Shown here in pieces: positions 1 through 64,000 of a stretch of 64,000 nucleotides of DNA (the first letter of the stretch is position 1; each line of letters starts with the position of its first letter). The notes beneath the pieces were generated by a model, which ran no database searches, was not told the origin of the DNA, and worked only from the letters and a program-made list of their open reading frames with translations. A program made the translations under genes and the position numbers. Location: contig JAALGZ010000011.1 of NCBI GenBank assembly GCA_015227615.1, forward strand, positions 1,290,471 to 1,354,470. The letters are read 5' to 3'. The DNA is from Labyrinthula sp. Ha (lineage: Eukaryota; Sar; Bigyra; Labyrinthulida; Labyrinthulaceae).

Positions 1-1043
1 ATTACAGCGATTCTGGTTCAGCTAAAGAAGTTTCAGTCAGTGGAACAGTTCTTCATCATCGAGCTAATTCAATTTTGAGACTGATTGCAACAGCTCTTGA
101 AGCAGAAGTGTTTCAATCTTCCCAGATTGAGGCAATATTTGTAGTTCTTGAAGAAGACGAAAGAAATAATTTAATCTTAGTTGAAATTGAGAAGATAAAG
201 TCGCAGCACAAACTAATTGAGTTTAAGTTTTCTGTAGTACCGCTGTTTCCTACTCGTGCTAGATGTGAGTTTTGTGGAAACATGGAAGAAAAAGAACAGT
301 TTGAAAAAGTAAAACAAAAGAATTTAAACCTATACTTTTACAAGGTAATTCTTCCTATGTGTAAAAAAGTTCAAAGTCAAACAAAAGTTTCTGATGAATC
401 TATTGGAATCTTAGATCTCTCAAAATGCTTTCCAAATTTGAATAAGGCAGTAGAGACTAGAGGCATGTACAACTACACCCAGGGATTGAGAGATGGTAGT
501 CTCAACTTAAGAGTAATTAAACCAGTAGTTACAGATATTGTTTGCTCCTCTTGCTTTGTAGAAATTAGCAAAGTAAGAATTAACGAAATTAGGGGCGGAC
601 AGAATAAAGATGTGTCAGAAGAGTATAAGAAGACATTAAAGCAGGTTAGTCTCATCCGTGAAAGAGAACGAGAAAACAGGATTGACGTTTCAAACACAAC
701 ACTCACCCCAAAAACAGTTCATGTTCATGCTGTGCGTAAGAAAACCCTTTCTAAACTAGATGAATTAGCAGAAAACCGACCACCTCTCACTGATTTTAAG
801 ATAACACAGAACGTCAAACCCGGGGTAGATGATGAAGTCATTGATCCTTTGCTTCAAGAAAAACTTTCTGAAAGAGAGCAGAAATTCTGGTTTTCACTTT
901 TCAAGAAAGGGAAAGCGAGGTCTTTACTGGCAAAAGCCTTGAGCAATGAAGAACTAGAGATATCCTACAGCAGTCCTTACTTGGAGTCCAAGTCTGCTTC
1001 TAAATTAACTAAAAATAGTTCTGCCTCTGGAGGTTTAATTTGA
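1..1043 (+). CDS. Unrecognised CxxC-containing protein, 5'-partial
   Basis: The reading frame is open from the window edge (codons in phase with position 3) to a TGA at 1041-1043, giving about 346 residues with the N-terminus missing. There is no ATG near the start, so the gene continues upstream. The protein is soluble and charged. It has two CxxC knuckles about 93 residues apart: RCEFCGN at about nt 258-278 and VCSSC at about nt 540-554. This spacing suits a single split zinc site, which is inference. Between them lies a conserved-looking stretch (ILDLSKCFPNL, MYNYTQGLRDGSLNLRVIKP), followed by a charged, probably helical segment (EEYKKTLKQVSLIRERERE) and a Ser-rich end. I do not recognise the family. 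It is convergent with the PP2C gene, with 137 bp between the two stops. Confidence 0.75.
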   Translation, partial: YSDSGSAKEVSVSGTVLHHRANSILRLIATALEAEVFQSSQIEAIFVVLEEDERNNLILVEIEKIKSQHKLIEFKFSVVPLFPTRARCEFCGNMEEKEQFEKVKQKNLNLYFYKVILPMCKKVQSQTKVSDESIGILDLSKCFPNLNKAVETRGMYNYTQGLRDGSLNLRVIKPVVTDIVCSSCFVEISKVRINEIRGGQNKDVSEEYKKTLKQVSLIRERERENRIDVSNTTLTPKTVHVHAVRKKTLSKLDELAENRPPLTDFKITQNVKPGVDDEVIDPLLQEKLSEREQKFWFSLFKKGKARSLLAKALSNEELEISYSSPYLESKSASKLTKNSSASGGLI

Positions 1044-1180
1044 TGCGATATAGATTCTAGAGAGCGTAAGTTAAGCATAATTTTAGCTGGATTCAACCCT
1101 CTATAAATACAACCAAGAAAAAACATCTAGCAAATAGCGAGAACTTGTACATACGCACAAAAGAACATATATCCTTAGAA

Positions 1181-2785
1181 CTAGTTGTCCGGTTTGATCA
1201 CACAAACTATGCCTGTCATGTTGTCTGCCTGACTGCCGAAGTGCTGCTTAGCCAACCTAATATTTTCCTCCATCATCTGGTTAGTTAGTGTCTGCGCAGA
1301 GTTTCCATCTAAAGTAGTTGCCCACAATGGTGATGACATTGTCTTTCTGATGATATCTTGATACTTCCAATTATCCCATACTCCATCGCTGCACACTAAT
1401 AATAATGCAGCACCACTTGCAGATTCTTCCACAAGCTTATCAAGATCAAACTCTTGAACTTCTGGGACATATGAAACTCCATATACATGTAAATGAAGAT
1501 CTCCTAAGGACCTGGTGAACGCTAGCGCATCTTGAAATTTAGCTGTAGGCGGGGTTGTAACTAACGTAGCCCATTCACTTCTCACGTTCTTGTAGTAGAA
1601 CCCATTGGGGCGTGCAATTTCAACGTGTTCACTTCCAGATTCAAGTGGTTTGAAAATAGGCGGACACGCATACTTTGGTGTCGTGTGGTAATTTCTATCC
1701 AGTACGTCAAAAACAAATCTCAAGCCTAAAGTTTCAATAGAAAGGAATTAGCTACATTTATCAGAATTTGCAAATTCCTGTTGAACTCGTAGATATTCAT
1801 CTGGAGCTTCTGGACTGTGCTCTGCAGAGAGTTCCTTGAACATTGGTGTCCCATTCTTCATTCCACCAAAAAGAGCAGTTGAGTCGCCAACATTCGCAAC
1901 CAAGACTCTCTTATGGTTGAGAATTACTACTACAGTGGCTGTTGTACCACCATGAACATTAGCTTCGGAAATGTATTTTATTTTTGGTTCTTCTTCTAAC
2001 TTTACCTAAACTCACTAAAGCAGACTATTTACCTCAGCCTTTTCGATTTTAGCACTCCGTAGAAAGGTTTGAAATAAACTGCTTCGTTTTCCTCTAGGAC
2101 TTTTCACGTTTTTTCTAAATGCTCTTGCTCTGTGTTTCTTAACTAAGAACCCAGCCTCATCTTCGAACACATCCCAATCAGTACTTTCCTCTATTTTTCT
2201 CCTGAACCTATCCTTTATTTCCAAATGGGCATCTTCAAAAATCCTTTCAAAAACTTTTTTTGGATCCTGCCCAAGTTCTGTTAAAACTTCTTCCTTCAGT
2301 AGTTCATTTCTGACAAAATCTCTTGCTACAATAGCTGCTAACTCACCCAACTCCCTTCCATGACCATCAAAGACAGCAGCAACTAGATGTTCTTCATTCT
2401 TCCCTGTTCGAAAACAACAGCTCTTATCCTGATTGACACTTCCACCTCCTATATCAGTCGCCTCTCCTGTCAAGATCCTTAACTTCGCCTCGCTTTCCTC
2501 CTGTTCATTGTCTGATGATCCACTTTCAGTTGCAACTTGCTTACCAACTCCTTCTAATTCATTCTCCTTTAGTTTTTCAAGGTCTACGATTTCAGCTTGC
2601 TCTCGATCAGCGTCTGCCACATCATTAACATCCATGAGCATCTGCTTATCGAAAGTAGATGTCAACTGCCGTTCAAGTTTACCTCTTGGCTCTTCCTCAT
2701 CAGAATTCTTAACCTGGTTCTCACTATTCTCGGCTTCTAAAATCATGTTTTTTTTCGCCTGTACTGCACTAGCAACACCCGCCAT
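1181..2785 (-). CDS. PP2C-family protein serine/threonine phosphatase, three exons
   Basis: Metal-dependent Ser/Thr phosphatase of the PP2C (PPM) family. Exons on the minus strand are 2785..2033, 2005..1756 and 1725..1181. The introns are 27 nt (2006-2032) and 30 nt (1726-1755), both GT...TAG, and splicing restores the family order. Motifs in order: AAVFDGHGRE (metal-binding DGHG); HGGTTATVVVI with VANVGDS in exon 2; LAFTRSLGD, LLLVCSDGVWDNW and QADNMTG in exon 3. Counted from the first ATG (2785) the product is 515 aa. An acidic, coiled N-terminal region of about 140 residues precedes the catalytic domain, and a charged insert near KKHRARAFRKNVKSPRGKR interrupts it. The true start is uncertain because the frame stays open without an ATG up to 3064 (about 93 codons, Ser/Arg-rich), so an upstream exon is likely. 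The substrate cannot be told. Confidence 0.88.
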
Positions 2786-3064
2786 TTTTTCCTGATTCGT
2801 CAAAGTTTCAACTTCTGATGTTAAAATATTATCTTCCTGTGTCGCTGTTGATATACCCAAATCTCCAAGTCCTGCACTTTTGGCTTCAGTAAAAGAATCA
2901 AAGGACTTATTCGAGCGAAATGAAGTAAGAGATCGGCGAGAGCTAAATGAAAGAAAAGAAAGACGCTTGATAGGTTTACTTTGCGTACTTTTAATAGTTG
3001 TTGTCGCTTTATTATCGGAAGCTTCTTGTTGAAGCTGTTTTGAGGCTTGAGTTCCAATCTTTCC
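2786..3064 (-). other. Probable extra N-terminal coding sequence of the PP2C gene
   Basis: This stretch is in frame with PP2C exon 1 and contains no stop for about 93 codons, which is unlikely by chance in such AT-rich DNA. It is Ser/Arg/Lys-rich (for example KPIKRLSFLSFSSRRSLTSF). It has no ATG, and the next upstream codon in frame is TAA (3065-3067). An initiating exon joined at an acceptor close to 3064 is the simplest explanation, but I could not find one with a clear ATG. Confidence 0.4.
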
Positions 3065-3067
3065 TTA

Positions 3068-6000
3068 AAAGTCTTTAACTCGGATTTCCCTTTTATGACC
3101 CAACTTTTTAGAATATACCTTATTCAATAAAACTTTTCAAGATTAAGGTATTTTTGGATCTTAATTATGTGTGAGAAACTTTTATTCAAACCAGCGATGT
3201 TCAGTTATTCGGTAATTTGTTTTAAATAGCCTTTCTCTAAAATTTTTAACTTTATCTTGGTTCGATCAAATTATTGACACTAGCTGTACCTACTGCTATT
3301 AACAGTACAAAAAGCTTTTAACTTAAGTGTAAATACTCTCATTATCTAATAAATTTCGCGCAACGGATAGATGTTTAATTTGCGCCACTCCATGCTTTTG
3401 GGAAAAGCCCAACAGACATGGGCCGTGTGGCCCTAGCACCACCTGGTGTGCTGACTTTGCTGAAGAACCAAAGCAGAGTTCGGAAGTGCAAAAGGTAAGG
3501 TATTCTTGCTAGCGTAATACATCTATCGAATAGCCTTCGACAAGAAGGAGGGGTCGCGGGTGTTGGGGGAATTTAAGTAGCTTCTTTTCATCTTTATAAA
3601 CATTTTACCTTTTTTTCAAGAATTAAGTGGTCCTTTTTAGTTTAAGGCTTAACTTTTCTTCTACACTGCAAAATTATTAGTGAGATTACAATTTAGGGGT
3701 AATTCAATATTAACCAATGAGGATAAGGAGATAAAACGTCTTGATGACTAATGAGTTGTCAACATTAAACCTGGGAACTTCAGTTTTGAAGTTGTTTTCC
3801 ACGCCTCCTTCTCCAGTTACCAGTCTCATGACAAAATTTCTTCCAAATGGAAAGCATCTGCCGTTGTAAACAAACGAAATTTTATAACTTTAAAAAAACT
3901 TAAAGAATATTTCAATTAATATTACTTTATTCGTAACTATACGGGTCGGTGTTACTTTATACTGAGCAAGATAATCTGGAGACCTTTTGGGTAATGTTAA
4001 ATTGGGTGTCTTAGGGTACTCTTCAGGCTTGTAGAATAGAGCAAAATGAATACACTATTACTCAATATTTGCAAGCTAAGTAATTAATTTTACCCTTCTT
4101 TAAGTTTTATTATCTGATAAATAGCAATGCATTCACTAGATTAGTCTTCCATTACACAAATTTTGAATGATAGTTGATCATTTGGCTACGATAGAATAAA
4201 TTAAGGAAAATTTTCAAAAACTAAGCGAATCATCTAAGAATCAGCAGCACGAAGTATTGGAACATATTTCAATATACACTAATTTAGTATTTTTGTATTT
4301 AAGATAGGGTTGATATAAATGATAGTTAAGCGATCTTACTAAAACAAACCAGAGAATTGCATATCTGAGACCGGGCAGGTATATTTCTACCAGATTTTGC
4401 CGCAAGGAAATAGTGATTTGAACATGCCTTGGATATTTTTGGAGTTGAAGGACTTCATAAATAAGTCTCTTCGGAATTTACTTAATTCTAAAGTCAATTT
4501 AAGATTTCCAAGATCAGAGAAAATATATCTCTTAGCTTGTAGATACAATTGTTACTAATAAGGAAGGTACTTAATTCTAAACAAGATATTTATATAAAAT
4601 CAAAACTTTTTCAAGAAACAAGTAGATTTTTTTCAGACAACATCAAAATTTGACTAATAGTTATTATTTTTCTACCACACTCCTTGGTTTACTTTGCTTC
4701 TATAATATTTCAACTCAAATTAGTTACTGCCCAACCATTTTCGTCTTCGTGGAGTCAAAGTCACAGGGATCTTAATTCCCTGTTATTTTAGCTTACATTA
4801 TGAGCTCAATGAGAACATATTTTGGCTTTTCATGTGGTTCATTCGAGATTTTAGTTCTTGTATATTTCACAATGTAGTTCCATAGAGAGTAAGGCAAATT
4901 TATAATACAAGAATACTCTGAGACCACCACTTTGACTTACCTACCACTTAGCTTGTATAAGTACAAACATAGGTATAACATTAAAGTATTCAGAGAATAC
5001 GAAGTTTATTAGATAATGGGCTCTGCGAGTTGGAACTTTGCTTGGATTAAGGCTTTTTCATGTTCCATAGAGTATACAGTATCCACCCCTTTCCATTGAT
5101 GCTGTTTGGTTAGTTACTGGTGATTCAATGAAGAACTAAGCAAAAGAGATATTCTAGTTCACATATCAGCTATCTAAATAAACCCTTTTATTCTGATTTG
5201 AAAATTGGAAATCTTATATTTCTCTAGGTGAGCTTATATTATTTGAAGTAAGCTTTTGATGAGCCATCGCTGTGCTGTGCAGTGCAGTAGTTAAGTTTTA
5301 ATTTTATTCGAAGAAACTTAGATGCAAATAAATAACTTTCCTTCTTCACTACAGTCCTGACAGTGACACTCAGGTTCAATTAGGTGCTTATAGAACACCT
5401 GTCCATATGTGTTGGGTATCAAGATTGAGCCTTTTTACTTGAGTTAATATATCTTCATTAGTTGCTGTGTTGCCCTTTAAACATGTCTATTGTCCGGTCT
5501 ACTACTATATATTCTGTAACTAGTTGCTAACTTTCTTCAATTAACGGAAGGGGGGAAAATGATAGCTAGCATCTTGGAGCACATATAGAAGTCTATAGAG
5601 TATAGAGATATATAAACAAATTTAATGGTATTGGTCACTCTTAAGTAATATCTCCGTAAATCAACTAAGAAACAGTGCTCAAAATAAATATATAACTTAA
5701 TTACGGTCATCTAGTAATAAGATAAAAATGTTGCAAAGTAGAAGGCTAAACCCAGAAAAAATTAAAGATTAAATGAAATTCCATCTTCTGAACAGTCTTT
5801 TTTCTTGACAATAAATAGTATTTAAAAACTTTGGTGGTTCTAAGAGGCCAAAGTAATTACTCTTGGCTAAATTCCAACCTTTAATTTATACAGTTAGAGT
5901 TAAATTGATTCTTGAAAACCTGTCAGACAAAGAGGTTGCTGTAGGGAACTTAAGGAAATAATGCTAGGAATGAATTATTATGATAAAAGTCAGAACGAAG

Positions 6001-6825
6001 TTTCTGAAAAAATTGTTCCTGAGCTCTACAGTATGATTTTTTCTAGTCTTGTTCAATTGATACCTTGTTGTCAACTATAATTCAACTTTTACAATAATGT
6101 TTATTTTTCTGATTAATGGGATGAAGCCTGAAGCTGTTCAGCTATATCAAAGAGCATAATTATATTTCATGACAGATTTTATATTTTCTCTGTATAATTG
6201 AAAATAGGTAAAGGTTGCAGTAGGGTGTGATACAGCCACATTACAAAAAAAGCAGAAATAAGACCAAATTAAGCCCACATTAAGACTACACAACCTCCTT
6301 TAAAAAATTCAATTTGACTTAGTATTTAAAGTTTTGGTTTTAATTTCTATAAATATTTGTTGCTATAATTCAATTCATTCGCGCTTATGTTATTACATAA
6401 TCCAACTGACATCTCCAGCGTGCTCCGACAACTTTAACCAGTGGTACTATTCAAGTTTAAGCTTTATCTTTCTCCCACCAAATCCTCGAAAATCAACTAA
6501 TTACAGAGTAACTCTAATAAAAAGAATCTATCAGCTTTTGGCTTTTGTTCTATATACCTGGAATATCAACAATGAAGATAACTACTGCCAGTTTTCTAAT
6601 ATTTATAACCGCAGCCTACAAATACCTCCCTCTAATATTATTGCTCTTTGAGCTAAAATACTAATCTATTCCATCAGCAAAGTAAAGCAGTTCTGAATAC
6701 ACAATCAGAACACATTGGTGCGTTCAACAGTATTCTTGTTTTATTGGTGTTTTTTTTTACTAAATCAGGATTTTGATCGCCCAAAATTACGGACCGTGTT
6801 CTAAATATTTTTACCGTGAACCATT
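3068..6825. other. Long gap with no protein gene
   Basis: Apart from the hairpin-rich RNA candidate at 3358-3617, I see only very AT-rich sequence with short random open frames. The longest (about 6334-6651, plus strand) starts with a non-ATG codon and has low-complexity composition, so I do not call it. Confidence 0.6.
3358..3617 (+). ncRNA. Candidate structured, pol III-type RNA of unknown identity
   Basis: A GC-richer island of about 200 nt in AT-rich DNA packed with consecutive perfect hairpins: GCGCAA/TTGCGC (3358-3363 with 3380-3385), CCATG/CATGG (3390-3394 with 3417-3421), GCTTTT/AAAAGC (3394-3399 with 3403-3408), GGGCC/GGCCC (3420-3424 with 3429-3433), AGCAC/GTGCT (3435-3439 with 3448-3452), CTTTG/CAAAG (3455-3459 with 3469-3473) and TCGAA/TTCGA (3526-3530 with 3536-3540). 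An A-box-like CGCAACGGATAG lies at the 5' end, a weak B-box-like AGTTCGGAAGT at 3478-3488, and a run of seven T at 3610-3616 could end pol III transcription. I compared it from memory with 5S, SRP, RNase P/MRP, U1-U6 and tRNA and could not assign it. Strand rests on the boxes and the T run. Confidence 0.4.
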
Positions 6826-7292
6826 ATGGCCACAAGGCCCAATACAATGAACATAGAAAACATAATAGACACAGAAACAAAGAGATCTATCTATGGTGGC
6901 GGTGTTGTGGGCGGAATTTGCGGGCTAATCTTCGGTCTACGTACTCTTGTTTTATATGTTATTATCATTTAGTCGATGGAGTAAAAATGAGTGGTTTATC
7001 AGCGGACTACAAGCAATTACCCACAAGAATTCGTGATCCAAAAGCTTTAAATATAGTCGGAAAACAAATGATCTCAACATCACTTCTTTTTGGAATCTTT
7101 TATTCTGTTTACCAGGTATCAAAATACCAAATAAAAGATAGAAATATCATAACAGATTATCCAACTTCAATAGCTGCTGCCTCCTTGGTTGCGTGCGTAC
7201 CTGTCATTGGAACCAAAGTATTTCGAAGAAATCTCCCTTACGCAGCAATGCTTGTCGCTTTAGACGTATATAACGGAGGATTTTCAGATTAA
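6826..7292 (+). CDS. Small membrane protein, two exons
   Basis: Exons 6826..6940 and 6973..7292 flank a 32-nt intron (6941-6972, GTACTC...TTTAG). Splicing removes an in-frame TAG and gives 144 aa. The start is ATG at 6826, giving MATRPNTMNIEN. Hydrophobic segments: a glycine-rich span YGGGVVGGICGLIFGL near residue 24, ISTSLLFGIFYSVYQV near 75, then SIAAASLVACVPVIG, and a short final one around YAAMLVALDVYNGG. Small spans rich in Gly/Ala with a loop of the kind RNIITDYPTS recall the Tim17/Tim22/NDUFA11 group of mitochondrial inner membrane proteins, but this is only a resemblance and I assign no function. The stop lies 6 bp from that of the ribokinase gene on the other strand, so the 3' untranslated regions must overlap. 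Confidence 0.75.
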
Positions 7293-7298
7293 ATGTTA

Positions 7299-8312
7299 TT
7301 ACATAAGAGGAGATAAATACTCATAACTTGTTTGACAACCTGCATGCTGCACACTCTCTGCCGACACCTGCACAGCTTTCTTCACAGCAACATCAAAAAT
7401 CAATTCCTCTTTTTCTTGCTGAACTAAACTCACGGCAAATGCAGCAAGAAAACAATCTCCAGCTCCAGTTGAGTCAATTACATTTTCTACTTTTACACTT
7501 GGTACGAAGTCAGAGGTTTCCCCAGAAAGGTAAAATGCACCTTTGCTACCAAGTGTTACAACAATTGCTTTAATCTGAGTGGAGTTAAGGAGATTTTTGC
7601 AAGTAGACAGAAGATTTTGTTCAATTGGCTTTGTATATTCTACGGAGAGGGAGGTCAAAATTTGTGAGAGCTCCGTTTGGTTTACAACAAGGATGTCAAT
7701 CAAAGAAAATATCTCACTTGGAAAATCTTGCATCGGTGACGGGTTGAAGATTGTTTTGATGTTGTTCTCTTTTCCAGCTTTTAATGATTCTAAAGTTGCA
7801 TCGAAATTAATTTCATTTTGACAGATGAGAAACTTTGAAGTTAGGAAAGTGTTTGAGCACAAAAAAGATTGTAACTGTTTTTTTGAGACCTTTTGATTTG
7901 CGCCTGGAGTTACAACAATGTGATTTTCGCTTGTTTCATCAACTGTAATTACCGCGACCCCCTAAGGGTGAATTTACACAAAAAACGTACAGTTGAGTTT
8001 GAATCATCTCGTTCAATAAAAGATATATCAATATTTTTTGCTTTTAAATGCTCCAAGTAGTCCTTTCCAAATGCATCATCTCCGACTCGACTCAAGAGAG
8101 CAACTCTTGCGCCTAGAATACTTGCGCAAACCGCTTGATTTGCTCCTTTGCCTACAAAGAAAATAAGAGTTAAATGAAATACCTCCAAAACCGGTAGAAA
8201 ATTCCTTTCCAAATATGGTTTCCCCTGGAGCTGGAAAACTCTTTACATACGAGAACATATCATAATTACATGAACCTACTACAGAAATATCGGTGGTTTG
8301 TTTTTGTTCCAT
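7299..8312 (-). CDS. Ribokinase-like PfkB-family sugar kinase, three exons
   Basis: ATP-dependent kinase of the PfkB family, most like ribokinase (D-ribose to ribose-5-phosphate, cytosolic). Exons are 8312..8183, 8151..7991 and 7961..7299, with introns of 31 nt (8152-8182) and 29 nt (7962-7990), both GT...TAG. The 317-aa product has the usual family length. Splicing recreates the N-terminal signature GGKGANQAVCASILGARVA with SRVGDDAFG, the sequence NSTGVAVITVDE, the VVTPGAN motif, and the C-terminal signature DSTGAGDCFLAAFA, which contains the catalytic Asp of GAGD. VVNQTELSQI matches the NxxE region that binds magnesium-phosphate. The start ATG at 8312 gives MEQKQTTDISVVGSCNYDM, a normal PfkB first strand. 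It is tail to tail with the small membrane protein gene. Another PfkB substrate cannot be excluded. Confidence 0.92.
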
Positions 8313-9164
8313 TTCTTGTACTGTAATGACGTCACAAGGAAAAATAATCTATTCGTTAAGAAAGGATAAGAATAAAAATTAACAAATTCATATCAAGTTT
8401 GATGTAAAAATAGGATGTAGTTTGTATTTCTGCTAATATTTATTTTTTTTCAAAGCAATGGGAAGCTAGTATTGTATTTAGTGGATAAGAGGTTGCTGTT
8501 TTGTGCTACGTGACTCCAAGGTAACACATGAAAAGCACAGAAGGAACACAATAAAGGAATTCTTAGAGTTCTTGATGAGTTACCGTATAGCAAATCAACT
8601 TTTAGCACATGAATTTCTTTTCAAATTTTATTACGTCAAATTCTTTTGTAAGAGATTTTTGCGCTTAGGAAGTGCGAGTCAGTACCAAGTTAACCTGATG
8701 TCAACTTCTAGCTTGCGTCCTATAAAAATGCTTGTTCATTAAAGAGTGAGGCAAACCTTCTAGAGTTTTGTTGAATAATCAAATATGAAAATATAATTCA
8801 CTAGAAATTTGGAAAGAAGCTGAGTGAATGATGTGATCAACTTCGAGGAAATTGACTTCAACACTAATGCGTTAACTCAAATGATAAAACTCCCATCACC
8901 GTATCCTCTATCTTAGATATCTATCCACTTGAGTCTACAACAGAAGATTCTGTTTGTTATATTATACATCCAAGTATGGATATAAGAAATGGTAACGATA
9001 GAAAGAAATACTAATAACCTACCTCAAGAAGCGCCTCTGAAACTTCTTAGTATAACTCCTTGGTTGAAGGTGACTTAAAAGATTAGCACTATGAAGGAAA
9101 AAAATAAGAAATTAAAAGAAAATGGTTTGGAGCAAGCACTTTCTCATCCTTACGCAAAGGATAC
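8313..9164. other. Intergenic, nothing recognised
   Basis: AT-rich spacer between the ribokinase start and the 3' end of the first GH17-like gene. It contains the ribokinase promoter near 8313-8400. A 79-codon frame at 8503-8742 begins with GTG, lacks homologous features, and is probably chance. Confidence 0.6.
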
Positions 9165-10811
9165 CTAGTATCTGCTATAGTTTGGCGTATATAGTGGGTT
9201 AGAATTGTGCAATTCTGTAAATATGCCTGATTGAGGGGAAAGCAGTCCTTCATCATCGGATGGGTAAAACTGGTAATGCACAGTAGCCGATGACAGTACA
9301 CTATTATTGACATACGATGTCTTTAAATCCTGCACTTGTGAATGAGTTGGGCCAACTGAGCTCAAGCTCAAAGGAGGCCTAGAGTGGGCAGTTGAACCAG
9401 CATCAAGGTATCCTATAGATCCAGATGCTGAAATCCTATCCATCAACGTGCCTTGGTCTTGAGAAATTGACCGCAAATATTTTTTCCTGGTTCTTGTATT
9501 TAACTTTGATCGAATTAACAGAACGCACAAAATAGATGCAAGTAGTAGCAGCCCTCCTGTTGAAGCTAATACTAGGAGATCTGTAGCTTCTTGATCACCT
9601 GTTGAGTCACCTTCATTTTCCAAGACTTTGTTCGGAGAAATTGTTGGACTCAAAGTAGGTATATTGGAGTTGGTAGGGGATTCGGTTGAATTTCCCTTGT
9701 GGTCTTGCGTTGGCGAAGAGGTAGGTAAAAATTCAGTAGGATTCAAACTAGGAGATCGACTGGGAGCGAAAGAGAAGGCTTCCGGGGAAGATGTTGGTGA
9801 AAATGATGGATAGTTCGAAGGCACAAAAGTTGGTTGGTTTGTAGGTGCGCTAATCTTGAAGTTTCCCTCGCTATCGAAAATTCCAAAAGCATCTTTTTCA
9901 CCCTCAGAACCCTTCAGTGGTTGATCAACTAGTTCATGCAGAAAGAGATGATTAAGCAGCCCAGAGGAAGTTTGTTCGTCCAGAGCAAATCGTGCTACAT
10001 TTGAAAAATATTGGTAGTTATTCTCTGGTGTAGCAAATTCGTTGCTGCCGAAAGATGGCCATCCCGTTGCGGTAACAACCAACTCCAGATTAAGATTTTC
10101 CCTAGCTAACGCTGCTTGGGTCGCTTGCAGTTGCTGGGTTAACATCTGCATATCTTCTCCAGCAGTAGTTTCCAGTGTAATTGACTCATCATCAAATATT
10201 GTATAGAATGGATATGGATTAACTCCAAATGCGTCAACTTTGGTCAATACTGAGGAATAGGAAGAAATGAAGTCATTTGAAAACTGACCACTCTCTACAG
10301 GAAAACTTACGCTCAAAGTGCCCATACTGCAAGGAATAATGACAGGTACTTGAGGATAGTTATCTTTCAACACATCTACTGTGGCTTCTACATCCGAAGA
10401 ACCGAAACCATTTAAAAAGGGTTCATCTCCAACAACGAATGTTAGAGAGATATCAGGGCGTGTATCGGTAATAGTACTAACTGTGGACTGAAACTCTTCC
10501 AAGATTGTTCCTCTAAACCCTGACAACTGACTGTTTTGAATACCCAAATAAATTTCCTTTAAATTATCCAGAGAGAGAAAGGACGTAATTAATTCTGTCA
10601 CAGAAGAATCAAAGTTGAAGAGTCGAAGAGTATCAACTTTTCCATTGGATTCAAAACCAAGATAGTCTTCTACTGTTCTGAAAAGTTCTTTAGCTTCACC
10701 AACACTGACTCCATTATTATTGTTTTCCAAGTCTACGTTTATACCTAGGCGCCCACCAACAGAGAGTATAAAACAATCGAAAACGAAAAAAAGAATAATA
10801 TATTTCTGCAT
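9165..10811 (-). CDS. GH17-like type I membrane protein, copy 1 (nucleophile lost)
   Basis: 548 aa, intronless. Order: signal peptide (about residues 1-20, hydrophobic FFVFDCFILSVGG), GH17 (beta-1,3-glucanase) domain about 21-318, Pro/Ser/Thr stalk about 319-410 (PTNQPTF, SPTSSP units), membrane span about 411-433 (LLVLASTGGLLLLASILCVLL), and a 115-residue basic then Ser/Tyr-rich tail. GH17 landmarks are clear: GRLGINVD start, VVGDEPF with the acid/base Glu at residue 130, VNPYPFY, and ATGWPSFG. In active GH17 enzymes the residue before TGWPS is the nucleophile Glu; here residue 248 is Ala (codon GCA), so hydrolysis is predicted to be lost. The tail ends HNSNPLYTPNY; NPLY (538-541) fits the NPxY adaptor motif. 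The signal peptide and stalk differ from copies 2 and 3, but the central domain is nearly identical. Confidence 0.9.
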   Translation of the reverse strand: MQKYIILFFVFDCFILSVGGRLGINVDLENNNNGVSVGEAKELFRTVEDYLGFESNGKVDTLRLFNFDSSVTELITSFLSLDNLKEIYLGIQNSQLSGFRGTILEEFQSTVSTITDTRPDISLTFVVGDEPFLNGFGSSDVEATVDVLKDNYPQVPVIIPCSMGTLSVSFPVESGQFSNDFISSYSSVLTKVDAFGVNPYPFYTIFDDESITLETTAGEDMQMLTQQLQATQAALARENLNLELVVTATGWPSFGSNEFATPENNYQYFSNVARFALDEQTSSGLLNHLFLHELVDQPLKGSEGEKDAFGIFDSEGNFKISAPTNQPTFVPSNYPSFSPTSSPEAFSFAPSRSPSLNPTEFLPTSSPTQDHKGNSTESPTNSNIPTLSPTISPNKVLENEGDSTGDQEATDLLVLASTGGLLLLASILCVLLIRSKLNTRTRKKYLRSISQDQGTLMDRISASGSIGYLDAGSTAHSRPPLSLSSVGPTHSQVQDLKTSYVNNSVLSSATVHYQFYPSDDEGLLSPQSGIFTELHNSNPLYTPNYSRY

Positions 10812-11717
10812 GCTTCTCTAACTACACTTCTGTCTTTTTTCTTTAATGCTGATACGAACGGGAAAGTTCTATTTGAGTTTGCTCCAAGTATTTTCCTGTA
10901 TCCAGTTGGTGTTCTCAACCTGGTACAGGACTTACTACAAGTAGTTGTCTCTAACGAAAGAGTTCTCTTGTAAGATTCTTGGGAAAAGCACTCTCGTTAT
11001 CTTGTGAGAGAGATATTTAGGCAAGATTGTTTTCTAGAGTTGTTTCGTTATCTCGTTAAAAATACCTAACCAGAAACCGATCTTTCAATACCAGTACATT
11101 TTTCCTTTATTGCAGTTTTCTTAACGTTATTTATATTTTTGTTTGTGTAATCAAGAGTGACTGTACAGAAGAATTATATTACGGTAAGTTCCGGGTTATT
11201 GATACTGAATCTTATTCAAATAAAGAAGGGTGTTTTAAGATACAGTGAGTTAAGAATTAAGTATTGAGAATGGCTTTTGTAATATGCCCAAGAGAAAGAG
11301 TTGGAGCCCTTTTTTCGAGGATATGTACTTCCAAGACGACTTTTCATATCTAACTATTCACAAAGTTAAATATAAAAGCAGCCCCAAGAAGTTGTCATGA
11401 CCAGAATTCAGATATAGTTTCATGGTTCAAGAAGAGGCAACAACATGTTCTTAGTTTTGAAAGACACACAGGGTAGTGATACATATAGTTTATATAAAGA
11501 GGATAAAAGAATCTAGAAGTGGCATCTAGATTTATTAGAAAGGAGATCTTGTTTTTTCGGTCTGTTGCGACCGGAATTTGAGATAGAATGTTATGAAAAG
11601 AGGAAGCTTCAGCAAGAAGATTGTTTTGTGTAGAATTAGAGTGCAGTTTATGCTAAATAAACATAAAGAAAGAACATAGGAGTTCTCATATATTTTCATA
11701 CAAACTTTAGAAAGAAA

Positions 11718-12784
11718 CTATGCTTCCGAGGATTTGATCTGATGCTTCTTAATGGAATGCAGCTCAGGGCTTGAGTTGAAGCAAAGATTCTGGATTAGTA
11801 TGCTTTCTTCAGACCAGAAGCAGCTTTGTATTGTTATTTCTACTTTGTCAAGATGAGCTGGCTTGGACTGTAATAACATCTCCAAGAGTTTATTTTTAGA
11901 ATTCATACTGGCTCTTTAACAAGAAACATAAAGGGTATCTTTCTGTAACCGTTTAAGCCTATGGCAAAGTTTCTTAACATTAAGATTTCTCAATTCAACA
12001 GCTTCTCCAACTTGCTGACGCGTTTGGATTATGATGGGTCTGCGGTGAAGACAGAGTCCTCGGTTAATGTTGTACAGAACGCAGGTCTCGACAAGAATTT
12101 CCTTACTTAACCCATGTTTTATCCTATATATTTCCTCCCTTGCCATGTTCCAGGTGCGTACGACGTGTCCCTGCCTCATCTTAAAATTACAACAACTAAA
12201 CTTTAGAGATTTGATCTATATTTGCCAAAATTTCAATGATTGAACGCAGAATCCATTCAGATAAGATAGTTTAAAACTGATTGGGCTTTGGTGCAAAGTT
12301 GTTTCTCTGGGTACTTCAAAAAGATACCTACAGAGTGATATTGCACGTCCATTAGGTTCTTGATACCGCAGTTTGACTACAAGCACCTGTAAAGTTGAAA
12401 AATATGTCAAAAAGAAATAGCACTTGACCCCATATGGTAAAAATTCCTCATGGATGCATCTTAAAGCTAGCCCCATACCCTGCTCTGTTGTTTTCAAGAC
12501 ACAATCTTAGCAGAAATTTTCAGGATCATTTTGATTGTTTGTTGTTCTCAAGCAGGGTATGCCCTCGGAGATTGAGGTACCTGAATAGAGATTCATGTCA
12601 TATACACCTGTGTAGCTTGACAAAAAACTCCAAAATTGAAACTGTACTTGCCAATGATGCGAATCATATTTTTTAACGCGACAATATTTCTAAATCGCAA
12701 ACGAAGATGAGCTAATAAGTATCCGTCTAAATAGCGTAGGAGATGGCATATATTCAAACTTAGTTCAACCTTCTTCCGGGTCAA
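11718..12784 (-). pseudogene. Possible degenerate or unresolved coding region
   Basis: Within AT-rich DNA this stretch is visibly GC-richer and has a chain of minus-strand open frames in different phases: about 12784-12593, 12497-12216 (KLRYQEPNGRAISLC), 12179-11916 (an 87-codon ATG frame, MRQGHVVRTWNMAREEIYRI) and 11906-11718. Short GT...CAG stretches of plausible intron size lie between some of them, for example 27 nt near 12583-12609. No arrangement I tried gave one continuous recognisable protein. It could be a decayed gene or transposon, a fast-evolving gene with tiny introns, or chance. Confidence 0.25.
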
Positions 12785-15700
12785 ATGTTGCTACCTTCTA
12801 TTATAAGCATATATATTTTTCATTCACACTTAGGACTCAACTGTACAACCGTGAATGGTTTCCCAAAATTTAACAAACCGAGCAAAACCTTGGTTCGCCC
12901 TATGTAGCGTGATTTAATAATCACTACCCCGAACGGATGCTGAACGGGAGCAGGTAAATTCGCAGTGCAGTAAATGCGCTAAGTAGTACAGCAATGAAGC
13001 ATTCACTACATGAGCAAGATGAGAAGACTTGTTTCAAATTAAGGTGATTTTTAGGCTGATAGTACAAGTTTATTGCCCTCGCTACCCAAGTCTTGAACCC
13101 TTATCTATAATCGAAAGAGATGGAACTCAAAATCAAACTAAAAGAGCTTAAAACATTTGACCGGCTTAAATTTAAATGTACACAGTATTTTAACACCGCC
13201 GTATGGGTTAGGTATATTTTCTTAATTTTTTCGGGGGCTTCTCGGATACGTTTTCTTAAACTGTCAAAGTGAAATACTATAAAAAAAATGGATATGAGGC
13301 GGCACTGTTTGGATATTAAGAATACGACTGCTTTCTCTACTCAACTTTTCCGTATGCTTCAACATACAGTCTGGAATTAGTATTATTAATGCTACAAGCC
13401 ATGGTTTTCCTAGCAACTTCTGCACGGTATAAATCCTGCTTAGATTGATGATCTAGGTATGTTCAAATAAATCAAAGCAAACAGTAGTTTTTCATCGAAT
13501 ACATCTTTCAGATTCAAAGATTGTTCCATACGCAACTCCCTTTATTAATCAGAGCAGAAGTGCAACATTTTGAGATAGACACCATTTCCCTTATGTGAGT
13601 CAACGTAATAGTTATTTGCAAAGATTTTCACCAACGAAAATGACAAAATTCCCCCAAGAATGAGTATATTGTATCAGTTCAATTGGCGCATGACTGCTTA
13701 TCTGCTTAGTTTGAAATAAGACTTGGAGTGTTATATCTAGATGTTACCGATGAAACACATTCCCATAATGCTAGGATTCAAAACATGTGTCGTAATTCAT
13801 CGAGTGCAATCGTTCCATTGAAATTTGATATTAAAGATTTAAAAATTTTCCGAGCTATAATTTTGTTTTCTTTAATGTGTGAAATTAAAACTGTTTTGGA
13901 TTTACTTAGATAAAAAAAAAATGCTTAGCAGGGAGCTATATATGCGTTGGTTCACGCTAATACTAGTACTCTAGCAGCAACATATAGTATTAAATGAATC
14001 CTTTCAACAAATAATTGAGTGACTGATACTCAGTTTTTCAACCTGCTATGGGATATGATACACACCATCTTCATCTACATTTTGAATCCAGGTAAGGTGC
14101 TACCCACAACTGAATAATCCTGGTACGCATAGAAAATCTTAAAATATATTCCCTAAAAGCCCAATACCGGATATTCTAGATATAATTTGCGGTGTGAATT
14201 GATTCGCTAAGACCCTAATTTTATCTGAAGAGTTCAGCAGCTCTATTCCACGTTCTAAATGCTATATATAAACATAAGCGACTCAAGCTCTTTTCTGAAT
14301 AAATATACAATAGCAAACCAGCTTTCCTTCACTATGACGCAAATCATACTGCAATCTTTTTATTTCCATAACATATAGAGACATTAATTTAAATAAAAAT
14401 ACAAAAAGCTTGTATATCGCTAGAATTTTGTAATAAGTGTTGTATGAGCCAAGAAATTACATCATGCTCAGCCTAAGGTTCACTGTAGTCCATTTATATG
14501 TCTAAATGCACGTTTTCAATATCTGGCCAATACGGAACGTATGCTGGATAGTTAATAAACCAATCTAATTTAAAATAACCATTCAAGTTATGTCACTACC
14601 TATCTGTATTGAAAGCAATATTTGTTGTTAACTGTTAGAATTCATAGTTTTCGTTAAATCTCGCCTCTACTCTTTTCAAATCTGCAGATAAAAATGCTAT
14701 ACATGTGCTTCTAGTCTTTAGAGTAAATATGCACCAGCTATTAATTTCAATATCTGTGGGTAGCTAAAAGGATAAAAACCAAATTGATCAGAGATCTTTG
14801 GTAGCAACATTTGATATTCTAAGGTCTGCAGACGACGCTTTATTTAAGGGGCAAGAACGGATATGCTTTATATGAACTCATTTACAACATATCAACTTAA
14901 CTCTAGTTCCAATTACTTCTGAATATCATCATAAATTAGATGAAATTAGGATAAGTATTATTTTTACCTTTATAAAAAATGTCACTAGTTATTAGTATCT
15001 GGTAATCACCATATTCAGATCGTGTGGCTCAGCTGAGCTTCGCTTATGTAAGACCTCCTTCTTCTCTACTGGATGAAACAGGTTGACTTTTTAATTTTAG
15101 CTTAAAATTTTATACTAGGTGTCTTTACATTTTCATAGCATAATACTCCATTGCTGGTTTATTAGATAATTTGTCACTTTCTCATTAGTTCTGAACACTG
15201 TAAGTATTCAAATCAACTGAATATATGGAGCGATCCATACCCGATGAGTTTGCACCTTTCCAAACTAAATTAAATATAACTAAGGCTTTTAACTGATGAT
15301 TAAATACGGTTGCACCACTATCGTGCGTTCTATACATTGAACTTGTACCGTGGTTTCGTCATCCTTGATTGGGTCAGTAGAAATAATTATTTTCTAATTT
15401 TGAAGCATTGGTGAACAACATGAAGATGTAGCATCGAAGACAGTTTATGGAAGGATTTATTATCTCTTAATTAAATGCAGGAAAGTTGTAGCTAAAGAAA
15501 ACATGAAGAGAAACCAAACATCTTTCAATTCTGTAATCTACGACGAAATACTTGGAGGGGGTAGTTTTAGCATTTGGGTCGGTAGTAAAATACTTAATGC
15601 AGTACTTTCTAAGGAGAAACTTGATGAAAAGCTATAATCTACATTTTGAAGAACTGGAATATTATTCAAATCTAACATTGATGTCGCATCAAAATATCAA

Positions 15701-17222
15701 CATATGAAAACTGAATCACTGAAGTTTATTATATTAACCCATATTCTTAGATGTTTATTCTTGATAAAGAATATGATGTCTTGTTTATCTTACATTAAGC
15801 AGATCCTATCAGTGATTCTTTTTTATCAAATTTTTAAATAATCTAAGAAGTTAAGTTCAAGTACCGGTAGTTAATTTGGTGTACCTAAAAAAAAAATCTT
15901 ACTTCAAAATCTTCTCTAGTACCTTTTTTCCGTTTAAATATTGAAAACGCATGTGTTAAAGTTGCTCTACTCTCAAATGCTTATACAAACATGAGCTTTG
16001 AGCTAGTCTTGTAGTACCAAGATGATTCAACTTGTTTACATATATGATTTAATAACCCTTAAAACATAAAATTAATGTGGTCTCAAATTATTGTCTTAGG
16101 GTAAAGTTTTTTAGTATAGTAGCTCTAATTGCTCATTTACTGCTCTCAAAGTTAAAGTAAATCTCTCAGAGATTTCAAGTAGCCTTCGTACTTGAACAAA
16201 CAACAATTCCTTATATATTTTAGAAAAGGTAAGTTGTATAAGTTTGAATGTAATGGCAGGTAGACGTCGTGAAGTATTGTTTTTCACAAATAGAACAATC
16301 TGTGCTTGGCTAAAAACAAAAGTCTACTTTAACTTCATATGGGGCAAGTTGCTTCAAAAAATCATTCACTCTATTGCTAAAGTGCATCGACTAAATTGGT
16401 TGAGATATTCATCTATAATTGATAGTGAGACGTAGCTCACTAAATTTTAGCTGTATGTTAAAGGCCTAGCAATGTTAATATTAATAGCCAGTACTAATAT
16501 TAGATAGAGATCAAGGACATAAGCTGCTTTCGGTGTATAAACTTTCACAATCTTGAGGGAAAACGAATGGTTTATTGTATCATTAATAAAAATATAAGGT
16601 GCTTATTTATATTCAGCCTCGAATTTTTCCAGAGAAATTCTTTGTTCAAGAGTTCGATTGGCCTTGATGAATTTCTTGATCATTCAAACAAGAATTAAAT
16701 ATTCAAACAAATCAAATCGTGAACATATCAGGGTATAAAGTGAATTTGTCTAGCTTAATTTTGCATTTTGATTTAGTATAATTTTTTGTAATTCACCAGT
16801 TCTAAAACATATCATTTTTCTTAGCACTATTCGTTACAGTTGTTAATCACACAATTCGCAAGAATTTGTGACCACAACTTATCACATATATATCACCAGA
16901 TATCTATATGCAAGTGTCAAATACTTCAACTAAGAATTTTTGACTAATTTAAGCTATGTAAAAATAAATAGAGAAAAACCTAAACTTTTTCTATTTTACA
17001 AATCCATGTTATAGAAACTAGATATGAGGTTTAACCAGTTAAAAACAACAATTCCTTTCCAAATATTTTTAGCTTTGATTCACTAGATCACATTCAAGCT
17101 AGTAAAAATTTATATAAGCTCCTTGGCCCAGCGGATAATTGACGTCATATAAACATATGTATTGTTTAATTTGTTTTTTGTTTCTTAATATTACGGAAGC
17201 ATGGTTTTCTTGTAATCTGTTT

Positions 17223-17278
17223 GCCACGTCGACTAGCCTTTTATATTGTATCAATTCCGCCATATCTAGCCGTTAAGC
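17223..17278. promoter_or_regulatory. Conserved 3'-flank motifs of GH17-like copy 2
   Basis: GCCACGTCGACTAG (17223-17236) and TATCTAGCCGTTAAGC (17263-17278) also occur, in the same order and 27-nt separation, at 26090-26145. They lie 187 and 191 bp beyond the stop codons of copies 2 and 3. They survive in flanks that have otherwise drifted, which suggests a 3'-end signal or a relic of the duplication unit. Confidence 0.4.
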
Positions 17279-17422
17279 AAGATAAAATTTTGAAAAGATA
17301 AATTCTGTTTGATGATTAGGAAAAGAAGATATCATATAATAGAGACATCGCACTTGGAAACTTGAGAATAAAACTACACGTTTTGTTAAATACTACATAT
17401 GACTTTTGAACTAGACGGAAAA

Positions 17423-19540
17423 TTAGTTACTATATCTATTGGCGTATAAGGGATTGGAGTTGTGCATGTGTGGTAATAGTCCTGGTGGTGACGGTAGTGA
17501 TGCTCGTACACTCTCTTCATCTTCTCGCTGAAAACGATAATGCACAGCGGTTCTTCTCCCGCTACTGTTCAAGCCATGTGAAGTTTGATGATCTATAGGC
17601 TGATTTGGAGCTGAGCCGACAGAATTTAAGCTTCCTGCCGTCTGATAAGCTGTAGGTATACCAAAATCCATGTAGCTCATTGATCCCGAACCTGAACTAT
17701 TCCCTCCAAAAGTCCTCTGCTTTTGGGAAATAGTTTTCAAATATCTTTTTCTATTCCGGGTTTTAAGTCTTGATCTTACTAGAATAAGGCCCAAAACAAT
17801 TGCAAGTAAAAATAACCCACCTGAAGAAGCTACCAACAACACATCTGTTGCTGAATCTTCAGGATTATTTTGTCCTTCATTTCCAGATATTTCAACAGGA
17901 GAACTTGTAGGAGTCAAAGTTGGAAGGTAGAAATAGCTGGGTGATGGTGTAGGGGTGTCATCACCTTCATTTGTTGGAGATAAAGTTGGTTGCTCAGGTG
18001 TTGGGCCCAAAGTAGGGGAAGCGGTGGGGGTATCCGAGGGTGCTGGTGTAGGCGACAAAGTTGATTTTGGAATTGGAGAGGATGTCGGTGTCAGTGTTGG
18101 GAATGAGCTAGGGAATGGTGTTGGTGAAATTATAGGACCCGAGGTAGGAAATAGTGTTGGTGAGAATGTTGGTATTCTGGTTGGAGATGAACTCGGGAAT
18201 GTTGTTGGAGAACTAGTTGGTACTAGCGTTGGAAAAGGAGTTGGCAAAGGCGTTGGAGAATGGGTTGGACCTCTTGTAGGAAAATTAGTTGGATTAGGGG
18301 TGGGATTCTTTGAAGGAGAGGCAGTTGGTACTAGTGTTGGAAAGGGAGTTGGCGCCGGGGTAGGTGATTTGCTCGGGTTTCTTGTAGGAAATTTAGTTGG
18401 ATTAGGGGTGGGATTCTTTGAAGGAGAGGCAGTTGGTACTAGTGTTGGAAAGGGAGTTGGCGCCGGGGTAGGTGATTTGCTCGGGTTTCTTGTAGGAAAT
18501 TTAGTTGGACTAGGTGTAGGATTCTTTGAAGGTATGGTAGTTGGGAGAAAAGTTGGCTGGTTTGTAGGTGCGATAATCTTGAAGTTTCCCTCGCTATCAA
18601 AAATTCCAAAAGCATCTTGTTCAGCGTCTGAGTCTTTCAATGGTTGATCAACCAGTTCTTGAAGAAAGAGATGATTAAATAACCCAGAGGAAGCTCGCTC
18701 GTCAAGAGCAAATTGTGCCACATTCGAAAAATATTGGTAGTTATTCTCTGGTGTAGCAAATTCATTGTTGCCGAAAGATGGCCATCCCGTTGCAGTAACA
18801 ACCAACTCCAGATTAAGATTTTCCCTAGCTAACGCTGCTTGGGTCGCTTGCAGTTGCTGGGTTAACATCTGCATATCTTCTCCAGCAGTAGTTTCCAGTG
18901 TAATTGACTCATCATCAAATATTGTATAGAATGGATATGGATTAACTCCAAATGCGTCAACTTTGGTCAATACTGAGGAATAGGAAGAAATGAAGTCATT
19001 TGAAAACTGACCACTCTCTACAGGAAAACTTACGCTCAAAGTGCCCATACTGCAAGGAATAATGACAGGTACTTGAGGATAGTTATCTTTCAACACATCT
19101 ACTGTGGCTTCTACATCCGAAGAACCGAAACCATTTAAAAAGGGTTCATCTCCAACAACGAATGTTAGAGAGATATCAGGGCGTGTATCGGTAATAGTAC
19201 TAACTGTGGACTGAAATTCTTCCAAAAATGATCTCCGAAATCCAGATAACTGATTATTTTGAATACCCAAATAAATTTCGTTTAAATTTTCTAAAGAGAG
19301 AAAGGACGTAATTAATTCTGTTACAGAGGAATCAAAGTTGAAGAGTCGAAGAGTATCAACTTTTCCATTGGATTCAAAACCAAGATAGTCTTCTACTGTT
19401 CTGAAAAGTTCTTTAGCTTCATCAACACTGACTCCATTATTATTGTTTTCCAAGTCTACGTTTATACCTAGGCGCCCACCGAAACAAAGCTGGGAAAACA
19501 AACAAATCACAGAATACACCAAGACCACAACTTTCTTCAT
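17423..19540 (-). CDS. GH17-like type I membrane protein, copy 2 (long stalk)
   Basis: 705 aa, intronless, the longest of the three. Signal peptide about 1-21 (VVVLVYSVICLFSQLCFGG), GH17-like domain about 22-320, a Pro/Thr/Ser stalk of about 240 residues, a membrane span about 566-588 (LLVASSGGLFLLAIVLGLILV) and a 117-residue tail. The acid/base Glu is kept (VGDE, residue 132), but the nucleophile position before TGWPSFG is Ala250. The stalk carries a 36-residue repeat (SKNPTP...FPTLVPTASP), encoded by near-identical 108-bp DNA units. The tail ends HNSNPLYANRYSN (NPLY at 696-699) and shares SSGSGSMSYMD and AVHYRFQREDE with copy 3. The signal peptide is identical to that of copy 3, and the 5' flanks are homologous for about 300 bp, so copies 2 and 3 are the closest pair. 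I infer a cell-surface glucan-binding protein on an extended, probably O-glycosylated stalk. Confidence 0.9.
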   Translation of the reverse strand: MKKVVVLVYSVICLFSQLCFGGRLGINVDLENNNNGVSVDEAKELFRTVEDYLGFESNGKVDTLRLFNFDSSVTELITSFLSLENLNEIYLGIQNNQLSGFRRSFLEEFQSTVSTITDTRPDISLTFVVGDEPFLNGFGSSDVEATVDVLKDNYPQVPVIIPCSMGTLSVSFPVESGQFSNDFISSYSSVLTKVDAFGVNPYPFYTIFDDESITLETTAGEDMQMLTQQLQATQAALARENLNLELVVTATGWPSFGNNEFATPENNYQYFSNVAQFALDERASSGLFNHLFLQELVDQPLKDSDAEQDAFGIFDSEGNFKIIAPTNQPTFLPTTIPSKNPTPSPTKFPTRNPSKSPTPAPTPFPTLVPTASPSKNPTPNPTKFPTRNPSKSPTPAPTPFPTLVPTASPSKNPTPNPTNFPTRGPTHSPTPLPTPFPTLVPTSSPTTFPSSSPTRIPTFSPTLFPTSGPIISPTPFPSSFPTLTPTSSPIPKSTLSPTPAPSDTPTASPTLGPTPEQPTLSPTNEGDDTPTPSPSYFYLPTLTPTSSPVEISGNEGQNNPEDSATDVLLVASSGGLFLLAIVLGLILVRSRLKTRNRKRYLKTISQKQRTFGGNSSGSGSMSYMDFGIPTAYQTAGSLNSVGSAPNQPIDHQTSHGLNSSGRRTAVHYRFQREDEESVRASLPSPPGLLPHMHNSNPLYANRYSN
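18293..18508 (-). repeat. Two 108-bp tandem units in the GH17-like copy 2 stalk
   Basis: Units 18293-18400 and 18401-18508 are almost identical in DNA. Diverged partial units flank them on both sides, including a related one toward 18540 that is shared with copy 3. The unit is in frame and encodes 36 residues of PT-rich stalk, so unit gain or loss changes stalk length without a frameshift. Confidence 0.85.
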
Positions 19541-19860
19541 TTTGCTGACAGAGTCTCTTACGCAACTTTATGAAAACAAAACTATCTATCTTGCTTTCTA
19601 AAATCTTTTGTTTATTGGTTTATTTTTGGTCCTTTCTTGAATGTTTTACCTTTATGGTTCTTATAATAAACTATAAGCACATAGGATATACTAGATTTAG
19701 CTGTATTTTGTAATATTAGGATTCCTACTCAGTATATCATTAGTTTCCGGGCATTTAGTAAAAGAAAACCAAATATTTGAATCCTAATAAACTCGTGCAA
19801 CCATCGAAACTGTGTTCTATCTTCTCCACAAGAAGAGTTGAAGTATGGAACGAGTTTATA
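19541..19860 (-). promoter_or_regulatory. Shared 5' flank of GH17-like copy 2
   Basis: About 300 bp directly upstream of copy 2 aligns by eye with 28049-28350 upstream of copy 3. The match begins with the 25 or so bases before the ATG and includes TAGTTTCCGGGCA and CAACCATCGAAACTGTGTTCTAT. Copy 1 lacks this block. It is the likely promoter and 5' untranslated region, carried along in the duplication. Confidence 0.55.
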
Positions 19861-20051
19861 CAGTGCTGTATTTTCTTATTGAATCTAACGGTATCTACCG
19901 GGAGTCGCTTTCTAAATATTTTTGTTACCGTTACAATCGCTACAAGAACCTTTAAGAAAAAACGGATTCGCTTGAAAGAGAGTGGTTAAATAAAAAATGT
20001 AAATATTTTAAAACCTGTTTCTATTGCGAAAAGAATGTAGTTCAAAAGTAA

Positions 20052-20273
20052 TTTCGTATCTGTAAGGAAGAATCAAGCTCGCACCCGGAAGACCAAAAGT
20101 ACTTTGCGAGATGGAACGAGATCCCCCAACATATGAAGCAAACCTGGAAATACCTAGAATCTCAAGGAAAAAGCGAGAATGGGATATCTAAAATTGATAG
20201 CCTCGTGAAAACAGAACCTATAAAGATTCTAATTCGAGGTTTTATACGAACATCCTTAGGATTGGAGTTATGA
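20052..20273 (+). pseudogene. Possible gene fragment resembling part of an HMG box
   Basis: A 73-codon frame without an ATG near its start, open between TAA (20049) and TGA (20271). It reads EDQKYFARWNEIPQHMKQTWK followed by YLESQGKS. The pattern F-x2-W...K-x2-W-x2-L recalls the second half of an HMG box, though too little is present to be sure. It lies in the segment of the copy 2 promoter region that has no counterpart upstream of copy 3, so it may have come in with an insertion. Confidence 0.25.
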
Positions 20274-21100
20274 CTGTGGAGCTTAATGTTCCGCTAATTC
20301 CTATGACCAAAACATAATTGAACCATACAATATTTTTATTCAGCATTATATGTTGATGGAAAATTATAGTTTCATTTCCCTTCAAATTGCATAAAATTTA
20401 TGCACGTCCACAGAAATAGAGCATTCTTGCTACTAGGAGTGCAGGATGAGTTTTCATTGAGGTCCTTGAGCTTCATGACTGAGTGTTCGTGATTCTGAAA
20501 ATCGTGAAAACTAGTTTCAGTGAGTTTGGCAGTGGGGATCCTCAATTCTTCAATGAGAATCTCTCCTCTGTCTGTGCCCCATTGATCGCACAGCTTAGCT
20601 AAGAAAATGCTGGAATTAGCACCTGGCAGATGTGTATCAGATCGCTGGATGCAAAATTTGGTATATTGCAGCAAGAAAACATCCTCTATTTCTAATAACT
20701 TGTTGTTTGTTTTTACAAAAGGAAGTTGTATTACTTCTTGTCTAGGTTTAGTCTTGATTTTATAGAAATGAAGGTGTTGAGTTTGAAAAATCTCCCATGA
20801 TACGGGTAGGTACTGTTACTTATCGTGTTTGACATATTACCGTTACGTATCGGTATTCCAATTCAGGGTAGTAACCTGTGATATTCCTACCAAGGGATCT
20901 ATTGTGTGTTTTTATTGGAAACGGAATGAATTCTACTAATCAGGATAATCCGATAAGAAACTATACTTTAGAGTATTGACCAAAAGCCGTCGTTTTTACT
21001 CTCGGTTTGTATTTGACTGATTTTTTTCTTATTGTTCTATATACACCCCAGTTTATACACTAATACAGTTTTAACTAGGTAGTGCAATCGGAGAGTTTAT

Positions 21101-21181
21101 ACTAACGTTACAAAAGAAAACACTTTTCTGAGCCAGGTGTAACTAACGTTAGAAAATGTATTTACGTTAGTACTAACGTTA
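21101..21181. repeat. Cluster of ACTAACGTTA palindromic sites
   Basis: ACTAACGTTA occurs at 21101-21110, 21142-21151 and 21172-21181. CTAACGTTAG (21143-21152) is a perfect palindrome, and ACGTTAGTACTAACGT (21164-21179) is a perfect 16-nt palindrome. The cluster lies about 1.6 kb upstream of GH17-like copy 2. It looks like a multi-site binding target for a dimeric or Myb-type factor, which is inference. Confidence 0.5.
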
Positions 21182-24100
21182 CCATTGTGAAATTTTTAGT
21201 TTTTGGCTCTGAATGGAGATATCTCGCCTGAATTGTTATTCATTGGTTATATATATCGTGAAGAAATATTCTCGAAATATTTTTTTGTAGATATACTTAA
21301 AATAAAGTTAACATCACGTGATATACACCATTGGAAAGTTAAATAATTGCCTAAGTGGTTAGTAGATATAATATCATTTTGTATAAGGTTAAATTTGTGA
21401 TATGTAAGTTTATCAAGCAAAATCCCAAAGAAAATAATGTATATCGATATTTATCTGAGTAAAATGGAATTTGTAAGCAAGTGTTTCGCCTTTTTACGCA
21501 AAATAAATACGTAAGGTACTTTAACTTAACTCTTCTAACCCAATGTTTGTTCTATTTGAGCTTTATAGAAATTCATTTGTAGCTAAACTTGCCATTTCGA
21601 TACTTCCAAAACATTTTTGAGTTCTCGTAACAATTCTCTTCTTTGTATGTTGTATTTAATTTTTCTATTAATGTTATCATCAGACATGAGACATATCAAA
21701 AAAATATATCTAACAGCATGCTTTTATTCTTTTAAGATTTTATTCATTTAAGTTGCTTTTCCATTCTATTCTTTTCAGGTCAACCTGTGTTTTCGGTAAA
21801 TTATCAAATAATTACATAGCTTATTCCTCGATATTTTTTTTGCTTAATGAGAAACAAAAAAACAGTTTCTGAGAGTTCTTTCAAATATCTTTCTATCCAT
21901 ACAAGATAACAGAAGATTTGAAATAGTTTACTTCGTGTAGAACACCAAATACCACGAAAATATTGTTCATTCTTTGTACATTGACCAGAAAATAATGAAG
22001 AAAAAAGTTAAATTACCTCTGTAAACTTTCAACGTTAACTTTTATATTCAAGTTAAACCTAGTAATAAACAATGTTGTTTTCTGGCTTTTGTTATTACGG
22101 GGTAGTGAAAACTTTATCCACGATTTTTTCAGAAATGCAGTATAATGGCCATAAAATCTACAGTACCTTTTTAACTCTCCTACAAAGCTCTAAACATATT
22201 GCAAACTTAACGTAGTACTTACTCACATACAAATTTAGAGGATTAAAACAATATAAAGTATAATAAAACCATGATTACTGAGAATAACGCCTATAGTATT
22301 TCTTAGTTTTTGTCACCAAATCTTCCTCAAATATAATATTATCATCCAAAATATGTTTCACATAAGGAAAACCTTTCCAACCATATGTTTTGTCAAAGTA
22401 TTTGATAAGGATGAGTATTTTGAACCCAAGACAAGGCTAATTTTAAGGGTCCTTTTCACTAAGTCTACAGATCTCTAAAAAAACATACATTCAAACGTAA
22501 CATAACGAAGAACAACTCTATAGATGATCTGACACCTGTCATACCCTAGATACTCACCATACCTAGCTTCTGAAACCATTTCTCAGGATGTTTCTTCTCT
22601 GGTTAATTTTAACTGAGCTAAGCTTCACACAGAAAAGTCAAATGTTGAAAATTTGCACATCTGAAAATACCAAATCAGTTAGTTTTGCTATAATCCCCTA
22701 AGTTCTTGTACTAGGAAGGCCCCAACAACTAAAAACACGACCTGTATCCTTTAATTCTGTATTTTAGGATATTTTGAAAGTTATTTTTAAAGAAAAGTCG
22801 ATATTGGGCTAAAATGCTGTTTTTATCAACTTCAATCCGTCTAATACCTCGAGAAATAATCGTCTAGAGCCCAAACAGACGTCACCAGTCGAAAGTAAGG
22901 GTGAATTTAGGTCTAGAAACAAGTTTGTTTGAGAATTGAAGTATTCTGTATAAACTTTCTAACAATGTATCATATTTCCAAGATCTCAGAAACTCTGAAG
23001 GATACCCTTAAATGTCCAATATTCCTGAATGGGTGATACCATGTAACAAAACATTCGGAAAAATGGTAATCACCCATAGGTATGGATGATTTAGGTTTTC
23101 TCCGAGTTCTGTTCGAGAAAATTCCAAGCACTTCCTTATTAATCTCAGCAATAGTTATTTCACTTAATTTAACTTTACACCAAACTCAACTTTAAAATAG
23201 CTAAAACTGAGCTACTAATAGTTCAAATATCAAAAACTTTGACTTTAACTATATCTATAATCAATTTCTAGTAGCTTAGAAGAGAAAAAATAAACTTTGA
23301 AGTTTTCATTGGTTTTATTTATACAAATCTCTGTCATATTATTGCAAATTCTTATATAAAAGCTCTTGCTTTTTTCTAGTTGTATACATGGTAAGATATC
23401 CAGAAATTTTGGTTAATTAAGAGAGGTTATAAAACATTTAACTACATAAGATATATGTTATTAGTTTTCAAAATAAAATATATTAAAATCGCTTTTTAAA
23501 CGTATTCCAGGATAAAAGTTGAATCCTTGTATTTAATACTGAAACAACCTAATCCTTGATTTATAAAACATACTTACTATCACTTTATTTCTGAGGTTTT
23601 TTTATTCTGATATGCCTTTTCTGGTTCAAAACATTAACCCTCGGTTTATTTTCATACTTCTTGGCTGAACAACATTATTCATTTCAACAAGTAAACAATA
23701 AGTACCCACATTAACCACCAAGTGAAACCATTTTAAGAAATACAGAAAGGGCTTTTATTACAGATGAAATAGAATAAATGATCCATAAGCTCATAGATTT
23801 GATGCTGGATTAATCTAAGATCGAGGTAGAAAACTGTTCGAAGCTGACACAGAACAAGAAAAGAGTCAGGTTGGAATTCTACAGAGAGCTAGAGGAAATA
23901 ATATTATTTTTGGTGGAGAAGCAGCAGTAAAGTAAAATATCTAAATATCCAAAAAAGTTTTCTAATTAAACTGCAACATATCTTGAGAAAATTGCTATTA
24001 AATATGTCAGTTAGAGTTAGACTTTCGTATCTAGAATTTTTTGTATTATTAGCCTTGTATTCACGCACTCTAAAAGTAGTATCAATGACAGAGTTTCTTT

Positions 24101-26089
24101 TTTTTTGAATGACACTAATGCTAACATTTAATAACCACGTATTTCTAGGCTATTTTTCTAATCATTTATCAAAATGTTATTGGGATAATGTCAACATGCC
24201 TTTGTTCTCTGTCTCATTTTAATGCTATTCATTCAAAAAATGCTGCTACTAGCTAAAGTTTCGTTACCGTATGACTGGCAATTACATGAGGGTATATAAA
24301 ATTACTCTAACCGCAATATAACTTGATTATTATACCTTATTAAGTCGATTTGCAGGTATTTTATAGTGAGCGTAACTACAATATACATGTTGATGTTTCT
24401 ATCCGTAAAATGTCAGGTAACATGGTGAGCTCCATCAGTTCTATAAATTTAAGACTAAGAAAAGCTTCCAAGTACGAAAATGTGAGTATGCCATTGTCTC
24501 TTACCAGGTTGCTTTATTTAAAAAATATTAATACGTTTAACCTATCAAACATGTTAGCTCATTGCGGCAGATCACATTTAATCAATCAATTGGTCAGGTT
24601 TTCGGGAGAGGATGCTAATTGCCGATGTATCTTCTAGGGTTAGCTCAATCTTCTTTGTTTATATTACTTAGCAACTATGCCATGGTTTAATTTGTGCCTT
24701 GTTCTGGGACATTTTGTTACTTGAAACTTTATTAAATAGTCGTTAAACTAGGATTTATCCTTAATAAGTGTCACTATATTGCTCACTTAAAAATGTTTGT
24801 GTAACAGTCTCTAGTAAAATAATAATAAACGCTTGATTTCTTGGAAAGTGATATCAAGATCTCTGAAAAAGTAATGGCAGAGCTATGAGCCTTAACTAAT
24901 TTCTCTCAAAAAGTAGAGCTACTAAATTTTATACCATAAATTCTACTAAGCATTTCTTAAATTTGAAGCACGTAGTTGCAGTTAATCCTATCTATTGGTA
25001 TACAAACAAAGAAATACTACTTTAACAAATGGATCAGGCGTCTGGTCTATACGATGAGACAGACTCCTTTAAGACAAATCAAAATCTTGAACTTAGTTTC
25101 TAATTACAGTGGAAGAGTGGGAAATTTTTTAAAATCTTGGATGTTCTAATAGTGGAAGATTTGTTTCTGAATCCATGCAGTAAGTATAATGCTTTTGTTT
25201 TTTTCGGTTTTAAGGTTGCATAAGGATTATAGTTTGTCCTTTTAAAGATGTTAGTAAACACCTGGTTGGGCTTTATAAGGAGATTTTTATCTGGGATAAC
25301 TGTAGTACAGCTTATTAGAAATAGCGCTACAAGTACCTTAAAATAACGATCTTGTTTCAATATTTTTCTTCTTGAACGATGTCCAGCTCATCGTAACATA
25401 TCTTTTATTCGTCTTCATGTTTTATTCTTCAGCTTTATTATGCTTTCGAAATAGCTCTAGCGACCTCCTTTCCAGCTTATAGCTGCAATGAGAACTCCCC
25501 TTTCTGAATTCCTTATCTCTTTTTTTTAGAGTTCCTCGGTTCTATATTAATGTTATTGACTGTAGTTTATTGGTTTATTAAAATTGAACACTAGGTGATC
25601 CAGATTGAAATGTGTTTCAAAAAATTAATAACCGGAGAAAACATTCAACTGGATTTTTACCACTTGTAGCCCTTGTAATATTTAGATGCTTCTTCTTCAT
25701 TTAGATAGGCTTCTCAAAAACCTTTGTCATTCTCCAAAGGATCAAGAAACATTTTACTCTACCCCTTTTCTTAGGGAAAAGAAGTTTTTCTTTGGTATTA
25801 GTTATCTGTGTCAATCACAACCCTTTTTTAGTTGTCTTGCCCTGTCTACAGTTGTTACGTTATAAAATGTTTTAATCACGCATGAATAAAATGTTTATGT
25901 TAAGTTACTCAATCGACAATAATTATCTCATTACGCTTAAGACAGCAGCATCTTACCAAAGGGCAAGGTTCAACTTAGTAGATGCTAGTCCACCTCTACT
26001 AGCAGCCTCTAGGCTGCGGAACTAGGCTTCTCTCATTCAAGCACACGTACTTATGTTTTTTTGTATTATTATTTCTGTTCCAATATTCT

Positions 26090-26145
26090 GCCACGTCGAC
26101 TAGTCTCAAACGTTATACCGGTTTTCACTTATCTAGCCGTTAAGC
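26090..26145. promoter_or_regulatory. Conserved 3'-flank motifs of GH17-like copy 3
   Basis: GCCACGTCGACTAG at 26090-26103 and TATCTAGCCGTTAAGC at 26130-26145 repeat the pair found at 17223-17278, at nearly the same distance from the stop codon. Confidence 0.4.
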
Positions 26146-26293
26146 GCAAGAAATTGTTGACAAGAAAAGATATTCCCCTCTAGAGATAAAGATAAGAAGA
26201 AGCCATAAAATACAAGCCCTTAACTGGAGAGAACAAGAGCTAATATACACTTTTTCCTAAATTCTACATACGAATTTCTGATTAAACGAAAAA

Positions 26294-28048
26294 TTACTTA
26301 TGATACCTATTGGAGTATAAGGGATTGTGCACTGGTGTTAATGACCGTGCTGGTAGGGTTGGTAAGCTGTCTTCATCCTCTCGCTGGAAACGATAATGCA
26401 CAGTAGTATCTCTTCCTTTACTGTTCATGCTGTAAGAAGTTCTGTGTTCCATTGGTTGATTTGTAGCAGGACCGACAGAATTTAAACTTATTTGCTTCTT
26501 GTAACCTATAGGTAAACTAAGATCCAGATAGGTCATTGACCCCGAACCTGAACTATTACCCTCATAGGTCATTTGCTTCTGCGAAATTTTATTCAAATAT
26601 ATTTTCCTATGACGTGTGTTTAGTTTTGATCGAACTAAAATGATGCATAAAACACTTGCAAGGAGAAACAACCCACCGATAGAAGCTAATAACAACAGAT
26701 TTGTATCGATTAGATTTGAATCGACCTGGCCCCCATTGCCAGCCACATCGACCGGGGAACCAGTGGGAATCAAGGTCGGAGAGTGTATGTTATTGGGTGA
26801 TATTGTCGGGGTTTCGCCAGCTTCATTTGTTGGTGATGACGTAAACGGCACTTCGGTGGGGTCAAAACTCGGTATTGCATCAGGTACTTCGGAGGGGAAA
26901 GGGGTCGCTGAAGTACTGGGACTGGATGAAGGAACTGCTGTTGGTAGTAGTGTTGGAAAGGGAGTTGGCACCGGGGTAGGTGATTTGCTCGGGTTTCTTG
27001 TAGGAAATTTAGTTGGACTAGGGGTAGGATTCTTTGAAGGTATGGTGGTTGGGAGAAAAGTTGGCTGGTTTGTAGGTGCGATAATTTTGAAGTTTCCCTC
27101 GCTATCAAAAATTCCAAAAGCATCTTGTTGAGCGTCTGAGTCTTTCAATGGTTGATCAACCAGTTCTTGGAGAAAGAGATGATCAAATAACCCAGAGGAA
27201 GTTTGTTCGTCCAGAGCAAATCGTGCTACATTCGAAAAGTATTGGTAGTTATTCTCTGGTGTAGCAAATTCGTTGCTGCCGAAAGATGGCCATCCCGTTG
27301 CAGTAACAACCAACTCCAGATTAAGATTTTCCCTAGCTAACGCTGCTTGGGTCGCTTGCAGTTGCTGGGTTAACATCTGCATATCTTCTCCAGCAGTAGT
27401 TTCCAGTGTAATTGACTCGTCATCAAATATTGTATAGAATGGATATGGATTAACTCCAAATGCGTCAACTTTGGTCAATACTGAGGAATAGGAAGAAATG
27501 AAGTCATTTGAAAACTGACCACTCTCTACAGGAAAACTTACGCTCAAAGTGCCCATACTGCAAGGAATAATGACAGGTACTTGAGGATAGTTATCTTTCA
27601 ACACATCTACTGTGGCTTCTACATCCGAAGAATCGAAACCATTTAAAAAGGGTTCATCTCCAACAACGAATGTTAGAGAGATATCAGGGCGTGTATCGGT
27701 AATAGTACTAACTGTGGACTGAAACTCTTCCAAAAATGATCTCCGAAATCCAGATAACTGATTATTTTGAATACCCAAATAAATTTCGTTTAAATTTTCT
27801 AAAGAGAGAAAGGACGTAATTAATTCTGTTACAGAGGAATCAAAGTTGAAGAGTCGAAGAGTATCAACTTTTCCATTGGATTCAAAACCAAGATAGTCTT
27901 CTACTGTTCTGAAAAGTTCTTTAGCTTCACCAACACTGACTCCATTATTATTGTTTTCCAAGTCTACGTTTATACCTAGGCGCCCACCGAAACAAAGCTG
28001 GGAAAACAAACAAATCACAGAATACACCAAGACCACAACTTTCTTCAT
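26294..28048 (-). CDS. GH17-like type I membrane protein, copy 3 (nucleophile lost)
   Basis: 584 aa, intronless. It has the same signal peptide as copy 2 and a GH17-like domain nearly identical to both other copies. A shorter PT stalk (about 325-440) keeps one of the 108-bp units and then diverges. A membrane span lies at about 450-472 (LLLASIGGLFLLASVLCIILV), followed by a 112-residue tail ending HNPLYSNRYHK (NPLY at 575-578). The acid/base motif VGDE is kept (Glu132) and the nucleophile site is Ala250 (codon GCA), as in the other copies. FDSSDV replaces FGSSDV just after the acid/base motif. The tail shares GSGSMTYLD, SLNSVGP and TVHYRFQREDE with copy 2. The loss of the nucleophile therefore predates the duplications or was spread by gene conversion. 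Role inferred: surface binding of beta-glucan or a related polysaccharide. Confidence 0.9.
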   Translation of the reverse strand: MKKVVVLVYSVICLFSQLCFGGRLGINVDLENNNNGVSVGEAKELFRTVEDYLGFESNGKVDTLRLFNFDSSVTELITSFLSLENLNEIYLGIQNNQLSGFRRSFLEEFQSTVSTITDTRPDISLTFVVGDEPFLNGFDSSDVEATVDVLKDNYPQVPVIIPCSMGTLSVSFPVESGQFSNDFISSYSSVLTKVDAFGVNPYPFYTIFDDESITLETTAGEDMQMLTQQLQATQAALARENLNLELVVTATGWPSFGSNEFATPENNYQYFSNVARFALDEQTSSGLFDHLFLQELVDQPLKDSDAQQDAFGIFDSEGNFKIIAPTNQPTFLPTTIPSKNPTPSPTKFPTRNPSKSPTPVPTPFPTLLPTAVPSSSPSTSATPFPSEVPDAIPSFDPTEVPFTSSPTNEAGETPTISPNNIHSPTLIPTGSPVDVAGNGGQVDSNLIDTNLLLLASIGGLFLLASVLCIILVRSKLNTRHRKIYLNKISQKQMTYEGNSSGSGSMTYLDLSLPIGYKKQISLNSVGPATNQPMEHRTSYSMNSKGRDTTVHYRFQREDEDSLPTLPARSLTPVHNPLYSNRYHK

Positions 28049-28350
28049 TTTGCTGACAGAGTCTCTTACGCAACTTTATAAAAACAAAACTATCTTTCAA
28101 TCTTTCTACAACCTTTTTTCACTTTATTTATTTTTTTATGGTTTTTATATTATGGTTCTTAAAATTAAGTATGAGCATATAGGCTATACGTGTTTTCGCT
28201 GTATTTTCTAATATTAGAATTCCTACTCAATATATCTTTGGTTAGTTTCCGGGCAAAACATTATTGAAAACCAAATATCTGAAACACTCGTACAACCATC
28301 GAAACTGTGTTCTATTTAAGTCCAAAAGAAGAGTTAAAGTTTGAAACGAC
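28049..28350 (-). promoter_or_regulatory. Shared 5' flank of GH17-like copy 3
   Basis: Homologous by eye to 19541-19860 upstream of copy 2, with the closest match in the first 40 bp and around TAGTTTCCGGGCA and the block near 28290-28320. Probable promoter and 5' untranslated region. Confidence 0.55.
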
Positions 28351-29664
28351 ACAATACAGTACATATTCTGACCGAAACTTTTCTCTCTTCCTTTTGGAAT
28401 ACGTTTTATTCTATTTTCGGGAATACTTGTTCTATATACATCCCGGTTTATTAATTATAGTATTTATAGTATATAACGTAAGGCTATAGTTAAACAAACT
28501 ACTTAGACAATAATTCCATGGCAAGCGCAGAATAATTCTAAACATAAAGAAAATTTTATCAACTATTTTGTTCTAGTGCTAAGGTTCGAGCAAAACTCAA
28601 GAATACTTTGTATATCTTAAAAAAATTACTTTTTAAGTGCCATTGGAGCCAAGTTGTATAGGATGTCTTATGAAGGTCAAGTTTAGCAATGACGAACAAG
28701 CTTTATGCTCGTCGTATAAGTTAAATTGTAATTATTAAAGCATATTTGCTCACGGAAAGGAACGCTATACCTATTGGTCCAATGTTTTCTTAGCCTTCTG
28801 CTTCCTCTCTGTTCTTTGTACATAACACATCTCAACAGCTGTTTGCTAGAATAGATATCGACCTCAAAAGTACATAATCCAAGATCATATACACTAGAGA
28901 ATTCCTTAGGATCTGTATCGTTTCCTTTAGACATGAAACATGCCTAGACTTAACTATAAGCTTTAAAGCCTTAGTGTCTAGACACTCTAATCTCTAGCCC
29001 ATTATATCCTTTCTTTTCTAATGCCTCCACCCTTTTATTGTTTCGTATGGTTTATAACTTTCAAATTTTCTATGCAGAATCTTTGATATGACTATAAACT
29101 TTTTTCAATATGATTTTTTCTATATACTGGAACTAGATAAAAGATTTTGTTACTGTTCAACGATATTAATATTCTTTTGTAACATGGTATACATACTATA
29201 CCCAATTGTTGCTTCATAACGTTAGGTCTTTAACAATATTTATTTCCAGAGTAGCGACAATGTACCTAATTCCGTGTGCAAACTTTCATGATAAAAGCCG
29301 AGAGGTAGGAGTAAGATAGGAAAAACACACGATGTTATCGAACACATACTATCGATAAACTTTCGATAAACCGGTTTTCACAATTTGATAATACAGATAA
29401 ATTTTGTTCATTCTTTTTTAGTACTAAAGTGGCTTTACAATTGCGTCGAGTGTTGTCTTAGAATGTTATTCTCTTATCGATGGGTTATTGATAAGTTATG
29501 TTTCCGCTTCTTCAACAAGAAGAAACCGGGAGATGGTTTTGATTAATAGCTTATCGATATCAAGATAGCATCGTCCAGGGCAAACCGATAGACACAGAAA
29601 ACTTTGGGTTTTCCACGTGTATATGGAATCTTGGTAACAGGTGCACCTCCTTTTAACTCGTGTT

Positions 29665-29688
29665 TCTCTCTCTCTCTCTCTATATATA
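29665..29688. repeat. (TC)n(TA)n microsatellite
   Basis: Eight TC units (29665-29680) followed by four TA units (29681-29688). Confidence 0.85.
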
Positions 29689-32600
29689 GTTGCCCGATAT
29701 TTCGCCATTTTAGATGCAAGAGTTCCCTGCCACACACTTGTATTCGGACTTACCATGTGATAAAGACAACTTATTTATCAAGACAAGAAACTGAAAAGGA
29801 AAGTCTTAAGTCTTGAACGATTTTACGCCTTTGTAAGAATCCGATCCTATGACTCGAGCGATGTTTGCAAAGCAGTACCCAAATAACCCAAAAAACTAAA
29901 TATTTCTTAATCATGGAGGTTCTCTAGGAACGAGGAAATAAGCAAAATCAGTAGAGTTTCATTACAAACATAAGCACTAACCACTATCGCATGTAATGAT
30001 ATTTCCGCTGAACTTTATGAAATCTGGTTATAGTTAAATTGAACGGAGTAATTAAAGGGCACGAAGGTACTCAGAACAAAGAGCAAGTTTAACCAAGTGG
30101 CTAAGATTAATGTGAACATTATCTGAGCAAATTCTAATCAAGCCCCAGCATGATTGGACCGTAGTTAATACTGCTGGACCTTCACTTTTCTCTGTCATAT
30201 CTAAGAGATGAGTCTAAGCTACATAAATATGTGCCTTTGGGAATGCGGCTTTAATTCAAATATAGAACAGGAACACTCTGAAGAGACATGAGAGGACTTC
30301 TCATACCGAAAATGTGCTGGTTATATACGTTCTATGTTGAGTTTAGTAAAAACATGAGCAAAGCGACTATTACGAAGGCTTAATGAGAGCACGTCACCCT
30401 GATTAAATAACTTCCACCGATAGTAATTCATTATTATTATAACTGTTCCTGGTTTTCGTTTCATTGTCGAAAAGTTGATAATAACCGATTAAAAAAACAC
30501 TCTGTGATACAAAGCAATCTGCATTAATAATGAGCAGCATCCTTGGATCAGAACATGAGAGCCATTTAAATAGAGTTGTTGATTTTAATTATAAACATGT
30601 TGAGTAACATCCCAGCCAACTGTAAAGAACTGCAATAGGTCAGGACTGTACTACAAACCTTCAAATTAACTGATGTAATTAATAAAAAGCCTCCGAAAAG
30701 TAATAAAGCCTTTCTCAGAGGAAAAGTTATGATTCTTATGTGGGGTGAGATGGTTGGAAATGAGTCATTATGAGAAGTCACAGTGCATATAACGGATTTT
30801 GGTCCTAATCTAGACGAAGTCAAGGTAAAAATCAAACTAGTAGTATGAAATTAAGACAAATCATTTCTAGTTAATGATATCAAGTTTCAATTATGTTTGA
30901 TAGGGGACTCGTCCTAGTTGCACTTTCCCATTGTTATCTGGGCACATTAAGAACGTGTCCTCATGCCTAGACATCTCTTCGTTGCTAGATTTTCATTAGA
31001 ACATCCAAGTCTATTCCTGTGCTGTGGTATATGCATTCTAGACGAACTAAAAAGATTTTCAATTATACCTGTTCTCTGTATGAAACGGGAATCCAATCTA
31101 AGTCCATTTCAAAGAGTTTTTCAATTAGCTTAAAAATTGTGGGAAAATGCTCAACTAAATATAGAAACATTGATCTAATCACATGGTCCTGATATTTTAT
31201 TCAGAGGTTGACGAACTAAAGTAGGAAACCAGGTGTTTCGAAGATATGAAGCTAAACATAGTGCCATTTGCAGTTGAATATTTGATCTAAAATCCAGAGA
31301 GTTAACTAACTTGACAGAACTTACTGCGAAGCCAGAAAATACAGTATCGACTTGCAATAGTTCGGGTAGCTCAAGGATTTATGTTTTTGGTTTGAAGATG
31401 ACGGGTTTTAGTGTAGCATACCTCGCAAGTTTTACCACAAATGAATGCTTAAATACATTAACAACAGAAATTTTGGAAATAGACTAGCTACAAGAGCACC
31501 AACTATGAACGTTGCAGACGGCTAGCCATTTCTTCCAGGCCGAGCTTGTGAAAGCGAGTGCATCTATTAGGTGTTCAGAAAAGAAGATGAATCTAATTGT
31601 CACTTCAGTTATGTTGGCCTGTTGAATAGACATTTTTCTATAATTCTCAGACTTTTCAATTTCGTTTTTTATTATTCTTTGAGATTTTTATAGCACCGAT
31701 GCACAGTCAAGAAACTATTTGATATAATTTTCTGTTTCTGTTCTCAAATAGTAATTATAATCTAAAGAAAGGCTCTTCTTTTAGAGCAACTCAAAGCTCA
31801 AAGCACCAACTGATCATTTGTTTCATTTGAAAATCGAACTTAAAGATTAACCAATGCTTATAATATAATACTCAATAAACTTTAATTATGTTCGATCTGT
31901 TAATTTTTGCATAAAATTTCCATATAAGTTTGTCTAGTCAATTTTGAGAAGCTGCTTTTCTGTAACTGTTATTTTTAAAACAGCCTTGGTTACGATATAG
32001 TTCAAAGAAGCTAGTGCCACATATTGCATAGACCCTAGTTTTTCTTGTGGGTTTGTAGAAATCTTAATAAAAAGTTGACATGCCTATTATAGTTTGCTTT
32101 GTATGGACCTGGAATCGCGCTTATGTTCAGTTTCAGTTTAGAAATAAAGGGCCAGGGTGTCAGAGAAGCAATACTTGGGGTGGTTTTTCTATTGAAATCT
32201 CATTTACTTGTAGTTTGGGTCTGTTGTGCTACGGTAAGAAATATAGATGATCCTATGACACTACCTTCAACCCAATATATAAATTAGCCAAGCTTTAGCT
32301 GCAGCGATTCACATTACGCAATCCGTGGATGATTCCAAGGGTACTGGTAAAAGCAAATGGTCCCGGTGTTTTATAGTACAGAATATACTCAGCTCTAAAA
32401 ATTTTGTCACATTTTTCCATTATACTTATTCAGTTATGTCTTCCTTAATATTAAAAAAAAATCTTTAAAAAATCTGCAAAAATGACATATATAGCTAGGT
32501 GCCCTAGAATTAACACTGGAGTTTCTTAAAAATAACTAAATATGTTAATAACTTCTAGCTCAAATGCTATAAAACAGCCACGTATACCGATATGTTTAGG

Positions 32601-35536
32601 GCGAAGTTCATGCATTTATGACAATGTTGTAGAGTTATTATGCCTAGTCCATGAACAATACACTATAAAAATACCGTAAACAATCTCTAGAGCTAAGGGT
32701 ACAGAGAGGATTATTGGTCTTTATCATATTAATTCATGATTACTATAGTTATAGAAAAATTACTCTAATACCTTAGTTCACCCATACCCCGCATAAATAG
32801 TATTATTCATTACATTCAAGAAAATATTTTGGGTGGAATTTGCCTTTAGGTCTTGCTCTAAGGCAATACATCAGCTCTAGATTAGACATACTGGAAAACC
32901 TGTATCTAGTTTATTCGGTTTCCTTTTGCTGAAAAGCTCGCTATTACGTCTTATACAAAAAAGAAATGGGGTTAAAACAATGATGGTTAGAATATTGTGT
33001 TTAACTGTTCTTCTTAATAGCTATTTGTATCATATTCGTTGTCTCTGATTTGTAGCAGTACCAAAAAAGAAGATATAATAGATGGGTAGAGGTCGAGGGA
33101 GATATGGGAAAAGTACTGAATACTAGATACCTATTCGAAAATACTTCATCTATGACTTAACAACATACTAATATGTATATATTTCGATTGATTTCAATGT
33201 ATTTAGTTTTTTTACTAATATGGTGTTTATCCTTCATCTATCATATTGCTGTCGCGGTCAGACTGCTTTAAATCCTTCAAACTTATTTGATGATCTTTAT
33301 AGTGATAGACTTAGTCTTAGACCTATATCAAAATTGTTGAAAGAGCAAAACAGTTAAAGGTCGTAAACAACTTCTTTTGAAATACTTGTTGACTTTCCCC
33401 ACGGTCTCAGTGATCCACAACAAATGCTTTTTGTGTATGGCTGTATTAAGAACTGGCTATATTTCATTTGTTCTAGCACTGGCCATTGACACATTGAAAT
33501 TTTGGCTTTAAGTGTTTCACTCTCTATCATATTGCTTGTTGAGTTGCTTGTATTAATTTTTTCTGCTGAATTTCTTATACCCGACCAAATTCTCCATGTT
33601 AATTCTACTATACTCGTACAGGTACCATTTCTTTTAATATTTATTTTTCAAACTTAATATTTCATAAAAGATGAGTTCCTCTACCAATTTTTAATATAAT
33701 GGATGTAAGATATTCTTGTCGCGGAATTTGGCAAAAAAAAGTACGAGGTGAATACTATAGCTTAAAAATATACCATGCCTCAAGCTTTGCTAGATATGTA
33801 TCATATGCGTACATTTCCTAGGCCAACTTTATAATTTTACAATCTTCTAATACAAGAGGCAATTCAGTATTTTTATAATGCTTGAAGTATATAATTTAGT
33901 TACTTTACGAAAAATTTTAGACAGAGGACAATCATTTTCTTCTTACCACATCTACGTTGGAAAAGAAAAGGGTTCATTTTTCGCTGGATAGCCTTGTAAC
34001 TCAGGAATGTCTTCCCAGCAATAAGAAAAGAGCACTGAAAAGCCGAAGACAAATATCTTCCATATACTACCATGGCTATTTAAAGCGTAAATATACCATG
34101 GATATGCGATACTACATAGCCTAAGCTATCTTGTTGCCATTTCTTTAGAGATCATGAATAAAATGGCACTACCATGAATTTTCAAGGGATGATACTAGTT
34201 TTCCACATCTGGCTTAACTTAACCGTGTTGAAACAGGATAAAGTATTATAGAACCAAAAAGATTCAATAGATATACTTAGCATTGTTAATTAATTTTAGA
34301 AATTACAATGTATATTAAGTCAACTTTTGTTAAGAGTACTAACAGTTCGCTATGTTTTCATGTCGCAAAGCATTTGATATATGTCGATCACTTATTGGCT
34401 TGCATATTCGAGAAAATTTTAATAATTTTCAACACCATCTAACAGTATTTGTGGAAAACCTAAAGTTATACCTGGTTTTGACTAATGCTCTACATTTACC
34501 CCTGTATACCGGAGCGCCATATCCATAAACACCTAAGAGAAAACGTATATTTCATTTACCTGAATGTACCTGGACAAATGGTTCTCAATATTAGCGCTGA
34601 ATGTTCTATAATATATTATTGGCTACTCACAAAAATCTGATTTAATATTGCTATTATAGTATGTTTTCGAGTTCCATGATTGTTTTAAGAATATTACTTA
34701 TTATCTTTGCCATACTTTATGCCTCATTTTACGAATTTGGGGCAAATCTTAACTAGAAAACACTCAAGGATATATTAGCCAGTAAGTCGGTTTATTAAAA
34801 GATGTATGCTAGATGTCTAAGTAGTTAAATCCAAATTGGATTTAGAATATATTCCTACTCATCGATTTGTATGCCCCTGATCGACAATCTTTGATTTATT
34901 TTTAACCTTTTCTTTCAGCATTTTGTGTTATCAGAAGGTGTAAAACCATACTGAAAACCTCCAAAGATAATTGCGTAACAGCTTAGCTCTTTTTAGATAT
35001 CACCACTCTTCCTGGCCAAAGCATTTGTGGAAAGTAGCTAGACTACATAAGTTTTTTATAATAACTATATAGTTTAAGACGCCCGATTTATTTTCTTTCA
35101 TCCTCTATAGGTAACTTCATATCTGCCTCTTATCTGAAGTAATTGCGATGAATTTTGCATTGAAAAAAGCTCTCATAACTGTTTAAAAGGTTTTTAAATC
35201 TCAGAAAAAGTTATTCTCGAAAAACCTATATTATTCTGGTTCTAATTGTCTGACTATAAAAGAGATGAAAAGATCATAAAAATATTAAGACTTTAAGTAT
35301 ATAATAGACTTCATTATGGGTTATGTTGGATAGACATTCATTATCAATTACATTAAAAAAATTACCATAATTAATATAAGCTACTCTAAGGTTTTTCAAG
35401 AACTACTTCTATAATGCTCGGTGGAACTATGGGATCACGTGATATATTTCATTTTTTTGGAGGCCTACTCGAAGGTTGGAAACTCTTCGGTCTTACAAGG
35501 AGGACATAACCGACCCAAAACCCTTTCTTGCATCGC

Positions 35537-35560
35537 GTGGGACTTGAACCCACTAAACCA
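35537..35560 (-). other. tRNA-like T-arm abutting an A-box-like motif
   Basis: On the minus strand a perfect 5-bp stem with a 7-nt loop, GTGGG-TTCAAGT-CCCAC (35537-35553), matches a tRNA T-arm and B-box. The A-box-like TGGTTTAGTGG (35550-35560) directly overlaps its 5' edge. In a tRNA about 30 nt with the anticodon arm should lie between them, and no matching acceptor stem exists. This is a tRNA-derived remnant or SINE-type promoter, not a tRNA gene. Confidence 0.35.
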
Positions 35561-38394
35561 ACTCCCCGGCACGTTTTCTTGCCATGGCACTGAAAACTTG
35601 AACTACTAATAAACCACGGATTCAATCATTAAAATCTAAGTACCTTACCCATAAGACCTTGACGACTTGAGGAATCCATGGGGCATTAGCTGCCGCACTA
35701 GCGCGCTGCGGGTGATATAATTCATCAAAAACATAAGTACATTGTGTGAGAAACGCAGAAATCCCGTGCTGAGCGGTTAGTCGCGATGAACTATGACTGT
35801 CCTTAAATTTAATTTAAATTAGATGGAATGAAGCAGTATCAAGGAAAGTGAACCGATTTTGATCTTTGTATATTAAACAGACTGTTAATATGCAATTCCA
35901 TGCTATCTTCTCTTGTGTATGTACGGCACATGTCCACATTCCTGATAAAATATAAATCTGAAAGCCATTTTATTTCTAAATATGTTAAGTTAGTATATTG
36001 ACTCTATGTACTATTTTAAAATTAAACTGCAGATAAAGATAAAAACAAATTGAAATATTCCTTGTAGCACCCCAATGAACCTTTAGGGCTATTAACGTCA
36101 ACAAACAGAGCCTCAATATTCATTTTCCTAGTGACTCGCTCTATGATATTTGTCTTAACCAGTAATAAATCTTTTCTTGAAGTCTTAATTTAAATGTTAA
36201 CACACTCTAGTAACATATATCAAGTAATACGGGCAGCACAAAGAATTTTTGATTAATATTTTGCTCTGTTTGAAGACTAACTTGTTCTATCAGAGACAGG
36301 GTTGCACTATAAAACCAGTGCTTGAATGAAAAAGGAAAACTTATGATTTCATAGTCAAAAATGGTATTCATCAAAAGTTCAAGGGTAAATACTACTGGTA
36401 AACCTTCTTTGTAGCTTTCATTCGTTTTTATTGTACATGTTTCTTGTATGCAACCAATGATAGTACTCTTACTTTTTATCCAATATCAAATGTATAAGAA
36501 ATTAAACTTAATTGCTTCAGTATCTTTCGTGAAAACAGAATTTCATACAAGCGAAAATCTGTAAATTTGAGCTTTTCTAAGGCGAAGATGGGCTAATGAC
36601 CCATTACCCATGTTATAGTAAGGCTGGAAGAGTGTATAGTTAATAAAAAATAAGGTAGAACTACATCATGGACAACGGTAATACATGACTATGGTCCAAC
36701 CTTCTTCGCAAAGATGCCGATTTAGTTTCATTACACTAAACCTTTTTTTTTTGCATCTAAAGAAGCACTATTGATCTATCAGAAATACTTTGTTACCTTG
36801 CATTTATCATGAGGTCTATCAGGAAACACGTAAGGGATGAAATTAATTTAGCACAAGGGTTGTATATATATTACAAGATGCTTAATGTTAACATTTATTT
36901 TTGAAAATATGCTCGTTCTTATTCATTCGAGGAAGCGTACAAAGAATATCACTGTAAAATAAGAATAGTAATTAACTTCTAAGAATAAACATTACAGATG
37001 CTACAGATTTGTGTTTGTCAAACAAACAGTTTTGGTTTGTTAGTTTGCCTAATAAGAATTGAGAATTTATTAATAGATTTCGAACCGTTCAAAATAGTAT
37101 CAAGCACTTTTACCCACCATACAACAGCCCTATGGCTTAATATAGTAGCTATGAATTAAACCAGAGAGCGGTAAAATATTACCTTGAAACTACAATAACC
37201 CCTACTGTATCGAGTACGTACCCAATGTTAACTGCTAGATTTAAAATAATTCCTTTTCCTATGTTTCTTACTTAAAAATGGTTAAGAAGTAAAATAAAAG
37301 CATTTTTTTAGAAGAAGTTGATTTGTGTTGTTTGAATTAACGAGTTATTCCCTCTTCGGGCTTGTGTTTAGACGAAGGTTTTGTTGACATCAGAGACTGG
37401 TAGAACTACTTTCACTAGTACTGCATTATTCCCAAAAAATGATTTTACAATGCATTGGCAATAACCTTTAGATAAGAAGAACCTATTTAAGATCAGAGTT
37501 CTTATACAATTAATTTATCTGATCCCGTGTATGTGGCAAACCTGTTTTCATTTGGTTGGTTCTTGTCATAAGGACCATTGGGGCATCAGGTACGTCTCTA
37601 ATTTAGACTACTCTGTAAAAACTTTCTGATATTCTTAAAAGATAATTTATAGATATTTTCAAAGGCTTTAATGCAATTAAAATGCCTCCGTTTGGGCTAC
37701 TTTCCTGTATATATATTCATTGCTCATTTCTAGTTGTCTACGGGAAGTCAAGAACAGTAGGCGTAGTGAATGGAAAGGGAAAAAATCTTAGTTTAAATTT
37801 TTTGAGAACTCTATTATAAATATATATAATGAAGATTCCAAACTATCAAGAATTCCACAAATAAGTGGAAACAAAACTAAAGAACAATCCAGTCATATAT
37901 ATGTTCTTTGACTATAGCGAGTACAACAGACTACAGGTTCCATTGCAGTCGGAAAAATTAGTTAAACAATATTATTTAAACAGTTTTACTTACTCTAATA
38001 TCTTGTCATAAAAGAGAAAGAATCGTAAATCTTAGGGAACTTCCGACTTCCAAAAGTCTTCTGCCCAAAAATTTTAATAAAAACCTGGCCATCTAGATCA
38101 TGTCGATTGTCTTTATTAAACGCCCAAAATAATATTTTAAATATAAAAAATGGAAATGAAACATAAACTAAAAGCCAGTGACCACAGGAGAAGAGAACAA
38201 ACTGCAAGGGTGGAACTGCAATAAGAATAGTTCAAAAATGGTTCATATCGTTCTAAACCTGATAAATTGTATGCAGTCTGTCCAAAAAACACACACGAGC
38301 AAAAACTGCAGTTTATGTTCAATAACAAATACGCACGAAAATAAACACACTAAAAAATATCTAAAAACTAACACGACCATAACGTACATGAGAA

Positions 38395-38928
38395 ATGAAC
38401 AACGCATCAACTGAAGCACAAAAACACACTTCAAGGGAAAACATTAGTTTTTCTTCGAATATGGTAGTTGGAGATGTAGAGGACAGTTGTTCAGGAGAAA
38501 CAAATCAAAGAGACAAAGATATTATAGAACATTTACATGGCGAACCTCCGAAGAAAAAACGAAAGGCGTGGTCTCATATGGAGCGTCTGGTTCTCGCTGG
38601 TTGTGCTTATGATGAATTGTTTCGTAACCCAAGTTTTAACAAAGACTCATGGATCTCCATTGAAAAGAACGTGGAAAAATTCCACGATTTCTTGAAGATT
38701 GACAGCGAAAAACGTGGAACTCCAGCTATGCAAAGATATTTTAAGGAATTAAAAAAGGAGAATATTAAAAGAGGATGTACACTTTTTCGTGAGTTATATG
38801 GCGAATGGACGCAGGTAAAGTCAAAATCAAGTACGAAACAGAAAAAAGTTCAATACGAACCTGTTGTGAATAATTTTTCAGAACCTATTTTTCCTGAGGT
38901 TCCTGAAAACATGAAGTTTGATTCCTGA
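38395..38928 (+). CDS. Small basic, probably nuclear protein, paralog A
   Basis: 177 aa, one exon, ATG start. I do not recognise the family. An acidic/Ser-rich N-terminus is followed by PPKKKRK (51-57), a textbook monopartite nuclear localisation signal. A domain of about 80 residues then runs from Trp59 to Trp138. It is shared with the gene at 43275-43706: W-x3-ER-[LI]-VL-x-G-x3-YD-x-LF-x-NP, then SW-x2-I, a basic turn, QRYFKELK-[KR]-EN, G-x2-LF-x2-LY-x2-W. Three evenly placed aromatic positions and helical spacing recall Myb/SANT or trihelix DNA-binding folds, but this is resemblance only. A basic linker and an acidic, proline-containing C-terminus follow. Role inferred: DNA- or chromatin-binding protein. 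Confidence 0.75.
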   Translation: MNNASTEAQKHTSRENISFSSNMVVGDVEDSCSGETNQRDKDIIEHLHGEPPKKKRKAWSHMERLVLAGCAYDELFRNPSFNKDSWISIEKNVEKFHDFLKIDSEKRGTPAMQRYFKELKKENIKRGCTLFRELYGEWTQVKSKSSTKQKKVQYEPVVNNFSEPIFPEVPENMKFDS

Positions 38929-40090
38929 TATGAAATGTTGTTGATGTATAGCGGCTATAGTTTGTCCTATTGTTTTTTCGAGGTTCTTATTTCTCCCTCT
39001 GAGGGTTGGTTTGGTATTCAGTCATCCAATTGAGTAATTTTAGTTTTATAACATATATCTTGTTTTTTATTTCCTGTATATATTTTTTAAGTACTGTAGA
39101 TGTTCATTTCATCAACTCATGGCATAAGGAGAAAGTTTGGGATAAAATTTGCACAGCAAAGTGCTTAGTTCATTTTTTTTTAACTTTGCATAGATTGCAA
39201 ACTCTCTTTGAACAAGAAAATACAAGAGTATCCTAAGAGTTTTTAATTCTATGAGATTGTACCAGGAATTAAAACAAACGAATAAATTAATCTTAAATAA
39301 ACTAATCTACGAGTAATTAATTTGGCTTGCATGTTTCTTAGTAGGAAAAACAATCGAAAGTATGTTTGAGAACTAAATATTTTCTTACTTTTAAGAAAAG
39401 CTTTACTTGAAGATGCTCGTTAGAAATGGGATTTATGTCTCAAGAAACTACAAGAAAAAAAAACGAAATCGGAAGGAATGTCTTGATACAAGTTGTTCAT
39501 CACCACCCTGGGAAGCTGTTCATTAGTCTTATCTAATTTGGGCACAACTTAAAGCTTCAAGTTAAATCCTTCTTTGTTTTCGAAATAGAACCTGCATTGC
39601 CTGGTAGAGCAAAATTACTGTTATAGTGTTACCTTAGCATCGTGAATTCATCTAGACCATCATTGACCCGACTCGTGTCATATGAAACTCCAGATTTACT
39701 TTCTGTATTCTTAGTTAAGATTAGTGTTGTTGGGTTAGGTTTGTTTTTTCTACAGTATTCGCAAGAAATCCTTTCATGCTAATATTAAGAGACTCATTTA
39801 AAATCGTAGCTTAGAAGTAACAAAAGAAAATTGCATCCTTTACACCTAAACATTGGTAAGGATAGTTGATTCCTTTCGGAGGAAATCAGCTAGGGCGATA
39901 CGTCCAAGTCTACACCTGTGTCAGTTTTACTTGTACTTGCGAAGAGCATGTTGGTCTTTATAGATATGTCTCGCACATTGGCTGCCTTCTACATTCTTGG
40001 GTTATATGCTGGAACTTGATACTTTGGCCTATTATCAGCTTTGGGAGATCTGATGAAGCTTATGTGGCCTTGAATGAGGTCTATACTCAC

Positions 40091-40110
40091 TCTCTCTCTC
40101 TCTCTCTCTC
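40091..40110. repeat. (TC)10 microsatellite
   Basis: Ten uninterrupted TC units followed by TTTTAG. Confidence 0.9.
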
Positions 40111-41009
40111 TTTTAGTTGATTTAGATTAATTAGAGAATAGTACACTGAAGAGACTAGGACTTATGAAGTCCTGAATGTTTTGAATGTAATGTTTCCTAA
40201 CACGTATAACTCTACAGGTATGATATGAGCACTGGGTTTCACAGAAAGATTTTGCATTTTTTATAGGACAAATTCTTGACCAAATGAAGGTAACTATTTA
40301 GCGAAGCTAATGCTCGAATTAGCGTAGAGATGTATAACATAATAGTAAATGAAGCCCCCTATGCATACTATCGGTATTCTAATGTTCTTGACCAAGGTTC
40401 TTATTACGTTGTTTGTTATTAATGTATTGATAACTTATTAGGTTGCTGCTATCAGCAAGACTTAATTACTCAGCATATCTTAGAACAAGTACTATCTCCT
40501 ATTTTAGTAACAAATTTTGTGACAATATCTGCGACGAGAACTACATAAGTCAATTTTTTATGAGTATCAATGGTGTTAATTCAGGCTTCAGTCATTTATC
40601 AGAGTTGAGAGGCCTTGCACCTTTAACTTCTTGAGTGAAACTTACCTATGGAATGCTAAAGACCATCTTGAATGCATTTCACATTTCCCATGTCTGAGTG
40701 ATGAGGGAGACATAGTGTGTGCTACCTCATAGCATATTGATATTTCTGGTAACAATGCTGGTGAAATAGTCTAATCCTTCCTAGAGGAGATTAGGTGTTA
40801 GTGAGGCAATCCTTATTCACAGGAAATCTCATGGGAAAAGGTTCGCAGAACATTAAAACTTCAAAATAAAATTTTATTCTTATGTACTAGTAATACTATC
40901 TCAGGCTCTATGTATTGTCTTTACTGATGGTAAAACTCTACATGAAGTTGCTTTAAATGTCACACTTCATTCTAGAACAATATTTTATCAGATGCTCCAT
41001 ACTGCGTAA

Positions 41010-41042
41010 TAGGATTTGAACTCCTAATCTACTATTTAACCA
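41010..41042 (-). other. Second tRNA-like T-arm with an upstream A-box-like motif
   Basis: Minus strand: TAGGA-GTTCAAA-TCCTA (41010-41026) is a perfect T-arm with a 7-nt loop. The A-box-like TGGTTAAATAG (41032-41042) lies only 5 nt upstream of it. The anticodon arm and acceptor stem are missing, as in the element at 35.5 kb. Confidence 0.3.
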
Positions 41043-43274
41043 GATAGAGATATTTCAATCAGAAGATCTGAGAAAATTTAGCAGATATGCGGAAAAACAT
41101 TTTATTTTATCCTGATCGTTTTCTATTTAGAAATTTTCTAGTAGTTTTTGAAATCTCGTGAACAGTGAAAGCTCTGTGCCTCCTATAGTGCGAGCTCGTT
41201 TGGGGAGTATAATATTTCTTCCTCACTTAAAGGAGACCACCGAATCCATGCAACACTATATCCCCCAAGAATTATTCTAAAAGTAGAGTGCAGCAGTGAG
41301 TAATTAAAGCAAATTTGGTAGTTCATTACTAAGGTTAGCACGAAATTGCAACGGGTATTGCATCGTGACACTTGCATCCTTAGTTTTTACATTACATTAC
41401 AATCCTAGTTTCAGAATTTGTTTTGAGCTTCAGAGAAAGGTTAACTTTTCCCCGGAACAAGTTATAAGCTAGTTCTTCTCTAACGCTGTCGTGAACCAGC
41501 TGTTATGAGATTATTTTAATCTTTCACTTCATTTCTGCCATCTCTGGTTCCCAGCATGTCGTAAGATAGAGTAAGAACCTGGTAATTACAAATGAATACT
41601 AGATCCAAGTTGCAGCTACGTAGAATATCATAACCAGCCCTGGAATCATTTCAAGAGTTACCATAGAACATGAGAAGTCAATAACTTTGAAAGTTTTTCG
41701 AGTTTGATAGTGATAAGATACGGTTCAGGTCAATTCAGACTCAACTAGCATGCGTTTACCTCTATACTCCCTCATGCCACTCAATAAGAAACAAGCTATG
41801 GGGTTTCTTCATACTTTACTACTCTACCTTATATAATGTTTTAATTCATCATAGGGACCAAATGTGGCAAGAACTGATTATTAAAAATACATTTGACATT
41901 GCTGAAGCAATTAACGCAGCCGAAAAACATGAAGTAAAGCGGAGTTAGTATTAAGAATCTGTTTTTGGTGACTGTAGAGTGCTTTGACCTTTATATGTAC
42001 TCAGTTACGCGAGAAATAATATTGCCAGTTCTACCTTCACATCATTAATGATTAGCCACTATTCTCTTTTCTTGTTGTCTTAGGGTACTCAAACGCTATT
42101 ATTGTTATCAATAGTACATCTACCTTCGAGTTTAGTTTTCGTTTATGATTCCAAAGCTCGTCACGTAAGAGAAGTAACAACAGAAACGACAGTGGCTTCC
42201 ACACCAAAATTGTACAGAGAGTGAATTAGGCAAGACACCTTAAGTGTTGGCCCTTAAGTTGACATATATCTTTGAAACCTTCAGACGCTGCAGTATTCCG
42301 TTGTCTTTTTCTTTGCGTTTCTAACATTTCGAAATATTCTTGGCTATTTAGCCGAGCCTATGTTTCTTAGAGTTGAGTAAACTGCATGCAAGGTAAGGTT
42401 TAAATTTTATGGAAGCTGTTAAGATCTGGTTGTTACTCAGTAAGTAATCCAACCATAACTATAGAAGGGGTGGGCTTAGTAAGACAGTTAAGCTACTTTC
42501 AAACCGAAATTTTTTCAATCAAGTCTTGAAAAGATTGATTTTTCTTCTTGCTGAAGCTATGTGTTGGTGCAAAAGATATATATTATCTTAAGTTTAATCA
42601 AGCATAAAAAATTCAGCTTCTATGAAAATGAGTTTATGATTTCATATTTCTTATTTTCTTGCCTTTTCTTCTTTGGATCCCAAGGACAGGTCTCTGAAAC
42701 ATCAAGTCTGTTTCGAAGAAACTTCCTCTCCGAAGAGTACTCGTAGGGGAATTTGTATATTGTACGCAACCAGCTAGTTATACTTTGTCTTTTTCAATTA
42801 AAAAATTTGTGTATCTTACGTATTTTCTTGCTAGCCAAGGCTATAGAAATAATAAGTTATCAATACATGAATTTGGTCTCGTACAGAAGACAGGTATTAT
42901 ACCATAGGATATGAATATTCCAAATATCTACCAGTAGAGAAAACTACATGGAGAGGTCCTAATGTTCCAAATTTAGACTGCCAATAGACAGCATGTATTG
43001 GAATGTACTGTTTTAACGTTCATTATAGACACCATCCCAGAAATACAAAGCATAAATAATACCACTGGATATATTACCTTTAAATTGTGCAATAATAGTG
43101 CCGTAAAAATACTGTATTATCTAAGCTCGACCCAAAGAGGATAAAAACTTGTCCTCTTTGTGTTGTCGTTTGAGTACAAACCGCCTTCTAACCTTATCTC
43201 TAGACAACCAGCCCAGAACAAAACCTTCAACATTCCAAATCTTCAATTTTCAAATCACAAAAGACAAATCTGAA

Positions 43275-43706
43275 ATGAGCAAAAGATTAAGAGATGACTC
43301 TTTGGAAGGCTATTTGCTCTCCAAGAGGAGCAAAGCTTTAGAGCAATCAGCAAGGGAGGTTGATTTCACGCTTGGCAGAGCGACCAACAACATCTTCGTG
43401 CAAGCAATCAACAGGGAAGGTGAAAATTACGGCGGCTATTGGACCAAGTTGGAACGAATCGTCTTGGTTGGAAACATCTATGATCAGTTATTTCAAAATC
43501 CTGTTCTATGCCAGAGTTCTTGGGATGTGATCGTTCCAAATTTCCAAAGGCACTGCAACCAATTGGGAATGAACCTCAACAGGAAAAGATCAAAAACAGC
43601 AATTCAGAGGTACTTTAAAGAGCTAAAAAGAGAAAATATGGGTAATGGGATGAAATTATTTAAAAGTTTATATATGCAATGGAAAATGTTAAAATCTATG
43701 AATTAA
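43275..43706 (+). CDS. Small basic, probably nuclear protein, paralog B
   Basis: 143 aa from the ATG at 43275, which gives MSKRLRDDSL. The frame is open upstream to about 43149 but has no earlier ATG. It shares with the 38.4-kb gene the domain of about 80 residues, here Trp56 to Trp136: WTKLERIVLVGNIYDQLFQNP, SSWDVI, TAIQRYFKELKRENMGNG, LFKSLYMQW. Basic clusters KRLR and LSKRSK at the N-terminus could serve nuclear import. Outside the domain the two paralogs do not align, so they are old duplicates kept 4.3 kb apart. The stop codon is 10 bp from the stop of the next gene on the other strand. Function unknown; DNA binding is inference. Confidence 0.75.
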   Translation: MSKRLRDDSLEGYLLSKRSKALEQSAREVDFTLGRATNNIFVQAINREGENYGGYWTKLERIVLVGNIYDQLFQNPVLCQSSWDVIVPNFQRHCNQLGMNLNRKRSKTAIQRYFKELKRENMGNGMKLFKSLYMQWKMLKSMN

Positions 43707-43716
43707 TGAGTAAGAA

Positions 43717-44310
43717 TCATTTTGTTTTCTTCGTCTTGTTGAATTCTGCCTGGTTTCCCAATATCATTTTGTATGCAAGGAAGGTTAATAGAAAATGTAT
43801 AAAAGATAAAGGAAGACACTTATTTCTCAAAATTTTCACTTTTCGAATAGTTTCTGAAGAGGAAAATGATTCTGTGTGTCTAGATTGGTCAGAGAGTTGA
43901 TTATACTGGAACCAAAAAATAATGAACGCGCCCAGTTGACAGATTGCGATAAGAAAAGATGTTAGAATTGTTTTAAAAGATAAGATTTTGAGAAAATTGA
44001 GACGTTGGAAGGTGTGTAAATTGTTTTCAAGGGTTTGAAGCATGAGAAGTGCAGAGAATCCATAGAAAGTTGAGACTAAGTGAAATGCAGATGCTAGGTA
44101 GTCCTCCCTATTAAGAAGTGTGCTTACAAAAGAAAACAAGATATATAGGTATGTCAAGTTCCGTATATTTCCAATCCATTTTAAGCTAAGCGCCAGAGAC
44201 TCCGTTTCATATTCTTTGATTCTTTTTTCTGCCTTTACTGTATCCATTGCTTTGGTTATAGTATCCGAGGTAATGTCGCAGTGTGTTTGAGGGATGTCCT
44301 GATCTGGCAT
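43717..44310 (-). CDS. Four-span membrane protein, unknown function
   Basis: 197 aa, ATG start, one exon. After a hydrophilic N-terminus of about 48 residues there are four hydrophobic segments: about 52-67 (LTYLYILFSFVSTLL), 72-92 (LASAFHLVSTFYGFSALLML), 114-134 (ILTSFLIAICQLGAFIIFWF) and 165-184 (LPLSFIHFLLTFLAYKMIL). The short C-terminus is lysine-rich and ends KTKKTK; a KTKxx end could act in ER retrieval, which is weak inference. I do not recognise the family. The gene is divergent from RPB1, with 188 bp between the start codons, and tail to tail with paralog B. Confidence 0.7.
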   Translation of the reverse strand: MPDQDIPQTHCDITSDTITKAMDTVKAEKRIKEYETESLALSLKWIGNIRNLTYLYILFSFVSTLLNREDYLASAFHLVSTFYGFSALLMLQTLENNLHTFQRLNFLKILSFKTILTSFLIAICQLGAFIIFWFQYNQLSDQSRHTESFSSSETIRKVKILRNKCLPLSFIHFLLTFLAYKMILGNQAEFNKTKKTK

Positions 44311-44498
44311 AATCCGAAAACTCTCCCGAAAAGGAATTGCTGGTAAATCACTTAAAGAGAATCTGCCCCTTGTCTGAAAGTATCCAGAAGATTATATCCC
44401 ATAAACAAAAGCTGATTTGGTTATTTCCTTACCAAGTTACATTTTACACTGCTTTTTTTCTGAAATATCGTGCATAAAACTTAGAAACTACCGTCCTG
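44311..44498. promoter_or_regulatory. Bidirectional promoter region of RPB1 and the four-span protein gene
   Basis: The 188 bp between two divergent ATGs must hold both start regions. It contains AT-rich stretches (ATTATATCCCATAAACAAAA) and a T run at 44454-44460 before the RPB1 start. No canonical TATA box can be assigned with confidence. Confidence 0.5.
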
Positions 44499-47400
44499 AT
44501 GGCTCAGATCGTTGCCGACAGTTCGAAACCTTTGAAACGTGTTAAACATATGCAGTTTGGAATTATGTCACCCGAAGAAATTCAGTCTTACTCAGTTACC
44601 CAGAAAACAGTTCATAATAAAAGAATGGTGCCTAGTGGGATCACGAGACCTGAGGCTTCTATCGATGGGGAACCTGTGTATGGTGGAGTCAATGATCCAA
44701 GAATGGGATCCACTTTTGATGAAGCCCATCCTGGATATTTTGGCCATATTGATTTATTTCTGCCGGTGTATCATATTGGATTTATGAAAACTGTTCTTCA
44801 TGTGCTAAGATGTGTTTCTTTCTATACCGGAAAACCCCTTGTTGATTTAAAGAACCAAACCATTTTGAATAAGCTTAAGCTTACGGCCAATGTCAAAGGC
44901 AAAAATAGATTGCTAACCATAAGCAGAGAATGTAATGGTAAGTCTACCTGTCCTGAGACACAAGGTTTGCAACCCAAATATACTAAGGATGGTTTAAAAA
45001 TGTTCATGACATTTCCTGAACCAAAGAGAAATGCTGAAAATTTACAGTCTACTAGTGCTCAAATTCCTTTAACAGGAGAAAGAAAGCAGGAGCTCTCTGC
45101 ATTTGAGGCTAGAAGAATACTTTCTATGATCTCTGATGAGGATTGTAGACTTCTTGGGTTAGATCCAAAATTTGCCCGACCTGAATGGATGATTCTTTCA
45201 GTTATGGCTGTTCCCCCTGTTCATGTCAGACCTTCTGTTTCAGTCAATGCTACTATGAGATGTGAAGATGATTTGACGCATAAACTGTCGGATATTGTAA
45301 AAGCAAATACCGCGCTTGGAGAGGCGGTCAAAAATGGCCAAGCTCAACATGTGATTAACGACTTAGTACATCTGTTACAGTACCATTGTGCAACGTTTGT
45401 AGATAATCAGCTGTCGTACCAGCAGCAAGCACAGCAAAAGAGTGGTAAACCGTTGAAGACAATAAGGCAACGTCTTGTAGGTAAGGAAGGGCGTGTTCGA
45501 GGAAATTTGATGGGGAAACGGGTTGATTTTTCTGGGAGAACGGTTATTACAGCAGATCCTAACTTAAGTATTGATCAAGTAGGAGTACCTCGATCTATTG
45601 CCATGAACTTGAGCGTTCCCGAAAAAGTAACTTGGTATAATATGGAAAGGATGAGACAACTTGTAATGAATGGACCCTTTGAACATCCAGGAGCTAAAAT
45701 GATCATCAGAGATGACGGGCAGCGAATTGATTTGAGGCATGCTAAAGACGGAAGTCTTACGCTTAAGCAGGGTTGGACTGTGGAGAGACATTTAACGAAC
45801 GATGATGTTGTGTTATTCAATAGACAGCCCAGTCTGCACAAAATGAGTATAATGGGGCATAGAGTTAGAGTCCTGGACTGGTCGACCTTTAGATTAAATC
45901 TTTCTGTGACTTCCCCGTATAATGCAGATTTTGATGGTGATGAGATGAATTTGCATGTTCCGCAAGGTCTGCCGGCTAGAGCAGAGGCGGAGAGTAATAT
46001 GATGGTTAACAAGGTTATCGTTTCCCCGCAGTCAAATCGACCAGTAATGGGTATCGTGCAAGATTCTCTTCTTTCTTCGGCTCTTATGACACGAAGAGAT
46101 GTTTTTCTTGAAAAAGAAAGTATGATGGATCTCGTCATGTGGCTGGAAGATGGCGGGAATGCACCCTCTGAGTTGCCAATTCCGGCTGTCATGGTTCCCA
46201 ACAAGCAGCAGCCTGGAAAATATACTGCTTACTGGACTGGAAAGCAGGCGTTTTCGCTACTAGTTCCTAAAATTAATCTTATTAGAAAATCAAATGGTCA
46301 TAAGGATAGTGAAAGATTCCCACAGGATCTTGTACCCAACGACACATATGTATATATTAAGGAGGGTGAAATTATTTGTGGCTGTATTGATAAGAAAACA
46401 TTAGGGGCTTCCGGTGGAGGTCTCATTCATGTAGTTTTTAACGAACATGGTCCAGAGGTTACACGAATCATGATGAATTTACTTCAGAAGGTAGCAAACT
46501 ATTGGGTGCTCCACCATGGCTTCACTATCTCGGTTGGAGACACGGTGCCTGATAAAGTCACGTTGCAATCTGTAGTTGATATTTTGGCGGAAGCAAAGGG
46601 TAAAGTTAAAGAGTTGGTGGAGCAAGGTCAACGAGGTGAGCTTGAGATTCAACCTGGTAGAACTATGGAGGAGTCTTTTGAAGATTATGTAAATATGAGA
46701 TTGAATTCTGCAAGAGATAACGCAGGGAAGAAAGCTGAAAGCTCGTTAACACTAGCAAATAATTTTAAAGGTACTGTATCTGCAGGAAGCAAAGGAAGTT
46801 TCCTAAACATATCCCAAATTATGGCTTGTGTCGGCCAGCAAAATGTCGAAGGAAAGAGGGTTGCCTATGGTTTCAGAAACAGAACTCTACCACATTTTAC
46901 AAAAGATGATTTGGGACCCGAAAGCCGTGGATTTGTTGAAAATTCGTATTTGAAAGGGTTGACACCGCAAGAGTTCTTTTTCCATGCCATGTCCGGAAGA
47001 GAAGGTTTAATTGATACGGCATGTAAAACTGCTGAAACTGGTTACATCCAAAGGAGGCTTGTTAAGGCTTTAGAAGATGTGATGGTAAGGTATGATGGAA
47101 CAGTCCGTAATTCTCGAGATGATATTATCCAGTTTCTTTATGGAGAGGATGGCATGGACGGAGCCTTTGTAGAACAAAATGTTTTTAACTTTCTTGTTTA
47201 CACACTTCCTCAAATGAAAGAAGCTTTTGAATTTAATTTTGATGCGAATGACCTTGGTTTTGCAAAAGGAGAAAAATGCTTGACGCAGAAAGTCATGAAG
47301 GAAATGAACGAAGATGCAACGGTGCGCAGATTGCATGAAGAGGAGTTTCAGCAACTTCTTCAAGATCAAAGAGATTTACAATGGATCATGTTTCATCGAG

Positions 47401-50009
47401 AACCCGGTGGAGCAAGAGCGAGCGACAAAAGCCTCCCTCTGCCCGTAAACTTTGATCGATTAATCTGGTTGGCTCAATCTGAATTTTATGTCGACAAGTC
47501 AAAGCCAACCTCATTGTCCCCAAAACTGGTAATTACAGAAGTTCGAAAATTGTTAGAGAAGTTGGTCATTGTAGAAGGCGATGACGAGCTATCGAAGGAG
47601 GCGCAAGAAAATGCTACACTTTTACTTAAAATCAAAGTTCGTAGCAGTTTAGCCTCAAAAGAAATAATTCAAAAACATAGACTCTCTGTGGAGGCTTTTT
47701 TATGGGTAGTGTCAGAAGTAGAAACTCGCTTCACGAAGGCTAAAGTTAACCCAGGAGAAATGTGTGGAGTACTTGCAGCGCAGTCAATCGGAGAACCAGC
47801 CACTCAGATGACATTGAACACTTTCCATTACGCTGGTGTTTCTTCAAAAAATGTTACCCTAGGTGTCCCTAGGCTAAAGGAAATTATTAACGGTGCTAAG
47901 ACGATTAAAACTCCTTCACTGAGTGTTTACCTGGATGACGAACATGCTCGCGACCAAGCAAAGGCGAAGGAGGTTTCCACCAGGCTCGAGTACACTACGA
48001 TGAAAGATATTTCAATTGAGGCAAAGATTGTGTATGATCCTAATCCTGGCGAGGCACCATACAGTACACTGGAGGAGGATAGAGAGTTGTTAGAATCCTA
48101 CTACGCGTTTCCCGATGAGGATGTTAAGATAGAGCAGCTCTCGCCATGGTTGCTTCGTTTTGAATTGAATATGCATTTAATGCAGTATAAGGGTATTACC
48201 TTCAATGAGATCACAGAGAAAATTGCAGCTGAATTCCAAAGCAGTTTGTTTTGCATCCACTCCGATGAAAATGCCGATAGGGCTGTACTGCGTATTCGAT
48301 TGGTACGTGAGGGTGATCAGGGCGATGCAACAGACATGGATGTAGATAAGTTTGAGGAAGATGATGAGTTTGAGGAGGAGCCCCTGCTACGTCAAGTGGA
48401 GCAAATATTACTCAACAAAATGTGTTTGCGTGGCGTAAAGGGAATTAAAAAGGTTTTTATTCGCGAAGACAAGAAAAAGATTTGGGCAGCTGATACACCG
48501 TTTGGGGGGTTTGTAGACAACAATGAGTGGGTTCTTGATACTGACGGTAGTAGCTTGAAACAGGTTCTTTGCTCAGAGGGAGTTGATCACACAAGGACTA
48601 TATCTAATGACTGTCTTGAAATCCTAGAGACCTTGGGCATCGAAGCTCTTCGAAGCTCACTGTTTAATGAATTGAGAGCTGTAATATCATTTGATGGTTC
48701 TTATGTAAATTATCGTCACTTGGCCATCTTGGTTGATGTTATGACCTACACTGGGGTCATGCTTCCTGTTACCCGCCACGGTATCAACAGGAATGACTCT
48801 GGACCTCTACAGCGTTGTTCTTTCGAAGAAACTGTTGAAATTCTTATGGATGCTGCGGCCTTTGCAGAGGATGATCCATTGAAAGGGGTCTCTGAAAACG
48901 TCATGTTAGGTAATTTGGCACCAATTGGCAGTGGCCATATGGATTTATTGCTTGATGAGGAAATGATCAAAGAGGCCATTGATCATACTGATCTAGCTAC
49001 TGGCAACATGAAGAAAGAAGATGGACTTTCCAATCTTGACAAGCATCTTGCTTATGGTGCAATTTCAGCTAATGGTATGGATGTTGTGTTTTCACCTGGA
49101 CCAGGGCTTGATGCAAGCTTCAGTCCAGGGCCTCAAACTGGAATCTCTGGTTACGGCGGATCCCCAGGAAGTCCTGCCTATGGTTCTCCGCTCAGTCCAG
49201 CTTATTCACAGGGTGTTGCAAGTCCAGGCCATTCTCCTGTATCCCCTGCCTACTCTCCGTTGCATAACACATCATCTGGCTTTGGAGCACCTGGAGCCGT
49301 TAGATCCCCGGGCTACAGTCCTAGCTCGCCTGCTTACAGCCCGACAAGTCCCGCATACTCACCAACTTCACCTGCCTATAGCCCAACCTCTCCGGCATAT
49401 TCTCCAACTTCACCAGCTTATTCCCCTACATCACCGGCTTATTCGCCTACTTCTCCCGCATATAGTCCTACATCTCCTGCGTACAGCCCGACCTCGCCGG
49501 CGTATTCACCAACGTCACCAGCTTATTCACCGACGTCACCTGCATATTCCCCTACTTCCCCGGCATATAGTCCAACGAGCCCGGCGTACTCACCAACAAG
49601 CCCTGCGTATTCTCCCACCTCACCAGCCTATAGTCCCACCTCACCAGCCTATTCACCAACATCCCCAGCCTATAGCCCAACATCCCCAGCCTATAGCCCA
49701 ACATCCCCAGCCTATAGCCCAACATCCCCCGCTTATAGCCCCACCTCACCTGCATATTCTCCAACATCTCCAGCGTATAGTCCAACTTCTCCAGCTTACT
49801 CTCCTACGTCACCTGCCTATAGTCCTACCAGTCCTGCTTATTCTCCAACTTCCCCTGCATACAGTCCTACCTCCCCAGCATATAGCCCTACAAGTCCAGC
49901 ATATTCACCTACTTCCCCTGCATACAGTCCAACTTCTCCTGCATACAGCCCTTCGAGTCCAGCATATGATCCTAATGATCAGAAAGACAGCAACAAGAAA
50001 AAGAACTAA
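44499..50009 (+). CDS. RPB1: RNA polymerase II largest subunit, RPB1
   Basis: 1836 aa, intronless. This is the catalytic largest subunit of RNA polymerase II. Landmarks: the N-terminal clamp entry GGVNDPRMGS...FGHIDL; RLVGKEGRVRGNLMGKRVDFSGRT; the active-site loop NADFDGDEMNLHVP with three catalytic Asp at 477, 479 and 481; the bridge-helix region TPQEFFFHAMSGREGLIDTA; the trigger loop QSIGEPATQMTLNTFHYAG from residue 1095; SDGSYVNYRH-type and RCSFEETVEIL segments before a linker and the tail. The tail (1606-1822) is 31 uninterrupted heptads, 29 of them exactly YSPTSPA, with YSPSSPA at each end, followed by a 14-residue basic tip. Unusually, the clamp zinc knuckle (normally CxxC...CxGHFGH) is missing: residues 70-85 read GSTFDEAHPGYFGHID. 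The next CxxC is replaced too (CVSFYTGK). All catalytic motifs look intact, so I expect a working gene. Confidence 0.97.
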   Translation: MAQIVADSSKPLKRVKHMQFGIMSPEEIQSYSVTQKTVHNKRMVPSGITRPEASIDGEPVYGGVNDPRMGSTFDEAHPGYFGHIDLFLPVYHIGFMKTVLHVLRCVSFYTGKPLVDLKNQTILNKLKLTANVKGKNRLLTISRECNGKSTCPETQGLQPKYTKDGLKMFMTFPEPKRNAENLQSTSAQIPLTGERKQELSAFEARRILSMISDEDCRLLGLDPKFARPEWMILSVMAVPPVHVRPSVSVNATMRCEDDLTHKLSDIVKANTALGEAVKNGQAQHVINDLVHLLQYHCATFVDNQLSYQQQAQQKSGKPLKTIRQRLVGKEGRVRGNLMGKRVDFSGRTVITADPNLSIDQVGVPRSIAMNLSVPEKVTWYNMERMRQLVMNGPFEHPGAKMIIRDDGQRIDLRHAKDGSLTLKQGWTVERHLTNDDVVLFNRQPSLHKMSIMGHRVRVLDWSTFRLNLSVTSPYNADFDGDEMNLHVPQGLPARAEAESNMMVNKVIVSPQSNRPVMGIVQDSLLSSALMTRRDVFLEKESMMDLVMWLEDGGNAPSELPIPAVMVPNKQQPGKYTAYWTGKQAFSLLVPKINLIRKSNGHKDSERFPQDLVPNDTYVYIKEGEIICGCIDKKTLGASGGGLIHVVFNEHGPEVTRIMMNLLQKVANYWVLHHGFTISVGDTVPDKVTLQSVVDILAEAKGKVKELVEQGQRGELEIQPGRTMEESFEDYVNMRLNSARDNAGKKAESSLTLANNFKGTVSAGSKGSFLNISQIMACVGQQNVEGKRVAYGFRNRTLPHFTKDDLGPESRGFVENSYLKGLTPQEFFFHAMSGREGLIDTACKTAETGYIQRRLVKALEDVMVRYDGTVRNSRDDIIQFLYGEDGMDGAFVEQNVFNFLVYTLPQMKEAFEFNFDANDLGFAKGEKCLTQKVMKEMNEDATVRRLHEEEFQQLLQDQRDLQWIMFHREPGGARASDKSLPLPVNFDRLIWLAQSEFYVDKSKPTSLSPKLVITEVRKLLEKLVIVEGDDELSKEAQENATLLLKIKVRSSLASKEIIQKHRLSVEAFLWVVSEVETRFTKAKVNPGEMCGVLAAQSIGEPATQMTLNTFHYAGVSSKNVTLGVPRLKEIINGAKTIKTPSLSVYLDDEHARDQAKAKEVSTRLEYTTMKDISIEAKIVYDPNPGEAPYSTLEEDRELLESYYAFPDEDVKIEQLSPWLLRFELNMHLMQYKGITFNEITEKIAAEFQSSLFCIHSDENADRAVLRIRLVREGDQGDATDMDVDKFEEDDEFEEEPLLRQVEQILLNKMCLRGVKGIKKVFIREDKKKIWAADTPFGGFVDNNEWVLDTDGSSLKQVLCSEGVDHTRTISNDCLEILETLGIEALRSSLFNELRAVISFDGSYVNYRHLAILVDVMTYTGVMLPVTRHGINRNDSGPLQRCSFEETVEILMDAAAFAEDDPLKGVSENVMLGNLAPIGSGHMDLLLDEEMIKEAIDHTDLATGNMKKEDGLSNLDKHLAYGAISANGMDVVFSPGPGLDASFSPGPQTGISGYGGSPGSPAYGSPLSPAYSQGVASPGHSPVSPAYSPLHNTSSGFGAPGAVRSPGYSPSSPAYSPTSPAYSPTSPAYSPTSPAYSPTSPAYSPTSPAYSPTSPAYSPTSPAYSPTSPAYSPTSPAYSPTSPAYSPTSPAYSPTSPAYSPTSPAYSPTSPAYSPTSPAYSPTSPAYSPTSPAYSPTSPAYSPTSPAYSPTSPAYSPTSPAYSPTSPAYSPTSPAYSPTSPAYSPTSPAYSPTSPAYSPTSPAYSPTSPAYSPTSPAYSPSSPAYDPNDQKDSNKKKN
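49314..49964 (+). repeat. RPB1 C-terminal domain, 31 tandem 21-bp heptad codons
   Basis: 651 nt in frame, 31 units of 7 codons. The protein repeat is essentially perfect, but the DNA uses many synonymous codons. It is therefore mostly maintained by selection on protein rather than by recent DNA amplification. A run of near-identical DNA units around 49660-49740 suggests limited recent expansion there. Confidence 0.95.
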
Positions 50010-51920
50010 ATGCTTTGAAAGTTCGTTTAAGAATTTCAAAATGATTATGAAAATATCGCCGATTGGTTTTTTCGTATGTGTTCCACACCCTAGGTATGGG
50101 TATCACTGGGTACTGCATGTACTTTTGGTTTTTGAACCACCTGGTATTCTACGAAAGTGGTGCCAGTATACCACTTTATTGAACTTCCCTAGCTTTTGCA
50201 GAACTAGGTTACTTCCTTCCAAGAAGAAACTGTTCTAACATTGCAAGTTCCACCAGGTTTAACTCTAGGTTGTTAAGATCAGATATCTTTCAGTTATGTT
50301 ACATCGTTTAAGGTACAGAGAAATGTACAAGCTAAGCTGCACAAGGGTACGTCGAAAAGCAGATGTAAGCATTACTACCTTGTTAGAGCAAGATCTTTGC
50401 TTAAAGGGGCCTACGAGATAGATACGCATATTTTTGCTTCGGAAGACACAGATTCTTTTTAATTAGTCGTCACATTCTGTTATCTGAAAGACCTAGTCTT
50501 TGAAATTGGTTGAAGAATTCAGTGGCTTACAGACTGTTGTTTGTTTTTCAGTTACCTGTTAGAACTACTCCTAATGTCCTAAAGAGTTATTTATAATATC
50601 TGGCTACGAAACCTCATATTATTCGTAACTGACGCAAAATTACTTTGGACAAAGAATTAGCTCATTAAAGTACGGAGTACATACTACTTTTAGGTCGATA
50701 ACGAGAAGGACTACTTCCCTAGAATAATGAAAATTGATATTGCAAAGTTAGCTAAGATATTCAGAGAGTTGAGAAAAAACGAGCTTCATCCCAATTTGCA
50801 ACACTTTACTAATCTTCATTTGGGGTAGGAGAAAACTAAGTAGCTTCAACCACTTTGGAAATATGTTCAAAAAGGTTTATGATAACATTTCCTGATTTAA
50901 TACTAAACACAGAAGACTAATGACGGCTTAGATACCAATACTTAAGTGTTTTCCCTAATCACGTGTGTCAAGAAGTGCTTAATTTACTGCAGCTTCCAAT
51001 CCTCAAACTATTACGAACGATGTCATGATCCGAAAATATCATACAAATAATTTTAAAGGAGGGTTAAATAGGTTAGAAGAGAAGCTTCAGGAGTAGCACA
51101 GGTATCAATATCTCGCAGTAGGTGTTATATACAGATTATGGGAAACAAACACTGCAAAGAGGTTCTAATAGTTTTGTTATCTCCATCAACCAAGTTTCAC
51201 TCAATTTTGTCAAGAATAATGCATGAACCTGACTGTGCTGAGGCTTTCATCAAATAGTTCATTCTGTTTCCTAGGTATCCACGCTTGTTCGTTCTAAACT
51301 TGGCTGCATGGTGAAAACCTATGTACAAGATGTAAATATTTCTTAAATTATTCATAGGTGTTACGTCTATCAAATCAGTCTAACCCAATTTATTAACGGA
51401 ATGCATTGAATGCGCTTGCGAACACATTTTCCGTCATGTTTTAGGTGTTATGTTGTAGTAACTCCTAAGCATAATTACATCTGGAACTTGAAATTTTATT
51501 CAATATCGATTCTTAAGCGCATTTACAAACCTAGAAACAAGTTCAATACTGTACTGTGTATTTAGGCCTTCACGGTACAATGAGTTTCTATTGATTCTAA
51601 ATGCTATCAATCTTAACCAAGAAGTGGTACTGTTATTCTGTATTATTGTCGCACATATTAATAAAAAGCTTATCAGCAAAGAAATGATTTGAAGGCAAGT
51701 TCTTCGTATTACATATTTTATATAAGTCAAACGCCAATTAACTAAACGGAAGATTATTATTGTACTATAAGAACTAAGTTACCATTTAGTTTGCAAACTT
51801 GGAAGCAATCTTGCTATTTAACGGCCACCGTTATCAATATATTGTGGGACCTAGCGGCCCTCCCTACTCATTATGGTAATATCTCTTGTACAGTAGTTTC
51901 TTCCTGTTTAGGAAGATTAT

Positions 51921-51966
51921 GAAATTGAACCCGTGACAGAGACAAGCACTTAATTCCATTATACCA
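51921..51966 (-). other. tRNA-like A-box/B-box pair, degenerate
   Basis: On the minus strand an excellent A-box, TGGTATAATGG (51956-51966), is followed by CGGGTTCAATTTC (51921-51933), close to a B-box, over 46 nt in total. The T-arm and anticodon arm do not pair properly and the acceptor stem is absent, so this is a tRNA-derived relic rather than a tRNA. Confidence 0.3.
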
Positions 51967-52586
51967 ATGAATTCAAATGTAGAGATGTGTCGTTTATTCT
52001 TTATTACTTGCACCGTATCTATTATGCGTTCATCAAATCGTATATGTTGTATGTGGAGATAGTTGCACCTCTTGTAGTTCTAACCTCTTAGTGTAAATTC
52101 CATATTATAATTAGAACTTTAAGTAAGTAACTCTTTATCTGTAATTTAGGTTTCTCTATCACCAGTCCATGTTCAGGTAAGATAAATTCTTCTTTCATAG
52201 GTCGGCCCAAATGATCTCCAGAGACATTCATTCTAAAGCAATTATGCTGGAAAACTTAATTGCATGACTATAAGTTAAAGTGACACAACATCAGCACATG
52301 CCTCCAGGAGGATGTCGAATCACTATAATGAAGAACTGTTTAAATTTCAAGTGTGAATGCTGCATTCTTAGGTATCACGAGACATAACAAATGGCCGTTG
52401 TGTTCTTAAGACAGCCATGTTGTTGTGTTGAAGAAAAGGGAAATTAAAACAGTTTATGTTCATGAATCAATTGTATTCAGGCATTTAAAATTTACTTTTA
52501 GTAAGGGGGCTGTATTTCCACTTATTACTCTTGGATGTTTGTACCAAATATTGTGTTCTATGTACTAGAGTAAGAACCAATGAAAT

Positions 52587-53690
52587 TTATTTAAGCCTGG
52601 ACTTACTGTACTCATGTACCAGATTCATGAGAGACAGATATTCAACATCCAGTCCCTGAAATAGGATACAGTCAGGGCACAAGGAATTTTCAATTATGTA
52701 AATGTGTCCCCGTTGGAAATGGTCCCTCTGTAGTTGACATTTCCTTGTATTATGAGATTTTAGTGGAAGATTTTGTGGCACAGGAGTGCATGCGCTTCTG
52801 GAACAGAACTATTAACTCAATATTTGTTTATCAATATCCAATTCAAACCAAGCTTATAGTAATGGGCCAATGGTATAAACTGTCTAGATTAGTCGTTTCC
52901 TACCCTTGATAGTATTATGGCCATGGCTGTCAAGATATTGCACGTTGACACGTCAATTTCTATTTCGTATCCCATCATGAAAATATCAACTTAACAGTTA
53001 GCCAACTGAGTTTTATGGTAGACGAAAATAAGTTTAATCAAGAAAAAGAGAACAGCATGTATCAAACAATTTTATAAACTATGCCGTACCGAAGGAAAAT
53101 CACTAAACAGTACTATAGCTTCTTAGACACAAGAGAAATGAGCCAAGTATGATGCAAATCCATGATAAAGTAACAGTCAATAACACAAAGAACAATAAAA
53201 CAGCTCATACTTACTTACTTTATATATGCAAGTGCTTTTCTACAGATATTTTAATACTAACACCTCTGAAAGCTCCTGAAGAACCTCTCGATCTATGTTT
53301 CCAACTTCTGCAAGTGACAATTTTCCAGGCTGAGTGATCTGCAAGCAGGAGTGGCATTTGATATATTGATAACTTATCTATAAAAATTTTGCCCATACTT
53401 TTTTAGTTGATTCTGATAACTCCAAAACTCTTTTGATTTGTTGTTGATAAGCAATTCATTATCAATAATATATTGAGCCACACGGCCACGGGCCAAATAA
53501 CCAAAACATTGCTTTTCCTTTTTTGCAGCGTACGTAAAGCTTTAGAAAATTTGCCAAATGGCAAGTCCACAACCTGTGAAAGGATTATTCTCATGTCAGG
53601 TGGTCGATTTTTAAAGATTTTCAAACGGTGCAGATAATAAGAAATAAAACTTACTTTGTTTAAAGCAGGGTCACAGAGCACTTCTTTACT
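52587..53690 (-). pseudogene. Possible broken gene or spliced noncoding RNA
   Basis: Minus-strand islands with protein-like frames: about 53690-53654 (KEVLCDPALNK) ending at a GTAAGT donor; 53573-53400, where one frame reads VVDLPFGKFSKALRTLQ and a second reads CFGYLARGRVAQYIID after a register change at an A-rich run; 53339-53264 (ITQPGKLSLAEVGNIDREVL); and 52800-52603 (GHIYIIENSLCPDC) ending at another GTAAGT. The donors and acceptors are good matches to consensus, but the inferred introns are longer than the roughly 30 nt seen elsewhere, and no single frame runs through. A frameshifted pseudogene or a noncoding spliced RNA are both possible. I recognise no family. Confidence 0.25.
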
Positions 53691-55614
53691 TTTATAATCA
53701 GTTGATAATCAGAATATAATCAGAATCATTTGATAAGAATGAAGTTTCCGATTATTTATTAAATATTCAGAATCAAGACAATTATCAAATAATTCTCTAT
53801 AATTCGTATCAAATCCAATGTGTATCTATGAGTCTAATAGATAATCGCCAGATACTTGATCATCCGATGCAAATATTGTAGTTAATGTAAAACTGGCAAC
53901 TTGATCAAGAGTTTTTGGAAACAAAGGTTCAATTTATTTAACAAGCCAGCCAGTCCAGCTATTAAAGCTATGCGCAAGCTCACTAGTCACAATTCCTTAA
54001 TAAATAGAAATGCTCGTCGTTCTATTCTTTTCATTTCTTTGATTAAGATTTTTTGTGAACAGAACATCACTCATTTTTCTATTAGCTTAATACGTCCCAA
54101 ATACTGTTATTTCAATGGTTTTCCAACTTGGATAAACTAAAGAAACTATCAAATTTTACTTGTCATCTATACTGTTCATTAAAAACTTACAAGAATGAAG
54201 CTTTGGGGAAATATTTTCAACTCTTTTTTCTCTCCGTTTCTCCTTTATAGATTAGATGACATAAATTTGGTAAGTAGAAAGTGAACTAGATGATCATTTC
54301 CATATCGGGCATCAAAACCTGTTTTAGTCTTGCACGGCTCTGCCATCCAAATCCAGCCAGTGTTAACGAAACAAACTAGAGAAGAAAGATCTGCTACAAC
54401 AACAGACTCTACAAACGATTTTATACTGTGAAAGGAGTTCAAATCAAGTTCAAGAACTTTGAGAAATGCATAAAGAGTGACGAATTTTTTAATTTTTTAA
54501 TAGCCGGGTAATTTATCATCAAAATGATCGCCGATTGGGCTTTCTTTTGGGATCTGCAAGCGGAGACAACGATAGAACCATAGTGAGAAAATTCTGAGAG
54601 TATCGGATGGAGTTATTGTTTCGAAGTTTGTTCATTACTGTCTTGTTCACGTTACGGTAGCTTAGATTGTATTTGATGATGTAATTTTTTTTTGAGTAGG
54701 TATATTCCAAGCTTTGTGCTATATAAAGGTAGCTCTTGATATCGTGGTTTTTATTCACTTGTTATGCGAAGCATAAAGATAGGGCCATAATCATAGGATA
54801 AACTGTAGCTTCACGCTCTTTTATGTTCTTATATTACATCTTAAGATCTTCACACTTAAGGATGCACCATGAAAATATAGAATTGACTTGAAATTTTAGA
54901 TCATGAGTCAGAGATTTCTACATACTTGGGATTATTATCGAGTACACAGTATAGATAAGTACCTAGAGTTGTGTTTCATAATGAGGTAGTTTATGTAGCC
55001 ATTTTTAGTAATAATCATACCTGATAAGCAGCATCTAAAATAAAGAATTAGAGAGGGTTTTGCAGAACTAGCTGACTATAAATCTACAAATTCTGACTAC
55101 AGAATACTACTCACTTTTTCCCCAAAAAATGCTGTATCCAAGTTTCCGTGGCCTTAATAAACGATTTAATTTTGAAAGTATGCATTGGCATCTTGACATC
55201 TAGAGATAAAAGCTTATCGAATCAACATGACAGAAAAATGGAAGGACTGCAGAGAAGGTAAAGCAGTAGAGGCCCTTGCTAAAGCATGAGGCATGGGTTA
55301 GTTTGCGCCTAGTTCTCACGCAGTATCGATCCATAACCTGGTTAAACTATTAAGAGTCTAAGTTGATGACATTACCAGAAAGCAATATTCTTTTTCATTC
55401 ATACGTTTTTCTGAAAAAGCATTCAATAGAAGACACACTAGAGAAAACATTGGACAAAATAAAATCCAAGCTTCAAAACGCTAAATGAAAAGGAACATAT
55501 TTGGATGTCTTGGCAAATAATCTTGACACTTCAAACAAAACTTGCTGGATGTTCTTAGAAGATTGCACCTAAGATATCACATGGACAATTCAGAAATCTA
55601 GAATAGAAGCATCA

Positions 55615-56485
55615 TTAGCTTCTAATTACTTTTGTCAATTCCTTCAGCCATCCTTTAGTAACGTTATCCTCAGCAAGTTTATTTTCCAACACCAATAAGT
55701 TCTCATCAACCAAAACTCTGCTCAAGGAGTTTTCACCACTTTCTCGGAGTGCTTTTTCAGCTATAGAGTTTTCACTTAATCTCAGAAAGCACCTCAATAC
55801 ATGCTTGAGTAATCTAGCATCGGGTTTTTCAATCTGTGCAACCATCATATTACGTAACACTGTCGTAACAGCTCTAAATCTTTCTTCTGTGGAACAAATA
55901 AACTCCAAACCATAATCATCAAGTAATATCTTCTGTACAATAAAAGTAGCTACTGTTTTAGAGAGATCAGATCCAGTTTCCATTATACGTAAACAAAGAG
56001 GAATTATCTCAGTTGAGAGAAGGAATTCAATTACTGTAGGATCATCATATTTCACAAGCGCTCCAATGACACCAAGAGATGTTAATCTTAAGTATTCAAA
56101 TGGACGAGTTTTGGCAACTGAGTTCAAAAAGGGATACAAATACAGAGGAATCTGAGCTAAGAAAATAAACGTGGGGTGTTGATTTACCTTCTAAAAAATG
56201 GTGTTTTGTTTCAGGATGAGATGCAACACATTGAAGTAGTGCTAGCGCATTGCAAACTCTATTAGAAGCTGTAGGAGTCAATGCAGCTGGACTAAGTAGT
56301 GGATATACGGAGAGAATTTCTTGCAACAGGGCCAAAATTGTTCCAAATGAGTGCCAGAGGATTGGAGCAAGGTCAGCAAAATCTTCGCGCTGTTTTGAAA
56401 GAGATAAAAGGGCACTCTCCCTTGTTTCACTTGAAATCAAACCATGGACAAGGTCAAACATTTCCTTTTCTGCTGTACTGCTCAT
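55615..56485 (-). CDS. CNOT9: CCR4-NOT complex subunit CNOT9 (RCD1/Caf40)
   Basis: 279 aa from two exons, 56485..56188 and 56156..55615, with a 31-nt intron (56157-56187, GTAAAT...CTTAG). It is the armadillo-repeat subunit of the CCR4-NOT deadenylase, which acts in mRNA decay and translational repression in the cytoplasm. Splicing restores the strongly conserved core [17 protein letters not shown], then [55 protein letters not shown] and [17 protein letters not shown], all hallmarks of this family. Length matches the conserved core of other CNOT9 proteins; the C-terminus ends soon after ([14 protein letters not shown]), with no Gln-rich extension. The ATG at 56485 gives [19 protein letters not shown], a good family N-terminus. 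Confidence 0.96.
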
Positions 56486-59400
56486 TTTCTTCTATTGCTT
56501 TATTGTTTCGTTAGGGACATATTTTGGGGGAATTTGCAGATCAATACACCTAGTTGAGCAACACATCTTTGTAGGGTGAAAAAACGATACCAATTTTTAT
56601 ATAGGTACTTACGAGACACCATTATATTGAATGTGACATTACCAGAGGAACTAACTAGATATAGCTTAATAGAAACGACGCATAAATCACATCCAACTCA
56701 TTCAGAAACTTTATTGTGCCGCTCTCTGTTTAGAGTCATGACAAAAGTTTCAGAAGGAATTGTTGCATTTTTCGAATAGTTACGATGTTCACTTAGATAA
56801 CATAATCTTGAAAATTGTGCGGATCCAAATACTTCTTAAATTCATCTTTAGCAAAAGAAGTTTCCATCAGTATTTGGGTACACCCTTCCCAAAATATTCT
56901 AACAACCTACTAATAGATTTTAGTAAGTAAGATTTCAAGTGGCATAGTAATTCATGTCTCGAAGATTTTGATATTATAATTTGACGTTGCTTTAATAATA
57001 GTATTTACCATTCCTTTTTAATTTTCTAGTAAGAAACTTTAAGCTAATAATAATACTTTGGGTTCAATCGAAATCACTCAAAGGGTTTGCTTTTCTTCTT
57101 GTTCTAATCCAAATGCTTCCTCAAACCAATTGTAATATACTGTCTTCAAAGAAAAAATTATTAAATATTTTCATAATATTCACTTATACTCCCTAAGGAA
57201 AAAAGATATAATTTCTAAACACCTCTATACTATATTTCAAGACGCAGAAAATTATTGACCAGGGCACCATTTTGCACCAAGACATCGCCAACGGTGTTTC
57301 TATTTTATTGCATTTATAGTAAATCTTTAATAAAATCAGTTTTTTGTACAGTTAATCTACCAACCAAAGATAAAATATTTAACCGCAGTGCGAGTGCTCC
57401 ATATCATCCCGCTGGTCAGCACCATTTACTGTCTTCAGCATTGTGAACTGAATTTTAATTAATGATTACTTACAAAGAGTTTGATGATTTGGACATTCTA
57501 GAGCCATCTCTTGAACATATGTCTATCAGGACTGTCTTCTATTAAAAGTCAATCGTTGGAATTGAAACAAAAAATAATTCTAGTCAACCGTTCGAATCAC
57601 ATTGTTTTAAAACCTTCGCCAATTTTAAATGAAAACTCTGAGCATAGCTTTAAACAGAACATTGTACTACAGGTCCCCCAAAATTAAGCGTCCAAAATGT
57701 TGCCTCAGATCCTACGTATAAATATTTTCCATAACTCTTAGCATTTTAACTTGTGTCCAAGTGAAATAGAAATGAAGCATTGATACATGGTATCCTGCCT
57801 AAGTTACATACCAAGAATATATCAAAGGGCATCGATGCCATTCAACTTTCAGAAAGAAATTAGGATGGTGTTGGAATATGGTATCTCATTTTTCAATGCA
57901 ATAGATTATTAAAAAAATAATATGTATCATATCGATTTTTCCCATATCTTAAGAAGAATAAAGTAGTTATTCTTTAAGCTCGAATTCTTTAGTTTCATTT
58001 CTCGGATGGGTTAGCTTAATTTCTTAATAAGCCCTGAATTCTTTTATTTCAAAATATCAAGAGAGAGCTAGTAGTTTTGTTAGTGATTAGACGAGTGAGA
58101 AACAACAACAGTACTGTTCATAAAGCGCTTTTGATCACTTCTCCTATAATATCCAAGGAAAAATAATCGTAAGAATAAATGTATATATTAATTGCTAAGT
58201 TGAAACAAATTGAATGAGTGCTGCAAATGATATATCTTATCCATGTTCATATAGCATTACAAAGATCTTTGCAAACTTATTTCACCACAGAGGGAAGTTG
58301 ATAAGTGAAGCTTTATTCTAATACTTTAAATTAATGCTGATCATAGTGGTTTCTTGATTCTTCATCTTTTTTAAAGAGTGCATAAATAAAAACCTAGATT
58401 TTTAACGGATAAAAAGTTCATTAACAATACAAATTAAAGACTATAGCAAAATTTCTCTATAAGATTCTACGAAATATATACTAAAATATCAACATAGAGA
58501 AAGTTTGAATAAGATGAAAATAGTTTTCAGAGTAGATTTAGGTTTTTACGGATTCATGTTAAGCATCATTAAGAAATTTAAAATTAACTTAGTTCTCTAT
58601 TTATTTGATAAACGCAAGAACTGGGGCTTCCTCATTAACATAACGAATTTAGCAAATAGATAAAAAGTCTTGATTGATTAGACATTAGGTATTTTATTGT
58701 CTAATTCTATTATATTTCTATACCTGTGGCATTAATAATTTCATAATCAATTTTTTTAAGCTGTAGGGTGAAGTATAGTGTTAGTTTTGAATAATTTGTT
58801 CCCAGTTAAGTGATAGCCTTAATTATTGATTATTGGTAAGAGCCAACAGGGTCATTTCCTAAACTATAGAGAGCTTTCTTAATAGTGAATACTGCTGCCT
58901 GCATCTAAACATGTCGCAATCATATATGATAAATAGATCGGATAAATATACATAGTTCCAAGTTTGAAAATAGTTAGAGGAGCATTCACGCAATTTCGCT
59001 CTTTCAGTCAATGTACTAGGTAAACCTTTCTTGTATGGACTAATTATACCCCAAAAAATAATTTCAGGTAAGCAATGATTAAAATAAAATGAATGTCATT
59101 TATTTTAGTGCCATATTACATAATCTGAGGAGAGAATTTGTCGACCACTCTCAGAAAAGATCTTGAGTGTTATAATGTAAGAATTTATTTGAGTTCGAAA
59201 ACAAAGACCTCACAAGAGGTTTGAAACTTAGAACCCCTTTTGAGTAATACGTTTTTTAATTCTTTTTAGTACTGACTGACATAATTTTTAGATATGAATC
59301 AGCTAGAAACATTGCTAGTTTACTCCAAGGCAAAGTTCTAGTTTCATTCTTCCGTTCCTATTTAACCTAAGCTTTATATCACGTTGATTCATTAAAAAAA

Positions 59401-62400
59401 ACTGCAACTTGAAATCGGTTTTAAATACCAGCTGGATATCTCTAGAGACAAAAAACAGAAAAATCTACTCCAGATAAGAATCCTGGGATATTTGGAACAC
59501 ATTTTAGTAGCTGCATATTACTTATTTCAGGGAATGTCGTTATTTATGGTCAGATGAATTGAAATGGGTGAATAAATAAAACTACCATCTTCAGAAATGT
59601 TGGGTGATTTTTATATAAGTTAACAAGACCTCAAGCACATATTTCCTAGAGGTAGAACTTGAAAACTTTCTAGTAGTTCAAACTGTGCTTTGTATGTTTT
59701 CAAAGGATTTCAATGGTGTTGAGGCAGTTTCCAGATACTTCACACAACTTCCAGAGATATTTGAAGATCATTTTCATATGTATACAATCTGAATCACTTT
59801 AGATTATTCTCCTTGGCAAAGTTTCCAAACATTAAAGTCTGATACGATTGTCAAAATTGTACGTAATATATATATACTAAAGCTTTACCGAATGTCGATT
59901 TATTAATACCAAAGTTTTTTCAGCATAATCTTTGGGTAACAATAGTGCAATTTCCATGACATCATGTGGTCATTTCTCTAAACTCCAAAAAATACTTAAA
60001 ACCCTTTGGTTTTCCTTTCAGAGATCTTAATAAGAAAGAATCTTCTCACTTAGGGGTACCCAATCCATCAAAAAACGATACAATTTAGGATTCGATCACG
60101 CTCATAGCTTACAATTGCAGGTTTTCCTTAAGAGTTTTCTCTGAGTCTATCTCCAAAAATATACTTAGAGTGCCATTTCTGATCAGACCTACACGGTATC
60201 ATATCCTACAGAGTTTATATGTGATTGGAAAATCTCATTTTTCTATGCTGTTTCAAGCCAAGTAAAATTAATAATCGAGATAATCTGTTGCTGATTTTTC
60301 CTTAAACCCCTATCAAGTCATCCACGTACTTCACTTATTTACACAAATATAATATTCCCCACTAAATATATTTCCAGTTCAGAAGCTGTCTCTAGTTCCT
60401 AGTTGTAAGTACGTAAAGACGAGGGTAAATCCTCAGGAACAAATACCTATTTAGAGGGTTTCTTTATTTTAAATTGCTCGAATAAATTAGAATCTCATGC
60501 TACCTGTGGCGACTATTTACACATTATTCAGACATCATAAAAAACTAATTGGTTGCAAAACATAGGTTAATTTAATTTTCTTTACAATATAGCGGTAAGT
60601 AATCAACTATGGACTTCTTTATTCTGACTATAACCTGTAATGGGGATTTGGTTTATTAGGTTTCTGCTCGATGGAAATTGGGAAGGAGTGACTCATTTTC
60701 AGGGCGAAAGTGTCATTTCGATATGAAATTTAACTTGAAAAAATAATTCTTATCCTTCCTTGTTATTTAAATCATCTATATGGCTGCCTCAAGCTTCAGT
60801 GGCACACCCATGAACAATTTCTAGGTAAATGGCTTTAAGTATCGAATAATGTATAGATTAATTTCAAGAAAATAATATGATACAACTGGAGTTAATTTTC
60901 CTTGAGTAGCTTATAGGTTTCATACAGTAGTTCTGTTTATATTGTAGACACTTATCTTAAGTAAACCTAAGTTAATAATTATTATCTAAACTAGCATTCA
61001 GTACATCAAATATTGTTGGTATTGCTTAAATAAAGAGATGGTACATGGTAATACGTCCTATTTTCCTTGATCTAGACACACTTATCCTTTTTGGAATAGC
61101 TGATTTATCCGAAAATCAACTCATATCCATTATTTAAAACCTTTGATTTTCTACAGGGTATTTGAATTTGGACATGGGATTAAGAAACAAAAATCCTTTT
61201 CATTTCAGTTAGGACACAACTTGGTCTATTCACAGACCCTTAATAGTCACAAACTGTCAAAATGTAGCACTACTAAGTACATTTTTTATCAACCTGGCAT
61301 ACCACAATCTTACTTCAGTTTCTGTAGTAATACTAGACTTGGGATACCTCCCGTACATAAATTGTGGCCAAATTATGATTGCGAAACTGAAGAAAATGCT
61401 TTTTTTCTGTTGAAGTTTCTCTCGTCACCTTAGTATATAGTAAAAACTGAATTCAAATTGGATGTGCCTAAATAGATATTTCCAACACTTTGGGACAAAG
61501 CCTAACTATTATTTACTTCAATAGAAGAACAGACCCTTTTTAATGCGTTTATGTTAATTTCCGAGAGCATTATAACTCGGGAATTTACTAGAAATAATAT
61601 ATTAGTACAAAGCCTTAAGACATAGTAATAAAAGAGATGTTCAAAGTCAAATAATTCTGCTCTAATTGGGAAGTCAAACATGGCGCGTTTGGCGCATAAT
61701 GTCATATGACTCTTAGGATACACAACGGATCGGTATACTTCCAGAACAGGCTCTGGAACTAGATTGCTAACAATGCTTTATTTGTAGTTCTTATAGTTAA
61801 GAGTATAAACTGCTTTATTATACTTTTTCGCACTTTGTATAAGATATTCTTACCATACGTTTCGTAAGAATATATCTAAAGCAAAATGGTACTTTTCAGT
61901 ACTACATAATAGAATGTATGTGATCTTTCTAAAATTATACAAGATGACATAGCATTTTTGCTTTTTCTATCAATTAATGTCCAGGGGACAATATTGAATA
62001 GAACAACTACAAGGTTGCAAACCGATAAATTCTTAGAGAACTTCAAGCAGGGCTTACAACTAAAAACTTAAATTTACTCTGGAATGACTTATACTGAGTG
62101 GATATTTGAATGAATAGCTTAGAAACTCTTCGCTACGTGATAAGGTTTCTGCCATTGTTTTATTGATCAATATTGGCGAGATACTAAGAATTTATTTTTT
62201 ACATGAACTTGAAGAGGGCGAAATTGATAAAAACACTAAATTTATTGTAACAACTATTTTTTGGGACTAGTTTGTACATCCAGTGCTATTCATGCATATT
62301 TTAGGTCAATTCCTGTCTCGAGAATGTAACAAATCTTTCAATGCGGGTTAATTAACAGCACTTAAATGGAGGCTATAAATTAAGTCACATTTTTCATAAC

Positions 62401-64000
62401 ATAGCGAGGTTAATAGTATATGTGAGCCAAACAAGAATGTTTACTGCGGTATAGTTGTTACTAAATCATGAACATAATATGTTGATGTATATATAAGAAA
62501 CTCAGGAAGTTTGAAGAACTTCAATACCTAACGCTGCCAATAGGGTATCTATGTCTATTGTTGGCTCATGGTTCCAATGCCCTTCCTGCAATATACAACA
62601 TGATTTTCTCTAGAGAAACTTTCACCAGTTTAATTTCTATTGATCTTGATAGCAAAATTAGCTAAATAATTTTTTCAAAGAATGTGTTAAAATAGAACTA
62701 ACTATCACCGTAAGTTCAGTTGTAAGGGTTCGTTTCACATGTTATTGGAGCTTCACATGGAGAAAATTAGACAAAATCAACATATTAATGTTAAAAAAAT
62801 AAATTAAGTAGAAAGGTTAGTATCTACATTCTGGCTAATGTCGGATTACAACAAACATTTGAAATTGAAGCAGCAACTTAGGATAATCTAACAAATCTAG
62901 GACGAACATATGCTAAGAATAAATCATACTCTTGCTTCGTTAACTAAAAATAAATTCTATTAAGAAAACTGCTCTTAGCAGTACTCTTCTGGCATATCTA
63001 AGTAATAGATGGATTAATGTGGGATGAGCTACCTCGGTTTCCTATAAAGACAAAGATTGAAATAAAATAATTTGCTCTCTTGCAATGTACATTTAGAATT
63101 ATTAGCTAATGTTATACTTTTTTACCAAATTTTTTTCGTATATAATCTGCAGTTCAGCTGTTACAAAATATATTTTGCTGTTTTCTCGCCATCAGTTCTT
63201 GGTTTTTCCATCTTAGCCCTCACATCACATTTCTTATTAATACTTGGATTTTAGGAAAAGAAGTATTCCATGAAATCTAGGAAACATAGAATCTATGTAA
63301 TTGGAGAGTGGTTCCAGTCCTTCATCAAGCTATAATCGTAATTTGAAAAAACAAATTGTCCAGCTCCATACTAACATTACCTGAATATTCATGAGTTTAA
63401 CGATAACCCCACCTAAATGTTTCAGTTTTCGTTATTTGAAGAGTTCCACGATATTCCCTACAGTGACACATTTGAAGATTCTTTATTTATTTAGCTAAGT
63501 GTCATACAACTATTTGCTTGACTTAGTTACTTTGTTTCAAATTTATTCATCCTGCGACAGTAGGGTTATTTGTAAAGGTCACAGAGTATGTATATCTCTC
63601 CCTTGACTGGTAGGCAGGCATTTCCCTTATATATGAGTTTTGTCTCGTGCATGTGCGAACATATGGGCATGATCGTGAAAGTGCTCGAGTAATACAAGAA
63701 AACTATGGAGCTAGAAACCAACCCTTAGGGCTTAGGTTATGATTCGCTGTTCAGATGTTATCTTGAGACCAAATCTTCCCGGTCTTCTAGTTTGTATCAT
63801 CATGTGCTTGAACAAATCGGTGCAAACTAATCAGATATCCGTGAGATATCTACAAGATAAAACACACACAAAATAGAAAGACTTACTATCCCGACAAGCC
63901 CAACCTACGGAACTTCATAAAATGTGATGTTTGTATTATAATGCCACTGAATTGACCAAAATTGTTTGAACAATATAGCAACGAATTTCCTGGAGAGCTA
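56486..64000. other. 7.5-kb gap to the window end, no gene seen
   Basis: Begins with the CNOT9 promoter region. The rest is AT-rich, with many short frames in all phases and none with protein-like features beyond about 95 codons. I see no RNA gene and no repeat array. Confidence 0.55.

What the first reader, a model, noticed from the sequence alone, without database searches (positions are those of the whole stretch)
9165..28048. Trio of catalytically dead GH17-like surface proteins with a receptor layout
Seen: three paralogs, each with a signal peptide, GH17-like barrel, PT-rich stalk, one membrane span and a tail of 112-117 residues. Known: in GH17 the acid/base Glu lies in VGNE and the nucleophile Glu precedes [ST]GWPS. 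Here the first is kept as VGDE, and the second is Ala in all three (residues 248, 250, 250) although the rest of the signature matches. Inference: a family of pseudoenzyme lectins or receptors for beta-1,3-glucan (storage, wall, prey or pathogen derived) rather than hydrolases. This is the best candidate here for an undescribed system.
Basis: partly seen in the sequence, partly recalled or inferred. Interest (0 to 1): 0.85.

Follow-up and report, generated by a model that had tools for sequence, protein, structure and literature searches.

The report
Dead glucanase receptors with shared ectodomains
An unidentified, probably microbial eukaryote carries stalked surface proteins whose outer part looks like a sugar-cutting enzyme that has lost its cutting residue, and neighbouring copies keep their outer parts nearly identical while their inner tails have drifted apart, as in immune 'paired receptors'.

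Summary
Three intact minus-strand genes (9165-10811, 17423-19540, 26294-28048) each encode a hydrophobic leader, GH17 barrel, PT stalk, one span and a 112-117-residue tail. The GH17 nucleophile Glu (barley Glu231) is Ala in all three. Two more such genes on contig C106 also have Ala; one has lost the acid/base Glu too. The six other GH17 domains found, without stalk, span and tail, keep Glu. The Ala clade lies on one side of a fully supported branch and its barrel is under purifying selection. (1) The three window barrels were homogenised by gene conversion ending near the barrel's edges: four-fold sites differ at 2-9% in barrels, 39-61% in span plus tail. The three Ala are therefore one event. 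A second stalked family here (NPP1 plus ricin-B) shows the same contrast. (2) All five tails, otherwise diverged, carry NPLY near the end, an uptake/adhesion-type motif. Best reading: beta-glucan-binding pseudoenzyme receptors, one kept sensor with several tails. Lack of activity, glucan binding and signalling are inferred. A dead-hydrolase receptor has a precedent (tobacco CHRK1, GH18), so this is a new variant.

The parts
9165..10811 (-). W1: stalked pseudo-GH17 receptor, 548 aa
   Evidence: ORF, parts, Pfam GH17 38.2 bits
9855..10751 (-). W1 GH17 barrel (residues 21-319); acid/base Glu130 at 10422-10424; nucleophile position Ala248 at 10068-10070
9570..9854 (-). W1 PT stalk, 95 aa
9513..9569 (-). 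W1 membrane span
   Evidence: hydropathy 2.45, coordinates
9168..9512 (-). W1 tail, 115 aa; NPLY at 9189-9200
17423..19540 (-). W2: stalked pseudo-GH17 receptor, 705 aa
18578..19474 (-). W2 GH17 barrel (residues 23-321); Glu132 at 19145-19147; Ala250 at 18791-18793
17834..18577 (-). W2 PT stalk, 248 aa, with a 108-base tandem repeat of 2.9 copies at 18215-18532
17777..17833 (-). W2 membrane span
   Evidence: hydropathy 2.53, coordinates
17426..17776 (-). W2 tail, 117 aa; NPLY at 17444-17455
26294..28048 (-). W3: stalked pseudo-GH17 receptor, 584 aa
27086..27982 (-). W3 GH17 barrel (residues 23-321); Glu132 at 27653-27655; Ala250 at 27299-27301
26690..27085 (-). W3 PT stalk, 132 aa
26633..26689 (-). 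W3 membrane span
   Evidence: hydropathy 2.69, coordinates
26297..26632 (-). W3 tail, 112 aa; NPLY at 26315-26326
9825..10757 (.). Homogenised tract of W1 (95.1% and 95.5% identical to 18548-19480 and 27056-27988), reaching 30 and 6 bases beyond the barrel
   Evidence: sliding identity
18419..19864 (.). Longer tract of W2, 93% identical to 26927-28360 of W3 (upstream DNA, leader, barrel, start of stalk)

Best explanation
These are stalked, single-span surface receptors (or adhesion/uptake receptors) whose ectodomain is a GH17 barrel turned from a beta-1,3-glucan hydrolase into a binding domain. The nucleophile Glu became Ala once, in the ancestor of the five genes. The barrel holds a beta-glucan chain (probably from food, prey or host, less likely the cell's own wall) without cutting it, on a rod-like PT stalk; the tail, through its conserved NPLY, couples it to uptake or to the cytoskeleton. 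In the window cluster, gene conversion keeps the three barrels alike while stalks and tails diverge, so one ligand can be read by several outputs. Shown here: anatomy, loss of the nucleophile, one origin sufficing, purifying selection on the barrel, barrel-restricted homogenisation, conserved NPLY. Inferred: lack of activity, glucan as ligand, membrane topology, tail function.
For: Ala at barley Glu231 in 5 of 5 stalked members, Glu in 6 of 6 other GH17 domains. C106b has also lost the acid/base Glu (ISEK) and the Lys of the DEN..K motif. The Ala clade is one side of a 100/100 branch. Barrel dN/dS (NG86) is 0.07-0.17 over the six window-C106 pairs and 0.29 for C106a-C106b. The relatives with solved structures found by sequence with W1 are plant glucanases (5 of 5), and the best fold match is potato GH17 3ur7. 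Homogenisation: four-fold differences 11/125, 9/127, 3/127 in barrels against 15/25, 17/28, 14/36 in span plus tail, p <= 6.8e-8. NPLY is the only 4-mer shared by all five tails; 0 of 20000 shuffles share any. Of ten other PT-stalked proteins scanned, three carry ricin-B or CBM1 domains. GT48 glucan synthase gave no match (no control rang), which leans to an outside ligand.
Against: No binding, activity, expression or localisation data. The Glu279-to-Gln change is no sign of decay, since Gln is the norm in the bacterial GH17s used. No tail matches a domain in Pfam. PTB (PF00640) and talin-type I/LWEQ (PF01608) gave no match, though no control rang. The shuffle test on tails ignores common descent. 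Seven of the ten other stalked proteins scanned have no known ectodomain.
Confidence: 0.6

Rival explanations
1. The barrel is a dead GH17 scaffold re-used to bind something other than beta-glucan (a protein, another glycan, or its own kind in cell-cell recognition), with the old cleft unused.
For: 43 alignment columns are invariant in the five Ala rows and shared with none of the five Glu rows compared, and the branch to the Ala clade is long (1.13), so much changed after the loss. C106b lost both catalytic Glu.
Against: 135 columns are invariant within the Ala clade, 29 of them invariant and identical in the Glu rows too, including TG.P..G around and after the nucleophile position.
Confidence: 0.22
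2. The proteins are still enzymes: another carboxylate replaces the nucleophile, or they act as transglycosylases or by a substrate-assisted route.
For: The acid/base Glu is kept in four of five members.
Against: The nucleophile is Ala in 5 of 5 and one member lacks the acid/base as well, yet that barrel too is under constraint. Changing the acid/base alone (E94A) left no reaction products in barley GII (passage of PMC11080057).
Confidence: 0.06
3. Decaying duplicates or an assembly artefact.
For: Near-identical barrels in one cluster.
Against: All five frames are open through stalk, span and tail; barrel dN/dS is well below 1; stalks, tails and flanks differ between copies; the same Ala is found at a second locus on another contig with high synonymous divergence.
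Confidence: 0.03
4. The barrel identity in the window reflects constraint on codons or a very recent triplication rather than gene conversion.
For: W2 and W3 share upstream DNA too.
Against: W1 matches W2 and W3 at 95% over 933 bases, with diverged sequence on both sides (36-47% in the five windows just upstream, 43-68% in the windows of 60 bases or more over stalk and tail). The barrels of C106a and C106b differ from W1's at 40 of 90 and 40 of 75 four-fold sites, so codons are not frozen.
Confidence: 0.08

Closest known systems
GH17 endo-beta-1,3-glucanases (barley GII 1ghs, potato 3ur7, CJP38)
   Same: Sequence family, predicted barrel fold, acid/base motif, TGWPS after the nucleophile position
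   Different: Nucleophile Glu replaced by Ala; PT stalk, span and tail added
CHRK1, tobacco chitinase-related receptor-like kinase (GH18; family number recalled)
   Same: Hydrolase-like ectodomain without activity for lack of a Glu, on a plasma-membrane receptor (passages of PMC10573068)
   Different: Chitinase-like, plant, intracellular kinase; here GH17, a non-plant eukaryote, short tail with NPLY, a gene cluster with gene conversion
Paired receptors such as CD300A/CD300C
   Same: Extracellular domains homogenised by gene conversion while tails differ; Pro/Ser/Thr-rich linker in CD300A (passages of PMC12447643)
   Different: Ig fold, primate immunity, opposing signals known; here tails differ but opposite signalling is unknown
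Trichomonas BspA-like proteins with NPXY-like tails; integrin beta tails
   Same: Surface proteins with an NPxY-type tail motif (passages of PMC2843621 and PMC6450878)
   Different: Unrelated ectodomains; no talin-type I/LWEQ match here (no control rang)
GH17 proteins with a C-terminal span in Phytophthora parasitica
   Same: 2 of 20 GH17 proteins predicted with a C-terminal span (passage of PMC4176579)
   Different: Treated there as glucanases; their nucleophile, stalk and tail were not seen by me

Membership tests
GH17 sequence family (PF00332) | Profile match over the curated cut-off | tested here: met
   38.2, 37.1, 37.0 bits against 28.2
GH17 enzymes | Catalytic nucleophile Glu (barley Glu231) | tested here: not met
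   Ala in 5 of 5 stalked members
GH17 enzymes | Acid/base Glu (barley Glu94) | tested here: met
   Kept in the three window members and C106a; lost in C106b
GH17 enzymes | Beta-1,3-glucanase activity | not testable with these tools
   Needs purified protein
GH17 / clan GH-A fold | (beta/alpha)8 barrel like solved GH17s | tested here: met
   AlphaFold2 pTM 0.72, pLDDT 68; Foldseek ranks 1 and 2 are potato and banana GH17 (query TM 0.57, 0.61), rank 5 barley; ranks 3 and 4 are beta-glucuronidases. Residues 1-36 unreliable
Hydrolase-ectodomain receptor kinases (CHRK1 type) | Intracellular kinase domain | tested here: not met
   No kinase or other tail domain in Pfam; tail 112-117 aa
Paired receptors | Ectodomains homogenised, tails diverged | tested here: met
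   Four-fold sites 2-9% against 39-61% in the three window pairs; not seen between C106a and C106b
Paired receptors | Same ligand, opposite or different signals | not testable with these tools
   Needs binding and signalling assays
NPxY-tailed uptake or adhesion receptors | Conserved NPxY in the tail | tested here: met
   NPLY in 5 of 5 tails; 1 of 38 other stalk-plus-span frames has NPxY
NPxY-tailed uptake or adhesion receptors | A reader for NPxY in the cell | tested here: inconclusive
   FERM_M at 5 places, one a MyTH4-FERM frame with an IRS-type PTB lobe; no PF00640 or PF01608 match, no control rang

The most novel reading that the evidence does not exclude
A probably unicellular eukaryote runs a paired-receptor system: clusters of stalked lectin-like receptors in which gene conversion, confined to the extracellular domain, keeps the sensor alike between neighbours while tails diversify to give different outputs. 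Two unrelated ectodomains (dead GH17; NPP1 plus ricin-B) follow the same rule in one genome.
Probability: 0.3. Interest if true: 0.85.

Novelty: new variant of a known kind. Interest (0 to 1): 0.66.

Why it matters
No GH17 pseudoenzyme receptor turned up in my paper searches (open-access library, listings and some passages seen only). A dead glucanase on a stalk would show that a GH17 cleft can be turned into a glucan sensor, as a chitinase-like domain was in tobacco. The ectodomain-confined conversion, seen in two unrelated stalked families of one genome, suggests that the paired-receptor principle known from vertebrate immunity also arose in what is probably a protist, and makes it testable: one ligand, several tails.

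Tried and rejected
Glu279-to-Gln (DQP) as a second sign of decay: rejected, because Gln is the usual residue in the bacterial GH17s I aligned (A5: 39 bacterial and 3 window rows; Q277 and P278 nearly invariant). Diatom or photosynthetic origin: not supported; no match to the silicon transporter or LHC families (the LHC control rang in Synechococcus, the silicon transporter's only below cut-off in a Bacteroides). Organism from 18S: divergent (best match in the plasmid collection 77.8% over 83%); no placement made. Oomycete marker elicitin: no match, no control rang. Relatives in prokaryote and virus contigs with the GH17 alignment: 32 and 21 pattern matches, none confirmed. Talin-type reader of NPLY: no I/LWEQ match, no control rang. 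NCBIfam: no match for the three proteins.

Full report
What is there. The window is the last 64 kb of contig C13 of a 50.8-Mb eukaryotic assembly in 153 contigs (contig length). Three minus-strand genes, each one open frame, lie at 9165-10811, 17423-19540 and 26294-28048. Each protein has an N-terminal hydrophobic stretch, a GH17 domain (38.2, 37.1, 37.0 bits, cut-off 28.2), a Pro/Thr/Ser stalk of 95, 248 or 132 residues, one further hydrophobic span and a tail of 115, 117 or 112 residues (hydropathy only).

The nucleophile. Alignment with solved GH17s and numbering on barley 1ghs put the catalytic residues at Glu94 and Glu231, as named in PMC11080057 (passages only). In W1-W3 the first is Glu130/132/132 and the second is Ala248/250/250, codon GCA. 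TGWPS after it is intact.

The genome-wide family. The GH17 profile finds 11 places, all 11 first-look candidates scored (the tool warns that such counts are lower bounds). They are the three window genes, two tandem genes on C106, single-domain genes on C66 and C81, and the four domains of one protein on C66. All 11 domains were aligned. The five genes with stalk, span and tail all have Ala; the six other domains all have Glu (codons). C106b has in addition lost the acid/base Glu (ISEK) and the Lys of the DEN..K motif. In a tree of 22 rows (10 of the 11 domains, domain 3 of the four-domain protein left out as a near copy of domain 2, and 12 of the 39 aligned bacterial GH17s) the Ala rows lie on one side of a 100/100 branch, so one loss suffices. 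The bacterial rows were fetched by a pattern that requires the Glu, so they say nothing about how often it is lost. They do show that Gln at barley Glu279 is ordinary, so I do not count the DQP of the Ala clade as decay.

Selection. Between loci the barrel has dN/dS of 0.154-0.171 against C106a (dS 1.4-1.5) and 0.07-0.12 against C106b (dS 2.2-3.5, saturated); C106a against C106b gives 0.29. Tails give 0.23-0.74 in the eight of ten pairs where it could be computed. The barrel has been kept as a protein since the nucleophile was lost. 135 columns are invariant in the Ala clade, 43 of these absent from the five Glu rows compared.

Homogenised barrels, diverged tails. A self-comparison of the region shows 95% identity between W1 and W2/W3 over 9825-10757, the barrel with 30 and 6 bases beyond it, and 93% between W2 and W3 over 18419-19864 against 26927-28360. 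In 75-base windows W1 and W2 are 39-47% alike in the five windows upstream of the barrel, 84-100% alike in the twelve full barrel windows (five in a row at 100%), and 43-62% alike over most of stalk and tail. At four-fold sites the three pairs differ at 11/125, 9/127 and 3/127 in the barrel and at 15/25, 17/28 and 14/36 in span plus tail (Fisher p 6.8e-8, 1.7e-9, 2.7e-8). W1's barrel is flanked by diverged sequence on both sides, which asks for gene conversion rather than a simple duplication or single crossover. C106a and C106b show no such contrast (33/73 against 5/12, p = 1).

A second family with the same habit. A search with W1 gave 57 matches, 14 of them in the GH17 genes themselves, the rest in PT-rich frames elsewhere. 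I fetched 37 loci around the latter: of 47 PT-rich frames, 38 show a stalk followed by a hydrophobic span by my criteria, 9 of these being frames of repeat arrays (L031, L032). Ten proteins were scanned: one has NPP1 plus ricin-B lectin domains, two have CBM1, seven have no ectodomain match. Three genes near one another on C143 (L015, L029, L030) share the NPP1/ricin-B ectodomain: four-fold differences 27/152, 23/150, 9/161 in the ectodomain against 7/13, 8/9, 9/12 in span plus tail (p 0.006, 7e-6, 3e-8). This was noticed by eye and then counted, so it is not a blind sample.

The tail. Span plus tail is 24-64% identical in the six pairs counted, yet NPLY near the C-terminus is present in all five and is the only shared 4-mer; none of 20000 shuffles shares any (shuffling ignores common descent). 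A second spot, [VL][HR]Y[RQ][FY], is conserved some 25 residues upstream. Among the 38 other stalk-and-span frames one has NPxY (L017). NPxY-type tails are linked to uptake or adhesion in other protists and in integrins (passages of PMC2843621, and PMC6450878). The genome has FERM_M at five places; one frame is MyTH4-FERM with an IRS-type PTB lobe. PF00640 and PF01608 gave nothing, but no control rang.

Fold. AlphaFold2 on the W1 barrel with 42 rows gives pLDDT 68, pTM 0.72. Foldseek's best two matches are potato and banana beta-1,3-glucanases (E 4.9e-7 and 4.7e-6, query TM 0.57 and 0.61), barley fifth; beta-glucuronidases and other barrels follow close behind. This supports the family, not the details of the cleft.

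Ligand. Kinship with beta-1,3-glucanases makes beta-glucan the first guess. No match to GT48 glucan synthase was found (no control rang), which leans to an outside source. The organism is unplaced: no LHC or silicon-transporter match and a divergent 18S; that it is a single-celled protist is my guess.

Known and new. A dead-hydrolase receptor is known: CHRK1 of tobacco (passages of PMC10573068). Ectodomain conversion with tail divergence is known from CD300A/CD300C (passages of PMC12447643). Phytophthora parasitica has GH17 proteins with a C-terminal span (passage of PMC4176579), whose active sites I have not seen. My searches for GH17 pseudoenzymes or such receptors gave 0, 2, 0, 8 and 0 papers; of the ten listed I looked at passages of three, none of which describes a GH17 pseudoenzyme receptor. 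Verdict: new variant of a known kind, with an unproven but testable claim to be a paired-receptor system in a protist.

Noticed in passing
L015:1264-3135, L029:1447-3255, L030:1267-3402 (contig C143): Three nearby genes with NPP1 plus ricin-B ectodomain (Pfam scan of L015 only; the others by likeness), PT stalk, span and short tail; ectodomains alike, tails diverged, the same pattern as in the window. Described only.
   Followed up: partly
L025:1525-2958, L026:1360-3138: CBM1 (fungal-type cellulose-binding) domains on PT-stalked single-span proteins.
   Followed up: no
L031 and L032 (ends of contigs C127 and C102): Long repeat arrays in which PT-rich frames run on into Leu/Phe/Gln-rich frames; several overlapping open frames.
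   Followed up: no
L011:2412-6287 (contig C66): Four GH17 domains in tandem in one 1290-aa frame, all with the nucleophile Glu and a short hydrophobic C-terminus that looks like a GPI-anchor signal (by eye).
   Followed up: partly
L014:53-1655: 18S rRNA of about 1603 bases, 77.8% identical over 83% to its best match in the plasmid collection, with internal spacers of only about 72 bases, on 10000-base contigs C49 and C56.
   Followed up: partly
17937-18647 (+) and 26613-27131 (+): Long open frames, Gly/Val-rich in large part, antisense to the stalks of W2 and W3; most likely a by-product of the stalk's codon make-up.
   Followed up: no
L161:283-4368; L158:1944-4766: Further PT-stalk proteins: one with weak reprolysin-type metallopeptidase matches, one with leucine-rich repeats followed by a weak XK-related match.
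   Followed up: no
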